Assembly (NCBI GenBank): GCA_010692635.1
Contig: JAAHGL010000025.1
Span: 1 to 64,000, forward strand
DNA length: 64,000 nt
Reading direction: 5' to 3'
Source: Symploca sp. SIO2C1
GTDB lineage: Bacteria > Cyanobacteriota > Cyanobacteriia > Cyanobacteriales > Coleofasciculaceae
Shown: in pieces, positions 1-64,000 of the stretch
Layout: each line of letters opens with the position of its first letter
Numbering within the stretch: position 1 is the first letter of the stretch
Position numbers and translations under genes: made by a program
The notes under the pieces: model-generated
What the model saw: the letters and a program-made list of their open reading frames with translations, nothing else
What the model was told of the DNA's origin: nothing
Database searches by the model: none

Positions 1-2
1 TG

Positions 3-131
3 AATTATCTTGCGCAATTCCCTACTGAAGAAAGATACTCTCTGACTGACCAAATTCGTCGTTGATCTCGCTCTATTTGTGCCAATCTTGCTGAGGCGTG
101 GCGAAAAAGAAGATACAAAGCATCATTGTTA
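3..131 (+). pseudogene. Four-helix bundle protein (S23/avd-like) fragment
   Basis: Reading frame 3 encodes a piece of the small four-helix-bundle family found in cyanobacteria (TIGR02436-like): a stretch reading EERYSLTDQIRR, then a TGA stop at 63-65, then SRSICANLAEAWRKRRYKAS. The order and spacing match the conserved middle of the family once the stop is ignored. The 5' part lies outside the window. The 3' part is replaced in the same frame by transposase sequence at about 131, so the gene is broken by a nonsense codon and by an insertion or deletion junction. The family's function is poorly defined. I am fairly sure of the family and sure that the gene is not functional. Confidence 0.6.
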
Positions 132-607
132 CAGAATAAGTATCTCAAAGACTGGTCAAGAATTGTATCTTATCACTTTCCTCATCTGTCATTACCGGAA
201 GTAGCAGGCTTGTCTAGTTGGAGTTTTGGCATGGTTATAACTGGTTCAAGTAGTCTGACGAGAGTTTCTGAATTGATTGCTAAAGTAAATGGAGAAAAAA
301 CGAATACAGTACGAAAAAGACTCAAAGAATGGTATCAAGAGAGTGAGGCAAAGAAGGGAAAAAAAGGCAATAATTAGATGTCAGTAAATGCTTTGTACCT
401 TTATTAAAATGGATTATAAGCTTATGGAATAGTGAAGAAAAATGGCTGCCACTGGCATAAAACCAGATTAAGAGAACCAGCTAGAGCTGAAAGAATCTGG
501 TTAGCTATGGCAGTAGCTACTCTCTGGACTGTAACAGTTGGTAGTGATGAACAGCGACATTTATCAGAAAACTTCAAAGACCAAGTAATTATCGAAAACT
601 GTGAAAA
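132..607 (+). pseudogene. Degenerate DDE transposase
   Basis: Positions 132-374 read as a transposase N-terminal region (NKYLKDWSRIV, SFGMVI, NTVRKRLKEWY). After the stop at 375-377 a +2 frame from 377 continues with DVSKCFVPLLKWIISLWNS up to a second stop. A third piece around 468-550 reads RLREPARAERIWLAMAVATL, typical of the C-terminal part of such transposases. The catalytic middle is missing, so this is an internally deleted, frameshifted relic. It is joined in frame to the upstream four-helix-bundle fragment. I cannot assign the IS family with certainty. It resembles IS4-like cyanobacterial transposases. Confidence 0.6.
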
Positions 608-850
608 TTAGCAATTTCAATTGAAGCCAAAAAATCGAACTATATCTTATTTTTTACAAGGACTAATTAAGATTATTGCCGATTTACTTTGTGGCAAAGG
701 TATTTCCTTAAATGGATTATTTTCCCAATCATATGAGTGTGGTGAATACTTCCTAATATACAATTCCTTCTTTCTTCCTTGTCTACTTTCCCTCCTTGTC
801 CTCCTTGTCTCACCGACCCTAGCATCTTATGTAAAAAACCTACCCTTGTC

Positions 851-954
851 AGGGGGGTCAACCCCAGCCAATTCGCCAACAACATCTTTGAATCCAAGGC
901 GGATCAAGGAATTCAACTAGTTAGCTATGTCTAAGCTTAAGTTGACACTAATGT
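851..954 (+). repeat. Dispersed repeat, copy A (with 39587-39669)
   Basis: The block begins GGGGTCAACCCCAGCCAATT and continues through CGCCAACAACATCTTTGAA to TTAAGTTGACACTAATG. The same order of blocks, with a few substitutions and small gaps, recurs at 39587-39669. Both copies are intergenic. The inner GGGGTCAACCCC is itself a near palindrome. It is probably a decayed mobile-element end. Confidence 0.6.
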
Positions 955-1061
955 TACCCCTACGATTAATGCGATAAATGCACGAGAGTTATTCTTAAAT
1001 TGATATTTATTGCTCCTTTTGCAGCAAGTATGCTTTTAATAAGCTGAGGGTGTGGGGTATC

Positions 1062-1088
1062 GATTGTGGAACTGGCATCTTGCCAGTT
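1062..1088. repeat. 27-bp palindrome-bearing dispersed repeat, copy A
   Basis: The core AACTGGCATCTTGCCAGTT is a near-perfect dyad, preceded by GATTGTGG. The complete 27-base word is repeated exactly in inverted orientation at 15442-15468, just beyond the 3' end of bchH. It may be a protein-binding dyad or a relic of a small repeat. Confidence 0.6.
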
Positions 1089-1152
1089 GCTCTGAAGAAA
1101 CGTCGGGCGCTCTTGATATACAGAAGCAAAACTAAGCAAAGGAGCAATCTAG

Positions 1153-1533
1153 ATGTCTAACAAAGAACAACAAGCGGCTGTTTTAGATGCAACAAAAAGG
1201 GCAAGTGAACAATGGCAATTAGCCTTTAATTCAGGGGATGCAGCTGGTTGTGCAGCCCAATATGAAGCAAATGCGGTAATGCAAGCCAAGCCTTTTGGTA
1301 CTTTTACGGGTACTACCGAGATTCAAGCATTTTGGCAAAAGCTGATCGATGATGGTTTTGCTGATGTTGAATATCTAGGAACCTCCATCAAGGTAGTCGA
1401 TGAAACAAGGGCAATATTAACTGCTAACTGGAAAATGAACAAAGCTCATGGCGTAATTCATCAAGAGCTTTGGGTATTGCAAGAAGATGGTACTGCTAAA
1501 TTACGTGAGGATGATTTTGAAGCAATAGGTTAA
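1153..1533 (+). CDS. SnoaL/DUF4440-like NTF2-fold protein
   Basis: This 126-residue protein has the size and pattern of the NTF2-like superfamily (SnoaL/DUF4440): an N-terminal helix with VLDATKRASEQWQLAFNSGD, a strand with YEANAVMQAKPFGTFTG, helix EIQAFWQKLIDDGF, and strands ending in WKMNKAHGVIHQELWVLQE. Such proteins are small cone-shaped folds that act as isomerases, hydrolases or ligand-binding subunits, and the substrate cannot be read from sequence. The start is well supported by AAAGGAG 8 bases upstream. It lies 51 bp before the dehydrogenase at 1585 on the same strand, so the two are probably co-transcribed and may act on the same small metabolite. That link is inference. Confidence 0.75.
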   Translation: MSNKEQQAAVLDATKRASEQWQLAFNSGDAAGCAAQYEANAVMQAKPFGTFTGTTEIQAFWQKLIDDGFADVEYLGTSIKVVDETRAILTANWKMNKAHGVIHQELWVLQEDGTAKLREDDFEAIG

Positions 1534-1584
1534 TTCTTGTTTTTCAACCTAACACCTAACACCTAACTTAATTGAAGGCAAAAC

Positions 1585-2448
1585 ATGAGCAGAATTGCTG
1601 TTTTAGGCATCGGAGCAATGGGTTCTCGTATTGCCCAGAACCTTCTCCAGACAAATCACCAAGTAATTGTGTATAATCGCACGGCGGATAAGGCAAAGCT
1701 TTTGCTAGAGCAGGGCGCTATTTATTCGGCCCAACCTAGAGAAGCTGCGGAGCAAGCTGACATTGTTATTAGCATGGTTACTGATGATGAGGCATCAAGA
1801 GCAGTTTGGCTTGCTCCAGAAACAGGAGCTATATTAGGACTTAGCAAAAATGCGATCGCGATCGAGTCAAGTACGTTAACTGTTAATTGGACAAGGGAAT
1901 TAGCAGTAGAAATTGAGCGTCGTGGAGCAGAATTTTTAGATGCTCCTGTAGTTGGCTCTCGTCCACAAGCTGATGCCGGAAAACTGATTTATTTGGTTGG
2001 AGGCAAGGCAGAAATTTTGAGGAAAGTTCAAGACATTCTGCTATCTGTTGGTGCAACCGTTCATCATATCGGTTCACTCAGTCAGGGGATGGCGATGAAA
2101 CTTGCTGTTAATGCACTGTTTGGCATTCAGGTGGCGGCTTTAGCAGAAATCATGGGAATGCTAACAAAGAACGGGGTAACAAGTGCAAAAACAATGGAAT
2201 GTCTCGGTAACTTGCCTGTTATTAGTCCTGCTGCCAAAGGTGCAGGCAATCTAATAGTGGCAAACAATCATACACCCATGTTCCCCATTGGCTTAGTGGA
2301 GAAAGATTTCCGCTATGTTATGCAAGCAGCACAAGTTGTTAATGCTGCAACTCCTACATCTGCTGCCATTTATAGCATTTATCAAAATGCGATCGCTAAA
2401 GGGTATGGTAATGACAATATTACTGGAATTGCTCAACTTTTCCTCTGA
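1585..2448 (+). CDS. NAD(P)-dependent beta-hydroxyacid dehydrogenase family protein
   Basis: This 287-residue protein belongs to the 3-hydroxyisobutyrate/6-phosphogluconate dehydrogenase superfamily. The Rossmann motif GIGAMGSRIAQNL is at residues 8-20, and VYNRTADKA at about 29 suggests NADP preference (Arg after the second strand). The substrate-binding segment DAPVVGSRPQA is at about 119. The catalytic lysine is in GMAMKLAVN (about residue 172), and the C-terminal helical domain contains EKDFRY. The full length is typical of glyoxylate/succinic-semialdehyde-reductase-like members, but the substrate is not determinable. It follows the SnoaL-like gene, separated by a short ACCTAAC heptamer array, and probably shares its transcript. 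The end is followed by a palindromic element at 2475-2595. Confidence 0.85.
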   Translation: MSRIAVLGIGAMGSRIAQNLLQTNHQVIVYNRTADKAKLLLEQGAIYSAQPREAAEQADIVISMVTDDEASRAVWLAPETGAILGLSKNAIAIESSTLTVNWTRELAVEIERRGAEFLDAPVVGSRPQADAGKLIYLVGGKAEILRKVQDILLSVGATVHHIGSLSQGMAMKLAVNALFGIQVAALAEIMGMLTKNGVTSAKTMECLGNLPVISPAAKGAGNLIVANNHTPMFPIGLVEKDFRYVMQAAQVVNAATPTSAAIYSIYQNAIAKGYGNDNITGIAQLFL

Positions 2449-2474
2449 TTGTCTTTAAGCTCATTCCAAGACTA

Positions 2475-2595
2475 TAGAACTTACCTATTTAACTGTCATG
2501 CTGAACGTAGCGCAGCGTAGTGAAGCATCTCAGACGCCTGGATATCCTTTGCTACCGCTCAGGATGACATAATTCTGTTACGGTGCGTAAGTCCT
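2475..2595 (+). mobile_element. Palindromic miniature element, copy A
   Basis: This element of about 120 bp contains TGTCATGCTGAACG near one end and CTCAGGATGACA near the other, and ends in GTGCGTAAGTCCT. The same element at 63681-63791 has a clean matching terminus (AGGACTTACGCAC) and interrupts a toxin gene, which shows that the unit is mobile. In this copy the left terminus is eroded (TAGAACTTACC). The inner TGTCAT...ATGACA palindrome belongs to a repeat type found in many bacterial genomes. Confidence 0.65.
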
Positions 2596-2656
2596 AGCAA
2601 ATTAGATGCGTACAAGCTTATTTCACGTCCTTTGTTATTAATCATACTAAATTCGG

Positions 2657-5600
2657 TTATTCCTGAGTGCCGATGTCATCGCAGAGTTTTCTATCCCTCT
2701 TTTCAACCATGGGATTATTCTTCAGATAATCCCGCAACCAATCGCAACCCCGCACCAACAGTTGCTCCAAATTCTCCACCCGCCACAGCCGCACAGTGTT
2801 GTCTTCTGATGCACTGGCAATCGTCTGTCCATCGGGGCTAAAACTCACGCTATAGATTGGACCTTCATGTCCAACGAAGGTAGCTAAAGGCTTGCCCTGC
2901 CGATTCCACAGCCGCACGGTGTTGTCTTTTGAGGCGCTAGCTATCGTTTGCCCGTCGGAGCTAAAACTCACGCTATAGACCCGGTCATTATGTCCAGTAA
3001 AGGTAGCTAATTCCTCGCCCTGTCGGTTCCACAGCCGCACGGTTTTGTCTCTTGAAGCGCTAGCTATTGTCTGCCCATCAGAGCTAAAACTCACGCTATA
3101 GACTGGACCTTCATGTCCAACGAAGGTAGCTAAAGGCTTACCCTGCCGGTTCCACAACCGCACAGTTTTGTCCATTGAGGCACTAGCTATTGTCTCCCCG
3201 TCTGGACTAAAACTGATGCTAAAGACCCGGTTCTGATGCCCAGTAAAGATAGTTAATAACTTACCCTGCTGATCCCACAGCCGCACGGTTTTGTCCCATG
3301 AGGTGCTGGCAATCGTCTGCCCGTCCGGACTAAAACTCACGCTAGTGGCCCAGTGCTGATGTCCAATAAAGGTAGCTAACGGTTGACCCTGTAAGTTCCA
3401 CAGCCGCACGGTCTTGTCCTGTGAGGTACTAGCTATCGTCTCCCCATCAGGGCTAAAACTCACGTTATTAACCAAGTCCTGATGTCCAGTGACGGTAGTT
3501 AACGGTTGACCCTGCCGGTTCCACAGCTGCACGGTTTTGTCTTTTGAGGCGCTGGCTATCATCTCCCCGTCGGGGCTAAAACTCACGCTATGGACTCGGT
3601 CCTGATGTCCAATGAAGGTAGCTAACTGCTGATCCCGCTGGTTCCACAGCCGCACGGTTTTGTCCTCTGATGCACTGGCTATTGTTTGCCCGTCGGGGCT
3701 AAAACTCACGCTATAGACTGGGTTCTGATGTCCAATGAAAGTAGCTAATAACTGATGATCCTGACGGTTCCACAGCCGCACGGTTTTGTCCTGTGAGGCA
3801 CTGGCTATTGTTTGCCCGTCGGAGCTAAAACTCACGCTATAGACTGGACCATCATGTCCAATAAAGGTAGCTAATTTCTCGCCCTGTCGGTTCCACAGCC
3901 GCACGGTTTTGTCCTTTGAAGCACTAGCTATCATTTGCCCGTCGGGGCTAAAACTCACGCTATAGACTGGACCATCATGTCCAATAAAGGTAGCTAATTT
4001 CTCGCCCTGTCGGTTCCACAGCCGCACGGTTTTGTCCTTTGAAGCACTGGCTATCGTCTGCCCGTCGGGGCTAAAACTCACGCTATAGACCCGGTCATTA
4101 TGTCCAGTAAAGGTAGCTAATTTCTCGCCCTGTCGGTTCCACAGCCGCACGGTTTTGTCCCATGAAGCACTAGCTATCATTTGCCCGTCGGGGCTAAAAC
4201 TCACGCTATAGACCCGGTCATTATGTCCAGTAAAGGTAGCTAATTCCTTGCCCTGTCGGTTCCACAGCCGCACGGTTTTGTCCTCTGATGCACTGGCTAT
4301 TGTCTGCCCATCGGAGCTAAAACTCACGCTATAGACTGGACCATCATGTCCAATGAAGGTAGCTAATTTCTTCCCCTGTAGGTTCCACAGCCGCACGGTT
4401 TTGTCCGATGAAGCACTGGCTATCGTTTGCCCGTCAGGGCTAAAACTTACGCTATGGACTGGACCATCATGTCCAGTAAATCGGTTCTTTTCCTGGATGC
4501 GGTGAAGAATCTGCTGTAGAGCAAATAGAGGACTAACAGTCGGATAATTTGGTAACGGTTGGTCTTGAACTAGGTCTTTCAGCCCTTTTTCTGCCTTCAC
4601 CGCTGCTAGTAAAGCTTCAAGTTGTGCCTGTGGTCTAAACTCTTGCAAAGCACTAACTCCGTCTTGCTCCAGTTTTATTGCTATAAAAAACTTTCGCCAT
4701 TTTGCTTCTGTTAGCCCCAGTACTCCAGCTGACGCTACCAAGGTAACCCCCAATACCACCGTAGAAATCAGCTCCCGCCGTTTAGCCTTTTGATTCGCCT
4801 CCGCCAACACCCGTCTACTCTCCTCAGCTCGTGCCAATTCCTCCTGAGTCAACTTTTGCCGCAACTGTGCCTTCTGATGCTTCTCCCTTTCCCGTTCCAA
4901 TTCCGCCCTTAACTCATTTAACTTCGGTTCCTGCTGCTGACGAATAAACGTTGCCAAATAATCGTGAACCAGCTGATAGCGATTCTCAGGATTTTCCTGT
5001 ACCAAAAACACCAAGCCAGATTCCACCAAAATCTCCAACACCAAATTCCATTGGCTACTTGCCCTTGTCACATCTACCTCTAATCCCTGCAATTCCCGCG
5101 CCAATTCCCCACCAGTCTTGAGAGGACGAGTATTTTTTTCATCCGTCAGCAAATACAGCACCAACTCCGCCACCCACTGGTTCTCAGCACCACAGTCTTG
5201 GACAACTTCTTCTAAAAATTGGTTAACCAGTTTGTCCTTAGTGCCCCTTACCTGATATTGCTCCAGCGTGGTAATTTTTGCTGATTGCAGCTGCGTCCCT
5301 ACTATCTGCAACTCAATTGGGCGCACTTCTCCCACTTCTCCCGCCAAATCCTTGACTAATTCATCCACCAAGTCAGGCTCTAAGTAAAATTGAGAGCGTT
5401 CTGTTAAGTTCTCGATTACAGATTTAGCATCTGCTGGTGAAAAGTTGCCTAAATAGTAGAGAATATTCTTGTAATCGTCATCAAATCCCTGCAAATTTGT
5501 AGTGCGACTTAACTCCAACAAATATTGGATATAATCCTCCCGCAGCGATAGGATAATCTTGACATAAGGAATCTCCAAACACTGGCGCAAAAATTCATAA

Positions 5601-7714
5601 AATGGTCGCCTACTAGCTTGATCTTTGTAAACAAAGAAAAACTCTTCAAACTGGTCAAAAATCAGCACCGTTAATCGATGGCGCTGTTCATTTTGCTGCA
5701 ATTGTTCCAGAATGGTTGGTAAATCGGGAGATTCAGAAAGGGCGGGTTTTGCCGAGAGATTATCTGTCGAATCGGAAATTGATTGGCTAAACCCGCCCCT
5801 ACAACCGGGCTCATCTAGCAATCGCTTACCTAATTCCCCAACCCAATCTGTATAAACATCCACAACAACAGGCACAGCCTCGCGCCCTTCAAAAGAGGTA
5901 ACCTCCAGTGCTGGCACTAACCCCGCCTGCAAAATCGAACTTTTCCCTACCCCCGACTGCCCATAAATTACCGTCAGCTTGCAATCAGGGCGCTTGACTC
6001 TCTCAATCAGGCGCTCCACATCCTGCTGCCGCCCAGAAGCTGCAACAATATCCTCTACTATCTTCCAATCCTCGCGTCTCCGTTTCCCCGCTTCCCCGTG
6101 TCTAAAAACAGGTGGCTGCAAACGCCCCGCCCCGACAAAAGCCCGCAAACCATACTGGCTCTCAACTTCCCGCTGCTCTAGCTTAAGGTGAAATGCTTCT
6201 AGATACTGACCTTGCTCAAAATAAAGCGATCGCAATTCTGTTAGTATCTCAAAATAAAGGCTAAGCTCCTCGTGAGGTTGGGTTTTATCTCTAGCTTGTT
6301 CTAAATTACTGATAGCATCTTGTTTTTCACCTAACTTCTGCTGTGACTTGGCTAGAATTAAGTGATATAAAGCACAATCAGGAGCATCCAATTTTCGCAA
6401 ATTTGTTGTTGTAGTGCAAGCATCTTGCTCGCGTTCAGTAACCCCTTGCTCGCGTTCACTTAGAGTTAAATATTCCCTTCTTCCTCCTGTTCCCCTCCTT
6501 CGAGGGGTTAGGGGTGGGTTCTGCCTCCTGCCTTCTCTAACTTCCAGAGCTTGTTTCGCCCATTGATTTGCTTCCTGCCACTGCTCATTTTTGAGAGCAA
6601 CTTCTGCCAAAAAGCCATAATCTTCAGCTAACTGCCTTGGTAATCCATGATTTTGGTGCAACTCCAGGGCTTTTTGGGCAAGATTTTGTAGAGCTTCCCA
6701 ATCTTGTAAACCTCTCAGCACCTTACCTAGTTTACTAATATGTTTGGCAACTAAATCTCGACGTTGCGCCTCCTCAAACTTATCAAGACATTGCTCGAGA
6801 TAATTCCTACTTTCGGACCAATATTGTTCCCCTTTGTGGTAGTAAACTAAGCCAATATGTAGTAGAACAATACACTGTTGATATAACTTACTTTTCTCAG
6901 TATCTAGAACTTCCCCTCCCGGGAGGGAGTTGAGGGGTGGGTACAAAGCCAAACTTTGTTGATAATGCTCCAGAGCAACATCAAGTTGGTTATCTCTGTC
7001 GTAAATCAAACCCCTGATAAAAGCTAAACTAGCCTTTAGTTCCGGCTCCAATTCTTGTCTACGACTGTGCAAATCCTGCTCAACAGCTTCAAGTTCATCA
7101 TGGGTAAACGAAATTTTAGGTGAGATTGCTATTCTCCGCGTCTCCGTGTCTCCGCGTCTCCGTGTCTGCTTAGTTGTTTCCCTTACCCATTCATCACTTT
7201 CTACCGTAAAACTTGGCTCCTCAGCAAAAACTTGCTCTGCCTGTTGGCGCACTAAACCTACCAACTCCTCATCAGACAGCATAAATTGAAGGGGTGAACC
7301 AGCCCAACTCTTAAAATCCGGTGCCACCCGCACCAGTTGTCGAAAAACCCTATCTGTCACCCACAAGACTACCGGGAAAGCCAAACTGCGAAATTGATCT
7401 CGCACCTTATTAGTAGCCCCCAGCAAATCATCCAGAGCTACCACTGACTCCAAACCCAAAACCATCACAGCCTCGGTTGGCTGCTCCCCAAAATCTTGGA
7501 CGATGGTAGTATAAAGTGTCTCAGCAGAGGGCAACAGGGCTAACTCTCCAACCTCCATGCGGCATTGCTCACGCACCTGTTGCAAAATGCGATCGCGCAA
7601 ACCAGTATAGTTGCACCGCACCAGAATCAGAGAAAATTTTCCTTGCGATCGAGTTAGCGATCGCACTAAAGTTTTGAGTGAGCGATCGTTTTCTAATTCG
7701 TGTGGCTTGGTCAT
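2657..7714 (-). CDS. STAND-type NTPase with TPR and 14 WD40 repeats
   Basis: This 1685-residue multidomain protein has, in order, an N-terminal region of a kind seen in cyanobacterial STAND proteins but without a clear P-loop (1-175), TPR-like helices (about 215-510), a STAND NTPase domain with Walker A GQSGVGKSS at about 583 and Walker B VLIFDQFEEFF at about 685, a coiled coil (about 940-980), one membrane segment (STVVLGVTLVASAGVLGL, about 985-1005), and 14 WD40 repeats of 41 residues (about 1078-1641). Fourteen blades suggest two seven-bladed propellers. Proteins of this plan are signalling or defence switches: the repeats sense a ligand and the NTPase oligomerises. Repeat DNA appears in frame at about residues 180-195, 391-428 and 634-658. 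The AAA ATPase at 7849-9231 lies 134 bp upstream on the same strand, so they probably form one unit. The effector activity is unknown. Confidence 0.9.
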   Translation of the reverse strand: MTKPHELENDRSLKTLVRSLTRSQGKFSLILVRCNYTGLRDRILQQVREQCRMEVGELALLPSAETLYTTIVQDFGEQPTEAVMVLGLESVVALDDLLGATNKVRDQFRSLAFPVVLWVTDRVFRQLVRVAPDFKSWAGSPLQFMLSDEELVGLVRQQAEQVFAEEPSFTVESDEWVRETTKQTRRRGDTETRRIAISPKISFTHDELEAVEQDLHSRRQELEPELKASLAFIRGLIYDRDNQLDVALEHYQQSLALYPPLNSLPGGEVLDTEKSKLYQQCIVLLHIGLVYYHKGEQYWSESRNYLEQCLDKFEEAQRRDLVAKHISKLGKVLRGLQDWEALQNLAQKALELHQNHGLPRQLAEDYGFLAEVALKNEQWQEANQWAKQALEVREGRRQNPPLTPRRRGTGGRREYLTLSEREQGVTEREQDACTTTTNLRKLDAPDCALYHLILAKSQQKLGEKQDAISNLEQARDKTQPHEELSLYFEILTELRSLYFEQGQYLEAFHLKLEQREVESQYGLRAFVGAGRLQPPVFRHGEAGKRRREDWKIVEDIVAASGRQQDVERLIERVKRPDCKLTVIYGQSGVGKSSILQAGLVPALEVTSFEGREAVPVVVDVYTDWVGELGKRLLDEPGCRGGFSQSISDSTDNLSAKPALSESPDLPTILEQLQQNEQRHRLTVLIFDQFEEFFFVYKDQASRRPFYEFLRQCLEIPYVKIILSLREDYIQYLLELSRTTNLQGFDDDYKNILYYLGNFSPADAKSVIENLTERSQFYLEPDLVDELVKDLAGEVGEVRPIELQIVGTQLQSAKITTLEQYQVRGTKDKLVNQFLEEVVQDCGAENQWVAELVLYLLTDEKNTRPLKTGGELARELQGLEVDVTRASSQWNLVLEILVESGLVFLVQENPENRYQLVHDYLATFIRQQQEPKLNELRAELEREREKHQKAQLRQKLTQEELARAEESRRVLAEANQKAKRRELISTVVLGVTLVASAGVLGLTEAKWRKFFIAIKLEQDGVSALQEFRPQAQLEALLAAVKAEKGLKDLVQDQPLPNYPTVSPLFALQQILHRIQEKNRFTGHDGPVHSVSFSPDGQTIASASSDKTVRLWNLQGKKLATFIGHDGPVYSVSFSSDGQTIASASEDKTVRLWNRQGKELATFTGHNDRVYSVSFSPDGQMIASASWDKTVRLWNRQGEKLATFTGHNDRVYSVSFSPDGQTIASASKDKTVRLWNRQGEKLATFIGHDGPVYSVSFSPDGQMIASASKDKTVRLWNRQGEKLATFIGHDGPVYSVSFSSDGQTIASASQDKTVRLWNRQDHQLLATFIGHQNPVYSVSFSPDGQTIASASEDKTVRLWNQRDQQLATFIGHQDRVHSVSFSPDGEMIASASKDKTVQLWNRQGQPLTTVTGHQDLVNNVSFSPDGETIASTSQDKTVRLWNLQGQPLATFIGHQHWATSVSFSPDGQTIASTSWDKTVRLWDQQGKLLTIFTGHQNRVFSISFSPDGETIASASMDKTVRLWNRQGKPLATFVGHEGPVYSVSFSSDGQTIASASRDKTVRLWNRQGEELATFTGHNDRVYSVSFSSDGQTIASASKDNTVRLWNRQGKPLATFVGHEGPIYSVSFSPDGQTIASASEDNTVRLWRVENLEQLLVRGCDWLRDYLKNNPMVEKRDRKLCDDIGTQE
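2780..4490 (-). repeat. 14 tandem 123-bp WD40-coding repeats
   Basis: Fourteen consecutive repeats of 123 bp (41 codons) encode blades with the consensus VYSVSFSPDGQTIASAS followed by DKTVRLWNRQG. Variation is concentrated at a few positions: the residues after GH (DGP, NDR, QNP, QDR, EGP, QHW), the residue before DKTVRLW (S, E, W, K, Q, M, R), and the loop before LATF. The rest is nearly invariant at both DNA and protein level. This indicates recent amplification or ongoing gene conversion with diversification at the binding face of the propeller. Confidence 0.9.
5740..5812. repeat. Palindromic GGGCGGGTTT repeat inside a coding region
   Basis: The palindrome GGGCGGGTTTTGCC ... GGCTAAACCCGCCCCTACAA lies inside the STAND/WD40 gene and is translated in frame as a linker (EPGCRGGFSQS...NLSAKPALSES) between the Walker A and Walker B regions. 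The same repeat family is intergenic at 25906-25946 and 63090-63221. The absence of a stop or frameshift suggests tolerated in-frame insertion. Confidence 0.65.
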
Positions 7715-7808
7715 ATAGTATCTTCAGGAAAAGGTAAGGAGAACTCACCACAAAGTCACAAAGAACACAAAGAGAATTTATGCGTCATAACGTCGTAATC
7801 TGCCCCAA

Positions 7809-7839
7809 TTCTAAATTCTAAATTCTAAATTCTAAATTC
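7809..7839. repeat. Heptanucleotide array (CTAAATT)n
   Basis: About four tandem copies of CTAAATT lie between the WD40/STAND gene and its upstream ATPase partner. It is one of at least 17 period-7 arrays in the window. Confidence 0.8.
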
Positions 7840-7848
7840 CCAAACTAC

Positions 7849-9231
7849 CTAACAATTTTGTTGCTTCCACACCTTATATTTTTCTGTTTCAAACAACAGC
7901 GGATTAAGACAAAACCAGCTCCCTTGCTCATCGAGATATTCAAAGACAAACAAACTTCGCAATAAGGTTTGGTATTCTGTATCCCCTTTAACTTTTTGCT
8001 CCTTTACCACTTGAAACAGCAACTGCCACTCCTGCTCATCAATGGCTAAGAGCAAGCCATCCCGCTCCTTGCGAATCGCCCTTTCTAGCACAGAACGAGA
8101 AATCGGCGGATCCGCTTCCCGCAGACAGCCAAAAAGCATTCCCAACAAATTCCGCACATGACCGCCACTAACCTGGCATAATCGATCTAAGGTCTCCAAA
8201 CTATCAAAAACCTCTGTTACTAAAGCAAGACGCTCCTCTGGCTCAGCATCTGGGAAAGCTCTAGCTAATGCCATCTGCCGCAACAAAGCCATTCCCTCAG
8301 CACATTCACCACCATCTCGCAATTGTACTGGCACCATTGGCAATACCATCGGACTTTCACCACGCCCTAGGCGATTTTTTAGCGCTTCCCGCTCATTGGA
8401 GAAAATCAACGACAGGGGTACAGTGTAAACCACATGGCAATTCAATTGGCTCAGCTGCTCTCCCCGGTCAACAAAGAGATATTCTGGTAGTAATTTGCTC
8501 GATGATGAACCTTGCTTATTTTCGATTCGATCGAGGTTATCCACAATCACCACCAGCCCTTTTTTACCCCGCTGCTTTAACTGCTCCGTGGCAACCTTGA
8601 GAATTTCTTCATTAATATATTTCAGAATCTGAGTAGTTTGCGGTTCCAGGTACTGCCTCAGTTTAGAGCGAGTCTGCGGGCTATTTTTCGCCTTTGCTGT
8701 AATCTTACCAATACCCACAGGCAGCGACAATTCTACCCCTTTTTCCGTACTCGCCTTAATGCCAACTCCTGCCAACTCAGCATCAGCACTCAGCTCTATC
8801 GGAGTCTGCAAAAACTCTCCGGTTCGTTTCAAAAATGCCTGAAAACCCTTAGGTTGCAGCTCTACCTGACTCTTCTCTAAACTCTCACTAACCTGATGCG
8901 CGATCGCAAGTAAAATATCGGTAAGATCGACATCTGCCACATCCAAGTCTTCAGTAGCTTGAAAGTAGACGACATAAAACCCAATCGTTTCCAACTCAGC
9001 TTTAAGACGCAACAACTCTGTAGACTTACCGCAGCCAATATGTCCAGTAAATAGCTGACAAGTAGACTTATGAGGCGACAAACGGCTAATAGTTCGCTTA
9101 AGCGCCTCAATAACTTTACCACCTCGGACAGTAGCAAAATCAATATAGTACCCTCGATCCTCAGCATTGCCCATATCTATGGTTGTGCCAGGGTTACAAG
9201 CATCAAAAAATCTTTCTAAATCTAGCCTCAT
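7849..9231 (-). CDS. AAA/STAND-type P-loop ATPase
   Basis: This 460-residue ATPase has Walker A GHIGCGKSTELLRLK at about residues 63-77 and Walker B GLVVIVDNLDRIENK at about 222-236, followed by a predicted helical region with a winged-helix-like end (VSGGHVRNLLGMLFGCLREAD, then SLFVFEYLDEQGSWFCLNPLL). The DNLDR Walker B is typical of STAND/KAP-like signalling ATPases. No catalytic effector domain or membrane segment is evident. It is the first gene of a minus-strand pair with the WD40/STAND protein, and such pairing suggests it loads, regulates or senses for that partner. The role is inferred. The start ATG at 9231 is the first in frame and gives a plausible N-terminus. Confidence 0.8.
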   Translation of the reverse strand: MRLDLERFFDACNPGTTIDMGNAEDRGYYIDFATVRGGKVIEALKRTISRLSPHKSTCQLFTGHIGCGKSTELLRLKAELETIGFYVVYFQATEDLDVADVDLTDILLAIAHQVSESLEKSQVELQPKGFQAFLKRTGEFLQTPIELSADAELAGVGIKASTEKGVELSLPVGIGKITAKAKNSPQTRSKLRQYLEPQTTQILKYINEEILKVATEQLKQRGKKGLVVIVDNLDRIENKQGSSSSKLLPEYLFVDRGEQLSQLNCHVVYTVPLSLIFSNEREALKNRLGRGESPMVLPMVPVQLRDGGECAEGMALLRQMALARAFPDAEPEERLALVTEVFDSLETLDRLCQVSGGHVRNLLGMLFGCLREADPPISRSVLERAIRKERDGLLLAIDEQEWQLLFQVVKEQKVKGDTEYQTLLRSLFVFEYLDEQGSWFCLNPLLFETEKYKVWKQQNC

Positions 9232-9907
9232 GACAATGCCCTGTGTGCAGTCAACACTACTTGCATAAACTCAAGTTATGACATAACAACATGCTCTGAG
9301 GCAGCTATTCCGGAAATTGCCTTAGAAAAGTGAATTAAGCTCATCCCACCTAATGCAAGTCGTGGGATGCAAGCGTCATTAGTCACATCATGTCCGCCTA
9401 TATAAAGTAAAGATAAAGAAGTGGAAGAGTCAAGCAGCAAGGTGGGGAAGATGAAATCAGAAAATTTTTGATAATCTCATTCTCGTTATGAGTAATTTAA
9501 AATTTAGATGGAAGCGTGGCATCAGATTAGTGCTCGCAATGAACAAAGGAAAACTGCGAGCGCAAGTTTTAATACCATTGCCGGGATTCATTAGGTTTAA
9601 AGATAGAAAAAACCATTACCTAACTGTTACTACGAAATACAATGTTTCAATCCCGCTAGGATTCATTCAGTTGAAAATCACTTTCCTCATCCCCAATAGA
9701 TTGTTTTAATCCATAGCTTCAACAACTTGAATAAATAAATGCTCGTCAGTAATTGTCAATTCATCTTTTTCTAGGGCAGTTTTAGTCGATTTTTGGGTTT
9801 CGCTTTGGCTCCACCCAACCTACAAGAGCAAGCGATCGCACTCAAAAATTTTGACCCTATTCACTCAATCAACTTTTTTTGGTGCAAGATCTGAGTATAC
9901 TACTGCC
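9232..9907. other. 676-bp intergenic region: IS-end-like hairpin, CRISPR-like relic, dispersed repeats
   Basis: No convincing gene is present. At 9337-9372 the inverted repeat ATCCCACCTAATGCAAG / CTTGCAT-like ... GTGGGAT resembles the subterminal hairpin of IS200/IS605 elements. At 9566-9735 two or three degenerate copies of a 36-37 base word reminiscent of cyanobacterial CRISPR repeats occur (listed separately). A copy of the GGTTGGGT palindrome family is at 9794-9823. A 73-codon ORF at 9488-9709 runs across the CRISPR-like words and has no family signal, so I do not call it a gene. Confidence 0.5.
9566..9735 (+). repeat. Possible degenerate CRISPR-like repeats
   Basis: GTTTTAATACCATTGCCGGG at 9566 continues ATTCATTAGGTTTAAAG. 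GTTTCAATCCCGCTAGGATT at 9644 continues CATTCAGTTGAAAATC. GTTTTAATCCATAGCTTCAA at 9703 continues CAACTTGAA. The three words align over about 30-37 bases with several mismatches and have starts 78 and 59 bases apart, compatible with one normal and one shortened repeat-spacer unit. No cas gene is nearby, and the words are far from identical, so this may be a decayed array or chance similarity. Confidence 0.25.
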
Positions 9908-10696
9908 ATGAGCAAAAGCAGAAACCAAACTACATATACTACCGCTAGTATTGTTAACTATTACGCAGCTCTCGACTGGCTACAGCCTGCCGAAATCGCT
10001 ATTCTAGAAAGACTTCAGCCACAGCTGGCGACTATGAAAATGCTAGATATCGGCGTCGGCGGTGGTCGCACGACTCTGTATTTTGCTCCCCTAGTCAAAC
10101 AGTATGTTGGCATTGACTACTCACCTCAAATGATTGCTGCATGTCAGCAACGATTTAAAGACTCTGAGTATCCCATGAGCTTTGAAATTGGCGATGCTAG
10201 GGATATGAGTCAGTTTGATGACAACTCATTTGACTTTATTTTATTTAGCTATAACGGAATTGACTATGTTTCCCATGAAGATCGGCTCAAGATCTTGGCA
10301 GAAGTTCAACGGGTAGGAAAATCGGGCTGTTATTTTTTCTTTTCTAGTCATAATCTCCAGGCTTTAGAAAAAGGGCTAACTTGGCAAAAGCAACTTAGCA
10401 TCAATCCCTTGAGAATCTATACTAATTTAGTGGCTTTGGGTTTGTTTTGGTTGTTCAATCCCTCATTAAATCGACAAAAGCTAGCAGATTCTGACTATCT
10501 AATTGTTCGCGATGACTCTCATCTCTTCCGTTTGGATACCTACTATATTCGGGCGTCACAGCAGTTGCAAGATCTGTCTCAAGATTTCAGCCAGGTAGAA
10601 ATTTATCCGTGGAAAAGTCAAGAAAGGATGTTAGAAATGGATGCCCCTGTTATGGAAACAGAGTTATGGCTTTATTACCTATGTCAAACAATTTAA
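9908..10696 (+). CDS. Class I SAM-dependent methyltransferase
   Basis: The protein (262 residues from ATG 9908) has the class I methyltransferase signature: motif I MLDIGVGGGRTTLYF at about residues 44-58, the motif II acidic residue in YVGIDYSPQM, the motif post-II region EIGDARDMSQF, and motif IV FDFILFSYNGIDYV. The C-terminal part (TNLVALGLFWLFNPSLNR, then YYIRASQQLQDLS) is specific and probably carries substrate recognition. The substrate is unknown. The frame stays open upstream to a TTG at 9851, but I prefer ATG 9908 because the extra 19 residues have no conserved look. It is monocistronic, followed by 149 bp and a toxin-antitoxin pair. Confidence 0.8.
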   Translation: MSKSRNQTTYTTASIVNYYAALDWLQPAEIAILERLQPQLATMKMLDIGVGGGRTTLYFAPLVKQYVGIDYSPQMIAACQQRFKDSEYPMSFEIGDARDMSQFDDNSFDFILFSYNGIDYVSHEDRLKILAEVQRVGKSGCYFFFSSHNLQALEKGLTWQKQLSINPLRIYTNLVALGLFWLFNPSLNRQKLADSDYLIVRDDSHLFRLDTYYIRASQQLQDLSQDFSQVEIYPWKSQERMLEMDAPVMETELWLYYLCQTI

Positions 10697-10845
10697 AATT
10701 GAAGAAAGTTTTTCGTAAGGATTCAGGTCTGTGTTTAACTCATCAATTGTACTATATTTGTGATCGCACTAATGTAGAGATCAGCAATGTTCTCTAACTA
10801 CCACATACCACCTAACATCTAATTCAGCAAACCCTACTAAAAATC

Positions 10846-11097
10846 ATGAAAGTCAAAGGAATTATACGGGGCAAAACCATTGAGCTTTTAGAATCCCTCC
10901 CTGTTCCCGACGGAATGGAAATTTTTATCGAAATTACCGATAATCTGCCAGTTGAATCAGATGAAAAATGGAAACCACTACAAGCTATCATTGGAGCCTG
11001 GAAAAATGATAAGGAAATTACTGAAATTTTTGATGAAATAGATAAGGAACGTCATGCCGATTTAGGACGAGCCATAAATTTCGATAAATTGAACTAA
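10846..11097 (+). CDS. Antitoxin of a VapBC-like pair
   Basis: This is an 83-residue protein beginning MKVKGIIRGKTIELLESLPV-PDGMEIFIEI, a short AbrB-like or DUF104-like beta N-terminus seen in cyanobacterial VapB-type antitoxins. An acidic, probably disordered toxin-binding C-terminus (DNDKEITEIFDEIDKERHADLG-like) follows. It lies 7 bp before a PIN-domain toxin gene, the classic antitoxin-first order. The antitoxin should bind its own promoter and neutralise the toxin. A fragment of the TAGGGTTTGCTGAAT dispersed repeat lies at 10821-10837, just upstream of the start. Confidence 0.7.
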   Translation: MKVKGIIRGKTIELLESLPVPDGMEIFIEITDNLPVESDEKWKPLQAIIGAWKNDKEITEIFDEIDKERHADLGRAINFDKLN

Positions 11098-11104
11098 TCC
11101 TCTC

Positions 11105-11500
11105 ATGTACCTGCTCGATACCAACATCTGTATAGCGCTTATACAGGGAAACTTATCTGCTGTCGCTCAATTTCAGCAAAAATACCAAGATTGTTATCTC
11201 TCAACTTTGGTTCTGGGAGAACTTTATAAAGGCGTCTATTGTTCAAGTCGAGTTGACCAAAATCTGCTTGTCCTCAATCAATTTGCTAATCAACTACCCA
11301 AAATTAACTTCGATGAAAATGCTGCTAGAGAATTTGGTAAAATTCAAGGAGAGCTCCGACAAATAGGTAGACCAACCGGACAACTTGATGCTTTGATTGC
11401 AGCAGTTGCCCGTTCCCGTAACGATAGTTTAGTTACTAATAATACACGTCACTTTATTAATATTCAAAATTTGCGACTGGAAAACTGGTTAGAATCTTAA
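11105..11500 (+). CDS. vapC: PIN-domain ribonuclease toxin (VapC family)
   Basis: This 131-residue PIN protein has the acidic catalytic residues at the usual places: Asp in LLDTNICIAL (residue 5), Glu in LVLGELYKG (about 39), Asp in GQLDALIAAVA (about 98) and the final SLVTNNTRHF segment (Asn/Asp position about 116). VapC toxins are Mg2+-dependent RNases that cut tRNA or rRNA when free of antitoxin. Length and motif order are complete, so the toxin is probably active. The partner is the 83-residue protein just upstream. Confidence 0.9.
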   Translation: MYLLDTNICIALIQGNLSAVAQFQQKYQDCYLSTLVLGELYKGVYCSSRVDQNLLVLNQFANQLPKINFDENAAREFGKIQGELRQIGRPTGQLDALIAAVARSRNDSLVTNNTRHFINIQNLRLENWLES

Positions 11501-11516
11501 ACTATCGCTAATAGTG

Positions 11517-11710
11517 ATTAAACCTTGACTCCTTCAATCTCTTCATCGGTTAAATCATACAACTCCCGCAATTTTTGCAACTTCTCCTCACTAGGTTGCC
11601 AGAAACCCCGCCCATGAGCTTCTAACATCCTGCCAACAACATTGCGAAATGCTTCAGGATTCGCCTCTTGCAATTTTTGTGCCATTTCTGTATCTAAGGC
11701 ATAGGTATCC
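11517..11710 (-). pseudogene. Stray copy of the bchH 3' end
   Basis: The 3' 194 bp encode about 63 residues (ADTYALDTEMAQKL ... [16 protein letters not shown]) that match the C-terminus of the BchH protein at 15480-19364 with only a handful of changes. At DNA level the two stretches are roughly 88% identical by eye. Homology stops abruptly at about 11710, and the sequence beyond is unrelated even though the frame stays open to an ATG at 11763. This is the remnant of a second chelatase H gene or of a partial duplication. A product, if made, would lack every other chelatase domain. Confidence 0.8.
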
Positions 11711-11763
11711 GCGTACCCAACACTATGAGAAGCCATAGGTAAGAGCATTGAGTAGTAGAGCAT

Positions 11764-11996
11764 TTGGTAACAGTACTAGAAGCATCTATTTTCATTAGAC
11801 CTTGGACAACTTTACCAAGATGCGATCGCTCCTAGCGCATCAGCTACTCGAGTAGTGATCTCAATTAGTATCCCTCTTCTGTCACTCTGGGATATTTGCA
11901 CGAATTTCCGCCATTACAGCCAAGGTAAAATCAATGTTTCAACCCGGTTTGACAGAAAAGCGATATTATCGGAAGTGCAGGTCAAATCACTTTTCT
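11764..11996. other. Intergenic region, no gene seen
   Basis: 233 bp with one HIP1-type site (GCGATCGC at 11822) and no supported gene. An ORF on the plus strand overlapping the end of the next gene has no family signal. Confidence 0.5.
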
Positions 11997-14564
11997 CTAG
12001 TCTTCCTCAGCAATTTCCTCACTTTTCTTTTTTCCTTGAAACTTTAAGCTCTTTATGTCTTTTGTGAATTCTTGGTAATTTTCAATTCTTTCGGTTAAGT
12101 TTTGGTCAAGCTCATAGTCTCTTTCAATACTTTCTATTTTATTCTTAATTGCCTCAGTAGGAAATCTATCATCTCCCATTAATAAAAGTTTAAGCTTGGT
12201 AAGAAACACTACAGCATCTTCTTTATTAGCACTATTTGGATGATTGTTGAAAAAACCTTCTTCTAAGTGTTTGACTTTCTCCGAAGCCTTTTCTTTAGTT
12301 CTTTCCATTTCTGCTTCATATATTTTGTCATTAAGCTCTTTAAACAAAATCTTAAAGTTATAATTAAATTTATCAAGTGCCTTTATATCTTCCGTAGCCA
12401 CATCTTTTGAATCAAATTTCTTTTTCTTTTGTAATTCTTTTACTACCTCAATGACCGTCCTAGCAAAGGGAAGCTTAGAAAGATGTGGCTTATCTTTCGA
12501 TGCTGATTCAACACAAGAGTTGACAGCCTTAAACATTGTCATCCCTTTATCCAATTCTGTCTGAATATTATCTTCCTTGATATCTTTTATATCGCGCTCA
12601 TTCATACCACAAATAATACGACCGTATTTTTGCGCTGCCAAGACACTGATTCTCAAAGGAATAAGATCTTCTATTTGAGCATCTTTCAATTTTGCAGGAA
12701 ATTTAACTCCCAAATTTTTTAAATCGCCAATCTGAATTACATATTTTTTGTTTAGTAGTTGTGTTTGCTGTAATCCGTATTTTTTTTCTGTTAGTTCTGA
12801 CACGGCTTTAGCTCCGTCTGAGTCACTATCTAAAAGAACTATGACTGCTGCTTGTTCTTCATCGCGACTACATGCCAAATAGGTCATATAAGGAACATTT
12901 CCAGTTCCTCCAGCAGGAACAATTGTTATTTCATTTAAGTTCAGAGTCTCTATCTTTTGTGATGCACCCTCTTTTAATAATAGCGTTGCAGCACCTGCTA
13001 AAATAACTTGATCAACGGGACCTTCAACCATAAGATTGCATTGCCCAATATAAACAGTTTCAGCAACAAATGCTCCCAATGAAGAACGAAGTGGTTCATA
13101 TCGATTATGAGCCGCACCTTTGACTACTTGTGTTCCTTCATACCCAGTTCCTTTGCTCAACACACGAATGCGTTCTGAATGGTTTTTGTCGATTAAAAAA
13201 GGAGAATGAGTAACATATAGCACTTGAGAATTAGGTTTGGCATCTTCTGGATTAGCAACTTCTTCAAAAATTTTCAATAAATCCTGTTGAGCCTGATTTG
13301 ATAAGTAAGTATCTGGTTCATCCATTAAAAGAATTGTAGGCTTATTATCAGATGGTTTATAAGCTCGATGTTGGATAAAATAACTGAGAAAGTATTTTAG
13401 TCCTGAACTTCGTTCTTCAAAAGAATATTTTGTTTCTGTTCTATCGATGATACTAAACTCTAAGTTGTGATCTTTAGCAGAGATAACTATTTGAAATTTG
13501 TTATCCTGAAGCCAGTATTTAGGAAAATTAAGATTTGCTGCAAGTTGACGATTTATTTTATCTATTAGTGCTTGCGTATAGCCTATATCATCTTCTGTCA
13601 TTGCGTCTGCTAATTCTAAAATGACATTAGTATTAATTTTAGCAATAGTACAGATCATATCGTAAGCAAGTTTTACACTATCATCCTGTTTCTTTTTGTT
13701 GCCTTTATCTAAATCTCCATAGGAATTTTTCAGTTGTTTGAAAACACTGTCAATAAGTTTATTTCTCTTTTCATGATTAGGAGAGTTAATCGTTGGAGGT
13801 GGTGGACTTGTCAAGATACTTTCATTTTTGAGCAAATCATCAAGCAGTGATCTAATCTTACGTCTTTGACTAGCAGATAAATACTCATACCTCGTACCCT
13901 TAGGTTCTCCTGTAATAATTTCAACTAGTTTTTGAATTGGCACACTGTCTGGAAGGGCTACATCATTTTTAAGTATCCTAATATTTGGTAATATTTGCTG
14001 AAATTTTTCTATATAATCACTCTTAACGGTATGAGGCTCTTCAACATTGGGCAAGTAAATAATTAACTGCTCAACATTTTTTCTAAATAAATAGAACCTA
14101 TCGAATTTTTTTTCTTGTGGAATCTCAGAACATGCTGTGATTACATCGCACTCATCTTGAGAAAGCTCTGACCATTCAGTAACGAAGTCTGGAATACGAC
14201 ATGCATCTCCTGTAATAATGAATCTGTCAGAATAGCGACAGAAATCTTTAGGAGAAAGTTGACGTTCTTGATAATCGTGACCAGTATACTTTCCATTAAT
14301 GGCACTCTCAATTGCAGTGAGCAGATGTGACTTCCCTGATTCATTAGCACCAACAACAGCTGTAATCTGTGGATCAATAGGTATCTTAATAAATGGAAAC
14401 CACAAATCACCATCTTCTGTCTTAATAACTTCCCAAGGTTGCTTTTTAATCTCTTTTTTGGACTTACCTGATTTAGCAGTTTTGTCTTCTCTCACTAAGT
14501 ATTGACGCTGATGATCCACGTTGAAAGATTTGTAGAATCGTATAAAAATTGCTTCTAGTCTCAT
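11997..14564 (-). CDS. OLD-like ATP-dependent endonuclease (AAA ATPase plus TOPRIM)
   Basis: This 855-residue protein has an SMC/ABC-like ATPase split by a long insertion: Walker A VVGANESGKSHLL at about 71-83, a signature-like SSGLKYFLSYF at about 385, Walker B ILLMDEPDTYLS at about 408 and an H-loop LYVTHSPFL at about 455. A TOPRIM domain follows, with Glu in NLMVEGPVDQVIL (about 510) and the acidic motif VIVLLDSDSDGAK (about 575). This arrangement defines the OLD (overcoming lysogenisation defect) nuclease superfamily, which includes the phage-defence proteins GajA and AriA/B-type systems. The C-terminus is unusually long, lysine/glutamate-rich and coiled-coil-like (about 650-850). No UvrD-like helicase or other partner is adjacent, so a single-gene OLD system is the simplest reading. 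A toxin-antitoxin relic lies just upstream. Confidence 0.85.
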   Translation of the reverse strand: MRLEAIFIRFYKSFNVDHQRQYLVREDKTAKSGKSKKEIKKQPWEVIKTEDGDLWFPFIKIPIDPQITAVVGANESGKSHLLTAIESAINGKYTGHDYQERQLSPKDFCRYSDRFIITGDACRIPDFVTEWSELSQDECDVITACSEIPQEKKFDRFYLFRKNVEQLIIYLPNVEEPHTVKSDYIEKFQQILPNIRILKNDVALPDSVPIQKLVEIITGEPKGTRYEYLSASQRRKIRSLLDDLLKNESILTSPPPPTINSPNHEKRNKLIDSVFKQLKNSYGDLDKGNKKKQDDSVKLAYDMICTIAKINTNVILELADAMTEDDIGYTQALIDKINRQLAANLNFPKYWLQDNKFQIVISAKDHNLEFSIIDRTETKYSFEERSSGLKYFLSYFIQHRAYKPSDNKPTILLMDEPDTYLSNQAQQDLLKIFEEVANPEDAKPNSQVLYVTHSPFLIDKNHSERIRVLSKGTGYEGTQVVKGAAHNRYEPLRSSLGAFVAETVYIGQCNLMVEGPVDQVILAGAATLLLKEGASQKIETLNLNEITIVPAGGTGNVPYMTYLACSRDEEQAAVIVLLDSDSDGAKAVSELTEKKYGLQQTQLLNKKYVIQIGDLKNLGVKFPAKLKDAQIEDLIPLRISVLAAQKYGRIICGMNERDIKDIKEDNIQTELDKGMTMFKAVNSCVESASKDKPHLSKLPFARTVIEVVKELQKKKKFDSKDVATEDIKALDKFNYNFKILFKELNDKIYEAEMERTKEKASEKVKHLEEGFFNNHPNSANKEDAVVFLTKLKLLLMGDDRFPTEAIKNKIESIERDYELDQNLTERIENYQEFTKDIKSLKFQGKKKSEEIAEED

Positions 14565-14694
14565 AGCAAACGAGGGTTGAATTACGTCAACAAGTTAAGT
14601 TTATTCTTTATTTTTACTCAAGAAATTAAATAATGTCTTCCCTAAGATCACCTAATAATGGTGGTTAGTTAATCTATAATTTATACAAAACTAG

Positions 14695-14913
14695 TCATAA
14701 TCTCGTAGAGTGGGCAAAGGAATACTGTTCCCATAGATACATCAAATAGTCCCCAATACTGCTCGGATAAGCCCTAATCCCTGGATCAAGAGTTCCTTTG
14801 GAAGGAGCATCTGGATCACCAATCATTCTGACAACAAGATATGGTGCTTGGCGCATGAGTTGGGTTCGGTAAAGCGAGGCGATATGCTCATCCAGCAAAT
14901 ATTTTATCTTCAT
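14695..14913 (-). pseudogene. DUF5615 PIN-like toxin, truncated
   Basis: The first 45 residues (MKIKYLLDEHIASLYRTQLM ... PSKGTLDP) match DUF5615 PIN-like toxins, which are normally about 115-120 residues, with the catalytic Asp in LLDEH. After GTLDP the sequence diverges. The segment LWEQYSF may be the remains of the ICEQYSFILVTNNR-like middle, with a frame disruption after it. The C-terminal half is absent and the ORF stops at residue 72. The start overlaps the DUF433 gene by 4 bp (ATGA-type coupling), as in intact pairs. It is probably inactive. Confidence 0.65.
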
Positions 14914-15272
14914 ACAATAGTTGCCGATTTAGTAGACTCTTGCCGAAGATCTGCCTCTGCTTTCAATTGGCGAAACCTCTGTCGTGCAGGAGAAGGGTTA
15001 CGTTTTTGCTCTTCTCGCTGTTGACGGCAAAACTCTAGCCAGTCAGCCAAGTAAGTGCTAACCTCTTTTGTGTTGTGTAGATAGTAGAGGATGGTGGCGT
15101 AGATCTGCTCTAAGGTAATCGTCTCAAATTGTTGGGCAATTTCTTCGGGGGTTTTGGCACGGTAGATGTATTCGTAGAGGACACTTTCGATACCGATGCG
15201 GCTGCCTTTGATGCGAATATCGTCGGAGGCTAGAAAGTTAAAGTAGTCTTGGATTTGCATAGTAATTGGCAA
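14910..15272 (-). CDS. DUF433 family antitoxin
   Basis: This 120-residue DUF433 protein has the core DIRIKGSRIGIESVLYEYIYR followed by KTPEEIAQQFETITLEQIYATILYYL, a helix-turn-helix fold typical of antitoxins paired with DUF5615 toxins. A basic C-terminal tail (EFCRQQREEQKRNPSPARQ) may bind the toxin. It precedes and overlaps the toxin gene by 4 bp, as is normal for this pair. Because the toxin seems truncated, the antitoxin may persist as an orphan or anti-addiction factor. Confidence 0.8.
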   Translation of the reverse strand: MPITMQIQDYFNFLASDDIRIKGSRIGIESVLYEYIYRAKTPEEIAQQFETITLEQIYATILYYLHNTKEVSTYLADWLEFCRQQREEQKRNPSPARQRFRQLKAEADLRQESTKSATIV

Positions 15273-15347
15273 CCACTAAGTCCAAATTCATTTTCGATTA
15301 TAGTAGAGTTGCGATCGCATTAGTCTTCCTCCACAGCAGTCTTCTCA

Positions 15348-15425
15348 CCCAATCGGGATTGGTGGGCAAAAATGGATAATTGATCATTCAATTGTTAAAA
15401 AGCTTCAATTTGCCCACCCTACAAG
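15348..15425. repeat. TGGTGGGCAAA/TTTGCCCACC palindromic repeat, copy A
   Basis: The block GATTGGTGGGCAAAAA ... CTTCAATTTGCCCACCCTAC forms an imperfect hairpin of about 78 bp. A second copy at 51230-51322 has the same ends and the same central AATxGATxAT/CAAT words. It lies in the 207-bp gap downstream of bchH. Confidence 0.7.
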
Positions 15426-15441
15426 ATTTTCGACGTGATAT

Positions 15442-15468
15442 AACTGGCAAGATGCCAGTTCCACAATC
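15442..15468. repeat. 27-bp palindrome-bearing dispersed repeat, copy B
   Basis: This is an exact inverted copy of the word at 1062-1088. It ends 12 bp before the stop codon of bchH on the minus strand, so it could act in the 3' region of that transcript. The dyad AACTGGCAAGATGCCAGTT has no T-tract, so it is not a typical terminator. Confidence 0.55.
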
Positions 15469-15479
15469 ACATTTTTTAA

Positions 15480-18400
15480 TTAAACCTTTACCCCTTCAAT
15501 CTCCTCATCCGCTAAATCATACAATTCCCGCAACTTCTGCAACTTCTCCTCACTAGGTTGCCAGAAACCCCGCCCATGAGCTTCTAACATCCTGCCGACA
15601 ACATTGCGAAAGGCTTCTGGATTCGCCTCGCGCAACTTCTGTGCCATCTCTGCATCTAAAGCATAGGTATCTGCGGCTTGGTCATACACCCAGGAATCAG
15701 TAAAATCAATTGTACCTCCCCAACCAATTAGAGCTGTCATTCGTTGGGAGATTTCATAGGCACCGCCGGAACCTTGATTTGCCATTGCTTCTGCCCATTT
15801 GGGGTTGAGTAACTTCGTGCGATACTCTAGTCTCAATAAGTCTTCCAATTGGCGGGGTGTAGTATCTTTAGAAAAGCTTTCGACGAAAGAAGCATTGACT
15901 TTTTGACCCCCTTGCTGTTCCGCTGCCCGCTTCAATCCTCCCGTATTGGCATAGTATTCCTGAATATCAGTAAGTCCATATTCTACTGAGTCGATTTCCT
16001 GGACAATGCGATTAGTGGTTTGTAACAGTTGGTTGAGGATTTCTGGGCGAGCTGCACCTTTATCTTGTCTACCGTAACTAAAAACATTGCGATCGCGCCA
16101 GGTCTTGCCTAATTCTTCTCCTGATTCCCAGTTACTATCCACTACTTGATCATTTACTAGGGAACCAAAGTCTCCAGCAGGGTTGGAAAACAACCGTGCT
16201 GAGGCATTCTCTACTCCTTGGGATTGCAAAGCTAGGGCATGTTTGCGGATAAAATTTTGGTCTTCCGGTTCCTGTAGTGCTGCTGCCCGTTGGAACAAAT
16301 CATCTAGCAGTTCTAGAATATTGACAAAGGTATCCCGGAAGATACCAGAGAGATTTGCTAAGACATCGATACGAGGATGTCCTACTTCTGCTAAAGGCTT
16401 CAACTCATAACGAACAATTCGCCCTGTACCTTCTTTCACTGGTACCGCACCTACTAATTCTAGGAGAATACCTAAAGATTCTCCCTTAGTTTTAATGGCA
16501 TCCAATCCCCACAACATCACTGCTACAGTTTCGGGATACTCCCCATGTTCTTCCAAATGTTGGGCGATAATTTTCTGAGCAACTTCCCTCCCCCGTTCAT
16601 AAGCGGCAGGGGAAGGCATACGATAAGGGTCAAGGGCATGAATATTCCTGCCTGTGGGTAAGACACCACAACCATCCCTGAGTAAATCTCCCCCTGGTGC
16701 TGGGGGAATATACTCCCCATTCAATCCCCGCAACAGATTGGTGATTTCCTCACTAGTTTGGGATAATAGGTCACGGATTTGTAAGGCCTCCTCTAATTTG
16801 GGAGCTTCACCGTTAAGGTCGAATTGTTGGGTTACCTTATCCTTATCTGTGCCAACTGCCACTGCCTTAACTACTTCTTCGGGTAACTCCTCCCCAAAAT
16901 ATGCCTCAAGATAAGCAGTCAGCTGCTCAGCATCAGGTGCTTCACCCAAAGTGTGCAACCCTGAAGAAAACAGACGTTGTTCCACCACTTGTAGGTAGTC
17001 GTACAGCTTCACTAAATAGTCATTGAAGCTATGAGCACTAAACAATCGGACATTTTCTGGAGTTAAGGCAATCCCTAAGCGGTGAGCATCTTCAAAATTA
17101 CAATCCGCTTCCAAGCCAGTATCCACAATCTTCTTACAAATAGCCTCCTTCAGAACATAATTTTTCTGGGGATTCTCTCGATACTCTGCGATTAAATCCC
17201 GCAGTGCCATCAACTCCTTATATAAACCAGCCCGACCATAGGGTGGTACATTATGGGAAATCAGCACTCCATAACCCCGACGCTTGGCTAACATTGACTC
17301 GGAGGGATTATTGGCTGCATAGATATAGAGATTGGGCATATCCCCCAAGAGAATATCAGACCAAGAGTAGCCCGTGTTACCCAGGGGAGAACCCGGTAAC
17401 CATTCCACTGTGCCATGCATCCCGAAGTGAACTACCGCATGGGGATTAAAATCATTTTGTAGCCATTTATAGAAAGCTGCATACTGGGGATGGGGTGTTA
17501 AATCCCTCTCAAACATCAGCCTCATCGGATCACCGGCAATACCTAGGGGGGGTTGAACACCAATCCAAACATTCCCCAACTCTACACCACCGACGAACAA
17601 GTCATCCCCATCGGTTTTGATACCAGTGCCATTTAGGGATTTCCACTGTTTCTCAATGCGGGTAGTTAGCAAGTATCCCAGCCATTGCTCTAGGGTTTTG
17701 GCATTAACTGTTGTTGGTTGTTTGTTATTTGTTATTTGTTGTTGGTTATTTGTTGTTTGTTTAACTACTAGTTCATCTGCTTCTTTGACTCGGCGGATTA
17801 ATGCTTCGCCATCTGTTGGTAACTCGCCGACATCGTAACCTTGTTCTTGGAGTGCCTGGAGTAATTTAAGAAGCGATCGCGGTACATTGAGTAAGGCAGC
17901 AGTTCCAGTAGCTCCATATCCAGGAGGAAAGCCATACAAAATAATGGCAATCCTACGGTTCGCTGGAGGTGTTTGTCTAAGGGCAATCCAGCGTTTAACC
18001 CGCCCAGTTAAACGTTTGACTCGTTCCGGAATCAGATAGATATCTTCTCCTACTAAGCCACCTAGGGGAACAGTATCAATTGCTCCATCTAGTTCTGGTA
18101 ATGCATATAATACGACAGATTGCAACCCCCCAATCCCTTGTCTTGTCCACGAGTAAATATCTTGAATTAGTAGGGGTGCAGCAATAATATAGGGGATATT
18201 CTTGGCAGTGAGGATCCTTTTCGCTACAGCCACCTGACGCCCTGCTTCCATAGAACCCGCTGGTCCTCCTACTAAGGGAAAACCAATCGTAGAGACAATA
18301 GCATCTACCTCTACTGCTTCTGGAGAAAGGGAGAGTGTCTCCCGATTACCCTGCTGGCGTTGGGAAGTTTCGTAGCTAGAAGTCAGCCAATCCCGCACAG

Positions 18401-19364
18401 CAACATGTCCTTCCACCCCATTGATAAAGATAGGTAGGGGAATAAGTCCAGCTTGTTCAAAATAGCGAATTAATTGGGGGATGTAGGGCTGTTTGGTGAT
18501 GACATGTTTGCGATAGAGGAGGATGCAAACAATGGGGAATGGGGAATTGGGAATTGGGAATTGGGAATTGGGAATCGGGAATTGGGAATTGGGAATCGGG
18601 AATTGGGAATATCTTCCTTGTCTCCCCATTTCCCTTGTCCCCTCGAGCTCAGCGTCTCCGCGTCTCCGCGTCCCCGTGTCCCCCCATCTTTCCCTTCGAT
18701 ACCATTCCAAATATTCCCGTGGGGATTCAAAGTAACCGTCGTAGTCGGGATGCAGTAAACCCATATTTGGGGTTTCCACTGGGGGCAGAATTTCTCCTAT
18801 CTGTAACCCTAAGTATTTCTCGGCGATTGTCCAGAACATGGAGGCGACGTTATCTGAACCGCCAGCATTCCAGTAACCGTAAATAATCAGCCAGTTGCGC
18901 AAGTCTTGGACTTTTTTAGCAGGAATGTATTTCAGTAGCTTGGGGCCAGTTTTCAAGAAACTGAGGTAACCGGCAAGACGATCCTCTTCTCGCCCACTGG
19001 AAAACTTACTGAGAATAAATTTAATCGGTTTGGGCATGCCTTTGGGCTTATCCCCAATTTTAAAAGCACCGAGCTGGGTGAGGCTCATCAGTTCTAAGGC
19101 TGACTCAAATACCAACCGAATGGGGATAGATTGCACCCTTTCCCGCAGCCACAAAACTTGGTCATAATCAAAAATGAGACTACAGAAGAAAACATCGGCA
19201 CCTTGGAGTGCTTCTGCAACTGTGGTAGGTTCCGTAGTCAGAGAGCGATCATTAAAGACTCGAATATCTAATTTAGGACAGCGCTGTTGTGCCAACTGGG
19301 CGGCTTTGCGGTACAAGTCAGAGTTAAACGATTCAAACCCAGTAATCAAGACTATGCGTTTCAT
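15480..19364 (-). CDS. bchH: Magnesium chelatase subunit H (BchH/ChlH type)
   Basis: This is the large porphyrin-binding subunit of a class I metal chelatase, which with the BchI/BchD ATPases inserts Mg2+ into protoporphyrin IX. A CobN-like (cobalt) role cannot be excluded, since cyanobacteria carry several H-type paralogues. The N-terminal DUF3479-type domain ([50 protein letters not shown]) points to the Mg-chelatase H branch. The C-terminal CobN/Mg-chelatase domain has [13 protein letters not shown], the [18 protein letters not shown] region and [12 protein letters not shown] set the start at ATG 19364 because homologues begin MKRIVLI. An ATG at 19397 adds 11 residues. It is longer than usual because of two in-frame repeat insertions at about residues 221-281 and 545-565. 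It lies 40 bp or more downstream of the kinase gene on the same strand. Confidence 0.85.
17703..17765. repeat. TTATTTG-type heptamer array inside bchH
   Basis: Imperfect repeats of TTATTTG/TTGTTTG (period about 7) lie within the coding region and are translated as [18 protein letters not shown], a polar linker not expected in the chelatase. Similar arrays are intergenic at 40607-40655 and 60226-60300. The reading frame is kept. Confidence 0.65.
18531..18690. repeat. GGGAATT heptamer array and GCGGAGAC octamer block inside bchH
   Basis: About ten copies of GGGAATT (with GGGAATC variants) at 18535-18609 are translated on the minus strand as the heptapeptide QFPIPNS repeated about four times. 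An adjoining block of CTCCGCGT-type octamers at 18650-18690 gives [12 protein letters not shown]. Both types occur elsewhere in the window, so this is repeat DNA accommodated in frame within the chelatase. Confidence 0.85.
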
Positions 19365-19436
19365 GCCCCAAGCTCGAAATATTTCTTCATCTTTCATCTT
19401 ACTGAACAGCCAGTTTTTGAATTGCTTGACCGATAG

Positions 19437-22073
19437 TTAATTGATCTTTCGGGGAATTTCAATAATGAACTCTGAACCTTGCTCTAACTCAGAAAGACAG
19501 CACAATTTACCGCTGTGCCTTTCCACCACAATCTGGTAACTAATGGATAACCCTAAACCAGTTCCTTTGCCCACTGGTTTGGTAGTAAAGAAAGGGTCAA
19601 ACAACCTTGAGCGTACATCCGAACTAATACCAACTCCATTGTCAGCTATCTGAATGGCTACCCAATCATGACTCATTACTTGGGTTTTAACTCGAATCAT
19701 TGGCTCCCAGTCCGAAGTGTTTGATTCTCTTTGAGCCGTGAACTCTCTGAGGGCATCAATGGAATTAGCCAGCAGGTTCATAAATACCTGATTGAGTTGA
19801 TCTGGGTAGCACTCTACTGGAGGTAGCTCGCCATAATCTTTAATTACAGAGATCTCCAAATCACCACTTCTAGCTTTGAGCCGATGCTGGAGAATTCTCA
19901 GGGCAATGTCAATTCCTTGATGGATATCAACTTCTTTTTTTTGAGCTTCATCCAGCCGGGAGAAATTGCGCAAGTCTTGAACAATCGCCATAATCCGATC
20001 AGTTCCTACCTTCATCGAATTCAGAACACTGGGCAAATCGGACTGAAGAAACTCTAGTTCAATGGCTTCACTTTCCTCTCTAATTGCTGGCGTTGTCTCA
20101 GGATACTGCTGTTGATAAAGTTCCACTAGTCTTAGTAAATCTTGAGTGTATTCCTGGGCATGGGGAAGATTGCCAGAAACAAAGCTAAGTGGGTTATTAA
20201 TTTCATGGGCGATACCAGCAACCAGTTGTCCCAAACTTGACATTTTTTCTGTATGAACCAGTTGTGTTTGAGTTTGTTGGAGTTTTTGCAGGGTTTTAGA
20301 GAGCTTAGTTGCTTGTTCTTTGGATTTGGCTTCAGATTTTTGTAGTGCTTCAGTGATGCGCTGCCGCTGGAGTATTTCCACAGAAAGTTCTTGATTCGTT
20401 TTTAATAATTCCTGTGTGCGCTCTATTACTCTTTGAGAGAGCTGCTCCTTAGCTGTTTGGATTTCCTGGAATTTTTGCCTGAGCATGTTTGCCATGAAGA
20501 CGAAGTTATCAATCAGGGACTGGATCTCCACTATCCTGCTATTGGGCCAATCAATCCTTTGGTGCAATGTCAGTTTTTCAGGGAGGTTGGTGGTTACTAC
20601 TGCCAGCTGCTCTATGGGTCTGATGAGGCGGTGGCTGACCAAACTCGATAGGATGATTGCTAGTAAACTAATCAACAGTATCAGCGTCAGACCAATGATG
20701 TAACTATTTTGTAGAGAATTTATGTGTGATAGGCTGGGCGCTTCCACAACTAGAGTCCAAGCCAACTCTTGATAAATAGGAGTCTCCTGCACGTAGAAAG
20801 ATTTTTGCCAACGCACCATCGCTGGCAGATCCCCCGATGGCAGCCATTGGCAAATCTTGCTGGTTAGGCAATGCATCTCGCCATTTTGGTTGTGATCAAA
20901 AGCTTCTGTGGGCTTCAAATCTTGGCGCGTGCTAGTAATGACCTTGTTGTGAGCATCAAGGAGGGAAATTTCCACATCTACCGGATAGCTGTCAGAGAGG
21001 AATAGTTCCCTAACTTGCTTCCCATTAATATGAGCAGTAACAGTGCCCAGAAAGTGAGTACCCCTGGTAACTGGTAAGCTTTGGATGATAAGTGGCTTTG
21101 CTACACCAGGGTTTTTTGTCCAGAGATAAGATACCGTTGGTTGCCTGTTCGCAACCAACTTGGAGTTGTCAGGAGGATTACCGATGGTTGTCTTGATCTT
21201 TGGATAAGAGCTAATGAGCTGATTACGATCATCAACAATATAGATTTGACGAAAGTCGGCAAAGAGATACTTCGTTAGTTGTGTACTTTGCTGTAATTCC
21301 TTTGATGATGCCATCTGTCCACTAGCTGCCACGTTTGCTAGTTTTTGAAGAGCATAATGGTGGTTTCGGGACCACAGATTCACTTGAGAGGCTAAGTCAG
21401 TTGAGACAATTTGGAGATTAACTTCAATATTCTTCTGTATATTGCTGAAATTCAGTCTACTCTGCCAGACTATAAGTATTAAGGTTGGAAAGAAAACAAA
21501 CACCACTAATAGGGTTGATAATATTTGCTCTAGGGAGAGGGTTTTGGTTAATTTTGTCTGCTTCGACCATTGGTAAATCGGCGAGTAAGATAGCAACAAA
21601 CTGGCAATTATAGCGTTAAAGATACCATTAACAGATTGCTTGAGCATGATTAACACCACTGCCCTGATTGGCATACCCATTACCACAAAGTAGAACAGAT
21701 ACACCAAAGGTATGCCGAGCAACATCCAGTAAATCCCATCGAGCAGTGCTAAATTTCTGGACTTACGGCGCAGCCCCCAACTAATACTCAAGGCTTCCAA
21801 ACTGAAAATCAGCGCCGCATAGGGGTGTTTCCACAGAAAGATTGTCTGCAAACTCGCAATGATGCCTGCTAGAGTACCCCAGACTCCTCCGTAGAGAAAC
21901 ACTACCATCAACACAGCAATGCTTCCAAACAGAAAATCCACTCCAAAAAAAAGTGGCAGGCTCAAATAATTTCCTAGATAGCCTGCTGTGATAAAACTTG
22001 CCAGTATGATGTATTTTTTGAACAAAGAATTCAAATATTTTTTCCGGTAGTTGAATAAGTGATTTCTAACCAT
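19437..22073 (-). CDS. Membrane-bound sensor histidine kinase
   Basis: This 878-residue kinase has an N-terminal multi-helix membrane domain (about 20-180, MASE-like, with YLSLPLFFGVDFLFGSIA and TLAGIIASLQTIFLW), a further membrane helix at about 187-207, an extracytoplasmic PDC/dCache-type sensor (about 210-450), a membrane helix SYIIGLTLILLISLLAIIL (about 455-475), HAMP (475-530), a coiled coil (535-620), HisKA with the H-box GIAHEINNPLSFVSGN (His about 640), and HATPase_c with N-box VFMNLLANSIDAL, G1 ADNGVGIS and G2 GKGTGLGLSI. All kinase motifs are intact. No receiver domain is fused and no response regulator gene is adjacent, so the partner is elsewhere. The ligand is unknown. It lies upstream of bchH on the same strand, but I have no evidence that the two are co-regulated. 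Confidence 0.9.
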   Translation of the reverse strand: MVRNHLFNYRKKYLNSLFKKYIILASFITAGYLGNYLSLPLFFGVDFLFGSIAVLMVVFLYGGVWGTLAGIIASLQTIFLWKHPYAALIFSLEALSISWGLRRKSRNLALLDGIYWMLLGIPLVYLFYFVVMGMPIRAVVLIMLKQSVNGIFNAIIASLLLSYSPIYQWSKQTKLTKTLSLEQILSTLLVVFVFFPTLILIVWQSRLNFSNIQKNIEVNLQIVSTDLASQVNLWSRNHHYALQKLANVAASGQMASSKELQQSTQLTKYLFADFRQIYIVDDRNQLISSYPKIKTTIGNPPDNSKLVANRQPTVSYLWTKNPGVAKPLIIQSLPVTRGTHFLGTVTAHINGKQVRELFLSDSYPVDVEISLLDAHNKVITSTRQDLKPTEAFDHNQNGEMHCLTSKICQWLPSGDLPAMVRWQKSFYVQETPIYQELAWTLVVEAPSLSHINSLQNSYIIGLTLILLISLLAIILSSLVSHRLIRPIEQLAVVTTNLPEKLTLHQRIDWPNSRIVEIQSLIDNFVFMANMLRQKFQEIQTAKEQLSQRVIERTQELLKTNQELSVEILQRQRITEALQKSEAKSKEQATKLSKTLQKLQQTQTQLVHTEKMSSLGQLVAGIAHEINNPLSFVSGNLPHAQEYTQDLLRLVELYQQQYPETTPAIREESEAIELEFLQSDLPSVLNSMKVGTDRIMAIVQDLRNFSRLDEAQKKEVDIHQGIDIALRILQHRLKARSGDLEISVIKDYGELPPVECYPDQLNQVFMNLLANSIDALREFTAQRESNTSDWEPMIRVKTQVMSHDWVAIQIADNGVGISSDVRSRLFDPFFTTKPVGKGTGLGLSISYQIVVERHSGKLCCLSELEQGSEFIIEIPRKIN

Positions 22074-22362
22074 AGCCTGAGCTTAGAGGAGCTGGCGAGC
22101 AACAAGAAATCGACCCTACCAAGCACGATAGAGGCAGAATGAATAACCATTATCTAGTCAAGTTAATACTACTTAAAGCAAATTATTAAGCCGTTTCTCT
22201 GCTTCCCAGATACTTCCTCAGTATTTAGTATTATAGATTTTCTCTATTTTAATTAATAAATTATTAAAACTTTGCTAAAACACAATAATTGTAATAAACA
22301 AGGAAGTATGCACACTAGCGTAAAGGCATTATTTATCCTGAGATTACCTTCCGTTTTGTTTC
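22074..22362. other. Intergenic region; left part of an IS605-type relic at its end
   Basis: AT-rich region without a supported gene. From about 22300 it passes into the remains of an IS200/IS605 element. An ORF at 22272-22475 on the plus strand is a shadow of the tnpB fragment. Confidence 0.5.
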
Positions 22363-22685
22363 TTAAAGATCTCCCCAGGAGCGCTTCACGCCCCCAATTG
22401 CATGGGAGAAACAATTCTCTATCGATAGATCCAGTTTATTTAAAACATGACCACACTCACAACAGGTCTTACTAGATGGATACCAAGGGTCAATATAAAT
22501 AACTTGCTTTCCTTTTTTGTGAGCTACCCACTCTAGAATTTGGAGGAAGTCGCCTAACCCTAAGTCATTAACCTTGCGTCCCCATAAACGTTGCATTCCC
22601 TTGAGGTTTAGAGTCTCAAAGCATAACACATCAAACTGGTCAGTCAACTTGTGAGCAAGCTTCCAAAACCAGTCACGCCTACGAT
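22363..22685 (-). pseudogene. TnpB (IS605 OrfB) fragment
   Basis: The fragment encodes the RuvC-II/zinc-finger part of a TnpB RNA-guided nuclease: RRRDWFWKLAHKLTDQFDVL, FETLNLKGMQRLWGRK, VIYIDPWYPSSKTCCECG. The N-terminal two thirds are missing. The second CxxC and the final RuvC-III motif (DRDxNAA) are absent because the frame runs off after NKLDLS. It abuts the start of tnpA, so the 5' part was lost by deletion. It is not functional. Confidence 0.8.
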
Positions 22686-22695
22686 AGACAAAATG

Positions 22696-23089
22696 AAACA
22701 AGAGTATCGCCACAACTACACATCAGTTTCATTAGTGAATTACCATTTTTGTTGGATAGTTCGCAGAAGGCGCAAGGTCTTAACTGGTAGCATTAAACAG
22801 CGATTAGATCTATTGATTCATGACGTAGCACGAGAACTAAATTGCGAAGTTCTCAGTCTTGCCATAGAACCTGAACATGTCCACCTGTTTATCAATAGTC
22901 CTCCTGAGATAGCCCCATCAAAGTTAATGCACCGCATCAAGGGACGCACTCCCAGATTCGGTGAGAAAAGAGTTTCCTGAATTAATGAAGCTTCCAAGTA
23001 TGTGGACGAGAGCTTATTTTGTCTCAATAGCAGGCAATGTTGCTAGTTCAACTATTCAGAAGTACATTGAGGCTCAAGGGAAAGACTGA
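22696..23089 (+). pseudogene. TnpA Y1 transposase (IS200/IS605), frameshifted
   Basis: ATG 22696 starts MKQEYRHNYTSVSLVNYHFC, a typical IS200-like TnpA. The metal-binding HUH motif is seen as EPEHVHLFI. After HRIKGR a single-base insertion near 22960 shifts the frame. The correct frame continues FPELMKLPSMWTRAYFVSIAGNVASSTIQKYIEAQGKD to a stop at 23087-23089, including the region of the catalytic Tyr (YIEAQ). One indel thus inactivates an otherwise complete gene. It diverges from tnpB as in IS605. Confidence 0.8.
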
Positions 23090-23091
23090 CG

Positions 23092-23105
23092 GCACTTAAA
23101 AGTGC
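23092..23105. repeat. IS200/IS605 right-end hairpin
   Basis: GCACTTAAAAGTGC is a perfect palindrome three bases after the tnpA stop, in the position of the subterminal hairpin recognised by TnpA in IS200/IS605 elements. The element end lies within about 10 bases of the nnr stop codon at 23111. Confidence 0.6.
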
Positions 23106-23110
23106 ATACG

Positions 23111-24733
23111 CTACATCGCACCCTTAAAAGAGGTGGGCTTTGCTTGTTGTTCTGTAATAATGAGTCTTCTCAATACTGGTATCAGATACTGAGACAAGGT
23201 AAAAGCATCTACCCCTAATTCTGTTCGCTCCTGAGCTGCTAAAATTCCTGCTTGAGCATGATACCAAGCTGCCGTAGCTACCTTTGCTGCCACTGACTGC
23301 TCAGCTCTGGCTGGTTGCGCCACTAAACCCCCTAACAGTCCAGTTAGTACATCTCCACTACCCCCACGGGCTAGAGCGGGTGTACTCTCAGGAATCAGCC
23401 AGAGAGAGTTTCCTGTACCTATTGTGCTTTCTGAATAGTGGGAAGCTATGGCAGTTCTAGCTCCCTTCAACAAAACAATTGCACGACTTAGCTGGGAAGC
23501 TTTGCGCACTGCACTTACTCTATCTGGTAATAGTTCTGCTGAATCAGGGAATAAACGCTTGAACTCCCCCTCATGGGGTGTTAACACCGTAGGTGCTCGA
23601 CGAGTTAATAAAGAAGGGATAGTTCTCAGTTGAGCCAGGATATTTAAGCCATCGGCATCTAACACCAGAGGAGATTCAACAGTTAATACTTCTTCTACTA
23701 CCGGCTTCGCATCTAAAGTCAAACCAGGACCACAAGCGATCGCACTATAATTACTCAAGTTAACTGTTTCTGGTAACTGCGCGATCGCTCCTGTTGGTGT
23801 CTCAGAACAACCAATAATTAGAGCTTCTGGCAACTGACTCACCAGTAAAGGTTTGAGAGATTCTGGTACAGCAATGGAGAGCATCCCCACCCCACTAGCG
23901 CGAGCTCCTAATCCCATTAAAATTGCAGCTCCAGAATACTGCTTGGAGCCACCAATCAAGAGTAGATGCCCTTCTTGGTACTTGTGAGTTACTGGTGGAC
24001 GAGGTAAAGGTAAACTGGCTTGAGCTATTGCTGTAGTCATCCGTCGTACTTCTGGTGTTTCTCCGAGCACAGACTGGATATCCTTTATCGGGATGTCAAA
24101 ATCAATTAACTCTGCCTCACCGATATATTCCAATGCTTGATCTTGGAGAAATGCCAGTTTCCATAACCCCAAGCAAAAGGTGCGAGTAGCTCGAACCGCA
24201 GTTCCTAAAACTTCCCCTGTATCAGTGTGTAAACCAGAAGGTAAGTCAATGCTGACAATAGGTTGGGGCCACTGATTCAACAGCTCGACAGCCTCAGCAA
24301 TATTACCAGAAAGCGATCGCACTAGCCCAAAACCAAACAAGCCATCAATGATTAACTCACACTGTTCTAAAGGCTGAATTTGCTCATAACAGGGAATACC
24401 CAAACTTGCTGCATACTGGGCATGGTAGGAAGTGAGTTCCTTGAGTTTGGTAAACGGACGGTAAATCTGCACCTCATAACCTTGGAAATGCAACTCACGA
24501 GCCACCACCAAAGCATCACCACCATTGTGCCCCGGTCCGACCAATACACCAACTCTAGTTTCCCTCGAAAGAGGATAAAGCGATCGCACTCTACGAGCAA
24601 TCAATCCTGCTACCTTTTCCATCAACGCCGCCACCGGCATCCCTACCTCAAAGATGCGCTCTTCAATCTCACGCATCTGTTGGGCATTTACTACTACTTG
24701 CTCAATTTGTTCTCGTTGATGTTTACTTTGCAT
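23111..24733 (-). CDS. nnr: Bifunctional NAD(P)HX epimerase / dehydratase
   Basis: This 540-residue repair enzyme restores damaged, hydrated NADH and NADPH. The N-terminal YjeF_N epimerase domain (about 1-225) carries MREIEERIFEVGMPVAALME and the nucleotide loop GPGHNGGDALVVARELH. The C-terminal ADP/ATP-dependent dehydratase domain (about 240-530) has GHLLLIGGSKQYSGA, LTPHEGEFKRLF and the catalytic ARGGSGDVLTGLLGGL. The length is standard for fused bacterial Nnr. The gene ends ...TSFKGAM just where the IS605 relic ends, so the insertion took place at or after the 3' end without damaging conserved parts. Confidence 0.92.
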   Translation of the reverse strand: MQSKHQREQIEQVVVNAQQMREIEERIFEVGMPVAALMEKVAGLIARRVRSLYPLSRETRVGVLVGPGHNGGDALVVARELHFQGYEVQIYRPFTKLKELTSYHAQYAASLGIPCYEQIQPLEQCELIIDGLFGFGLVRSLSGNIAEAVELLNQWPQPIVSIDLPSGLHTDTGEVLGTAVRATRTFCLGLWKLAFLQDQALEYIGEAELIDFDIPIKDIQSVLGETPEVRRMTTAIAQASLPLPRPPVTHKYQEGHLLLIGGSKQYSGAAILMGLGARASGVGMLSIAVPESLKPLLVSQLPEALIIGCSETPTGAIAQLPETVNLSNYSAIACGPGLTLDAKPVVEEVLTVESPLVLDADGLNILAQLRTIPSLLTRRAPTVLTPHEGEFKRLFPDSAELLPDRVSAVRKASQLSRAIVLLKGARTAIASHYSESTIGTGNSLWLIPESTPALARGGSGDVLTGLLGGLVAQPARAEQSVAAKVATAAWYHAQAGILAAQERTELGVDAFTLSQYLIPVLRRLIITEQQAKPTSFKGAM

Positions 24734-24752
24734 AGATCAGCTATTATCAATG

Positions 24753-24790
24753 GATAATTGATAATTGATAATTGATAATTGATAATGATA
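24753..24790. repeat. Heptanucleotide array (ATTGATA)n
   Basis: About five copies of the heptamer ATTGATA lie between the divergent nnr and small-ORF starts, directly upstream of a GGAGG ribosome binding site. Confidence 0.8.
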
Positions 24791-24805
24791 ATTGGAGGTT
24801 TGTTA

Positions 24806-25000
24806 ATGAGGTCTGACTTCCAAACGATGACGATGCAAGAACTGAAAAAATATGTTTTAGAGCATCGAAATAACCAAGCAGCATTTCACGCATTAATGGA
24901 GCGTATTGATGCTCAGCCTCAAGACCAAATTTATGGAGAAGTAGATACTGAGAAATTTGCTGAACTACTTGAACAACATCGCCGCTTTCAGAAGGGTTAA
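24806..25000 (+). CDS. Small conserved cyanobacterial protein (DUF6887-like)
   Basis: This is a 64-residue protein from ATG 24806, which has GGAGG at 24794-24798 at ideal spacing. An earlier in-frame codon at 24779 would run through the heptamer array and is unlikely. The core TMTMQELKKYVLEHRNNQAAFHALMERID is an amphipathic helix pair seen in many small cyanobacterial proteins of unknown role. The acidic/aromatic tail EKFAELLEQHRRFQKG has no recognised function. In other genomes such genes often sit next to small partner ORFs, but here none is visible. Confidence 0.65.
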   Translation: MRSDFQTMTMQELKKYVLEHRNNQAAFHALMERIDAQPQDQIYGEVDTEKFAELLEQHRRFQKG

Positions 25001-25053
25001 GAATTTCAAAAAGAAGAAAATAAACCTAAAATCTAAAATTGCAATCCCAATTT

Positions 25054-25701
25054 TTACCTTCCAAAGAACACTCTTGCACTCATGCCATGGGATTTGAGAT
25101 AATTGCTCCATTGTTCTGCTAGTCCTCGATTATCAAACGGACCAATAGCCACATGTGGTCCTCTGGGAGCAGTTCTTTGGCGAACCCCATTGGGAGCAGC
25201 ACCCAGCTGAACTACCTGAGCAGCAATATTTGGTAAGTCTATTTGTGCCCCAGGAATGACGACAAGATAGAGGCGATCGCGAGAAGCTCTTCTAGGAGTA
25301 GCAGTATTAGCTTGACTAGGTGAATTGGGTGCTTGGTAATTGTACTCTCTTTCAGAAGCTGGATAATTTGGTGCAGATGGGCGTAAGGGTGAGTCAGGAA
25401 GAGAATAGGGTGAGTTTTGGGGTAATGATGAAGCTGGCGGCGAACTTAATGCAGGTGTAGATGAAGGTGATGAAGGTGGTAACTCTTCGCCAAAGATTAT
25501 TGGTTTGTTTAAGGATTGAGCACTAGCTGGAGTAAGGGGAGTGCTCAATCCCATTCCTAACAATAATATGGGTATCGAAAAGGTCAAAAAACCGGGTTTC
25601 TGTTGGACACATGCTGAGCTTTTGTTGTCTTCCTCACGAGAAACCGGGTTTCTGAGAACTAGCATAATTGGAAGCCTGAGTAGTTTTAGATAGCTGGTCA
25701 T
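25054..25701 (-). CDS. Secreted SPOR-like domain protein
   Basis: This 215-residue protein has a hydrophobic signal-like segment (LTFSIPILLLGMGLSTPLTPASAQS, cleavage after ASA at about residue 60), a Pro/Ser-rich linker (about 75-135) and a C-terminal SPOR-like repeat (YLVVIPGAQIDLPNIAAQV ... HVAIGPFDNRGLAEQWSNYLKSHGMSARVFFG). SPOR domains bind denuded peptidoglycan, so a cell-wall or septum-associated role is plausible. The N-terminus holds an in-frame repeat insertion (about residues 15-38, two GAAACCGGGTTTCT-type palindromes) placed before the hydrophobic segment. The true ancestral start may lie on either side of it. Confidence 0.7.
   Translation of the reverse strand: MTSYLKLLRLPIMLVLRNPVSREEDNKSSACVQQKPGFLTFSIPILLLGMGLSTPLTPASAQSLNKPIIFGEELPPSSPSSTPALSSPPASSLPQNSPYSLPDSPLRPSAPNYPASEREYNYQAPNSPSQANTATPRRASRDRLYLVVIPGAQIDLPNIAAQVVQLGAAPNGVRQRTAPRGPHVAIGPFDNRGLAEQWSNYLKSHGMSARVFFGR
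25588..25660. repeat. Paired AAACCGGGTTTCT palindromes within a coding region
   Basis: AAAACCGGGTTTCTG at 25588 and GAGAAACCGGGTTTCTGAGA at 25638 are two copies of a short palindrome about 50 bp apart, translated within the N-terminus of the SPOR-like protein (RNPVSREEDNKSS...QQKPGFL). The pair resembles a small mobile palindromic repeat. Confidence 0.6.
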
Positions 25702-25905
25702 GGTAGTAATTTATCTCCTTAGCTAGTCTAGATGCTTGCTATAGCAATACCTTAGTGTATTTGTAGACAAAATTTTTGTAACATAATATGCTACAAATAA
25801 CTGATTTGCCCCATGCTGTTGTGCATTTTAACTGTGAATTGTTGCTGAGGCAGGGATGCGGAGATTCGGACTAAGCAATTTATGGGTACGAGTTTGGTTA
25901 GGTTA

Positions 25906-25977
25906 TCGTGTTGTTGCCAAGTTTTGGACAAACCCGCCCCTACAAACCTAATACCTAACACCTAACACCTAATACCT
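25906..25977. repeat. AAACCCGCCCCTACA repeat and ACCTAAC heptamer array
   Basis: TTATCGTGTTGTTGCCAAGT ... ACAAACCCGCCCCTACA (25906-25946) is a copy of the GGGCGGGTTT family, matching 63175-63220. It is followed by four heptamers of the type ACCTAAC/T up to the start of kptA. Confidence 0.7.
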
Positions 25978-26583
25978 ATGAATAATTCTCGTCTAATTAA
26001 AATTAGTAAATATCTCAGCAAGCATCTGCGGCATCAGCCTGAGCGGATTGGCATCAAACTTGCTCCTGGTGGCTGGGTTAGTATTGATGAACTTCTGAGG
26101 GCGTGTAAAAAGCACTCTTTTGAGATCAATCGGACTGAATTGGAGGAAGTAGTTGCCAACAATGACAAGAAACGCTTTTCTTTTGATTCAACAGGCACTC
26201 TAATTCGTGCTAACCAAGGACATAGTGTTGAAGTTGATTTGCAGCTAGAACCGGTTATTCCGCCAAAGGTGCTCTACCACGGTACAGGACATCGAGCAGT
26301 TGAAGTAATTTTGCAACAAGGTTTGCGTAAGATGTCACGGCATCATGTTCATCTATCCAGTGAAATGATAACAGCTCGCAAAGTGGGGGCACGGCATGGT
26401 CGTCCAGTAATCTTGATTGTAGATGCAGCAGGAATGCAAAATGACGGTTATACCTTTTACTGTTCCGATAATGGGGTGTGGCTAGTGGATAATGTTCCAC
26501 CAAAATATCTTCAGCAAACTGAAATAGGAGGCAGGAGGCAGGAGGCAGGAGGCAGGAGGCAGGAGGCAGGAGGTAGGAGGTAG
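25978..26583 (+). CDS. kptA: RNA 2'-phosphotransferase (Tpt1/KptA)
   Basis: This 201-residue enzyme transfers the 2'-phosphate of RNA splice junctions to NAD+. The family is essential for tRNA splicing in fungi, and its bacterial role is unclear. The N-terminal winged-helix part has the motif [22 protein letters not shown] (Arg-His pair) and GWVSIDELL. The catalytic ADP-ribosyl-transferase-like part has [27 protein letters not shown] and [12 protein letters not shown], with the conserved Arg/His residues present. The natural C-terminus seems to be near [10 protein letters not shown]. The last 18 or so residues (GGRRQEA repeats) come from a heptamer array that extends the frame. It may share a transcript with the AAA+ gene downstream. 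Confidence 0.9.
26528..26582. repeat. Heptanucleotide array (GGAGGCA)n at the 3' end of kptA
   Basis: About eight copies of GGAGGCA/GGAGGTA form the last codons of kptA, giving the heptapeptide period GGRRQEA. The stop codon TAG at 26581-26583 lies at the array edge. Confidence 0.85.
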
Positions 26584-26627
26584 AAGCATTTCATCACAAA
26601 CAACAAACAATAAACAACAAATAACTT

Positions 26628-26747
26628 TATAGCAGTTCTCGCATCTGTGAGGTACAGATCCAATTCCCAATTCCCAATTCCCAATTCCCAATTCCCAATT
26701 CCCAAAAACCAGGCTCTTTGTACCTCATCTAAATGAGAAACGCTCTA
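26628..26747 (+). mobile_element. Hairpin leader element, copy 1 (upstream of AAA+ gene)
   Basis: This 120-bp element begins TATAGCAGTTCTCGCAT and ends ATGAGAAACGCTCTA, imperfect terminal inverted repeats. Inside are GAGGTACAGATCC and a matching CTTTGTACCTC, which extend the stem. The loop is an array of five to six CCCAATT heptamers plus AAAAACCA. It lies 11 nt before the ATG of the AAA+ gene. Two further copies (41460-41565, 62253-62359) have the same orientation relative to a downstream start. Confidence 0.75.
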
Positions 26748-26758
26748 TCTTATCAATT

Positions 26759-27964
26759 ATGAGTTCAGGATACTTTCGTAACCAGAATAATAATTCAGCT
26801 AGTAATCAGCAAGGTCGAGGTTTACTAGGAGCTGGTTGGCGGCCGTTTACTCGACAATTAGATTGGGACTTTTTATGGCATTTAGTTACAAATGACACCT
26901 GGGAGCTAACTCAAAAAACTCTTGATTTTGCTAGTGATTTGGGAGATGTTCTAGGACGCCGTGATTACGCCTGGTGGGCAAATATCTTAAGTGTGTTTTC
27001 AGAAAACACACGCTATGAATTAGACGAATTTTGGGACTATATTACTCCTAAAAATCCCGCGCCGAATTATCTTGATCGCAAAGTTTTGATGGTTGATACT
27101 CCTGTAAAGAGACTAGTCAGTCGCGATAGTATTCCTATTGATTATGTACTCAACCGCTTGCAGGAGATAACTGTTTTTAAGATTCTTGATTTATTAGGTA
27201 AGCCAGAACTAATTACCCAGGAATACGATGACCGCAATTTTTATTTGCCTATCCATCGGTTTGTGAATTGGGAGCGGTTGGAAGTCATGGGTACTGTTTT
27301 TGCCTATTGGCCTGAGCAGGAAGTTTGGCTACAAATAGATACTCTTAATGAAGGACGGCGAAAGTACAGTCTAATTGCTAAAGAATTAGATTCACTAGTG
27401 AATAAAGCTACTTACGGTTTGGCTGTGATGCTCAGTGGTTATCAAAGCCGTGTAGGACAGATTCATAGTCAGTTTCCTATTCGGACATTTCCTAATGATA
27501 TTCAAAGCTTTACTGACGCTGTACAGCAAGCAGTTTTTGACCAAAATCGGCTGGCTGTACTGGTAAGTGGTGAACCTGGAACCGGTAAAACTGCTTGGAC
27601 ACAAGCCGTAGCGAAGGAAATTATGGCTCCTTTAGGGTATGTAATTTTTATCCTAGATCATGATGGGGTTGAAAATTTTGTACCACCTAGTTACTTAGAG
27701 CGGATTTGTTTGATTATTAATGAAGCTGACAATTTAGCTCAAGATAGAGCTAGTTTAGTGGCTCAAGGCAATAGCAAAACCGAACATATTCTGAGTTTGT
27801 TAGATGGCACTTTATATCAGAGTGTAATTGATGAGGCAGGAATTCAAATGCAACAGAAGTTAGTTGTCTTGATGACTTGCAATACAACCGCAAGATTAGA
27901 CCCGGCAGTTTTACGTCAAGGGCGGGTTGATTTGAGCTATGAATTTACTCAGCGATTTGTTTAA
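26759..27964 (+). CDS. AAA+ ATPase, cyanobacterial type
   Basis: The 401-residue protein has a family-specific N-terminal region (1-240; WRPFTRQLDWDFLWHLVTND and DYAWWANILSVFSENTRYEL) and a C-terminal AAA module. The module has Walker A LVSGEPGTGKTAWTQA at about 270-285, Walker B ICLIINEADNLAQD at about 316-329, sensor-1 Asn in VLMTCNTTARLD (about 372) and an Arg-finger-like RLDPAVLRQGRVD. The small C-terminal lid is short. The target is unknown. Such proteins are probably remodelling ATPases. The start ATG at 26759 lies 11 nt after hairpin element copy 1, which therefore forms its 5' leader if transcription starts upstream. Confidence 0.8.
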   Translation: MSSGYFRNQNNNSASNQQGRGLLGAGWRPFTRQLDWDFLWHLVTNDTWELTQKTLDFASDLGDVLGRRDYAWWANILSVFSENTRYELDEFWDYITPKNPAPNYLDRKVLMVDTPVKRLVSRDSIPIDYVLNRLQEITVFKILDLLGKPELITQEYDDRNFYLPIHRFVNWERLEVMGTVFAYWPEQEVWLQIDTLNEGRRKYSLIAKELDSLVNKATYGLAVMLSGYQSRVGQIHSQFPIRTFPNDIQSFTDAVQQAVFDQNRLAVLVSGEPGTGKTAWTQAVAKEIMAPLGYVIFILDHDGVENFVPPSYLERICLIINEADNLAQDRASLVAQGNSKTEHILSLLDGTLYQSVIDEAGIQMQQKLVVLMTCNTTARLDPAVLRQGRVDLSYEFTQRFV

Positions 27965-28006
27965 GTCGTGTTTAAGCAACTCCTGATATTAAATCCGCCT
28001 TTTATT

Positions 28007-28057
28007 GGCACGGAGTTCCACTCCGTGCCACTATGAGCTGATTGAGCTTATTACTAG
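28007..28057 (+). repeat. TTCCACTCCGTGCCACTATG dispersed repeat, copy A
   Basis: Roughly 45 bp starting GGAGTTCCACTCCGTGCC and running to GATTGAGCTTATTACT. It recurs with few changes at 31616-31660. It lies in the gap after the AAA+ gene, next to a GGTTGGGTT-type palindrome (28087-28116). Confidence 0.65.
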
Positions 28058-28086
28058 CGTGACACAGCTAAAATGGTGTATTGAGT

Positions 28087-28116
28087 GTAGGTTGGGTTGA
28101 GGTAACGAAACCCAAC
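28087..28116. repeat. GGTTGGGTT...AACCCAAC palindromic repeat
   Basis: TAGGTTGGGTTGAGGTAACG followed by AAACCCAAC forms a short hairpin. It belongs to a family with further copies at 9794-9823 and 36126-36206. Confidence 0.65.
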
Positions 28117-28149
28117 GCCAGTAACACTTATAAAGCAGAAAGTATTACT

Positions 28150-29425
28150 TTACTCGTTAATATAGTTTCCTCCATCAGGGGCGTAATTTTGTTGAGTTCC
28201 TACCCCTTTGATGCTAACTCCATCTTGTGCCTGGTCAATAACATTGCCAACACTGGCTTGACTTAGGTCATTCTGGGATTGTCGTATTTCAGATATAGAA
28301 TTAGTCTCTGATTTCGCTTCAATATTAATGGGTCTACTTGCCAGTAATTTCGTAATTTCCAATAGGTTTACCAATTGTTCATTTTTGGCTTCGAGTTGGG
28401 CTTCTAGTTGATATTGCCGTTTTAAATACTTGTCAATTTCTACCTTATCAGCACCACAGGGAACGTTAACTCGGATAACAAATGCACCATCTCCTTTGTT
28501 TTCAAAAGCTTGGATGTATAGCTCATCACTGCCACACTGTACTCGTAGTTTTTGGAATGAAATTAAGAAAGCATTCCAATCAATACCATCACAGAAAAAC
28601 AGTTCGACGGTTTCTAAAATTTTTTGGAATCTTTTGGTAAACTCTCCTGGTTGAAAGTTGCCAGTATGAGGACGACGTTCTTGTTGACCTTTTTTTAAAT
28701 AAACATAATCACAAATTATACCAAATCCGCTTTACCAAGGGTCTATTAAAAAAAATCAAAGCCTTTGTCTGGAAAAGATTTGGGGATTTTGATAAGTACC
28801 CCACAATAACCGGATTTGGTATTACACCATTAAAGTTTGTGTCACTGTTGATATTCCAATCTTCTATGCAAGCTCCTGTAAGTGTTGCTCTTTCAAGTTT
28901 TGCACCAAGTAATTGGACAGTACTGAGGTCGGCTTCTCTGAGGTTGGCTTCTCTGAGATCAGCTCTATAGAGCTTGGCTTCTTTGAGGTCGGCTTCTTTG
29001 AGGTTGGCTTCTTTGAGGTTGACTCCCCAGAGTTGGGCATAACTGAGGTCGGCTTCTCTGAGGTCGGCTTGACTGAAGTTGGCTCCTCTGAGGTCGGCTC
29101 CTCTGAGGAAGGCTCTCCAGAGGGGTGCTCCCGATAGTTGGGCATAACTGAGGTCGGCTTGACTGAAGTTGGCTCCTCTGAGATCGGTTCCACTGAGGTT
29201 GGCTCTACTGAGGTTAGCTCCTCTGAGATCGGTCTCACTGAGGTTGGCTCCCCAGAGCGGTGCCCCCCAGAGTTGGGCATAACTGAGATCGGCTTTACTA
29301 AAGTTGGCTCCTCTGAGATCGGTCTCACTGAGGTCAGCTCTACTGAGGTCAACTCCTCTGAGGTCAACTCCCCGAAAAATCCTCTCCCCTGCCGCATAAC
29401 GCTTTAGAAGTTCACTAGCATTCAT
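28150..29425 (-). pseudogene. Pentapeptide-repeat protein gene split by a MITE
   Basis: The 5' part (29425-28825) encodes MNASELLKRYAAGERIFRGV, then a long run of A(D/N)Lxx pentapeptides and the closing TGACIEDWNINSDTNFNGV. At that point a roughly 106-bp element (28717-28824) interrupts the gene and causes a stop at 28709-28711. Beyond the element, in another frame, the original sequence continues ICDYVYLKKGQQERRPHTGN, FTKRFQKILETVELFFCDG and FVIRVNVPCGADK. It ends with a DLSQASVGNVIDQAQ...GVGTQQNYAP motif and a stop at 28150. Removal of the insertion restores GVICDYVYLKKG, so the break is recent. The truncated product of 238 residues may still fold as a quadrilateral beta-helix. It lies 16 bp downstream of a paralogue at 29442-31412. 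Confidence 0.85.
28717..28824. mobile_element. MITE with ACCAAATCCG terminal inverted repeats
   Basis: This element of about 106 bp is bounded by TATACCAAATCCG and CGGATTTGGTATTA, which are inverted repeats, and flanked by TA dinucleotides as expected for Tc1/mariner (IS630-type) elements with TA target duplication. It contains no gene. It sits inside the pentapeptide-repeat gene, and excising it with one TA restores the reading frame, which gives direct evidence for insertion. Confidence 0.8.
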
Positions 29426-29441
29426 AGTAAGTTATCCAGAA

Positions 29442-31412
29442 TTACTCAGCTTCAATCCAACCCCTAGCCATTTCAATCGGGATACCAATGGGGGCAAATA
29501 ACACTTTCAATGCCTCAATACCACCCTCTTTTAAAGCATTGCGTAGCCGTGTTTTGAACGTTGGGTTCTGCTTAATTTCTTGCTGAACTGTTATCACCAC
29601 AGCACTCTGTTTCTCTGCCTCTGTTGCCGTAGAATAAGTTGTATCTAATTGCTTGAGTAATTGCTCAATTTCAGCAGCAGCTTCAGCTAAGTTTTGCTTG
29701 TACTCTGGTGCATAGTTGTGCTGAGTTCCCACTCCCTCAACATGACTACCACTTTGGGCTTGGTCTACTAAACTACCAACGCTAGCTTGACTCAGGTCAT
29801 ACTTAGACTTATAGATTTCAGTCATGTTTTTATCTCCTTCTTGAGTTTGATGATTGTTAATAGAAACTTCAGGGCAGCGGTTAGTTGACAAAAGTCCTGC
29901 CAACATCCGAATCATTTCCCCTCGCTCCCGCAGAAGTGCCTGCTTTGCCTCCCGAGGTAAAGATTCCAGATGCTGGAGATTAGTAAAATACTCTGAGTGG
30001 AGAACAGAATGCTCGGCTTGAGGTGAGGTTTCAGCTTTGAGCAATAACTTATCCTTACTCTTACCCCGTTTCTCGATAGAGACAAGCTCCAACTCAGCCT
30101 CAGGATTTTCTTCCACCAGTTTTTGCCAAGCGTAAGCAATCAAGCGAGGGTCATCGACTCGGTTGTGGTACAAGTCGAGAGTCAGTACCATTGGGGCAAT
30201 AAAGTCAACAAACTCACCCTCAGCAAAATCTTTATTCCAATCATCAGGCTTACGATGGGGGTTACGGTTATCTAACTGCATGAAGACATAATCACACCTC
30301 ACCCCATTTAGCTTGGTAGTAGTTGTAATGCCCCAGTCTTCAATACAGGCACCAGTCAGAGTAGCTCCAGTTAAATCAGCTCCATCCAGCTGTGCTTGCT
30401 TAAGCTTGGCTTTGGACAGATTTGTATCCTGGAGATTAGTTTTGTTAAGGTTAGCCACAGTTAATATGGCATCCATTAAGTCAGCTCCCTGCAACGTCCC
30501 ATCCTTGAGAACTGAACCCGTAAAATCAGCACCAACCAGATTAGCTCCCTGCAAATTAATACCCCTCAAGTTGGGGAGTTGCTCATATTTCTGGTTCTGC
30601 CCATCACCCGTAATGACCAATTCCCGCACTTTGGTATCCTGAAGATAACTATTTCCAGATCTAGCTTGGTCAAGTTTGCTAGCATCGCGCCAACAGGTAC
30701 GGGTGAGGTTAGCCCTTCTAAAATCTGTACTCTTGAGCCTAGCTCCTGTAAAATCAGCATCAGTCAAGTCAGCATCTCTAAAGGTGGTTCCTCCTGTAGC
30801 TGCAAAAGCGATAGCGATAGTACGAATCCAAGCATCTCTCTGATCCCCTCTTAGGACACGCCAGCCAAGGTACGCACCGGACAGCGCGACAGCCACAGCC
30901 ATACCTGCAGCCACACCTGCAGCCACAGCTCCAGGGACAACGAAAACTCCCCCTCCAGCTACAACCACAGCTCCAAAACCTGCGACAGTGACAGCTCCAA
31001 TAACTGCCACAGCTCCAAAACCTGCAGCTAGCCCCTTGCGCATAGTGAATATCAAGAAAACTGCAGGCACAATTAGAGAGACTATGCCAGCAATGATGTC
31101 TTCCTTAAAACTGGTGTCAAGTGCCCATGAGACCACAGTACCAATCCATATTGAAAAAATCCCAGACAGTGCAGACAACATCCACAAAACTACCACCAAA
31201 AAGACTGCCCAACGCCTCTGTAAACCAGCCTTCGCTCCACAGAACTTAGCACCTCTGAGGTAGGCATTAGTAAAATTAGCCCTCCGAATATCCGCCTCAC
31301 TAAAATCTGCACCAGCGAGGTTCTCACCCTGAAAAGACTGACCTCTGAGACACTCACCGCTGAAGTCTCTTCTACCATCCTTATATTTTCTCAGAACCTC
31401 ACTAGCTTTCAT
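29442..31412 (-). CDS. Pentapeptide-repeat membrane protein with conserved C-terminal module
   Basis: From ATG 31412 (656 residues) the order is an N-terminal MKASEVLRKYKDGRRDFSGE like its neighbour and a short pentapeptide block. A hydrophobic region follows (about residues 65-205; VFLVVVLWMLSALSGIFSIW, IIAGIVSLIVPAVFLIFTM, then a Gly/Ala/Val-rich run) that should cross the membrane several times. Then come a second pentapeptide block ending TGACIEDWGITTTTKLNGV, a roughly 150-residue soluble domain (FVDFIAPMVLTLDLYHNRVD, PEAELELVSIEKRGKSKDKL), a DLSQASVGSLVDQAQ ... GVGTQHNYAP motif and a helical C-terminus ending EALKVLFAPIGIPIEMARGW. An upstream ATG at 31487 adds 25 residues. The shared motif with the neighbour suggests a common partner. 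Function unknown. Confidence 0.75.
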   Translation of the reverse strand: MKASEVLRKYKDGRRDFSGECLRGQSFQGENLAGADFSEADIRRANFTNAYLRGAKFCGAKAGLQRRWAVFLVVVLWMLSALSGIFSIWIGTVVSWALDTSFKEDIIAGIVSLIVPAVFLIFTMRKGLAAGFGAVAVIGAVTVAGFGAVVVAGGGVFVVPGAVAAGVAAGMAVAVALSGAYLGWRVLRGDQRDAWIRTIAIAFAATGGTTFRDADLTDADFTGARLKSTDFRRANLTRTCWRDASKLDQARSGNSYLQDTKVRELVITGDGQNQKYEQLPNLRGINLQGANLVGADFTGSVLKDGTLQGADLMDAILTVANLNKTNLQDTNLSKAKLKQAQLDGADLTGATLTGACIEDWGITTTTKLNGVRCDYVFMQLDNRNPHRKPDDWNKDFAEGEFVDFIAPMVLTLDLYHNRVDDPRLIAYAWQKLVEENPEAELELVSIEKRGKSKDKLLLKAETSPQAEHSVLHSEYFTNLQHLESLPREAKQALLRERGEMIRMLAGLLSTNRCPEVSINNHQTQEGDKNMTEIYKSKYDLSQASVGSLVDQAQSGSHVEGVGTQHNYAPEYKQNLAEAAAEIEQLLKQLDTTYSTATEAEKQSAVVITVQQEIKQNPTFKTRLRNALKEGGIEALKVLFAPIGIPIEMARGWIEAE

Positions 31413-31487
31413 CCGGGTTACCTTTCCATCGGGGGTATTGTCTGGAACGGGATGCACCCCCTTAACTACTCCACCAGAAGTACACAT

Positions 31488-31674
31488 TTCTGAAGAATAG
31501 GAGTATTGGTTGCAATTCTAGCTAAAATCATCACAAAACCGACAGCTCCTCAGCACTCAACAGCTGATACGAAGTAGAGTTTGCTGAAAAAGTCATAATT
31601 CTTAGTTGCCAAAACAGTTCCACTTCGTGCCACTATGAATGGATTAAGCTTGTTATTCCAGCTGGATAATTTCT
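31488..31674. repeat. Intergenic region with two dispersed-repeat copies
   Basis: GTTTGCTGAAAAAGTC at 31580-31595 is a copy of the TAGGGCTTGCTGAATAAGT family. 31616-31660 is copy B of the TTCCACTYCGTGCCACTATG repeat seen at 28007. No gene is seen. Confidence 0.6.
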
Positions 31675-32172
31675 ATGTTCTTTCGGTTACTAGCTGCCTT
31701 TCTCTTAGCATTCATTTTCTGGTACTGCCCCTTACCAGCACAAGCACAAACTGGTTATTACCCTCCTCCCCTGTCCTATGCTAATGCAGAACTCAAGGGA
31801 AAGGACTTCTCTGGTCAAAACTTACAGGCTGCTGAATTTGCTAATGCTAATTTGGAACTAACCGACTTTACCGATGCTGACTTACGGGGAGCAGTCTTTA
31901 GCGGTTCTGTAATGACTCAAGCAAATGTGCATGGGGCAGATTTTAGCTACGGGATGACAGATCAAGTAAACTTTACTGGTGCTGATTTGACTGATGCTGT
32001 ATTTGTAGAAGTAATTATGCTGGGTTCTATTTTTAATGATGCTGATATCAGTGGTGCTGACTTCAGTTACGCTTTCTTGGATGGTGCTCAAGTTAAAAAA
32101 CTCTGTGTTACAGCAACTGGTGTGAATCCAAAAACTGGGGTTGCGACTCGCGATTCTTTGGGTTGTAGATGA
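31675..32172 (+). CDS. Exported pentapeptide-repeat protein
   Basis: This is a 165-residue protein with a clear signal peptide (MFFRLLAAFLLAFIFWYCPL, cleavage after AQA at about residue 25) followed by pentapeptide repeats (ANAELKGKDFSGQNLQAAEF through DADISGADFSYAFLDGAQV) and a short Cys-containing tail (KLCVTATGVNPKTGVATRDSLGC). The plan is that of thylakoid-lumen pentapeptide proteins of cyanobacteria and plastids (TL15/TL17-like), whose biochemical role is unknown. The two Cys residues of the tail could form a disulphide. It is transcribed away from the 29442 gene. Confidence 0.8.
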   Translation: MFFRLLAAFLLAFIFWYCPLPAQAQTGYYPPPLSYANAELKGKDFSGQNLQAAEFANANLELTDFTDADLRGAVFSGSVMTQANVHGADFSYGMTDQVNFTGADLTDAVFVEVIMLGSIFNDADISGADFSYAFLDGAQVKKLCVTATGVNPKTGVATRDSLGCR

Positions 32173-32230
32173 AATGGAATACTGTAGTCATTTTTCACAG
32201 CAATACATTAATCTTGAGAAACAGTCGATT

Positions 32231-32410
32231 GCTAATGGCTAATTGTTAATGGCTAATGGCTAATGGCTAATTGTTAATGGCTAATGGCTAATGGCTAATG
32301 GCTAATGGCTAATGGATAATGGATAATGGATAATGGATAATGGATAATGGATAATGGCTAATGGATAATGGATAATGGATAATGGATAATGGATAATAGC
32401 TAATAGCTAA
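32231..32410. repeat. Long heptanucleotide array (TAATGGC/TAATGGA)n
   Basis: About 25 heptamers, first mainly TAATGGC, then mainly TAATGGA, with a few TTGTTAATGG interruptions. It is the longest period-7 array in the window. It lies between the exported pentapeptide gene and the KAS III-like gene. The block change from GGC to GGA units suggests successive local expansions. Confidence 0.95.
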
Positions 32411-32445
32411 TCTCTGAATAAATATCTTGAGGTCTAAAAACCTTG

Positions 32446-33483
32446 ATGAGGCAAACCCTAGTTATCGTGAATAAGCACAGAATAACTGTCGGTATTAACT
32501 CTATTGGTTACTACATCCCCTCACGAGTACTAACCAGTGAAAGCATTGCTAAATCAGCTCAGATAGAATTGTCAGTGCTCACTGAAAAAATCGGCATGAA
32601 GCAAAAACATGTCGCTGATCCCAATGAACATCCCAGTGACATGGGTTTAAAAGCGGCGAGATCTGCCTTAGAAAAAGTAAGCATTTCTCCAGAAGAGATA
32701 GATATCATTGCCTATTGTGGAGCGGGTCATTATGATTATCGATTTTGGTCTCCCGCTGCTAAAATTCAGACTCAATTAGAAGCCCATAATGCTTTTGCTT
32801 TTGAGGTTAAAAATTTTTGTAATAGTGGTAATTTAGGTATTAATATCTGTCGCCATTTACTATTAGGTAATCCAGAAGCATCCTATGCTCTGGTGATTTG
32901 TAGTGATACCTTATCTCGGTTGATAGACCATCGCGATCGCAGTGCCCCTGCTCTGTTAATGTTTGCCGATGGTGCGGCAGCAGCCCTATTAAAGAAAAAT
33001 GAAAGTAGCAATGTAATTCATGAATACTGTGCCATTACTGATGGCTCCCTAGCAGATGATGTGCGGATTGATTTAGGCGGCACAAAAAAGCCTTTTAATG
33101 ATACCAGCAATCTTCAAGAACAGTATGTAAAAGTCCAAGATAATGAAAAATTAGGTATGATACTTGGGGAAATTTATTTGAAAAATTATCTTCAGGTCAT
33201 CAATCAATCCCTTTCAAAAAGTGGGTATGGAATTGCTGATATAGATTTTCTCTTTACTAATCAGGTCAAAAACAGTCTATTTAAAGAAATTTTGTACAAT
33301 TTAGGTCTTAGTGAAGAAAATACTTATATATCCCTCAATAATTACGGTCACATGGGGGCTGTTGATACTTTTTTTTGTTTAGGTAAAGTAATTGAAAATC
33401 GAAGAGTCAAAGAAGGAAATATTGTCGTTTTAGCAAGTAGTGCTGCTGGTTTCTCCTGGGCAGCTCTAACGATCTCTTTCTAA
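32446..33483 (+). CDS. KAS III-like (FabH family) thiolase-fold enzyme
   Basis: This 345-residue protein has the thiolase fold of 3-oxoacyl-ACP synthase III: N-terminal VGINSIGYYIPSRVLTSESI, the active Cys in KNFCNSGNLGINI (about residue 125), and the C-terminal NNYGHMGAVDTFFCLGK and VVLASSAAGFSWAALTI. The usual catalytic His of FabH (HQAN motif) is not visible. The equivalent segment reads FLFTNQVKNS (about 270). The Asn of the NYGNTS motif is replaced by the GHMG type (about 298). It is therefore probably not a housekeeping FabH but a secondary-metabolism acyltransferase or a CerJ-like member. I use ATG 32446, although TTG 32443 is also possible. No adjacent polyketide genes are present. 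Confidence 0.75.
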   Translation: MRQTLVIVNKHRITVGINSIGYYIPSRVLTSESIAKSAQIELSVLTEKIGMKQKHVADPNEHPSDMGLKAARSALEKVSISPEEIDIIAYCGAGHYDYRFWSPAAKIQTQLEAHNAFAFEVKNFCNSGNLGINICRHLLLGNPEASYALVICSDTLSRLIDHRDRSAPALLMFADGAAAALLKKNESSNVIHEYCAITDGSLADDVRIDLGGTKKPFNDTSNLQEQYVKVQDNEKLGMILGEIYLKNYLQVINQSLSKSGYGIADIDFLFTNQVKNSLFKEILYNLGLSEENTYISLNNYGHMGAVDTFFCLGKVIENRRVKEGNIVVLASSAAGFSWAALTISF

Positions 33484-33618
33484 GACTTGTCTGCTGGTTG
33501 TTTGGTTGATTGAAAAAAACTTATTAAATTCTAACATTAAAATCATCAATTTTTAATTTTTTCCAATTATATAGATTAAAGAAACACTCCAGCCTTGGAG
33601 CCTCCTGCTTTCTATTGC

Positions 33619-35727
33619 ATGACTACTAATTATCCTAACTTAGACCAAATTCTTGTAATTATTCCAGTGCTTAATGAGGAACTCACCATCACTGGAGTTG
33701 TCCAATCCCTACAATCCTATGGCTTAAAAAACATTCTGGTTGTAGACAACGGCAGTACAGATCAGAGTGTGAGTAAGGCTCAAAATGCTGGTGCAGCAGT
33801 GATTATTGAACCGACTCCTGGTTACGGCAGAGCCTGTTGGCGTGGCTTGCAGCAAGTGACTCCAGATATTAAGTGGGTTTTATTCTGCGATGGTGACGGT
33901 AGTGATGACTTGAGTCCTCTACCCCAGTTTTTTGCCAAAATGGCAGACTTTGACCTAATTTTAGGGAATCGCCGCGCTACTGCTGCGGGGCGAAAGACTA
34001 TGACTGCCGTACAAAACTTTGGCAATTGGCTGGCTACCTTCCTGATTGGCTTAGGTTGGGGTCATTGGTATCAAGATCTGGGTCCCCTGCGCCTCATTCG
34101 CTGCTCGGCTTTGGAGAAAATCCAGATGCAAGATAGGGGGTTTGGTTGGACAGTGGAAATGCAGGCACGAGCCATTGAATGTGGCTTGCGGGTATGGGAA
34201 TTGCCTGTGGGTTACCGGCGTAGGCAGGGGGGAAGGTCGAAAATCTCCGGTACTCTATCCGGTAGTATTCAGGCGGGAACAGTGATTTTGAGTACTCTGG
34301 GGAAGTTGTACCTGCGTCGTTGGGGAGGGAGTAAGGAGACGCGGGGACGCGGGGACGCGGAGACGCGGAGAAGGGAAATTTCGCTCACTCAGGGAGTAAG
34401 GGAACAGGGGAGTAGAGGAAGAGGGAAAAATCAACGACTCCTTCTTTGGCTTAGTGCTCTGCTGTTGGTGTTGGGTTCTGCTTTAATTATTCCCTACGGG
34501 GATTTCCGGCAAATAGAAGCAGTGCCAGGATTTTGGCTGGGTATTGGGGTAATGAGCTTGGGATTTGTCTTATCCTGGACATTACGTTCGGTTAATGGTG
34601 CTTGGTTTTGGGGAGTGGCGATCCTCACTAGGCTACTGTTAATCCCGATGTATCCAGGGGATGATATCTGGCGCTACCTGTGGGAAGGGTATATCCAGCT
34701 TCAGGGATTTAGTCCCTACGAATTAGCACCAAAGGCAGCAGAATTAGTTCCTTATCGTACCGAATGGTGGTCATTAATCAATCATAAAGGAGTTACTGCC
34801 ATCTACCCACCGATAACTCAGTTGGGTTTCAGGGTTTTGGCGGCAATTAACCCCGGAGTTGCTCTGTTTAAGGTAGGATTTATCGCCGCTGACTTGCTAG
34901 TTTGTTGGCTTCTTAGTCGTAGGTTTGGTTATCAACAAACCACGCTTTATGCTTGGAATCCTCTGATAATATACTCCTTTGCTGGGGGAGCTCACTACGA
35001 CAGCTGGTTTATTTTACCTCTAGTTGCTGCCTGGTTAGTTTTTGACTATAGCCGCCAAGCAACGCGCTGGGTTAAGAGTGCTTTACTTTTGGGAGTCAGT
35101 GTAGCTGTTAAGTGGATGTCTCTGCCGATTTTCAGCTTTCTTGTCTGGCGTACCTTCCGTCAGGTAGGAATAGTCAAAGCCGTTATTGTACTGTTGTGTG
35201 CTTTTTTACCCTTAGGTCTTACCGTTCTCCAATTTTGCCATAATGGGGAATGTCCCCTGATACCAACCAGCTCAGGTTTTGTTTCCCATGGTCGCAGTGC
35301 GGAACTGATTCCCCATTTAGTCGGTAAGATTTGGGAACCTTCCCGTAAAGTTAACTGGATTTATGGGTTTCCCCTTGGTTTATCAGGAATTTGGCTAGTG
35401 TTGCGCTCCAAGACTTTTCTTCAATTTGCCGAGTGGTATTTTTTTATCCTCCTCGTTTTGTCTCCCATCATTCATGCTTGGTACTTTGCTTGGATAGTTC
35501 CCTTTGCTGTCGCCACTGGCAATCCGGGAGTGCGTCTGGTTAGTATTTCTACGTTTATTTATTTTGTTCTACAGTACAACGTAGCTCAAAGCAATTATGA
35601 TTGGTATCTTAGTGAAGGGCAAAGGTTATGGCTGTGGTTGCCTTTTGTACTGGGATGGTTATGGACAACCTGGCAGCGATCTTCGGTTGAAATAATGAGT
35701 AATAAGGGCAATAGTAGGTTCGGTTAG
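33619..35727 (+). CDS. GT-A/GT-C fusion glycosyltransferase
   Basis: The N-terminal domain (about 1-230) is a GT2-type glycosyltransferase close to dolichyl-phosphate mannose synthases: ILVIIPVLNEELTITGVVQS, VVDNGSTDQS, FCDGDGSDDLSPL (about 90), RGFGWTVEMQARA and YRRRQGGRSKISGT. The C-terminal domain (about 270-700) is a polytopic membrane GT-C-like protein with the loop-1 acidic motif YPGDDIWRYLWEG (about 347) and YPPITQLGFRVL. The first half would make a polyprenyl-phosphate sugar and the second half would use it on the outer face, so the fusion joins donor synthesis and transfer (inference). The linker at about residues 238-252 is repeat DNA read in frame. TTG 33595 would add eight residues, but I prefer ATG 33619. 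Confidence 0.8.
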   Translation: MTTNYPNLDQILVIIPVLNEELTITGVVQSLQSYGLKNILVVDNGSTDQSVSKAQNAGAAVIIEPTPGYGRACWRGLQQVTPDIKWVLFCDGDGSDDLSPLPQFFAKMADFDLILGNRRATAAGRKTMTAVQNFGNWLATFLIGLGWGHWYQDLGPLRLIRCSALEKIQMQDRGFGWTVEMQARAIECGLRVWELPVGYRRRQGGRSKISGTLSGSIQAGTVILSTLGKLYLRRWGGSKETRGRGDAETRRREISLTQGVREQGSRGRGKNQRLLLWLSALLLVLGSALIIPYGDFRQIEAVPGFWLGIGVMSLGFVLSWTLRSVNGAWFWGVAILTRLLLIPMYPGDDIWRYLWEGYIQLQGFSPYELAPKAAELVPYRTEWWSLINHKGVTAIYPPITQLGFRVLAAINPGVALFKVGFIAADLLVCWLLSRRFGYQQTTLYAWNPLIIYSFAGGAHYDSWFILPLVAAWLVFDYSRQATRWVKSALLLGVSVAVKWMSLPIFSFLVWRTFRQVGIVKAVIVLLCAFLPLGLTVLQFCHNGECPLIPTSSGFVSHGRSAELIPHLVGKIWEPSRKVNWIYGFPLGLSGIWLVLRSKTFLQFAEWYFFILLVLSPIIHAWYFAWIVPFAVATGNPGVRLVSISTFIYFVLQYNVAQSNYDWYLSEGQRLWLWLPFVLGWLWTTWQRSSVEIMSNKGNSRFG
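34336..34376. repeat. GACGCGGG octamer block in the glycosyltransferase linker
   Basis: Four tandem copies of GACGCGGG/GACGCGGA are translated as [11 protein letters not shown] exactly between the GT-A and GT-C domains. The same octamer family is in bchH (18650-18690) and the STAND/WD40 gene (7133-7168). Confidence 0.8.
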
Positions 35728-36324
<597 letters not shown>

Positions 36325-39171
36325 CTAGACAACGAAAATGTCACTGTTGGTGAGAGCTAATCCGGTGGAGAGTTGTGCAAACTGCACTTGTCCGATAGCT
36401 CCTGTGCCATCAGAGTCAAAGAACAATGCGCCTGTGGCATCGTTATAGATAATGCGATCGCTGGCATTAGTAGCAGCTGAACCGATGGTAAACTGGTCTA
36501 CATCCAGCGTACCTACGGTAAGTCCGCCACCAAAGCCAGTGGCAGAGATTTGAATTAGGTCTCCTTGGATTAAGTTAAAGTCAGCAATGGTATCAATGCC
36601 TTGGTTGGGGGAGAGGAAGACAAAGGTATCTGCACCAGCACCGCCTTGCAGGTAGTCATTACCAGCAGCACCAAGCAAGTAATCATTGCCATCAACTCCC
36701 TTAAGAGTATTATTCTCAGCATTGCCAATCAATTGGTCATCAAAGGCAGTACCAGTAAGGTCTTCAATGTTAACTAAAGTGTCAACCTCTAACTCACTTG
36801 CCTGATTAATCGAGGTGGCAGTTCCCTGGTTCAGATCAGCAGTAACCCCTGATTCTAAATAGTAGAAGTAGGCAATATCAATACCATTACCCCCATCAAT
36901 GATATCTTCTCCAAGATCACCAACAAGAATATCATTCCCATCATTAGCAAGGAGGGTATCATTACCATTAGATCCATTAAGGGTGTTATTTTCTGCGTTG
37001 CCGATGAGTAGGTCATCAAAGTTTGTCCCTCGGAGTTTTTCCATGTTGCTCATGGTTTCGATGATGGTGTTGCCTAAAGCATCGGTGTAAGTCGCTGTTT
37101 CGGCATTTAAGTCAGCGGTAATGGCAAACTCCTCAGTGCTAAAGTCAGCAGTATCGATTCCTTCGCCACCATCAAGGAAATCGATGCCAGCACCTCCACG
37201 TAACCAGTCATCTCCCTCATCACCAAGGAGGGTATCGTTGCCATGACTTCCCAGCAGAGAATTGTCCTGTGCATTGCCTAGGAGCAAGTCGTCAAAGCTC
37301 GTCCCTTGCAGGTTTTCGATATTACGGAAGGTTTCGACGATGGTGTTGCCTACAGCATCAGTGTAAGTGGTTGTTTGTGTATTCAAGTCACCGATAATAG
37401 CAAACTCCCCAGTCTTGAAATCAGCAGTATCACGTCCCTCACCACCATCGAGGAAATCAATACCAGCATCCCCACGCAACCAGTCATTGCCATTTCCTCC
37501 AACAAGGGTATCATTACCGTCATTTCCTACTAAAGAATTGTTCTCAGCATTACCAATGAGTAAATCGTTAAAGTGAGTCCCTCGGAGGCTTTCGATACTC
37601 CTCATGATTTCGACTATGGTATTGCCGACAGCATCAGTGTAAGTAGCGGTTTCGGTATTTAGATTACCTGTGATAGCAAACTCCTCAGTGATGAAGTCAG
37701 CGGTATCAATTCCTTCACCACCATCAAAGAAATCAATACCAATACCCCCACGCAACCAGTCATTTCCTTCACCACCGTCCAAGAAATCTACACCAGCACC
37801 GCCGTAGAGGACATCATCCCCCTCACCACCAATGAGAGTATCATTGCCTTCTTGACCATATAAAGCATTGTTTTCCTCATCGCCAATGAATTGGTCATCG
37901 AAAGCAGTGCCTACTAAGCGTTCAATATCAATTAAGGTTTCAACTATTTCCACTCCTGCATCATTGATATAGGTAGCACGACCTTGATTCAAGTCAGCAG
38001 TGATGGCAAAGTTCTCATTAAAGTAAACTGTATCCCTTCCTTCACCACCGTCAAAGAAATCTACGCCAGCACTGCCAGAAAGGACATCATCCCCCTCACC
38101 GCCAATGAGAGTATCATTACCATCTTCACCATATAAGCGGTTGTTACCTTCATCACCAATCAACTGGTCATCAAAATCAGTGCCTCCTAAGCGCTCAATG
38201 TCAATTAAGGTATCAACTTCTAACTCACCTGCCTGATTAATTGAGATGGCAGTTCCCTGATTCAAATCAGCAGTAACCCCTGCCTGTAATTTGTAGAAGG
38301 AAGCAGTATCTATACCACTACCGCCATCAAGGATATCTTCTCCAGCATCACCACGCAGAACATCATTACCTGCATTACCAATCAGAGTATCATTGCCTTC
38401 TAGACCATATAAGTTGTTTTTACCGGCATCACCAATCAACAAGTCATTCAAAGCAGTGCCACCGAGGCTTTCGATGCTGATTAAAGTCTCAACTATTTCT
38501 ACCCCTGCATCATTGGTATAAGTAGCACGATCTTGATTTAAGTCAGCAGTAATGGCAAAGTTTTCCCTGAAGTAAACAATGTCATGACCTTCACCACCGT
38601 CAAAGAAATCTATACCAGCACCGCCAAATAAGCCATCATTACCAGCACCACCAATTAGAGTATCATTGCCCTGTTGACCCCATAAAGTATTCTTTGCCGC
38701 GTCGCCAATTAACAGATCATCCAAGGCATTGCCTACTACAGTTTCAATATCAATCAAAGTCTCAACAACTTCTACTCCTACATCATTGGTGTAGGTGGCA
38801 CGACCTTGACTCAAGTCAGCAGTAATGGCAAAGTTTTCTTGAAAATAGACAATATCCCAGCCTTCACCACCATCAAATATATCTGTGCCAGCACCCCCAT
38901 AAAGACGATCATTTCCTTCACCACCAAGGAGGATATCACTGCCATCACCTCCATAGAGGCTGTCATCTCCAGTACCTCCTAACAGATAATCATGTCCAGT
39001 ACCGCCATAGAGGGTATCATTTCCTAAACCTCCAAAGAGAAAATCATGTCCCTCATTGCCTTGGAGTAGATCATTACCATCAAAACCGAGGAGTAAGTCA
39101 ATTCCTGAAGTCCCTTCCAACGTGTCATCGCCAATAGTACCGTTAATAATGGTGGGTAAATTCTGATTCAT
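36325..39171 (-). CDS. RTX-type calcium-binding repeat protein
   Basis: This 948-residue acidic protein is built almost wholly of hemolysin-type nonapeptides (GGxGNDxLxG; for example [22 protein letters not shown]) that bind Ca2+ in a parallel beta-roll. The roll modules alternate with about 40-residue strands of the type [20 protein letters not shown] followed by [21 protein letters not shown], repeated about seven times. There is no Sec signal peptide. The C-terminal 90 residues ([19 protein letters not shown] ... LTNSDIFVV) match the secretion-competent end of cyanobacterial RTX proteins exported by type I systems. No enzymatic domain is evident, so it is probably a surface or extracellular structural protein. 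Neighbouring repeats are very similar, which indicates internal duplication. Confidence 0.9.
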
Positions 39172-39777
39172 CTTGATTCTCCTGAAAGTCGAAAATTGTT
39201 GAGTTGAGCTAAATGCCTAGGTTTAACCCGTACACAAAGTAAATAGCGGTACAAAAATTGACTTATGCAGTTGGCGGAGGAAAATCGAGTAAATTTCTTA
39301 ATATATCTCAACAAAAACCTGGAAAAATCAGTAGATTGGGTTAGCGATCGCGGACACGATTGGGAAATAATGGATCACCGTAGGGGCGCAATGCTTGCCA
39401 TTCGTGTCAACTTAAGCTAGAGATAGCATAACGGTTGGCGAATCGATGTAAGGTGTGACCCCTCACCAACTAAACTACCGTGTATACAAGATTCTCACCG
39501 AAATAGGTCAAGATCTTGCTACCCCCCTTATTCCCCCCTTAGTAAGGGGGAGGACAAGATTTCCCCCCTTACTAAGGGGGAGCTAGAGGGGGTCAACCCC
39601 AGCCAATTCGCCAACAACATCTTTAAACTCCAGGTGTGGCAAGGATTTCACTTTAAGTTGACACCAATGCGGGTGGGTGTGGGGGAATTATCCTTAGGAA
39701 AATTTCGATATGTAATTTAGATGCACATCAGCTTCAGTTAAAATTCGCTAGGGCGTTCTCAAAGATATCCTGGAATT
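39172..39777. other. 606-bp intergenic region; dispersed repeat copy B
   Basis: No gene is seen. 39520-39580 holds inverted copies of CCCCCCTTA/TAAGGGGG words. 39587-39669 is copy B of the repeat at 851-954. The 39700-39777 segment is the probable leader of dapB. Confidence 0.6.
39587..39669 (+). repeat. Dispersed repeat, copy B (with 851-954)
   Basis: GGGGGTCAACCCCAGCCAAT, CGCCAACAACATCTTTAAA and CTTTAAGTTGACACCAATG recur in the same order and orientation as at 851-954, with small differences in spacing. Confidence 0.6.
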
Positions 39778-40605
39778 ATGTCTAATCAATCTTCTATCCC
39801 AGTAGTAGTCAACGGTGCTTGTGGGAAAATGGGTCGTGAGGTGATCAAAGCCGTGTCTGGTGCTTCAGACATGACCTTAATCGGTGCGATCGATAATAAC
39901 CCAGATTACATCGGTCAAGATGTCGGTGAAGTAGCTGGGTGCGGGCCTGTAGAAATTCCGGTTTTGAATGACTTACAGGCAACTCTGGTGCTTGCTACCC
40001 AGGAAAAAACCCAAGGGGTCATGGTAGACTTTACCCACCCCAGTTGCGTTTATGATAACGTCCGTTCTGCGATCGCTTACGGAGTTCGACCTGTAGTTGG
40101 TACTACCGGACTTAGTCCAGAGGAAATTCAAGAGTTGGCTGACTTTGCTGAAAAAGCCAGCACTGGTTGCTTAATTATTCCCAATTTTTCTATTGGTATG
40201 GCTTTGTTACAACAAGCGGCAGTTCAAGCCTCCCAATACTTCGATCATGTTGAAATTATCGAACTCCATCACAATCAAAAAGCTGATGCTCCCAGTGGCA
40301 CTGCTATACAAACTGCCCAACAGATGGCAGGACTAGGAAAAACTTATAATACCCCTCTTGTTGAAGAAACCGAAAAAATAGCTGGTGCCAGGGGCAGTAT
40401 CGCTGATGATAACATTCGCATCCACAGCGTCCGCTTACCCGGTTTCATTGCCCATGAGGAAGTAATTTTCGGCTCTCCTGGTCAAATTTACACCCTGCGT
40501 CACGATACCACAGACCGGTCTTCCTTTATGCCAGGAGTATTGCTAGCAATTCGCAAAATCACTCAACTCAAATCTCTGCTTTATGGACTAGAAAAAATAC
40601 TCTAA
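39778..40605 (+). CDS. dapB: 4-hydroxy-tetrahydrodipicolinate reductase
   Basis: This 275-residue enzyme of the diaminopimelate/lysine pathway reduces 4-hydroxy-tetrahydrodipicolinate with NAD(P)H in the cytosol. It has the dinucleotide motif [17 protein letters not shown] (residues 8-24), the TTGL loop [15 protein letters not shown] and the catalytic [15 protein letters not shown] (His pair about 162, Lys about 166, PSGTA about 170). The length matches cyanobacterial DapB. It is followed by heptamer arrays and a conserved membrane protein gene on the same strand. Confidence 0.95.
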
Positions 40606-40606
40606 G

Positions 40607-40760
40607 TTAATTTGTTATTTGTCATTTGTTATTTGTCATTTGTTGTTTGTTATTGATTCCGAACATAATCCCCAATTAGCAATTAGCAATTAGCAATTAG
40701 CAATTAGCAATTAGCAATTAGCAATTAGCAATTAGCAATTAGCAATTAGCAATTAGCAAT
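40607..40760. repeat. TTATTTG/TCATTTG repeats followed by (AATTAGC)n
   Basis: 40607-40655 has irregular TTATTTGTCATTTG units. 40673-40760 has about 12 perfect copies of the heptamer AATTAGC, ending in two GGGAATT-type units. The whole gap between dapB and the membrane-protein gene is repeat DNA. Confidence 0.95.
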
Positions 40761-40799
40761 TCCCAATTCCCTGGCAAATAACAACCAACAACAAAACTA

Positions 40800-41453
40800 A
40801 TGCTAGTTCCCATCACCCGCCAGAAGTTTGAACAACTGATTCCTTTCATTGCCACTGCTCCCCAGTATCGTTATTACTGGGGCAAATTCCCAGATTTGTT
40901 AAAACGACTCCTGATTTCTGTCTCGGGAATTATCGTCGTTTGGTTATTATCATTAGTTTTCGGTCAGGATTTCAATGGACTACGTTTGTTACTCTGGATC
41001 ATTACTGGGTTTTATTGGCTGTGGAGCCCTGTATACTGGGCAAGTGTCCGCAATTCTAAGGTACGTCGATACCAATACAGTGGCTTCTGGCGTGGTCGAG
41101 TCAAGGATGTATTTGTGACAGAAGAGTTGATTGGCAAAGAGGAAACAGTTAATGAGCGTGGTCAGTTAGTTATTGTAGAAAATAGGGAGCGACGCTTTAA
41201 TCTAGAGGTAGTTGACAAAACGGGATTTAGTACCCTACTACAAGCACCACTGCGCCGTACTCATCAAGGAATTGCTCCTGGTCAAATTGCTGAGATGTTG
41301 ATAATGTCTAATAAATCTGACCTATCACGGATTACTCAGACTAGTGATATCTATATTCCTCGTCTGAATCGTTGGGTGAGTGATTATCCTTACCTACAAA
41401 GAGATGTCTTTGTCCAGGTTAGCCAACAGTTGAGAAAACAGAAAAAGAGATAA
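40800..41453 (+). CDS. Conserved cyanobacterial membrane protein
   Basis: This 217-residue protein has two predicted membrane segments near the N-terminus (LLKRLLISVSGIIVVWLLSL at about 35-54 and LRLLLWIITGFYWLWSPVYW at about 60-80), followed by a soluble beta-rich domain (YSGFWRGRVKDVFVTEELIG, RRFNLEVVDKTGFSTLLQAP) and a basic end. Homologues in cyanobacteria are often labelled as phosphate ABC permeases, but nothing here supports a permease. Function unknown. The gene is followed at 7 bp by hairpin leader element copy 2 and then tex. Confidence 0.7.
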   Translation: MLVPITRQKFEQLIPFIATAPQYRYYWGKFPDLLKRLLISVSGIIVVWLLSLVFGQDFNGLRLLLWIITGFYWLWSPVYWASVRNSKVRRYQYSGFWRGRVKDVFVTEELIGKEETVNERGQLVIVENRERRFNLEVVDKTGFSTLLQAPLRRTHQGIAPGQIAEMLIMSNKSDLSRITQTSDIYIPRLNRWVSDYPYLQRDVFVQVSQQLRKQKKR

Positions 41454-41459
41454 GCTACA

Positions 41460-41565
41460 TATAGCAGTTCTCGCATCTGTGAGGTACAGATCCGATTCCC
41501 TATTCCCCATTCCCCATTCCCAAAAACCAGGATCTTTGTACCTCATCTAAATGAGAAACGCTATA
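41460..41565 (+). mobile_element. Hairpin leader element, copy 2 (upstream of tex)
   Basis: This 106-bp element has TATAGCAGTTCTCGCAT at the left, ATGAGAAACGCTATA at the right, and inner GAGGTACAGATCC paired with GGATCTTTGTACCTC. It is the best-paired of the three copies. The loop carries three to four CCCATTCC/CCCTATT heptamers. The right end is 26 nt before the ATG of tex. Confidence 0.8.
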
Positions 41566-41591
41566 GAAGAAGTCTATTGTAAAAACTGCCA

Positions 41592-43751
41592 ATGCTCAAT
41601 ATCCCTCAACTACTAGCACAAGAGCTTTCCCTCAATCCCTCTCAAGTAGAAAATGCTCTTTCTCTGCTGGCTGAGGGGGCAACTATTCCCTTCATTGCTC
41701 GTTACCGTAAAGAGCGTACTGGCTCCCTAGACGAAGTTCAGCTGCGTAACCTTTCGGAGCGATTTACTTACCTGACGGAGCTAGAAGAAAGGAAAGCGGT
41801 AATTTTAGAAGCGATCGCTGCTCAGGATAAACTGACTGATGAGCTAGCAGCAAAAATCCAAGCTTGCCTACAAAAAACGGAACTAGAGGATCTATACCTC
41901 CCCTACAAACCCAAGCGGCGTACTAGAGCCACTATTGCTAGGGAAAAAGGCTTGGAACCATTGGCAGAGTTGATTAACTCCCTCAATGATCCTACAACAA
42001 CCCCCATATCCTTAGAACAAGCAGCAGCAAAGTATCTTTCCGAGGAAAAGGGAGTTAAGACAATAGAAGAAGCGCTCAAGGGAGCATCGGATATTCTGGC
42101 AGAAGCGGTATCTGAGAAAGCCGAATTGCGTGCCGACTTGCGAGATTACTTGATGGTAGAAGGGGGTTTTACCTCCCAAGTCAAGAAGGATTATCCCGAA
42201 GGTACAACCAAATTTGAGATGTATCGGGACTTTAAAATCCCAGTTCCCAAAATTGCCCCCCATAATCTACTAGCACTCCTGCGAGGGGAAGCTGAGGGAG
42301 TGTTGAACTTGGAACTCTCCTTCGATGAAGATGTGGTAATGTCTGATCTAGAGTCCCAGGAAATCCATACCAAACAGCCTGAGATCCGAAACTTTTACCG
42401 GGGAATGCTCAAGGATGCCTTCAACCGTTTGATGAAAAATTCCCTAACTACGGAAGTCCGCTCTGATAGAAAAGGCTATGCAGATGTAGAGTCAATTAAA
42501 ACCTTTGAAGCCAATCTCCGAGAGTTGCTCCTATCTCCCCCCGCAGGCATGAAACCAACCTTAGCACTTGATCCCGGTTTCCGCACTGGTTGTAAAGTAG
42601 CAGTTCTAGATCAAACAGGACAATTTTTAGAATACCAAGCTGTGTTCCCCCACCAAGCTGCTGCACAGCGCCAACAAGCGGCTGATACTATCAAGAGTCT
42701 GATTCAGAAATATCAGATTGAACTCATCGCCATTGGTAACGGTACAGCTTCCCGTGAGACAGATGAATTTATTGGAGAAGTACTCAAAACTGTCGATAGT
42801 AAACCAATTAAGGTAATAGTAAATGAGTCAGGCGCATCAATTTACTCAGCTAGTGAAGTAGCACGAGAAGAGTTCCCTGATTTAGATTTAACAGTAAGGG
42901 GAGCAATTAGTATTGGCAGGCGCTTGCAAGATCCTTTAGCTGAGCTAGTGAAAATTGACCCTAAATCCATTGGTGTGGGACAGTATCAACACGATGTAGA
43001 TCAGAAGTTGCTCAAGAAGAAGCTAGATGAAACAGTAGAAAGCTGTGTCAACTATGTAGGTGTGGATTTAAACACTGCTTCCAAAGAACTCCTCACTTTT
43101 GTCTCCGGTATTACCCCAACAGTTGCCAAAAATATCGTCACCTACCGTAACCAAGAAGGAGCCTTCACCAACCGCCGCAAACTTCTCAAAGTACCGAAAC
43201 TAGGGCCAAAAGCTTTTGAGCAGGCAGCTGGTTTTTTAAGAATTCGCAATGGAGATAACCCCCTGGACAATACAGCAGTGCATCCAGAGAGTTATGCTGT
43301 AGTAAAAGCGATCGCTAAAGATTTAAATCTGCCCCTAGCTCAACTCGCTCAAGCAGCAGATAAACTCAAATCCATATCACTACAAAAATACGTCACTGAT
43401 ACTATCGGTTTACCTACCCTCCAAGATATTATCAGCGAGTTGGAAAAGCCAGGAAGAGACCCCAGAGCGGAATTTAAATATGCCACCTTTAAAGAAGGGG
43501 TTAAAGAAATCACCGATCTTTCTCCTGGGATGGAACTAGAAGGCATTGTAACCAATGTTGTCAACTTCGGAGCCTTTGTAGATATCGGCGTACATCAAGA
43601 TGGGTTAGTACATATTTCCCAAATATCCAACAGCTTTGTAGATGATCCTAAGAAGTTTGTTACTGTGGGACAGGTAGTAAGAGTACAGGTACTGGAAGTC
43701 AATGAGAAATTAAAACGTATCAGCCTATCAATGCGAGCAGTAAACAACTAG
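41592..43751 (+). CDS. tex: Tex-family S1 RNA-binding protein
   Basis: This 719-residue transcription accessory protein binds nucleic acid. Its domains in order are the N-terminal Tex helical region (IPFIARYRKERTGSLDEVQL at about 33), a YqgF/RuvX-like domain (LALDPGFRTGCKVAVLDQTG at about 320), helix-hairpin-helix repeats (DLNTASKELLTFVSGI, FTNRRKLLKVPKLGPKAFEQ) and a C-terminal S1 domain (GMELEGIVTNVVNFGAFVDI at about 640, then DGLVHISQIS). Length and order are standard. Its 5' leader contains hairpin element copy 2. Confidence 0.95.
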   Translation: MLNIPQLLAQELSLNPSQVENALSLLAEGATIPFIARYRKERTGSLDEVQLRNLSERFTYLTELEERKAVILEAIAAQDKLTDELAAKIQACLQKTELEDLYLPYKPKRRTRATIAREKGLEPLAELINSLNDPTTTPISLEQAAAKYLSEEKGVKTIEEALKGASDILAEAVSEKAELRADLRDYLMVEGGFTSQVKKDYPEGTTKFEMYRDFKIPVPKIAPHNLLALLRGEAEGVLNLELSFDEDVVMSDLESQEIHTKQPEIRNFYRGMLKDAFNRLMKNSLTTEVRSDRKGYADVESIKTFEANLRELLLSPPAGMKPTLALDPGFRTGCKVAVLDQTGQFLEYQAVFPHQAAAQRQQAADTIKSLIQKYQIELIAIGNGTASRETDEFIGEVLKTVDSKPIKVIVNESGASIYSASEVAREEFPDLDLTVRGAISIGRRLQDPLAELVKIDPKSIGVGQYQHDVDQKLLKKKLDETVESCVNYVGVDLNTASKELLTFVSGITPTVAKNIVTYRNQEGAFTNRRKLLKVPKLGPKAFEQAAGFLRIRNGDNPLDNTAVHPESYAVVKAIAKDLNLPLAQLAQAADKLKSISLQKYVTDTIGLPTLQDIISELEKPGRDPRAEFKYATFKEGVKEITDLSPGMELEGIVTNVVNFGAFVDIGVHQDGLVHISQISNSFVDDPKKFVTVGQVVRVQVLEVNEKLKRISLSMRAVNN

Positions 43752-43816
43752 TATTAACCCGTCAAGATAAACTTGAGATGGCACTGATTCAGCACCATGA
43801 TAAAGACTAAGGCAAA

Positions 43817-43844
43817 AAAAAGCCACTCTAGGTAGAATGGCTTT
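43817..43844. terminator. Terminator between tex and glnA (mainly for glnA)
   Basis: AAAAGCCACTCTA / TAGAATGGCTTTT forms a stem with one mismatch around GG. On the minus strand it is followed by eight T residues (A-run at 43814-43820), a strong intrinsic terminator 80 bp after the glnA stop. On the plus strand only four T follow. Confidence 0.8.
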
Positions 43845-43922
43845 TGTAACTCTAGAAATGCATGTAAATTCTAGGGGTAAGAGCAGATATTATCCTACTC
43901 CTACCGAACCAATCAATTTAGA

Positions 43923-45344
43923 CTAAGCATCATAATAGAGAGAGAACTCATAAGGATGAGGTCTTAGGCGCATGGGGTTAACCTCATTGTCCAGTTTGTA
44001 CTCAATCCAGTTTTCGATGAAGTCTGTAGTGAAAACACCTGAATCAGTTAAGAAGGCATGATCATTTTGTAAACTTTCCAGAGCAGCATCCAAAGAACCA
44101 GGGGTAGAAGGAATTTTGCTCAATTCCTCTGGACTGAGATCATAGATATCCACATCTAGGGATTCACCAGGATCAATTTCGTTCTTAATCCCATCAATCC
44201 CAGCACAAAGCATAGCAGCAAATGCCAGATAAGGGTTACAAGTGGCATCAGGACAACGGAACTCTAACCGCTTGGCCTTAGGATTAGGACCAGAGAGGGG
44301 TATCCTGATGGAAGCCGACCGGTTACCTTGGGAGTAAGCCAGGTTCACTGGAGCTTCAAAACCAGGTACTAAGCGCTTGTAGGAGTTGACGCTAGGGTTA
44401 GTGAAGGCTAATAGTGCTGGAGCATGTTTGAGCAAACCACCGATGTAATTCAGTGCCATCTTACTGAGATTGGCGTAGCCATCACCCCAGAACAAAGGTT
44501 GCCCATCTTTCCAGATAGACTGGTGGGTATGCATCCCGGAACCATTATCGTTAAATAGTGGCTTGGGCATGAAAGTGGCGCTTTTGCCATACTTTTTGGC
44601 AACGTTTTTGATGACATACTTGTAGGTCATCAGATAGTCAGCAGCTTGAATGATGGGAGCAAAGCGAATTCCCAACTCATTCTGTCCACCTGTAGCTACT
44701 TCGTGGTGGTGTTTTTCAATGGGTACGCCACACTCTCCCATCGTTAGCAACATTTCGGTACGCATGTCTTGGAGTGTGTCCGTTGGGGGGACAGGAAAAT
44801 AACCTTCCTTGTAGTTAGGTTTATATCCCAGGTTACCCCCAGCTTCTTCCTTGCCTGAATTCCAGCGACCCTCAACGCTGTCTACGTAGTAGAAGCCTTT
44901 GTTTTCAGTTTGGTCAAAGCGGACATCTTCAAAGATAAAGAACTCAGCTTCTGGACCAAAGAAAGCCACGTCCCCAAGTCCAGATGAAGTCAGTAAATCA
45001 AGAGCTTTTTGAGCAATGCTACGGGGGTCACGACTATACCATTCACCCGTGCGTGGCTCCTTGATGCTACAGATCATGCTCAGGGTTGGTTCTTGCATGA
45101 ATGGGTCGATCCAAGCAGTTTTGGGATCCGGCACCATTGACATGTCAGATTCATTAATTGCTTTCCAACCCCGAATACTTGAGCCGTCGAAGGCAACACC
45201 GTCCGTAAAAGCATCTTCATCAATGAGATCACGATAGAAGGAGCAGTGTTGCCAGATTCCTGGCATGTCGATGAATTTGAGGTCAATAATCTTAATGTCT
45301 TGGTCTTGAATCATCTTCAAGACTTCTTGTGGGGTTTCAGGCAT
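43923..45344 (-). CDS. glnA: Type I glutamine synthetase
   Basis: This 473-residue GSI enzyme makes glutamine from glutamate, ammonia and ATP in the cytosol, the entry to the GS-GOGAT cycle. Seen are the beta-grasp N-terminus ([16 protein letters not shown]), DGSSIRGW, the metal/glutamate motif [31 protein letters not shown], the ATP-binding [20 protein letters not shown] and [20 protein letters not shown]. The ribosome binding site AAGGAG lies about 7 bases before ATG. Cyanobacterial glnA is normally NtcA-activated. I did not find a clear GTA-N8-TAC site in the 200 bp upstream. A terminator follows at 43817-43844. Confidence 0.97.
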
Positions 45345-46028
45345 AGATTACTCCTTTTGTAAACTTGAAAATTGTATACAAAGTCGACAGATAATGGAAA
45401 GATATGGCTCTATAGTGGATAACTCGCTCAAGTTTGGCACAACTGGGCACCCGGTTGATTAAAAATATAGCTATTGGTGGCGTGGTTAGTGACCTAAGAG
45501 TTATACAGCTGACTGTTTTCCATCAAAGATGCCAACTTGAACAAGTATCGGAATCGCTTGTGTTAGAGAAATGTTCCCTAGATATTGGGGTGTAATTCCC
45601 GACAGGAGCTACTAGGAGATCGCGATCGCACTCTGTTGAACTTAGTTCGGCTTTACTATTGCACATTAGCTTCAGTAAAGCAGTAGCGACCTTAAGAGCG
45701 TCTTCCTTGCCAACCCTAACGACAACGGGACGATCCCACATCAGCGCACGCTGTTTTGGAGACTAGGTTACTTTACGCCTGACTAATCCTAGGGATAGAG
45801 AGTAGTATATTTTGTATCTTAAGATACAAAATATACCTAATTGCTCAACCTTTACTGATAAAAATTGCAAAATGTAGCAAAATTAACAAAGCCTAAGGCT
45901 TTGAACAGAGCATCAATATTGTGGTGTTCCATTTGAATTGAAATAGGTAATGGATACATAGACGTGCCAAGCCTATGTGATGATTAATAAATAAAGATAT
46001 GCAGATTTTTGGTTGGGAGAAAAATTGA
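45345..46028. other. 684-bp divergent intergenic region between glnA and apcF
   Basis: It contains the promoters of both genes and a 32-bp perfect palindrome at 45805-45836. A minus-strand ORF at 45523-45741 (72 codons, KEDALKVATALLKLMCNSK) has no recognised family and no strong ribosome binding site, so I do not call it. HIP1-type GCGATCGC occurs at about 45621. Confidence 0.5.
45805..45836. promoter_or_regulatory. 32-bp perfect palindrome upstream of apcF
   Basis: The half-site GTATATTTTGTATCTT is followed directly by its exact reverse complement. There is no T-tract and the centre is TTAA, so it is more like a dimeric protein-binding site or cruciform than a terminator. It is 192 bp upstream of apcF and about 460 bp upstream of glnA. 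The regulator is unknown. Confidence 0.55.
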
Positions 46029-46538
46029 ATGCGGGATGTAATCACAAACTTGATTAAGAATTATGACGGTACAGGTCGTTACCTAGACCGAAATGCAATG
46101 GACTCACTCAAGTCCTACTTTGAAACTGGCACAGCACGAGTTGTAGCAGCAACTACAATCAATGCTAATGCTGCATCAATTGTCAAGCAGGCTGGATTAC
46201 AGTTGTTTGAGGATGTACCGGAACTGCTGCTTCCCGGTGGTTATGCCTACACAACTCGTCGCTATGCAGCTTGTCTGCGGGATATGGATTATTATCTGCG
46301 CTATGCTAGCTATGCTTTAGTTGCAGGTGATATGGATGTGCTAGATGAGCGGGTGTTGCAAGGTCTGCGGGAGACCTACAACTCCTTAGGAGTGCCAATT
46401 GCTCCCACAGTTCGTGGTGTCCAGATTATGAAGGATATGGTAAAAAACATGGTCACAGAAGCTGGTGTGAATGATACTTCATTTGTTGATCAGCCTTTTG
46501 ACCACATAACTCGTGAGTTGAGCGAACAGGATATTTAA
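46029..46538 (+). CDS. apcF: Allophycocyanin beta-18 subunit
   Basis: This 169-residue phycobiliprotein of the phycobilisome core replaces one ApcB in the trimer that contacts the core-membrane linker ApcE. The start MRDVITNLIKNYDGTGRYLD, the chromophore-binding segment RRYAACLRDMDYYLRYASYA (phycocyanobilin-binding Cys about 82) and the end LRETYNSLGVPIAPTVRGVQ are those of ApcF rather than ApcB (161 residues, starting MQDAIT). It is monocistronic and followed by a terminator at 46745-46789. Confidence 0.93.
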   Translation: MRDVITNLIKNYDGTGRYLDRNAMDSLKSYFETGTARVVAATTINANAASIVKQAGLQLFEDVPELLLPGGYAYTTRRYAACLRDMDYYLRYASYALVAGDMDVLDERVLQGLRETYNSLGVPIAPTVRGVQIMKDMVKNMVTEAGVNDTSFVDQPFDHITRELSEQDI

Positions 46539-46582
46539 GCAACAACTGGGTGAGGTGAAAAAAGGTGTGGGAGAGCTTGTTT

Positions 46583-46614
46583 GAGTAATGAGTAATAAGT
46601 AATGAGTAATGAGT
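46583..46614. repeat. Heptanucleotide array (GAGTAAT)n
   Basis: About four copies of GAGTAAT/AAGTAAT, followed by GACTCCTG-type units near 46640-46670, lie between apcF and the terminator. Confidence 0.75.
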
Positions 46615-46744
46615 GAAGAAACTTGCGTCAAATCTCTTTACTCCTGACTCGGAGACTCCTGGCTCCTGACTGGAAGAATCCTGATTCGGTGTTTCTTCAG
46701 AGCCACTATAAATTTCGCCTCACCTGCGACAACTGAGCTGCTAA

Positions 46745-46789
46745 AAAAGCGATCGCTTTTGACAGATTTATCTGTTGGCGATCGCTTTT
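46745..46789. terminator. Bidirectional terminator between apcF and bicA
   Basis: AAAAGCGATCGC at 46745-46756 pairs with GCGATCGCTTTT at 46778-46789, with an inner ACAGAT/ATCTGT stem. T-runs lie on both sides. It separates the convergent apcF and bicA genes and is built from two HIP1 octamers. Confidence 0.8.
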
Positions 46790-46799
46790 GTATTTAACT

Positions 46800-48491
46800 T
46801 TACATTTTTAATTCTGATTCACTCACCTCTGGTTGATGTCCATTAATTAGGTCAACAGCCTGTTGCAATGCATCAAGGCGATTCGTGAGCCGATTTCGCG
46901 GTGGTAAATTGTCCAAGATCCCCAAGCGTCGCAACCTCTTTTGTACATCACCAGAGACACCTACAATAAACACTTCACGACGTTTCTCAAGAGCCTCCTT
47001 CACCATAGTCTCGATCGCTAAAGAAGCAGTAACCCCCAAGATCGGTACATCGGAGAGGTCTAGAATCAAGACATCGTATTGTTCCACAATCGTCATCCGC
47101 TGGGAAATTGATTTGGCAGCCCCAAAACTCATTGGTCCGCCAAGACGGAACAGTAGAATACGACCATGAGCTTGTAGCAAAAGCTGTTTTTCCTCATGGC
47201 TTAATGGCATATCATCGCTGGGAGTAGTAGTTGCTTGGATCTCACCTGCCTGCCATTCAGTCAGTTTTTGAACCGTCAATAGATTAGCTACGAATACCCC
47301 AACTGCCACAGCAGTAATCAGGTCTACAAATACCGTCAGCAAGAGGACTCCATACATAATTCCTGCTGCCTTTAGAGATATCCGGTGAGCACGTTTGAGG
47401 AAGCTCCAGTCGATAATATCGATACCGACTTTAATTAAGATACCAGCTAGGATTGCATGGGGAATACTCTCTGTCAGGCTTCCTGCACCCAAAACAATGA
47501 CTAACAAAATTAAACCATGGACAACGCCGGAGAGGGGCGTTTTACCTCCAGCACGAACATTGACTACGGTACGCATTGTTGCTCCTGCACCAGGTAGTCC
47601 ACCAAATAATCCTGCTATCGTATTACCGATACCCTGACCAATCAATTCCCGGTCGGAGTTATGTTGAGTTCTGGTAATGTTGTCAGCAACCAGTGAGGTA
47701 AGTAGGGAGTCGATAGAACCTAATGTTGCCAGCATCAGCCCATAGACAAGCATATCCTTGATTTGGTCTAGCTGAAATACTGGCCAATTTATTTTTGGTA
47801 GGCCAGTCGGGATCTCTCCAATCAGCCTGAGGCCAGTACCTGGCAGCAGGAAAGTCGCAATTAAAGTACCAACTATTAGGGCCAACAGTGGTGATGGTAG
47901 CACTCGATTTAGCCTAGCTGGCGCTCCAAAAACAATTACTAACGTCAGTATTCCTAAACCAGCTGCTGCAGGATTAGGATTTGCTAGGAAACTTGGCAAG
48001 TTACGGAGAGAGTTCACTACACTACCAGAGCCTTCATGTCCTAGCAATGGACCGATCTGTAAGAAAATAATGATTACCCCAATGCCGGACATGAAACCAG
48101 ATATTACTGTGTAGGGCATTAGGGTAATGTATTTACCTAACCGCAGCACTCCGAATAGGATTTGAAATAACCCGCCCAGCATGACCACAGTAAAAGCCAT
48201 TGCCAAACCAGTATCCGGATTTTTCGCTATCAGAGCAGTAAAGACTGTAGCCATTACCACAGTCATCGGACCAGTAGGACCAGAAATTTGTGAGGGAGTA
48301 CCTCCAAATAGAGCAGCCAGCAGACCGACAAAAACAGCTCCATAAAGACCTGTAATTGCCCCAGCACCGGAAGATACCCCAAAAGCCAGTGCTAAAGGTA
48401 AGGCGACGATCGCAGCAGTGACACCACCAAACATATCCCCGCGCAGGTTGTGGAAACGTAAAGGATTAATAAGTTGCATAAGGGAAGTCAT
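46800..48491 (-). CDS. bicA: BicA-type SulP bicarbonate transporter
   Basis: This 563-residue SulP/SLC26 transporter closely follows the BicA pattern, with RFHNLRGDMFGGVTAAIVAL, the Gly-rich TPSQISGPTGPMTVVMATVF, LGKYITLMPYTVISGFMSGI, a second conserved VADNITRTQHNSDRELIGQG, GLPGAGATMRTVVNVRAGG, and a C-terminal STAS domain (about 440-550; RILLFRLGGPMSFGAAKSIS, VLILDLSDVPILGVTASLAI). BicA takes up HCO3- with Na+ across the plasma membrane and feeds the carboxysome. The neighbouring ccmO and cmpR-like genes, divergent from it, support that role over sulphate transport. The frame start at 48491 is near an AGTCATT array. Confidence 0.88.
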   Translation of the reverse strand: MTSLMQLINPLRFHNLRGDMFGGVTAAIVALPLALAFGVSSGAGAITGLYGAVFVGLLAALFGGTPSQISGPTGPMTVVMATVFTALIAKNPDTGLAMAFTVVMLGGLFQILFGVLRLGKYITLMPYTVISGFMSGIGVIIIFLQIGPLLGHEGSGSVVNSLRNLPSFLANPNPAAAGLGILTLVIVFGAPARLNRVLPSPLLALIVGTLIATFLLPGTGLRLIGEIPTGLPKINWPVFQLDQIKDMLVYGLMLATLGSIDSLLTSLVADNITRTQHNSDRELIGQGIGNTIAGLFGGLPGAGATMRTVVNVRAGGKTPLSGVVHGLILLVIVLGAGSLTESIPHAILAGILIKVGIDIIDWSFLKRAHRISLKAAGIMYGVLLLTVFVDLITAVAVGVFVANLLTVQKLTEWQAGEIQATTTPSDDMPLSHEEKQLLLQAHGRILLFRLGGPMSFGAAKSISQRMTIVEQYDVLILDLSDVPILGVTASLAIETMVKEALEKRREVFIVGVSGDVQKRLRRLGILDNLPPRNRLTNRLDALQQAVDLINGHQPEVSESELKM

Positions 48492-48511
48492 TAGTCATTA
48501 GTCATTAGTCA
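48488..48511. repeat. Heptanucleotide array (AGTCATT)n
   Basis: About three and a half copies of AGTCATT start right at the bicA start codon region and would lie in its 5' leader. Confidence 0.75.
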
Positions 48512-48691
48512 TAATTTACGCCTAATGTGGCTCAAATTGACTTATGTGACTCAAGGTTTTCGGAAATTAGCTTGAACAACAAGTATGGTCATTGATTGGA
48601 AATTGCCTACTTTGTTTTGTAAGGTTAGATTGAGTTTTTAACCATACTATTGTTTTTTATCGCAAAATCTTAAACAATAAAAAATTAATGA

Positions 48692-48697
48692 TATAAT
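48692..48697 (+). promoter_or_regulatory. Candidate -10 box for ccmO
   Basis: TATAAT, the perfect sigma-70 -10 hexamer, lies in the 390-bp bicA-ccmO divergent region with a weak TTAAAC about 16 bp upstream. It would give a leader of roughly 180 nt before ccmO. Unproven. Confidence 0.35.
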
Positions 48698-48881
48698 GAA
48701 AGATTATATTTTATCTTGCTACTACAAATAAGTAGATAGGTCTAATAATGGGATACTCCCCAAGAAGTTGGCTTCCCATCGCTTTTTGTGATCAGTTGTT
48801 AGTGTTTAAGTTGTTTAGTTTCTAGACTGGATACAGCAGACAACAAATAACCAACAACTATCTAAATGAAGGAGTCTAGTC

Positions 48882-49715
48882 ATGGAGTTATACAAACATG
48901 GATATGGTATTGTGCCCCAAGACCCTTTACGCAGAAGCAATACATTCTCCTCCACTGATACGGACGTCAACAACGATCCAAGCAGTAACTATCGCCTAAA
49001 ATCAACCTCCTTGGGTTTAGTTTCTACTCTGAGTTTTCCCGTCATTGTCAGCACAGCTGATGCCATGCTTAAGGCAGCAGGGGTGACCCTGATCGGGTAT
49101 GAAAAAATTGGCAGTGGTCAATGTACTGCGATCGTGCGAGGTGCGATCGCAGAAGCACGGATTGCTGTTCAAGCTGGTGTGGAACATGCTCAACGAGAAG
49201 GTCAATTTCTTTCCTCTCTAGTTATCCCACGACCGTTCCCCAACTTAGAAGTCATATTTCCTATTGGCTCTCAACTACTCGAACAAGCTCAACAACACAA
49301 TCGTAGTCGTATTAGTAATCAAGCTATTGGTCTTTTAGAAACTAGAGGATTTCCAGCGATGGTTGGCGCAGCTGATGCCATGCTTAAGTCTGCCAATGTT
49401 CAACTAACTGGTTACGAAACTATTGGAGACGGTTTGTGTACTGCCATTATCCAGGGTCGTGTGGCAGATGTTGCTATGGCTTTACAAGTTGGTATTGCAG
49501 AAGCGAACCGGATTGGTGAATTAATTGCCGTTACGGTAATTCCTCGACCTCTAGAAGACTTGGAGCGATCTCTGCCACTGGCAAGTTGCCTAATTGAGGA
49601 GCAACCTCAACCGTTGATGTTACCCATTGAGGTTAAGGAAGCGGAAAAAGAACTTGTAGAACTGCCAGATTTAAGAAAGTTGCCTATCCAAACCAAAGAT
49701 CAACAGGAAATCTGA
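48882..49715 (+). CDS. ccmO: Carboxysome shell protein CcmO (tandem BMC domains)
   Basis: The 277-residue protein has two bacterial-microcompartment domains in tandem, LGLVSTLSFPVIVSTADAML (about 46-130) and IGLLETRGFPAMVGAADAML (about 148-230), each followed by the GYEKIGSGQCTAIVRG / GYETIGDGLCTAIIQG strands. This is the layout of CcmO, a minor shell protein of beta-carboxysomes. The C-terminal 45 residues are acidic and may be disordered. AAGGAG lies just upstream of the ATG. It is a satellite locus: no ccmKLMN genes are adjacent, but bicA is divergent and a CmpR-type regulator follows 108 bp downstream on the same strand, which suggests inorganic-carbon control. Confidence 0.9.
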   Translation: MELYKHGYGIVPQDPLRRSNTFSSTDTDVNNDPSSNYRLKSTSLGLVSTLSFPVIVSTADAMLKAAGVTLIGYEKIGSGQCTAIVRGAIAEARIAVQAGVEHAQREGQFLSSLVIPRPFPNLEVIFPIGSQLLEQAQQHNRSRISNQAIGLLETRGFPAMVGAADAMLKSANVQLTGYETIGDGLCTAIIQGRVADVAMALQVGIAEANRIGELIAVTVIPRPLEDLERSLPLASCLIEEQPQPLMLPIEVKEAEKELVELPDLRKLPIQTKDQQEI

Positions 49716-49847
49716 TGAACTCATATTTATTAAGCTCGATTCACTTTTGCCAGTCAGAATCCTAGAATCTTAAATATATAGAATATAACCTATTTTATTT
49801 CTGCTCACGATAGATTATGATCTATGTACTATCTGGGGGAAACATCA

Positions 49848-50777
49848 TTGAAACAAGCCACACTGCATCAATTAAGGGTATTTGAAGCAGTTGCTCGACA
49901 CAATAGCTTTACACGAGCAGCAGAGGAGCTATTTCTTACCCAACCCACAGTTTCTATGCAGGTAAAGCAGTTAACCAAGATTGTTGGGATGCCTTTGTTT
50001 GATCAAGTAGGCAAGCGTATTTATCTGACACAAGCTGGTGAGGAACTTGTCAAGACTTGCCGGGAAGTCTTTGACAAATTAGACAAGTTTGAGATGATTT
50101 TGTCAGACTTAAAAGGTCTAAAACAGGGACGCCTACGCCTAGCAGTCATTACAACGGCTAAATATTTTGTCCCTCGTTTATTAGGTCCGTTTTGTCAGCA
50201 GTATCCAGGTATCGATATTTCTCTGCAGGTTACCAACCATGAATATATCCTTGGTCGCTTGAACGAGAATTTGGACGACTTGTATATTATGAGCCAACTT
50301 CCGGAAAATCTTGATGTCACCTACCAAGCAGTATTAGAAAACCCTTTGATTATCTTGGCACCAGCAAATCATCCCTTGGCTAACGAAAAAAATATTCCCC
50401 TTGAACGTATTGCTGCTGAACCTTTTATTATGAGAGAACCTGGATCCGGTACACGCAAAGCGGTACAAGATCTATTTGATGAGCATCAAATTTCCCTAAA
50501 AGTGCGGTTGGATTTAGGTAGTAATGAGGCGATTAAACAAGCTATAGCTGGTGGACTAGGAATTTCGGCATTATCTCGTCATACCTTAGCACTCGAAGGA
50601 ACTACTGGACAGTTGACGATTTTGGATGTGGAAAAATTTCCCATTGAGCGTCATTGGTATGCTGTCTACCCCAATGGTAAACAACTATCTGTTGTTGCTC
50701 AGACTTTTTTGGAATATATGTTGACACAAGGGAAACAGATTTCCGAAAATACAGTAACTCCCACCGCAAGAACCTAA
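49848..50777 (+). CDS. cmpR: LysR-type regulator, CmpR/RbcR/CcmR group
   Basis: The 309-residue LTTR has an N-terminal winged helix (KQATLHQLRVFEAVARHNSF, TRAAEELFLTQPTVSMQVKQL) and a two-lobed inducer domain (RLRLAVITTAKYFVPRLLGP, IMREPGSGTRKAVQDLFDEH, GSNEAIKQAIAGGLGISAL). Sequence is closest in pattern to CmpR, the activator of bicarbonate transport genes at low CO2, although RbcR and NdhR/CcmR are near relatives. I place the start at TTG 49848, with GGGGGA at 49835-49840 at good spacing and homologues beginning (M)RQATLHQL. An ATG at 49824 would add eight residues. It probably regulates bicA/ccmO (inference from position). Confidence 0.85.
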   Translation: MKQATLHQLRVFEAVARHNSFTRAAEELFLTQPTVSMQVKQLTKIVGMPLFDQVGKRIYLTQAGEELVKTCREVFDKLDKFEMILSDLKGLKQGRLRLAVITTAKYFVPRLLGPFCQQYPGIDISLQVTNHEYILGRLNENLDDLYIMSQLPENLDVTYQAVLENPLIILAPANHPLANEKNIPLERIAAEPFIMREPGSGTRKAVQDLFDEHQISLKVRLDLGSNEAIKQAIAGGLGISALSRHTLALEGTTGQLTILDVEKFPIERHWYAVYPNGKQLSVVAQTFLEYMLTQGKQISENTVTPTART

Positions 50778-50845
50778 ATAGGGCTTGCTGAAAAAGTCGT
50801 AATTTTCTGGTTTTGAAGTAATAAGTAATAAGTAATAAGTAAAGA

Positions 50846-51208
50846 GTGTACTATCGCTTGCTGCACAACTGTTTGAGGCAATTAATTGAAGTGAAAGTAG
50901 CTCTTAAAAATCTGCTTACTTTTACCTCATATTCGGAATTTAAGCGGGTGTTTTCCTACGATGGTGCAAGGAAATTGTATCGATGGGCTCAAAAACCTTG
51001 GACTTTTTGGGGTCAAGAAATGATTGAAAGCCTTGTCTGGGATCGCTTCCAGACTGTAGACACTTTATTTTGTAGCTATGTCATCAGATGTTGCGATCAC
51101 CAACAGCTCAAGGGAAGAAATCTAGGAGCGATCGCAAAGGAATTAAAAATTGACAAAATATCAGCAAACGTAGGGTGGGCATGGTCAACAATCAAAAAAC
51201 AGCTGTAA
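50846..51208 (+). CDS. Hypothetical protein in repeat-bounded segment
   Basis: This is a 120-codon frame from GTG 50846, with no family recognised. It has a mixed helical pattern (SEFKRVFSYDGARKLYRWAQ, WGQEMIESLVWDRFQTVDTL) and a basic C-terminus (KELKIDKISANVGWAWSTIK) that could be a helix-turn-helix. The start lies inside an AAGTAAT heptamer array and there is no clear ribosome binding site, so the first residues are doubtful and a later start is possible. It could also be a gene fragment carried by the bounded segment. Confidence 0.4.
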   Translation: MYYRLLHNCLRQLIEVKVALKNLLTFTSYSEFKRVFSYDGARKLYRWAQKPWTFWGQEMIESLVWDRFQTVDTLFCSYVIRCCDHQQLKGRNLGAIAKELKIDKISANVGWAWSTIKKQL

Positions 51209-51229
51209 GATGATTCAAAACAATGCCCA

Positions 51230-51322
51230 CCTCAGTTTTCTCCCCCAATTGTGATTGGTGGGCAAAAAGGCGTAAGTTATCAGTCCAATAGTCAATCGCT
51301 TCAATTTGCCCACCCTACGAGA
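51230..51322. repeat. TGGTGGGCAAA/TTTGCCCACC palindromic repeat, copy B
   Basis: GATTGGTGGGCAAAAAGG ... CTTCAATTTGCCCACCCTAC matches copy A at 15348-15425 at both ends. It lies between the two ORFs of the bounded segment. Confidence 0.7.
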
Positions 51323-51348
51323 AATGCGATCGCTCTTCTCCTGTTACA

Positions 51349-51828
51349 CTAGGATTGAGTTGGAGACCACAACCAGTTGTGTTTGCATTTAGGGCAAGTT
51401 AGCTTTAATTCTCCTAAATGGCTAGGAGCACGTAATTTTTGAGCGCAATTAGGACAAGTCGTAATCTCTTTATCGGATGGTAGTGTTTGGTTAGATGGTT
51501 TGGCTAGTTCACAGGCATAGTCATAAGCAATCTTAACTAGCTGTAGTTGATCGCTATTTTTGATTCTGGTTACATCTATCCATTCTTGACTCAACTGCGA
51601 GAGTGTACTAGCCTTACTGCCACCAGAACTTAATGCCTCTGTATGTGCGTGATCAGGTAGACGAAGCAAAATACTCATGCCGTTAACCAGACCAAAGACA
51701 ACACTATCATGCTTGAGTGCGTCACAACGATAACTTTCAGCATAAGGAACTCGCGAAACTCTACATTCTGTGGGAAGTGTTGCACCTAAATCATCTAAGA
51801 ACTGTTCGTAGTCAGGATGTCCTGCCAT
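51349..51828 (-). CDS. Zinc-ribbon protein of unknown function
   Basis: From ATG 51828 the product (MAGHPDYEQFLDDLGATLPT..., 159 residues) has an N-terminal domain with FGLVNGMSILLRLPDHAHTE, a helical part and a C-terminal zinc ribbon CPNCAQKLRAPSHLGELKLT-CPKC (Cys pairs about residues 127/130 and 147/150) ending HNWLWSP. Zinc ribbons of this kind bind nucleic acid or proteins. The frame extends upstream to ATG 51912, but those 28 residues are translated from the TAGGGCTTGCTGAATAAGT repeat (MLNKCG), so I reject that start. Function unknown. Confidence 0.65.
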   Translation of the reverse strand: MAGHPDYEQFLDDLGATLPTECRVSRVPYAESYRCDALKHDSVVFGLVNGMSILLRLPDHAHTEALSSGGSKASTLSQLSQEWIDVTRIKNSDQLQLVKIAYDYACELAKPSNQTLPSDKEITTCPNCAQKLRAPSHLGELKLTCPKCKHNWLWSPTQS

Positions 51829-51989
51829 ATCTGCTGTAGAAGTTAGAAATTTTATTACTATTGTTATTAATTGAAAGTCTTGTCTGGTATAGCTTCCACA
51901 CTTATTCAGCAAGCCCTATATAGAAAATCAAGACCGACCTGAGAACTAGTAATATTGGTTAACTCCGTACCTCAGTTAACCCGCGATTC

Positions 51990-52033
51990 ATCCCACGCTC
52001 CCCCTTCGGGGTGAGACGTGGGGCTTCTCGCGA
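51990..52033. repeat. Solo IS200/IS605-type end hairpin
   Basis: CCCACGCTCCCCCTTCGGGG followed by TGAGACGTGGG and CTTCTCGCG forms the hairpin usually found at the 3' end of tnpB in cyanobacterial IS605-family elements. No transposase gene is adjacent. It ends 7 bp before the pyk stop codon on the minus strand, so the pyk transcript reads into it. Confidence 0.6.
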
Positions 52034-52039
52034 ATTAAG

Positions 52040-53821
52040 CTAAACCATCATCACTCCTTCAATAGGTCTTGCCCCCATCGCTCCGGAATAAACCAAACCC
52101 CGGTGGGTATCCAGAGTCACAATTGCTCCATCTCGAATCAGCTGGGTAGCATTTTTTACTCCGACAATCACCGGTACTCCCAAGCGCAGGCCAATCACTG
52201 CGGCATGACTGGTGAGACTCTCCTCTTCTGTGATAATTCCTGCTGCCTTGCGAATTGTATCTACAAACTCGGCATTGGTTGAAGGTGTAACTAGAATTTC
52301 ACCATGATTAAAATGCCCAACATCCCTAACACCGTAAGCTACACGCGCCAAACCACTCACAGAACTTTGACCAATGCCAATACCTTGTCCGAGAACAGCA
52401 GTTACTACCTCTACTTTAATTAAGTCAGTTGAACCTGGAACTCCCTGGAGAGTGCCAGCAGTCATCACGACTAAATCTCCTTCTCGTAGGAGTTGCTTTT
52501 CTTCAGCTACATTGATTGCTGCTTTGAAGGTTTGACCGGTAGAAGGTAAATCTAGCACCAACAAGGGTTTGACTCCCCACACTAGTTGTAGTTGCCTTGC
52601 CACATCTACATTGGGAGTCACAGCTAAAATGGGTTTTTGAGGTCGGAATTTAGAGACATTCCTGGCTGTAGAACCAGTCTTGGTTAAGGTCATAATCGCT
52701 GAAGCATCCAATTGCTCTGCAATCTGACCTACTGCGTGGGAAATGGCATTGGGAATCGAGCGTTTAGTTTCACGAGCATTGCAAACAATTTGCTCCTGCT
52801 CAATACGTCGGGCAACTTGTGCCATGGTTGCCACTGCTTCTACTGGGTATTTGCCGACAGCAGTTTCATTGGAGAGCATCACTGCATCGGTACCATCAAG
52901 AATAGCATTAGCTACATCGGAAACCTCTGCACGGGTAGGTCGGGGGGAGTTAACCATACTATCCAGCATCTGGGTGGCAGTAATTACGGGGATTCCCAGT
53001 TGATTAGAAGTAGCAATCAGTCGCTTTTGCAGAATAGGGACATCTTCCGCTGGCAGTTCAACTCCCAAATCACCCCTAGCAACCATCACCCCATCAGCAA
53101 GGGAGAGAATTGCATCCATTTGTTCAATGGCTTCATGCTTTTCAATCTTGACAATCACCGGTACTTCCTTTCCGGCAGTTTCAATTAAGTCTTTAATTTC
53201 CAGTACATCTTGGGGGTTACGGACAAAACTCAGAGCAACCCAATCAACTCCTTGATCCAGACCAAAGATCAAATCCTGCCGGTCTTTATCTGTAAGAGCT
53301 TTGATTGAAAGATAGACACCGGGGAAATTGACACCTTTGTTATTAGAGAGAGGACCACCGACAACCACGCGACAGTGTAAGGCGCCTTGAGCTTGATCTA
53401 CCTCTTCGACTTTCATTTCAACTTTGCCATCATCCAGGAGGATGGTAGCACCCCCTGGCACTTCATCTGCTAAGGGTTTATAGGTGACAGAACTGATGGA
53501 CTCAGTACCAGGAACTGATTTACTGGTTAAGGTAAAGCGATCGCCTCTTTTAACTACAATCGAACCATTTTCAAACCGCCCCAAGCGAATTTTTGGACCT
53601 TGCAAGTCTTGCAAAATAGCCACTGGTTGATTGAGTTCAAACGCGGTTTGGCGAATCAAGCGAATATTGCGGTGGTGATCTTCATGGGTGCCGTGAGAAA
53701 AGTTGAGTCGCAAAGTTGTAGCACCGGCTTTGATGAGTTCTTTGAGAACCTCTGGGCGACTGGTTGCAGGTCCAATCGTAGCAACAATTTTTGTCCGACG
53801 CAGAGAATTTCGCAATTGCAT
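52040..53821 (-). CDS. pyk: Pyruvate kinase with C-terminal PEP-utiliser-like domain
   Basis: The 593-residue enzyme converts PEP and ADP to pyruvate and ATP in glycolysis. The TIM-barrel core has TKIVATIGPATSRPEVLKEL, LRLNFSHGTHEDH, IVKIEKHEAIEQMDAILSLA, MVARGDLGVELPAEDVPILQ and ATQMLDSMVNSPRPTRAEV. The C-terminal allosteric domain includes MTLTKTGSTARNVSKFRPQ. An extra domain (about 490-585), typical of cyanobacterial and bacillar PykF, resembles the phosphohistidine domain of PEP synthases (GIITEEESLTSHAAVIGLRL, GVPVIVGV). The start is plausible. It is monocistronic. Confidence 0.95.
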   Translation of the reverse strand: MQLRNSLRRTKIVATIGPATSRPEVLKELIKAGATTLRLNFSHGTHEDHHRNIRLIRQTAFELNQPVAILQDLQGPKIRLGRFENGSIVVKRGDRFTLTSKSVPGTESISSVTYKPLADEVPGGATILLDDGKVEMKVEEVDQAQGALHCRVVVGGPLSNNKGVNFPGVYLSIKALTDKDRQDLIFGLDQGVDWVALSFVRNPQDVLEIKDLIETAGKEVPVIVKIEKHEAIEQMDAILSLADGVMVARGDLGVELPAEDVPILQKRLIATSNQLGIPVITATQMLDSMVNSPRPTRAEVSDVANAILDGTDAVMLSNETAVGKYPVEAVATMAQVARRIEQEQIVCNARETKRSIPNAISHAVGQIAEQLDASAIMTLTKTGSTARNVSKFRPQKPILAVTPNVDVARQLQLVWGVKPLLVLDLPSTGQTFKAAINVAEEKQLLREGDLVVMTAGTLQGVPGSTDLIKVEVVTAVLGQGIGIGQSSVSGLARVAYGVRDVGHFNHGEILVTPSTNAEFVDTIRKAAGIITEEESLTSHAAVIGLRLGVPVIVGVKNATQLIRDGAIVTLDTHRGLVYSGAMGARPIEGVMMV

Positions 53822-53996
53822 AGGAACTTCAGGAAAAGGATTTGAGTTACGGCACCATCGAGCGGATTAGCTAAGTAGGTTTGCTACAGCTAAGACAACC
53901 TGCTCAAGGAATACTTTTGGCTATAGTTTGACAGATTTTTGCACCAATTTAATAACTTGTTGTTTGTCCTTTGTCCTTGGCAGCAATAAGTAATGA

Positions 53997-55265
53997 CTAA
54001 TAACCAAGTAACCAATCCCTGTTGAGTCCGATCGCACCTTTGAGTTTAGCCTCCCTGAGATTAGTGTTGCTCAGATTAACATCAACTAAGATTGCAAGTC
54101 CCAAATCTGCTTGAGATAGATTAGCATGACTCAAGTTAGCTCCCCTCAAATTTGCTCCCCTCAAGTCGCATAAAGTTAAGTTGGTATAAGTTAAGTTAGC
54201 ACCATTAAGCTGACTACTAATGAGACTGGCTCTTTCGAGGGTAGCACCTACTAGAGAAGCACTGGTTAACTTAGCAGAATAGAGTTGGGCTTCTCGCAAA
54301 TCAGCACCGTTCAAATTTGCATTAGTAAGATTGGCACTGTGCAAGTAAGCAGCGTGGAGTTTTGCACCGGTTAGTTGGGCATCTGTGAGCTGTGTACTCC
54401 CAAATTTAGCATTTGTTAAATTAGCGTTGGTCAGATTCGCCCCCCTTAGATTAGCACGGCTGAAACCTGTTCCCTGTAGCATCGCTCCTTGGAAGTTAGC
54501 ACCCCTAACATCTGCAACTGCAAAGCTAGCATATTTTAAATCCACTTCCTGAAACTGAGTATTTCTCAGTACTGCACCATTGAAGTCCGCATGTAGTAAA
54601 TAAGCCTGATACAAATTAGCATTGCTTAAGTTAGCATTATCGGCGTTAACAGTATCCAGATTGGCTCCACTCAGATTAGCTCCTATAAGGCTAGCACCTC
54701 TAATGTCTGCTTTCCTCAATTTTGCTTCTTTTAAATTCGCTCCTCTTAAATTAGAAGCTGCTAAGTTGGTTTTCGTCAGGTTGGCTCCCTCCAAATTTCC
54801 ACCAGTCAGGTTAGCATGATCTACTCGGGCTTCCTGAAAGTTAGCATCAATCATTAAAGCAGTAGAAAGGTTAGCAGCATACAAATCAGCTCCCTGTAGG
54901 TTGGTATCTTGCAAATCAGTTATAGTTTTATCTTGCCTTCTCCTCAGATTTGCCCTTCTCAATTGTGCTTTAGTCAGGTTTGCTCCCGTTAGCTTAGCTC
55001 CAGTTAACTTAGCTCCATTCAAGTCAGCTTGAACCAGGTTTGCTCCCTCAAGCTGAGCACCGCTGAGGTTTGCTCCCCTGAGGTTTGCTTCCTGGAGATT
55101 AGCAATACTTAGTTGAGCATCTGTCAAGTCACATTCAGGACAAGCATTTGTTTTCTTTAGTTGTTCTAGATGTTCTGGGTTAGCTGCCTTAGCGGTAGTG
55201 GTTAATCCTGAGATGATCAACCACGAACAGGTAACCATTAAAACTAATTGTTGCACTTTGACCAT
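53997..55265 (-). CDS. Exported pentapeptide-repeat protein, long form
   Basis: The 422-residue protein has a signal peptide (MVKVQQLVLMVTCSWLIISG, cleavage after AKA at about 27), a short Cys-containing head (LEQLKKTNACPECDLTDAQL) and about 70 pentapeptides of the A(N/D)LxG type with a break at RRRQDKTITDLQDTNLQGAD. It forms a long right-handed quadrilateral beta-helix, probably in the periplasm or lumen. The head motif with two Cys (CPEC) is common in cyanobacterial members. Function unknown. The 3' end is followed by a 175-bp gap before pyk. Confidence 0.85.
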   Translation of the reverse strand: MVKVQQLVLMVTCSWLIISGLTTTAKAANPEHLEQLKKTNACPECDLTDAQLSIANLQEANLRGANLSGAQLEGANLVQADLNGAKLTGAKLTGANLTKAQLRRANLRRRQDKTITDLQDTNLQGADLYAANLSTALMIDANFQEARVDHANLTGGNLEGANLTKTNLAASNLRGANLKEAKLRKADIRGASLIGANLSGANLDTVNADNANLSNANLYQAYLLHADFNGAVLRNTQFQEVDLKYASFAVADVRGANFQGAMLQGTGFSRANLRGANLTNANLTNAKFGSTQLTDAQLTGAKLHAAYLHSANLTNANLNGADLREAQLYSAKLTSASLVGATLERASLISSQLNGANLTYTNLTLCDLRGANLRGANLSHANLSQADLGLAILVDVNLSNTNLREAKLKGAIGLNRDWLLGY

Positions 55266-55290
55266 TCGGGATTATCAAATTTCAGAAATA

Positions 55291-55666
55291 TCATATCTCC
55301 GGCTCAATTCCTGCAGCTTTTAATTGTGCCATCAATGCTTCAGCTCGCCGTCGTTCCTGCTCAGCTCGCTGCCTTTCTTGCTCTACTAACTCAATTCCCC
55401 AAGGCAACATTTGCCCATTTTCATCCCACCAGCGTAACCAATAACCTGTACGATTACTCTTGGTTCCTTGCCATACACCAAGGAATAAACCTAGACTCTC
55501 AATCCAATAATGTATCTTCTCGCAACTGCCCTGCTTGTTCTAAACTCTCGCTTAGTGCTACGGCTAATAAGGGCTGATCGATATTATCCACAGGTTCATC
55601 TGGTAAGGAAAAATCATCAGGTAACTTCTCCCAAGTGATTTTATACTTAGTTGTTACAACTGGCAT
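55291..55666 (-). pseudogene. Uma2 family (DUF820) gene with internal deletion
   Basis: The first 54 codons (MPVVTTKYKITWEKLPDDFS, DQPLLAVALSESLEQAGQL) are a Uma2 N-terminus ending in a stop. A shifted frame then resumes with ESLGLFLGVWQGTKSNRTGY, WLRWWDENGQMLPWGIELVE and the Glu/Arg-rich coiled coil QERQRAEQERRRAEALMAQL to the TGA at 55291. The PD-(D/E)XK catalytic centre is absent. The gene has lost about 100 codons and its frame. An intact Uma2 gene is at 59381-60196. Confidence 0.8.
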
Positions 55667-55727
55667 AGTGCATGGTCTCCCTATCCGTCAGTCCTAATGC
55701 AATTGTAGATAAGTCTAACCGTGAACT

Positions 55728-57479
55728 CTACTTCTTCACAAAGAAGTCCCTTGGATGGCAATTATCAGACTGGCTCACTTCTAATGGTAAAAAGATAGTC
55801 ATTACCTCTGCCTCTTGGGGTCGCTGTCGGACAATCAATTTTCCTCCTAAGGCTTGGAAGAGGTTTTTGGTAACGTTGAGATTTAAACTGAGACTGCCAG
55901 TTTCTGGTTGGAACATCAATAGCTGACCAATCGATTTTACTGTTGGACAACTTGCCTGAGAATCTTCCAGTGAGTTACCCGTGTGTGAGGGGTCTGGCTG
56001 AGACTGGAATTGCAACTTTAGCTGGTTCCCAGCAGGAGTAACATGCAGCTGGATGTGACTTCCTGTAGGAAGAGAACGAGTGAAATTCTCCATCAAGCCG
56101 GTTAATACCTGATCGAGGAGATTAGGATTACTTACGACAGTTGGGAGTTGCTGGGGCAAAATAACATCTAGGGTTAAGTCTCGACGCTGCGCCTGCTTTT
56201 GCCAGCGAGGGATACTTTGACCAAAAATCTGAGCCAAAGACATGGAGGTGAGGTTAACCGACTTTTGCTTGACTGCTGCTGTTTCTAACTCTGCTGCACG
56301 GAAAATTAACTCCATGCGGTTGATTTGCTCGGTACACTCGTGGTCAATAATTTCTAGACGTCGCTTTACTTCTGGAGCCAAGTCACGACGTTTGAGTAGC
56401 AGTTTAGTTAGGGTACGAATGGTAGTCAGAGGTGTTCGGATTTCATGAGTCAGAGCTTGCAGCAGTTCTACATCAGGGGTTGCTTCCTCGGAATTAGCAA
56501 TTTTCTTGACACCTCGCTCCTCATTTTTCACCATTGGTTGCCAATGAGGCTGCTCGTCTTGATTAAAGCTTGGTTGCTGCTTATTCTGGAGAGTTGTACC
56601 AGTTGCGATCGCTTGCTTGCTCGTTTTAATTGAGTGGTGAGGAGATTTGAAGATATTGCTACCAGACTCCGTGAGTTCTGATTGAGCAATTAAGTGTTCA
56701 CAAGGAACTGATATGGTATCGATCTGTTCTGTTTTACTTTGAGCTGGTAGATTCTGGAGGAGCAGACGACTAAATTGCATCACAGTTCGGTAATCCGGCG
56801 TCTGCGGTGCAAACTTTTGGACTAAAGTCTCTATGTGGTCGAGTTGATGGGAGCTAGTTAATAATATCCGAGGATATAGAGATGCCCAAGCTTTTTGAAC
56901 GTCTTTGGGATCGAAGGAAAAGCGAAAGGCTGGCATGCCATGGTTGTTTTTCCCCGCAGCCATAACTAAACTAAAGCTATTGGTGAAAATTACACAGAAC
57001 TGTTCTTTTGTCAAGGGATCACCTGGGAGCAAAGGTAGCTCATAGGCAGTACTAGTAATCTGTTTAGTCTGGCAGGTTGTGGCAGGGGGAAGTAAAAAAG
57101 GCATCCAAGCCAAGGGATTGAATGGTTCGTAAGTAAAAACTCCTGTCTGGAAATGAGCAAGTACATCTGGATGACATAAGACTGGCGCAGGACCGGCGAT
57201 AATCAGTCCTTGAAGTGATGACTGATGACAACCACCCGCATCTGACTCAGAAGGTGCGATCATCCCTTTGGGATGGCGCTGCGCGATCGCTTCCAATAGT
57301 AACTGTTCTAGGGAAGTAATCGCACTTGACCATTCCCGCTGGGCTTTGGCTATTGCGATATCATGTTCTTTTATCTTGCGACTGGCTGTATCTTCTTGAG
57401 CAACCTGCTTCTGGGAACCAGTCTGTTCAGACTGGGTCAAAATTTCACTTAAGCTGGGCAAAAACCATTTTTGGACCAC
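55728..57479 (-). CDS. Histidine kinase-like protein with degenerate ATP site
   Basis: The 583-residue protein is cyanobacterial in type, without a membrane segment. The N-terminal half (1-330) is a sensor-like region of no recognised family (GGCHQSSLQGLIIAGPAPVL, LTKEQFCVIFTNSFSLVMAA). HisKA carries the H-box LTHEIRTPLTTIRTLTKLLL (His about 342). The HATPase part keeps an N-box-like LDQVLTGLMENFTRS but lacks the usual DxGxG and GxGLGL glycine motifs (GSLSLNLNVTKNLF in place of G2). It may therefore bind ATP weakly, or act as a scaffold or a member of a divergent kinase group. No response regulator is adjacent. Confidence 0.8.
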   Translation of the reverse strand: MVQKWFLPSLSEILTQSEQTGSQKQVAQEDTASRKIKEHDIAIAKAQREWSSAITSLEQLLLEAIAQRHPKGMIAPSESDAGGCHQSSLQGLIIAGPAPVLCHPDVLAHFQTGVFTYEPFNPLAWMPFLLPPATTCQTKQITSTAYELPLLPGDPLTKEQFCVIFTNSFSLVMAAGKNNHGMPAFRFSFDPKDVQKAWASLYPRILLTSSHQLDHIETLVQKFAPQTPDYRTVMQFSRLLLQNLPAQSKTEQIDTISVPCEHLIAQSELTESGSNIFKSPHHSIKTSKQAIATGTTLQNKQQPSFNQDEQPHWQPMVKNEERGVKKIANSEEATPDVELLQALTHEIRTPLTTIRTLTKLLLKRRDLAPEVKRRLEIIDHECTEQINRMELIFRAAELETAAVKQKSVNLTSMSLAQIFGQSIPRWQKQAQRRDLTLDVILPQQLPTVVSNPNLLDQVLTGLMENFTRSLPTGSHIQLHVTPAGNQLKLQFQSQPDPSHTGNSLEDSQASCPTVKSIGQLLMFQPETGSLSLNLNVTKNLFQALGGKLIVRQRPQEAEVMTIFLPLEVSQSDNCHPRDFFVKK

Positions 57480-57630
57480 GATCTATCACCATTCACTGGG
57501 AGTCCAGTAGTTACAAATTTTTATTCTCTTGATTAAGAGGATAACCATATTATTCATCCTTCAAAGGTAGTAGAACCGAACTTATCAGTCGCAATTGCCG
57601 TTGCTCCTGGGTGGAGATATTTGCACTCAC

Positions 57631-57662
57631 CAATTCCCAATTCCCAATTCCCAATTCCCAAT
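57631..57662. repeat. Heptanucleotide array (CCCAATT)n at the hrcA 3' end
   Basis: About four and a half copies of CCCAATT end two bases before the hrcA stop codon on the minus strand. Confidence 0.85.
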
Positions 57663-57663
57663 A

Positions 57664-58740
57664 TCAAGCCGGTTGACTCAAAGTATCAGTCAGATAATCA
57701 GCAGCAGTTTTCACTAGAGCGATCGCATTTTCGTAAATCATCCGAGTTGGTCCGAGGATACCCACACTCCCAACAGGTAAATTATCCTGCTGATAAGTCG
57801 CACAAACTAGGGTACAGGTGCGCATTGGTTCTAGGGGATTTTCTGAGCCAATGCGCACTTTCACCTGAGACTTTGATTTTAGGGAATTCGGTAACTCAAA
57901 GATTACCGGCCATAGTTGCTCCTGTTCCTCTTCCAAAAGGTGCAAAAGCATCTGGACTTGTTGCAACTCAGAAAATTCTGGTTGACGCAACACCTCTGAA
58001 AGTCCACGAATCATAATAGGTGTAGGAACAGATGGTTGAGCACGACGGTTCAACTGAACTAGTAAAGTCTTCAAAAAATCTCCATATCGGGCAAATTCTC
58101 TGTCTAGTTCACTGCCATCTAAGGTAGCGAGTTCACCCAGTGTTCGTCCCCGCAACTTACTATTCAAAAAATTTGATAATATCTGTAACTCCCGCTCTAC
58201 ATTCGATCCATCTGCTAGACTCTCATCCTCTGATTGAGGTAGTTCCATCAAAATAGATTGGGTTTCATAGGCATCTGTCACCACAATCAACATTGCTTGT
58301 CCTACCTCAATCTGCACTAACTGCAAATGCCGTAAGCGAGTAGTACGATTTTGAGGCATAGTAATTAAGGCAATGTAACCACTGATGCCAGCCAAGATCT
58401 GCGCCGCATCTCGCAGTAGTGCCTCAAAACTAGCATCTTCACATTTCAACTGGTCTGCGAATAAATGCTCAACTTTACGTCCTAAGGTATCCGAAGGAGT
58501 CATCAGTCGATCTACATAAATGCGGTAGCCAGAGTCAGAGGGAATCCTTCCCGCAGAGGTATGGGGTTGATACAAAAAGCCAGATTTTTCCAAAGCACCC
58601 ATACAAGTGCGAATTGTCGCAGGACTGACACTAAGATTGTATTCCTGTGCCAAGGCTTTGGAACCTACTGGTTCTGCCGTCGCAATGTAGTGACGGATAG
58701 TACAAGCAAGAATATGTTGTTGTCGATTAGTCAGACGCAT
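57664..58740 (-). CDS. hrcA: Heat-inducible transcription repressor HrcA
   Basis: This 358-residue repressor binds CIRCE operators and controls groE/hsp genes. The N-terminal winged helix [40 protein letters not shown] is followed by the [24 protein letters not shown] segment, and the C-terminal GAF-like/dimer domain ends [20 protein letters not shown]. Length and motifs are complete. In cyanobacteria its activity is thought to depend on GroEL folding. No CIRCE element is visible upstream. The next gene on the same strand is the rhodanese, 231 bp upstream. Confidence 0.95.
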
Positions 58741-58930
58741 CTACTCGTCAAATATGAACAACCACTGAACTCAATCAGATTTCAGAAAGATGCAGATCCT
58801 ATTAGCGTTGTTTTCAAGATAACAGAAGAAGCTCTTAGCTGTGGATTGAATTGAACTTCTAGCTAGTGCAGTGGGGCAGAAATAACCCACCAACCATAAA
58901 CGAAAAAGCAGATACCATCAATTTTTCAGT

Positions 58931-58970
58931 CTTCTGCCTTCTGCCTTCTGCCTCCTGCCTCCTGCCTTCT
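58931..58970. repeat. Heptanucleotide array (TTCTGCC/TCCTGCC)n
   Basis: About five and a half copies of CTGCCTT/CTGCCTC lie directly after the rhodanese stop codon (minus strand). Confidence 0.85.
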
Positions 58971-58971
58971 A

Positions 58972-59328
58972 TTAGTACTGAGGAATACTATAATCGACCC
59001 TGAGTGAGTAGGCATCAATACCACCTGCCACATTTTTGACATTGGTGAATCCTTGAGTAATCAACCACTGACACATTTGAGCTGAGCGACTGCCATGATG
59101 ACAGATTACCAAGGTTTCGGTGTGAGGGTCAAAACGAGTAGTAATTTGGTCAGACCATTCGGCAAATTCACTCAAGGGTAGTATCTCAAAGCCTTCGATT
59201 TTAGCGATCGCAATTTCCTGTTGTTCTCGCACATCAATCAGCTGTAGAGCTTCTGGAGACTCTGCTATCCTTTGAGCTAGTTGTTCAACACTGATTTCGG
59301 GAATGGTTTGAAAAGATTGTGCTGCCAT
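58972..59328 (-). CDS. Rhodanese-like domain protein
   Basis: This single-domain sulfurtransferase-like protein (118 residues from ATG 59328) has ISVEQLAQRIAESPEALQLI, DVREQQEIAIAKIEGFEILP and the active-site loop TLVICHHGSRSAQMCQWLIT with the persulphide Cys about residue 77, then GFTNVKNVAGGIDAYS. Such proteins move sulphur or act as redox or stress proteins. An upstream ATG at 59367 would add 13 residues (MVVGLLFSKIQNS) that are not conserved in the family. Confidence 0.85.
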   Translation of the reverse strand: MAAQSFQTIPEISVEQLAQRIAESPEALQLIDVREQQEIAIAKIEGFEILPLSEFAEWSDQITTRFDPHTETLVICHHGSRSAQMCQWLITQGFTNVKNVAGGIDAYSLRVDYSIPQY

Positions 59329-59380
59329 CGAATTTTGTATTTTTGAAAAAAGCAATCCCACTACCAACGCACTAACAAAA

Positions 59381-60196
59381 TTAGGGCAAGCTATTGGGAT
59401 CGATACCTAATTGTAAAAGGCGATCGCGTAATTGTTGGTTTTTCCGTCGTTCCTCCTCTACAGTAGCTTCTGCGCGCTCGGCTCTTTGTTGTTCGCGCTC
59501 GGCTCGTTCGTCTGGTGTAGGAATCCACTCTCCGAACTGATCATAAAAGCGCAACCACAATCCTTCTACTCCCTCATAACTCCCCTGCCATAATCCCAAA
59601 CCCAACCTCAACTCCTCTAACCACAACTTGCCTTCAGATAGCTCTATTGCCTTGTATTTCCCCGACTGCAAAACAAAACACCGAAACTGATTCTTATAGC
59701 GGTCGTAGATCATATAATAAGGGATTTGTAGGATTTGTTCGTAAACCTCCCATTTCGTTGGTCTTGCTTCGTCTTTGCGTTCCGTTTTCCCCAAATCCTC
59801 ATTCTCCGTACCTGGAGAAGCTAATTCTACTACCAGAAAAGGACTCACTTGTTCTTGCCAAATTACATAACTCAGGCGTAAATCTTGTTGATTGGTACTA
59901 CGCCTGGCACCCAAGACCAAAAACCAATCTGGTCGCTTGTACCATAGAGGATGTTTGCTGTCATAGTAGAGATTCAGATCCCTGGCAATAAAATAATCCT
60001 GTTGAGGGTAGCGAGGAGATTGACAGGTCTTTTTTAATAAATCTGGTTGAAAATCATGAAATTCGTCATGCAAACCGGGCTCCTCTGGATCTTCGCTCGG
60101 CAAATCGTACATAGTCGGCAGATTGCTCCCCTTCTTGGGTGGGTTCTGCCTTAAGTGAAGAGGCGGAATTTGAACCATGAGTGAATGGAATAACAC
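59381..60196 (-). CDS. Uma2 family (DUF820) PD-(D/E)XK-like protein
   Basis: The 271-residue protein is one of the many Uma2 proteins of cyanobacteria, with a restriction-endonuclease-like fold. Seen are YFIARDLNLYYDSKHPLWYK, RPDWFLVLGARRS, SPFLVVELASPGTENEDLGK (the Asp in PDW, Glu in VELASP and the following KT are the catalytic pattern), KWEVYEQILQIPYYMIYDRY and a charged C-terminal coiled coil. The biological role is unknown. The true start may be at the MYDLPS methionine (about residue 29), since the N-terminal 28 residues are atypical. Confidence 0.85.
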   Translation of the reverse strand: MLFHSLMVQIPPLHLRQNPPKKGSNLPTMYDLPSEDPEEPGLHDEFHDFQPDLLKKTCQSPRYPQQDYFIARDLNLYYDSKHPLWYKRPDWFLVLGARRSTNQQDLRLSYVIWQEQVSPFLVVELASPGTENEDLGKTERKDEARPTKWEVYEQILQIPYYMIYDRYKNQFRCFVLQSGKYKAIELSEGKLWLEELRLGLGLWQGSYEGVEGLWLRFYDQFGEWIPTPDERAEREQQRAERAEATVEEERRKNQQLRDRLLQLGIDPNSLP

Positions 60197-60225
60197 GCTC
60201 TATCAAACAAGTGTACCCCATTCAT

Positions 60226-60300
60226 TAGTACAAATGACCAATGACAAATAACCAATGACAAACAACAAATGACAAACAACAAATAACCAATAACAAACCT
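60226..60300. repeat. Irregular CAAATGA/CAAATAA repeats
   Basis: Repeated words ACAAATGACCAATGACAAAT of period about 7-14 lie upstream of the DUF3352 gene. It is the inverse-complement type of the TTATTTG repeats at 17703 and 40607. Confidence 0.7.
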
Positions 60301-60365
60301 ATAATTAAGCGTGGAATTGGGATAATTTCTCGCTCAATTGCCTGCAGACGCCGTCGGAACCAATC

Positions 60366-62120
60366 ATGAAGCTACGCTCGTTTTTTTATACCCTGGCTGC
60401 CTTTGTTACTGTACTCGTAATGAGTGCTGTGTGGGGCTTTTTCTGGTTAACTTCCCAAAGTCCACTAAATTTACTACAGGAAGTTGCCATAACTAAACCA
60501 ACTGCTGCCATTTTTGTACCAAAGCAGGCATCAGTCATGACATCAGTGCTGGTAAATCCAGACCGATTGGAGGAATTTCGGCAACTGGTAGCCCGTCCTT
60601 TAAATCGACGGCAATCCCGTGCTGAATTGAACCAACTGGAAAAAAGCTTGCTGGAAAATGCCAGTGTTGATTTAGACTATCGGCGAGATATCCAATCCTG
60701 GCTAGGGGATGAAATCACTCTAGCTGTAATGTCCTTAGACTATGACCGTAACCCAGAAAATAGTCAGCAACCAGGGTATTTGCTAGCAGTCACTACCAAA
60801 GACGCAGAAAAGGCACGGGAGTTTCTGCAACTGTTTTATTCTAAGCAATCGATCGCTGGTATTGTAGATATTGCCTTTGAACAGTACAAAGGTGTTAACT
60901 TGATTTATCGCCGTCCCTTAGGAGCTGTTCAAACATCTACTGTAGGTACTAACTCTAGCAATATACCTGAAACTTTAACCAGTGCGGTGGTAGGCGATCG
61001 CTTTGTCTTGTTTGCCAATCACCCCAAAGTACTGAAAGCTGCTATCAATAATGTCCAAGCAGCTAATCTCAGTTTGGATAATGATGCTGTATACGAGCAA
61101 ACATTAGAGAGCCTCACGGAACCCAGAATTGGTCTAAGTTTTGTTAATATTCCTGCTGTAGCAGCTTGGATTTCTAATCAACCAACACTAGTGCGAGATA
61201 GCTTGCAGGATTCTGAGACTCTAGCTATTGCTCTGAATTTGAATCGTCAGGGATTGCTGGCGCAAACTGCTTTACTTGGTACACAGCCAAGTAATCTTAA
61301 CCTCAAGCCTGTCTTAGAGCAGCCAGTCAGTGCTTTAGAGTATATTCCTGCTTCTAGTGCTTTAGCTGTCGCTGGTACTGATTTGAATGAACTTTGGCAT
61401 CGCCTGTCTACAGGAGCTGAAAGTGATGAACTGCTCAAAGCACTGGTTAACCAATCCCTTAGTAGTTTGCAGTCTAGTTTGAATATTCAACTACCTCAGG
61501 ATATTTTCAGTTGGGTACAAGGGGAATATGCCATCTCACAGTTACCTCGTTCAGACAAAGCTAATCCTGATTGGCTTTTTGTCGCCGAAAAGACTGATAA
61601 GGTAACAGCTGATGAGTCTATTGAATATTTAGACAATCTTGCTAGGCAACGGGGACTGAGTGTAGGGATTCTAAATCTAGGAGAACAAACCATCACTGTC
61701 TGGACAAAGTTGACAACATCTGCTAAGTCAAGGGCTGGTAAAGATAACAGTTTGATGAGGTTAGAAGCAAAAGTTTATGGAGTTCACGCAGCGGTAGGAG
61801 ATTATGAGATTTTCACTAGTTCAGTTGATGCCATGGATCAAGCACTGGGGGGAGCATCTAATTCTCTATTAAACAGTGGGAATTTCCAAGAAGCGATCGC
61901 TCCGTTACCTCTTCCCAATGATGGTTATCTGTATGTCGATTGGAGAAAAAGTGAAGCTTTCCTCAAGGAGCAGCTACCAATTGTGCGAGTATTAGAATTG
62001 GTAGGAAAACCCTTATTTGAGCATTTGCGATCGCTTAGTCTGAGCAGTTACGGCATTGACAATGGCATCCAACGGAGCAAGGTATTTTTACGCTTGGATA
62101 ATCCGCAGGAAGGAAAATAA
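60366..62120 (+). CDS. DUF3352 domain protein, membrane-anchored
   Basis: The 584-residue protein has one N-terminal membrane helix (FFYTLAAFVTVLVMSAVWGF, residues 6-25) and a long extracytoplasmic domain of the cyanobacterial DUF3352 type (PTAAIFVPKQASVMTSVLVN; DYRRDIQSWLGDEITLAVMS; PGYLLAVTTKDAEKAREFLQ; ISSALAVAGTDLNELWHRLS-like; NDGYLYVDWRKSEAFLKEQL). Function is unknown. It probably acts in the periplasm or lumen. It is monocistronic and followed by an AGAATTT heptamer array. Confidence 0.85.
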   Translation: MKLRSFFYTLAAFVTVLVMSAVWGFFWLTSQSPLNLLQEVAITKPTAAIFVPKQASVMTSVLVNPDRLEEFRQLVARPLNRRQSRAELNQLEKSLLENASVDLDYRRDIQSWLGDEITLAVMSLDYDRNPENSQQPGYLLAVTTKDAEKAREFLQLFYSKQSIAGIVDIAFEQYKGVNLIYRRPLGAVQTSTVGTNSSNIPETLTSAVVGDRFVLFANHPKVLKAAINNVQAANLSLDNDAVYEQTLESLTEPRIGLSFVNIPAVAAWISNQPTLVRDSLQDSETLAIALNLNRQGLLAQTALLGTQPSNLNLKPVLEQPVSALEYIPASSALAVAGTDLNELWHRLSTGAESDELLKALVNQSLSSLQSSLNIQLPQDIFSWVQGEYAISQLPRSDKANPDWLFVAEKTDKVTADESIEYLDNLARQRGLSVGILNLGEQTITVWTKLTTSAKSRAGKDNSLMRLEAKVYGVHAAVGDYEIFTSSVDAMDQALGGASNSLLNSGNFQEAIAPLPLPNDGYLYVDWRKSEAFLKEQLPIVRVLELVGKPLFEHLRSLSLSSYGIDNGIQRSKVFLRLDNPQEGK

Positions 62121-62152
62121 GAATTTAGAATTTAGAATTTAGAATTTAGAAT
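62120..62152. repeat. Heptanucleotide array (AGAATTT)n
   Basis: Four to five copies of AGAATTT start at the stop codon of the DUF3352 gene. Confidence 0.85.
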
Positions 62153-62252
62153 GGAGGAAAAATGGGGCAATCCAGGATTAAGCGTGATTTTTTGCCGAGA
62201 ATAAAGTATAAAATCTTGACTTGGCAAGTATTTTATACCAAAAAATAGATTC

Positions 62253-62359
62253 TATAGCAATTCTCGCATCCATGAGGTACATCTCCTATTCCCTATTCCC
62301 TATTCCCCATTCCCAAAAAACAATAACTAATGTACCTCACAAGTATGAGAAACGCTATA
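62253..62359 (+). mobile_element. Hairpin leader element, copy 3
   Basis: This 107-bp element has TATAGCAATTCTCGCATC at the left and GTATGAGAAACGCTATA at the right, inner GAGGTAC and GTACCTC, and a loop with CCCTATT/CCCCATT heptamers. The stem beyond GAGGTAC is less well paired than in copies 1 and 2. It ends 37 nt before ATG 62397. Confidence 0.75.
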
Positions 62360-62396
62360 AATTTATCAATTCCGATGCAAATGGAAATAATCTGAA

Positions 62397-62993
62397 ATGG
62401 CTTACAGTGACTTTACCTTAGACAGAGTGAAGAAAGAATTTGGTTTAACTCTTTCTGATAAAGTTGATATTTTTGCCGATGTACCAGAATATAAATGTAG
62501 TGAATCACTAGCAGAAATTTTGCGAGAAAATCTGCCTTTAGCTCTTGCTAGTAATACCGAAAAATCTCGCTCTGAAATGATTATTGCCCCAATTTTAATC
62601 GAACTTCGGAAACAATTACAGCATCAGATAAGTTTATTCTCTGGTATAGAGTTTAATATTGATTCTGCTAAAGGCTTGAATGGGAGCTGTGATTTTATCA
62701 TTAGTCGTTCATCAGAACTACTACTTATTACTGCGCCAGTGATTGCAATTGTGGAAGCCAAAAAGGAAAATATTAATGCTGGATTAGGACAGTGCATAGC
62801 TGAGATGGTGGCATCTCAGCTCTTTAATGAACGGGAAGAGAATAAAATTGAAACTATTTATGGAGTAGTAACTACCGGGACAAACTGGAGATTTTTGAAA
62901 CTAGAAGGACAAGTGATAAGTATTGATTTGAGTGAGTATTATATTAATAATGTCAATAAAATTTTGGGTATTTTAGCAAGTGGAATTCAGTAA
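62397..62993 (+). CDS. PD-(D/E)XK nuclease-like protein of unknown role
   Basis: This 198-residue protein is found in cyanobacteria. A possible nuclease centre is visible: Glu in [18 protein letters not shown] (about 60), Asp in [10 protein letters not shown] (about 99) and the [20 protein letters not shown] motif (E-x-K, about 120), followed by [20 protein letters not shown]. This pattern is that of restriction-endonuclease-like folds and of type I restriction-like N-terminal domains. No modification gene is adjacent. A defence role is possible but not shown. Its leader contains hairpin element copy 3. Confidence 0.7.
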
Positions 62994-63045
62994 GGGTGAG
63001 GGCTGATACGCAGTTGTATGCAAAGATAAGTAGCGATCGCTTAAT

Positions 63046-63240
63046 TAGGGTTTGCTGAATAAGTTAATATTGGTAAATTATTATTCTGTAGGGGCGGGTT
63101 CGCCAATCCGGCAAGTACATTGACAAATCAGTCTGCTAAACCCGCCCCGGTAATACCGGTGGGGCGGGTTTAGATAAATTATCGTGTAGTTGCCAAATTT
63201 TGGGCGAACCCGCCTCTACATAGGGCTTGCTGCATAAGTC
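63046..63240. repeat. Cluster of dispersed repeats (TAGGGTTTGCTGAAT and GGGCGGGTTT families)
   Basis: TAGGGTTTGCTGAATAAGTT at 63046 and TAGGGCTTGCTGCATAAGTC at 63221 are direct copies of one family. Between them GTAGGGGCGGGTTCGCC, CTAAACCCGCCCCGG, GGGGCGGGTTTAG and GAACCCGCCTCTACA form two nested palindromes of the GGGCGGGTTT family (63090-63221). No gene is present. Confidence 0.75.
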
Positions 63241-63291
63241 CTAGAACACCTATTCAGTATTCATAAGAAAGCAACCTATGGAACAAGCACT

Positions 63292-63513
63292 ATGACACCA
63301 AAACAAGAACTGCTCAAAGAACTGGAAACTGTTCCTTTACCTGTGATTAAAGAGGTGCTTAACTTCCTGCTTTTTCTCAAAGCAAAGCAATCGCCTGTTG
63401 ATTTCATGGACTTTGCGGGAATGGCATCTGATACCCCTGACCTGATAGATGAAATTATTGGCAATATTGAAGCAAACCGGGCAATGGACTTAGAGCGTAT
63501 CCGTGAGCTATGA
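63292..63513 (+). CDS. DUF2281-like antitoxin
   Basis: This 73-residue protein has an N-terminal helix pair (MTPKQELLKELETVPLPVIK, EVLNFLLFLKAKQSP) of the DUF2281/VapB-like kind and an acidic C-terminus. Its stop overlaps the start of the PIN toxin gene by 4 bp, a tight translational coupling typical of toxin-antitoxin pairs. The toxin is broken by an insertion, so the antitoxin is probably an orphan. Confidence 0.7.
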   Translation: MTPKQELLKELETVPLPVIKEVLNFLLFLKAKQSPVDFMDFAGMASDTPDLIDEIIGNIEANRAMDLERIREL

Positions 63514-64000
63514 AACAATGTCTGCTGGATACCAATATTCTGTCTTACTTCTTACGTGGCGATGCCGCTATCGTTGAGAAATTTCGAGCTTACCGTCAGC
63601 ACTATCCCTACATCTCCTTTTCCATCTTCACCTACTACGAAATCAAAAGTGGCTTGACCTATCGGGACGCTCACAAAAATAGGACTTACGCACTCAAGTG
63701 TCATGCTGAACGATAGTGAAGCATCTCAGCCGTCTGGAGATCCTTCGCTATCGCTCAGGATGACATAGTTCTGTGACGGTGCGTAAATCCTAAAAAAGAT
63801 GTAGCAACTTGAGCAGCTTACAGAAGTCAGCGAAGTCATTCCTTTTGATGAGGCGATTGCCAATACTGCCAGTGAGGTGTACTGTAATCTCAAAAATAGA
63901 GGACTGGTAGTGGCTCCTATAGATCTTTTTATAGGAGCAACAGCCCTATGTTATGACTACACAGTAGCTACCGCCAATATCAAGCATTTTCAACACATCC
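63510..64000 (+). pseudogene. PIN-domain toxin (VapC) gene split by a palindromic element
   Basis: The first 57 codons (MKQCLLDTNILSYFLRGDAA, SFSIFTYYEIKSGLTYRDAH) are a normal VapC N-terminus with the first catalytic Asp and the Glu. A 111-bp element at 63681-63791 then inserts and gives a stop at 63714-63716. After it the toxin resumes as QLEQLTEVSEVIPFDEAIAN, GLVVAPIDLFIGATALCYDY (third acidic position) and VATANIKHFQHI, running off the window end at 64000. A TAG also follows the element, so more than one lesion is present. Confidence 0.85.
63681..63791 (+). mobile_element. Palindromic miniature element, copy B
   Basis: This 111-bp element has near-perfect terminal inverted repeats, AGGACTTACGCAC at the left and GTGCGTAAATCCT at the right, and an inner TGTCATGCTGAACG ... 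CTCAGGATGACA palindrome. It interrupts the VapC gene, showing mobility. Copy A is at 2475-2595. Confidence 0.85.

Follow-up and report, generated by a model that had tools for sequence, protein, structure and literature searches.

Three copies of a hairpin-forming element lie in the 64,000-nt stretch of DNA analysed here (the window), all in the same polarity and each just upstream of an ORF. Do they control the genes that follow, or are they a mobile element that the window happens to show in one of its less common positions? The earlier note on this DNA allowed for both a MITE and a cis-regulator with a contingency-type variable loop. The genome-wide picture gives an answer: the element is not a dedicated leader switch, and it is commoner after stop codons than before start codons. 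Each copy is very probably a non-autonomous transposon of the IS630/Tc1 type, a MITE, whose interior is a heptamer array. Mobile elements of this kind are known, but the variant is new; the part that stays unexplained is its polarity towards genes.

Re-reading the window recovers 3/3 hairpin copies at the coordinates and in the polarity that had been given, and the claimed distance of 11–37 nt to the next ATG ORF is measured as 11, 26 and 37 nt. Copy 1 (26628–26747, + strand; 120 nt, six heptamer units) lies 11 nt 5′ of an AAA ATPase ORF that starts at 26759, its left end 44 nt past a KptA-family ORF; copy 2 (41460–41565, + strand; 106 nt) lies 6 nt past the stop of ORF 40800–41453 and 26 nt 5′ of tex, which starts at 41592; copy 3 (62253–62359, + strand; 107 nt), of a subfamily with a CAAGTATGAGAAACGCTATA end, lies 37 nt 5′ of the ORF at 62397. 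The genes 3′ of copies 1 and 2 are thus an AAA ATPase gene and tex; the gene 3′ of copy 3, which had been called nuclease-like, has no match in a Pfam search. The ends are conserved as described, except that the right end of copy 1, ATGAGAAACGCTCTA, carries one mismatch. In copy 2, end alignment delimits a left terminal inverted repeat (41460–41488, + strand), TATAGCAGTTCTC-N7-TGAGGTACA, common to IS630 transposons, and a right one (41537–41565, − strand), TATAGCGTTTCTC-N7-TGAGGTACA; between them the sequence contains the (ATTCCCN)n heptamer array that forms the loop (41491–41521, + strand). A GGAGGCA array at 26527–26583 reaches into the 3′-terminal part of the KptA-family ORF (25978–26583), an example of a non-MITE heptamer array with an ORF directly 5′ of it as read on the G-bearing strand; the syntenic place in a related genome, G001, lacks this array. 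In neither G001 nor a second relative, G002, does the gene left of copy 2 adjoin tex, and copy 2, within the interval 41453–41592, is therefore at or near a gene-order breakpoint.

What kind of element has such ends? The terminal inverted repeat is 29 nt long, with the consensus TAYAGCNNTTCTCN6RTGAGGTACA, and the copies end in TA; their identity as IS630-type MITEs follows because IS630 transposons in related cyanobacteria carry the same terminal repeat. When six MITE ends and eight IS ends are aligned, T1, A2, A4, G5, C6, T9, T10 and G22–T26 are invariant, and the two classes have TAYAGC..TT and (T)GAGGTACA in common. The same ends surround different interiors in 15 of 29 related genomes. A plasmid search returned three weak matches, one of which falls at the border of a gene annotated as IS630 transposase in an Oscillatoria nigro-viridis plasmid (L194), and a PF13358 search in relatives returned more IS630 copies with the same ends, L186 among them; L170 is another IS630 with this terminal repeat. 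The DDE_3 domain is confirmed in L186 and L194; the same-genus copy at L186 993–2027 has MITE-type ends (DDE_3 E 4e-30). Its transposase (L186 1028–2010) is spread across two overlapping frames; some IS630 genes are read with a frameshift across frames, which resembles this split. A phage search for the element gave no match. In the own genome, a single IS630 DDE_3 fragment, which has no MITE-type ends, and no intact partner were found; we infer the active transposase from relatives for this reason. The odd ends L018 and L054, considered as hiding places of an autonomous copy, hold ordinary ORFs only.

How far has the element spread, and by what route? Pattern searches for both ends gave many pairs in G000, the own genome (8.17 Mb, 470 contigs). 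The genome-wide covariance search that had been proposed, run with a model (R1) built from 14 copies, finds at least 142 matches at E ≤ 0.01, the three window copies included, and at least 93 near-full-length copies (matches spanning the whole model); both counts are lower bounds, with 150 candidates scored. The element thus recurs far beyond chance. Copies are dispersed and ~92–148 nt long, with no transposase gene within; among the 93, the length modulo 7 is 1 in 73 and 2 in 14, and the element therefore changes in length by whole heptamers. Another large subfamily has the ends TACAGC...GCTGTA, and three copies identical across 106 nt suggest recent spread. Nearly all copies have TA at both ends, and at least three lie within TATCAAT or AATTGATA heptamer arrays; the terminal TA is a target duplication, because joining the flanks through one TA restores the interrupted repeat. 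The IS630 element ISY100 likewise targets TA, which is duplicated on insertion (PMC2170065). In G000 and G001, ~70–74% of copies have a T directly after the right TA, and the left side avoids G: the target preference is asymmetric around the insertion. Same-genus relatives lack all three window insertions at the matching positions: (i) the KptA and AAA genes adjoin in G001 as in the window, without copy 1; (ii) tex in G001 lacks copy 2; and (iii) the G002 homologue of the gene downstream of copy 3 lacks copy 3. Comparison of the own genome with the copies fetched from G001 and G002 found no orthologous copy in common, and one pair shares an intergenic region at different points. Terminal repeats, target duplication, copy number and empty sites together bear out the MITE half of the earlier reading.

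If the element is a transposon, why does it fold so well? On the + strand the three window copies fold far better than shuffled sequences (z −4.4, −7.0 and −6.5), as expected because their ends are near-palindromic; the predicted stem has ~23–27 interrupted pairs, fewer than the 35 or so once envisaged. Strong hairpins, a unit number that differs between copies and the uniform polarity and position of all three window copies, 11–37 nt 5′ of an ATG, are what would speak for a dedicated cis-regulatory leader RNA whose contingency-type loop controls translation of the downstream gene. This reading is highly improbable. Rfam has no match in the window, and stem pairs are not compensated within subfamilies. 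The 22 model pairs contain 50 double-change cells, 35 of which are a single subfamily switch (T-A to C-G at position 3 of the terminal repeat), 13 one G-U/U-A switch and two single changes; pair 14-251 is broken in 46/82 copies. Base-pair covariation, a check suggested at the outset, thus amounts to switches between subfamilies, with none at the level of copies, a pattern that fits symmetric transposase sites, not an RNA stem kept by selection. With neither an Rfam match nor copy-level covariation, a leader-RNA family was rejected. The absence of the insertions from same-genus relatives likewise means that the element is not conserved upstream of orthologues; the contingency loop is not supported, with unit number seen to vary between copies but at no single locus and 0/3 insertions conserved upstream of a gene. 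Nor do the window copies appear to carry a promoter or terminator, an idea rejected on the scan results: copies 1 and 2 show no promoter-like site, copy 3 is surrounded by four weak promoter-like matches against 1.2 expected by chance, and no terminator-like site occurs at any of the three.

Where, then, do the other copies lie? Each was oriented as in the window, with 40 nt as the proximity cut-off. With genes called by our own simple codon model (stop codons reliable, starts less so), the right end in the own genome points towards a co-oriented gene 48 times and towards a converging gene 42 times; it is close to 9/48 co-oriented starts and 31/42 converging stops, and the left end to 10/51 stops and 2/31 starts. 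In G001 the corresponding fractions are 9/29 and 18/23 on the right, 7/20 and 3/26 on the left. Intergenic TA sites, the control, lie within 40 nt in ~11% of cases on all sides. In the pooled set of 163 copies (G000, G001 and 15 of G002), the stop side is close in 52/70 converging arrangements on the right versus 19/81 in the mirror arrangement (Fisher 3e-10), and the start side in 21/86 versus 7/61 (p = 0.057). The commonest close position in the own genome is reversed, just past a stop codon (31/93). Copies placed as leaders (≤40 nt 5′ of a co-oriented start) make up 21/163 of the pooled set and 9/93 in the own genome, where intergenic TA sites would predict 5.7% (p = 0.08); distances to the co-oriented gene in the own genome range from about 0 to >1500 nt. 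So small a class and so loose a position count against a leader RNA, a proposal that had rested on three copies. One result does favour it: start-proximal copies lean towards the window polarity, 21 versus 7 in the pooled set (binomial p = 0.013), and this lean, which could also come from a leader effect, tells against regarding the copies as MITEs and nothing else. Placement, which the earlier note proposed to tabulate, is not random; it is strongly polarised, but not as leaders would be. The leader reading is a small-sample effect atop a real, wider, unexplained polarity of heptamer-bearing DNA.

Does this polarity belong to the transposon or to the repeat that it carries? Heptamer arrays without MITE ends, in loci taken around MITEs and with the C-rich strand as +, are close on their right side to 50/90 converging stops and 30/80 co-oriented starts, and on their left to 6/78 stops and 6/72 starts: at starts and stops alike, the ORF lies 5′ of the array as read on the G-bearing strand. 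Arrays whose units have exactly one C and no G give 17/27 and 6/21 on the right versus 1/16 and 2/22 on the left; such units cannot form quadruplexes yet keep the polarity. In heptamer-free relatives of the element (G004, G011), a small set from other genomes, close placement is seen in 1/6. Among arrays in the G000 and G001 loci, 204 have period 7, none 5 or 6, 13 period 8 and 17 period 9. Because MITE-free arrays show it too, the polarity most likely has its source in the heptamers, whether by insertion, growth or retention, rather than in a leader function. The same polarity is known from Xanthomonas and Nostoc, where G-rich heptamers lie nearer the 5′ neighbouring ORF whatever its orientation and in general show no link to mobile elements (Rehm et al., 2015; PMC4692102).

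Two explanations of this placement, both compatible with MITE identity, have to be weighed. The mobile element may have been recruited as a 3′ trailer, its G-rich loop ending transcription or protecting mRNA while selection retains the orientation. The excess of right ends just past converging stops (52/70 against 19/81), its replication in G001 (18/23) and the transcription reported for most G-rich repeats of Xanthomonas (Rehm et al., 2015; PMC4692102) argue for such a trailer. However, the same rule applies before start codons, with the G strand antisense, and in one-C arrays unable to form quadruplexes, and the three window copies have no terminator-like site; we regard recruitment as a trailer as rather unlikely. 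Alternatively, a directional process at the DNA level may set or grow heptamer DNA at ORF boundaries with the G strand outward, whatever the gene direction. One rule would then fit starts and stops, MITEs and unrelated arrays, as well as the indifference of repeats to ORF orientation (Rehm et al., 2015; PMC4692102). Against it stand the lack of a known mechanism, the intact right ends of the MITEs, which leave no room for deletion up to the element as a cause, and a target-site matrix that does not predict the polarity; we hold it tentatively, at somewhat less than an even chance. Two simpler causes were rejected: target-site preference (a matrix from gene-distant copies puts 11% of stop-facing sites close, the same as unweighted) and local base skew beside genes (of the right sign, too weak at +0.11 and −0.06). 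That all heptamer DNA in these cyanobacteria, mobile or not and with or without the capacity to form G-quadruplexes, follows one directional rule, with the adjoining ORF 5′ of it on the G-bearing strand both before starts and after stops, is a doubtful generalization; if true, it would imply an undescribed DNA-level process of insertion or growth, for which the MITE is a defined reporter.

How might the copies have arisen? In the scheme that we prefer, a transposase related to those of IS630, supplied in trans, would have bound both ends, and this binding, not RNA pairing, would keep TATAGC and GAGGTAC. The “stem” would be what results from transcribing two inverted ends, the internal array would have gained or lost units through slippage or unequal recombination, and leader copies would be one outcome of intergenic insertion. 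This removes a false riboregulator lead, and the link between IS630-type ends and a hairpin repeat that is frequent in cyanobacteria allows copies of this repeat to be annotated correctly; the origin of cyanobacterial heptamer arrays becomes testable.

How does the element compare with known systems? ISY100 of Synechocystis is the studied cyanobacterial IS630. IS630/Tc1-mariner elements and their MITEs are alike in inverted ends, in TA as target and duplication and in a multi-copy non-coding derivative; here, by contrast, the interior is a variable heptamer array and the own genome has no intact partner. YPAL and ERIC of enterobacteria, intergenic hairpin-forming miniature elements, are similar by description, and YPAL elements also lie close to stop codons. 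Very small mobile repeats in cyanobacteria, reportedly the subject of work by Elhai and colleagues in 2008, may be related elements. Anabaena sp. 90, a related cyanobacterium, has 147 complete or partial MITEs, likened to ours by description: they have terminal inverted repeats, are mostly intergenic and reportedly belong to type II, with no matching IS (PMC3542288). The BrickBuilt MITE of Porphyromonas gingivalis is likewise intergenic with an internal tandem-repeat array; its units are 23 nt and it lies 49–591 nt from genes (PMC4596501), whereas here the units are 7 nt and the element is often 0–22 nt from a stop codon. Closest in content are the heptamers of Rehm et al. (PMC4692102), with the same unit type and the same polarity relative to ORFs; here a MITE carries the array, and units without G runs keep the polarity. 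The placement bias already described for G-rich heptamers thus extends to a mobile element and to repeats lacking such runs, which argues against G-quadruplexes as its sole cause.
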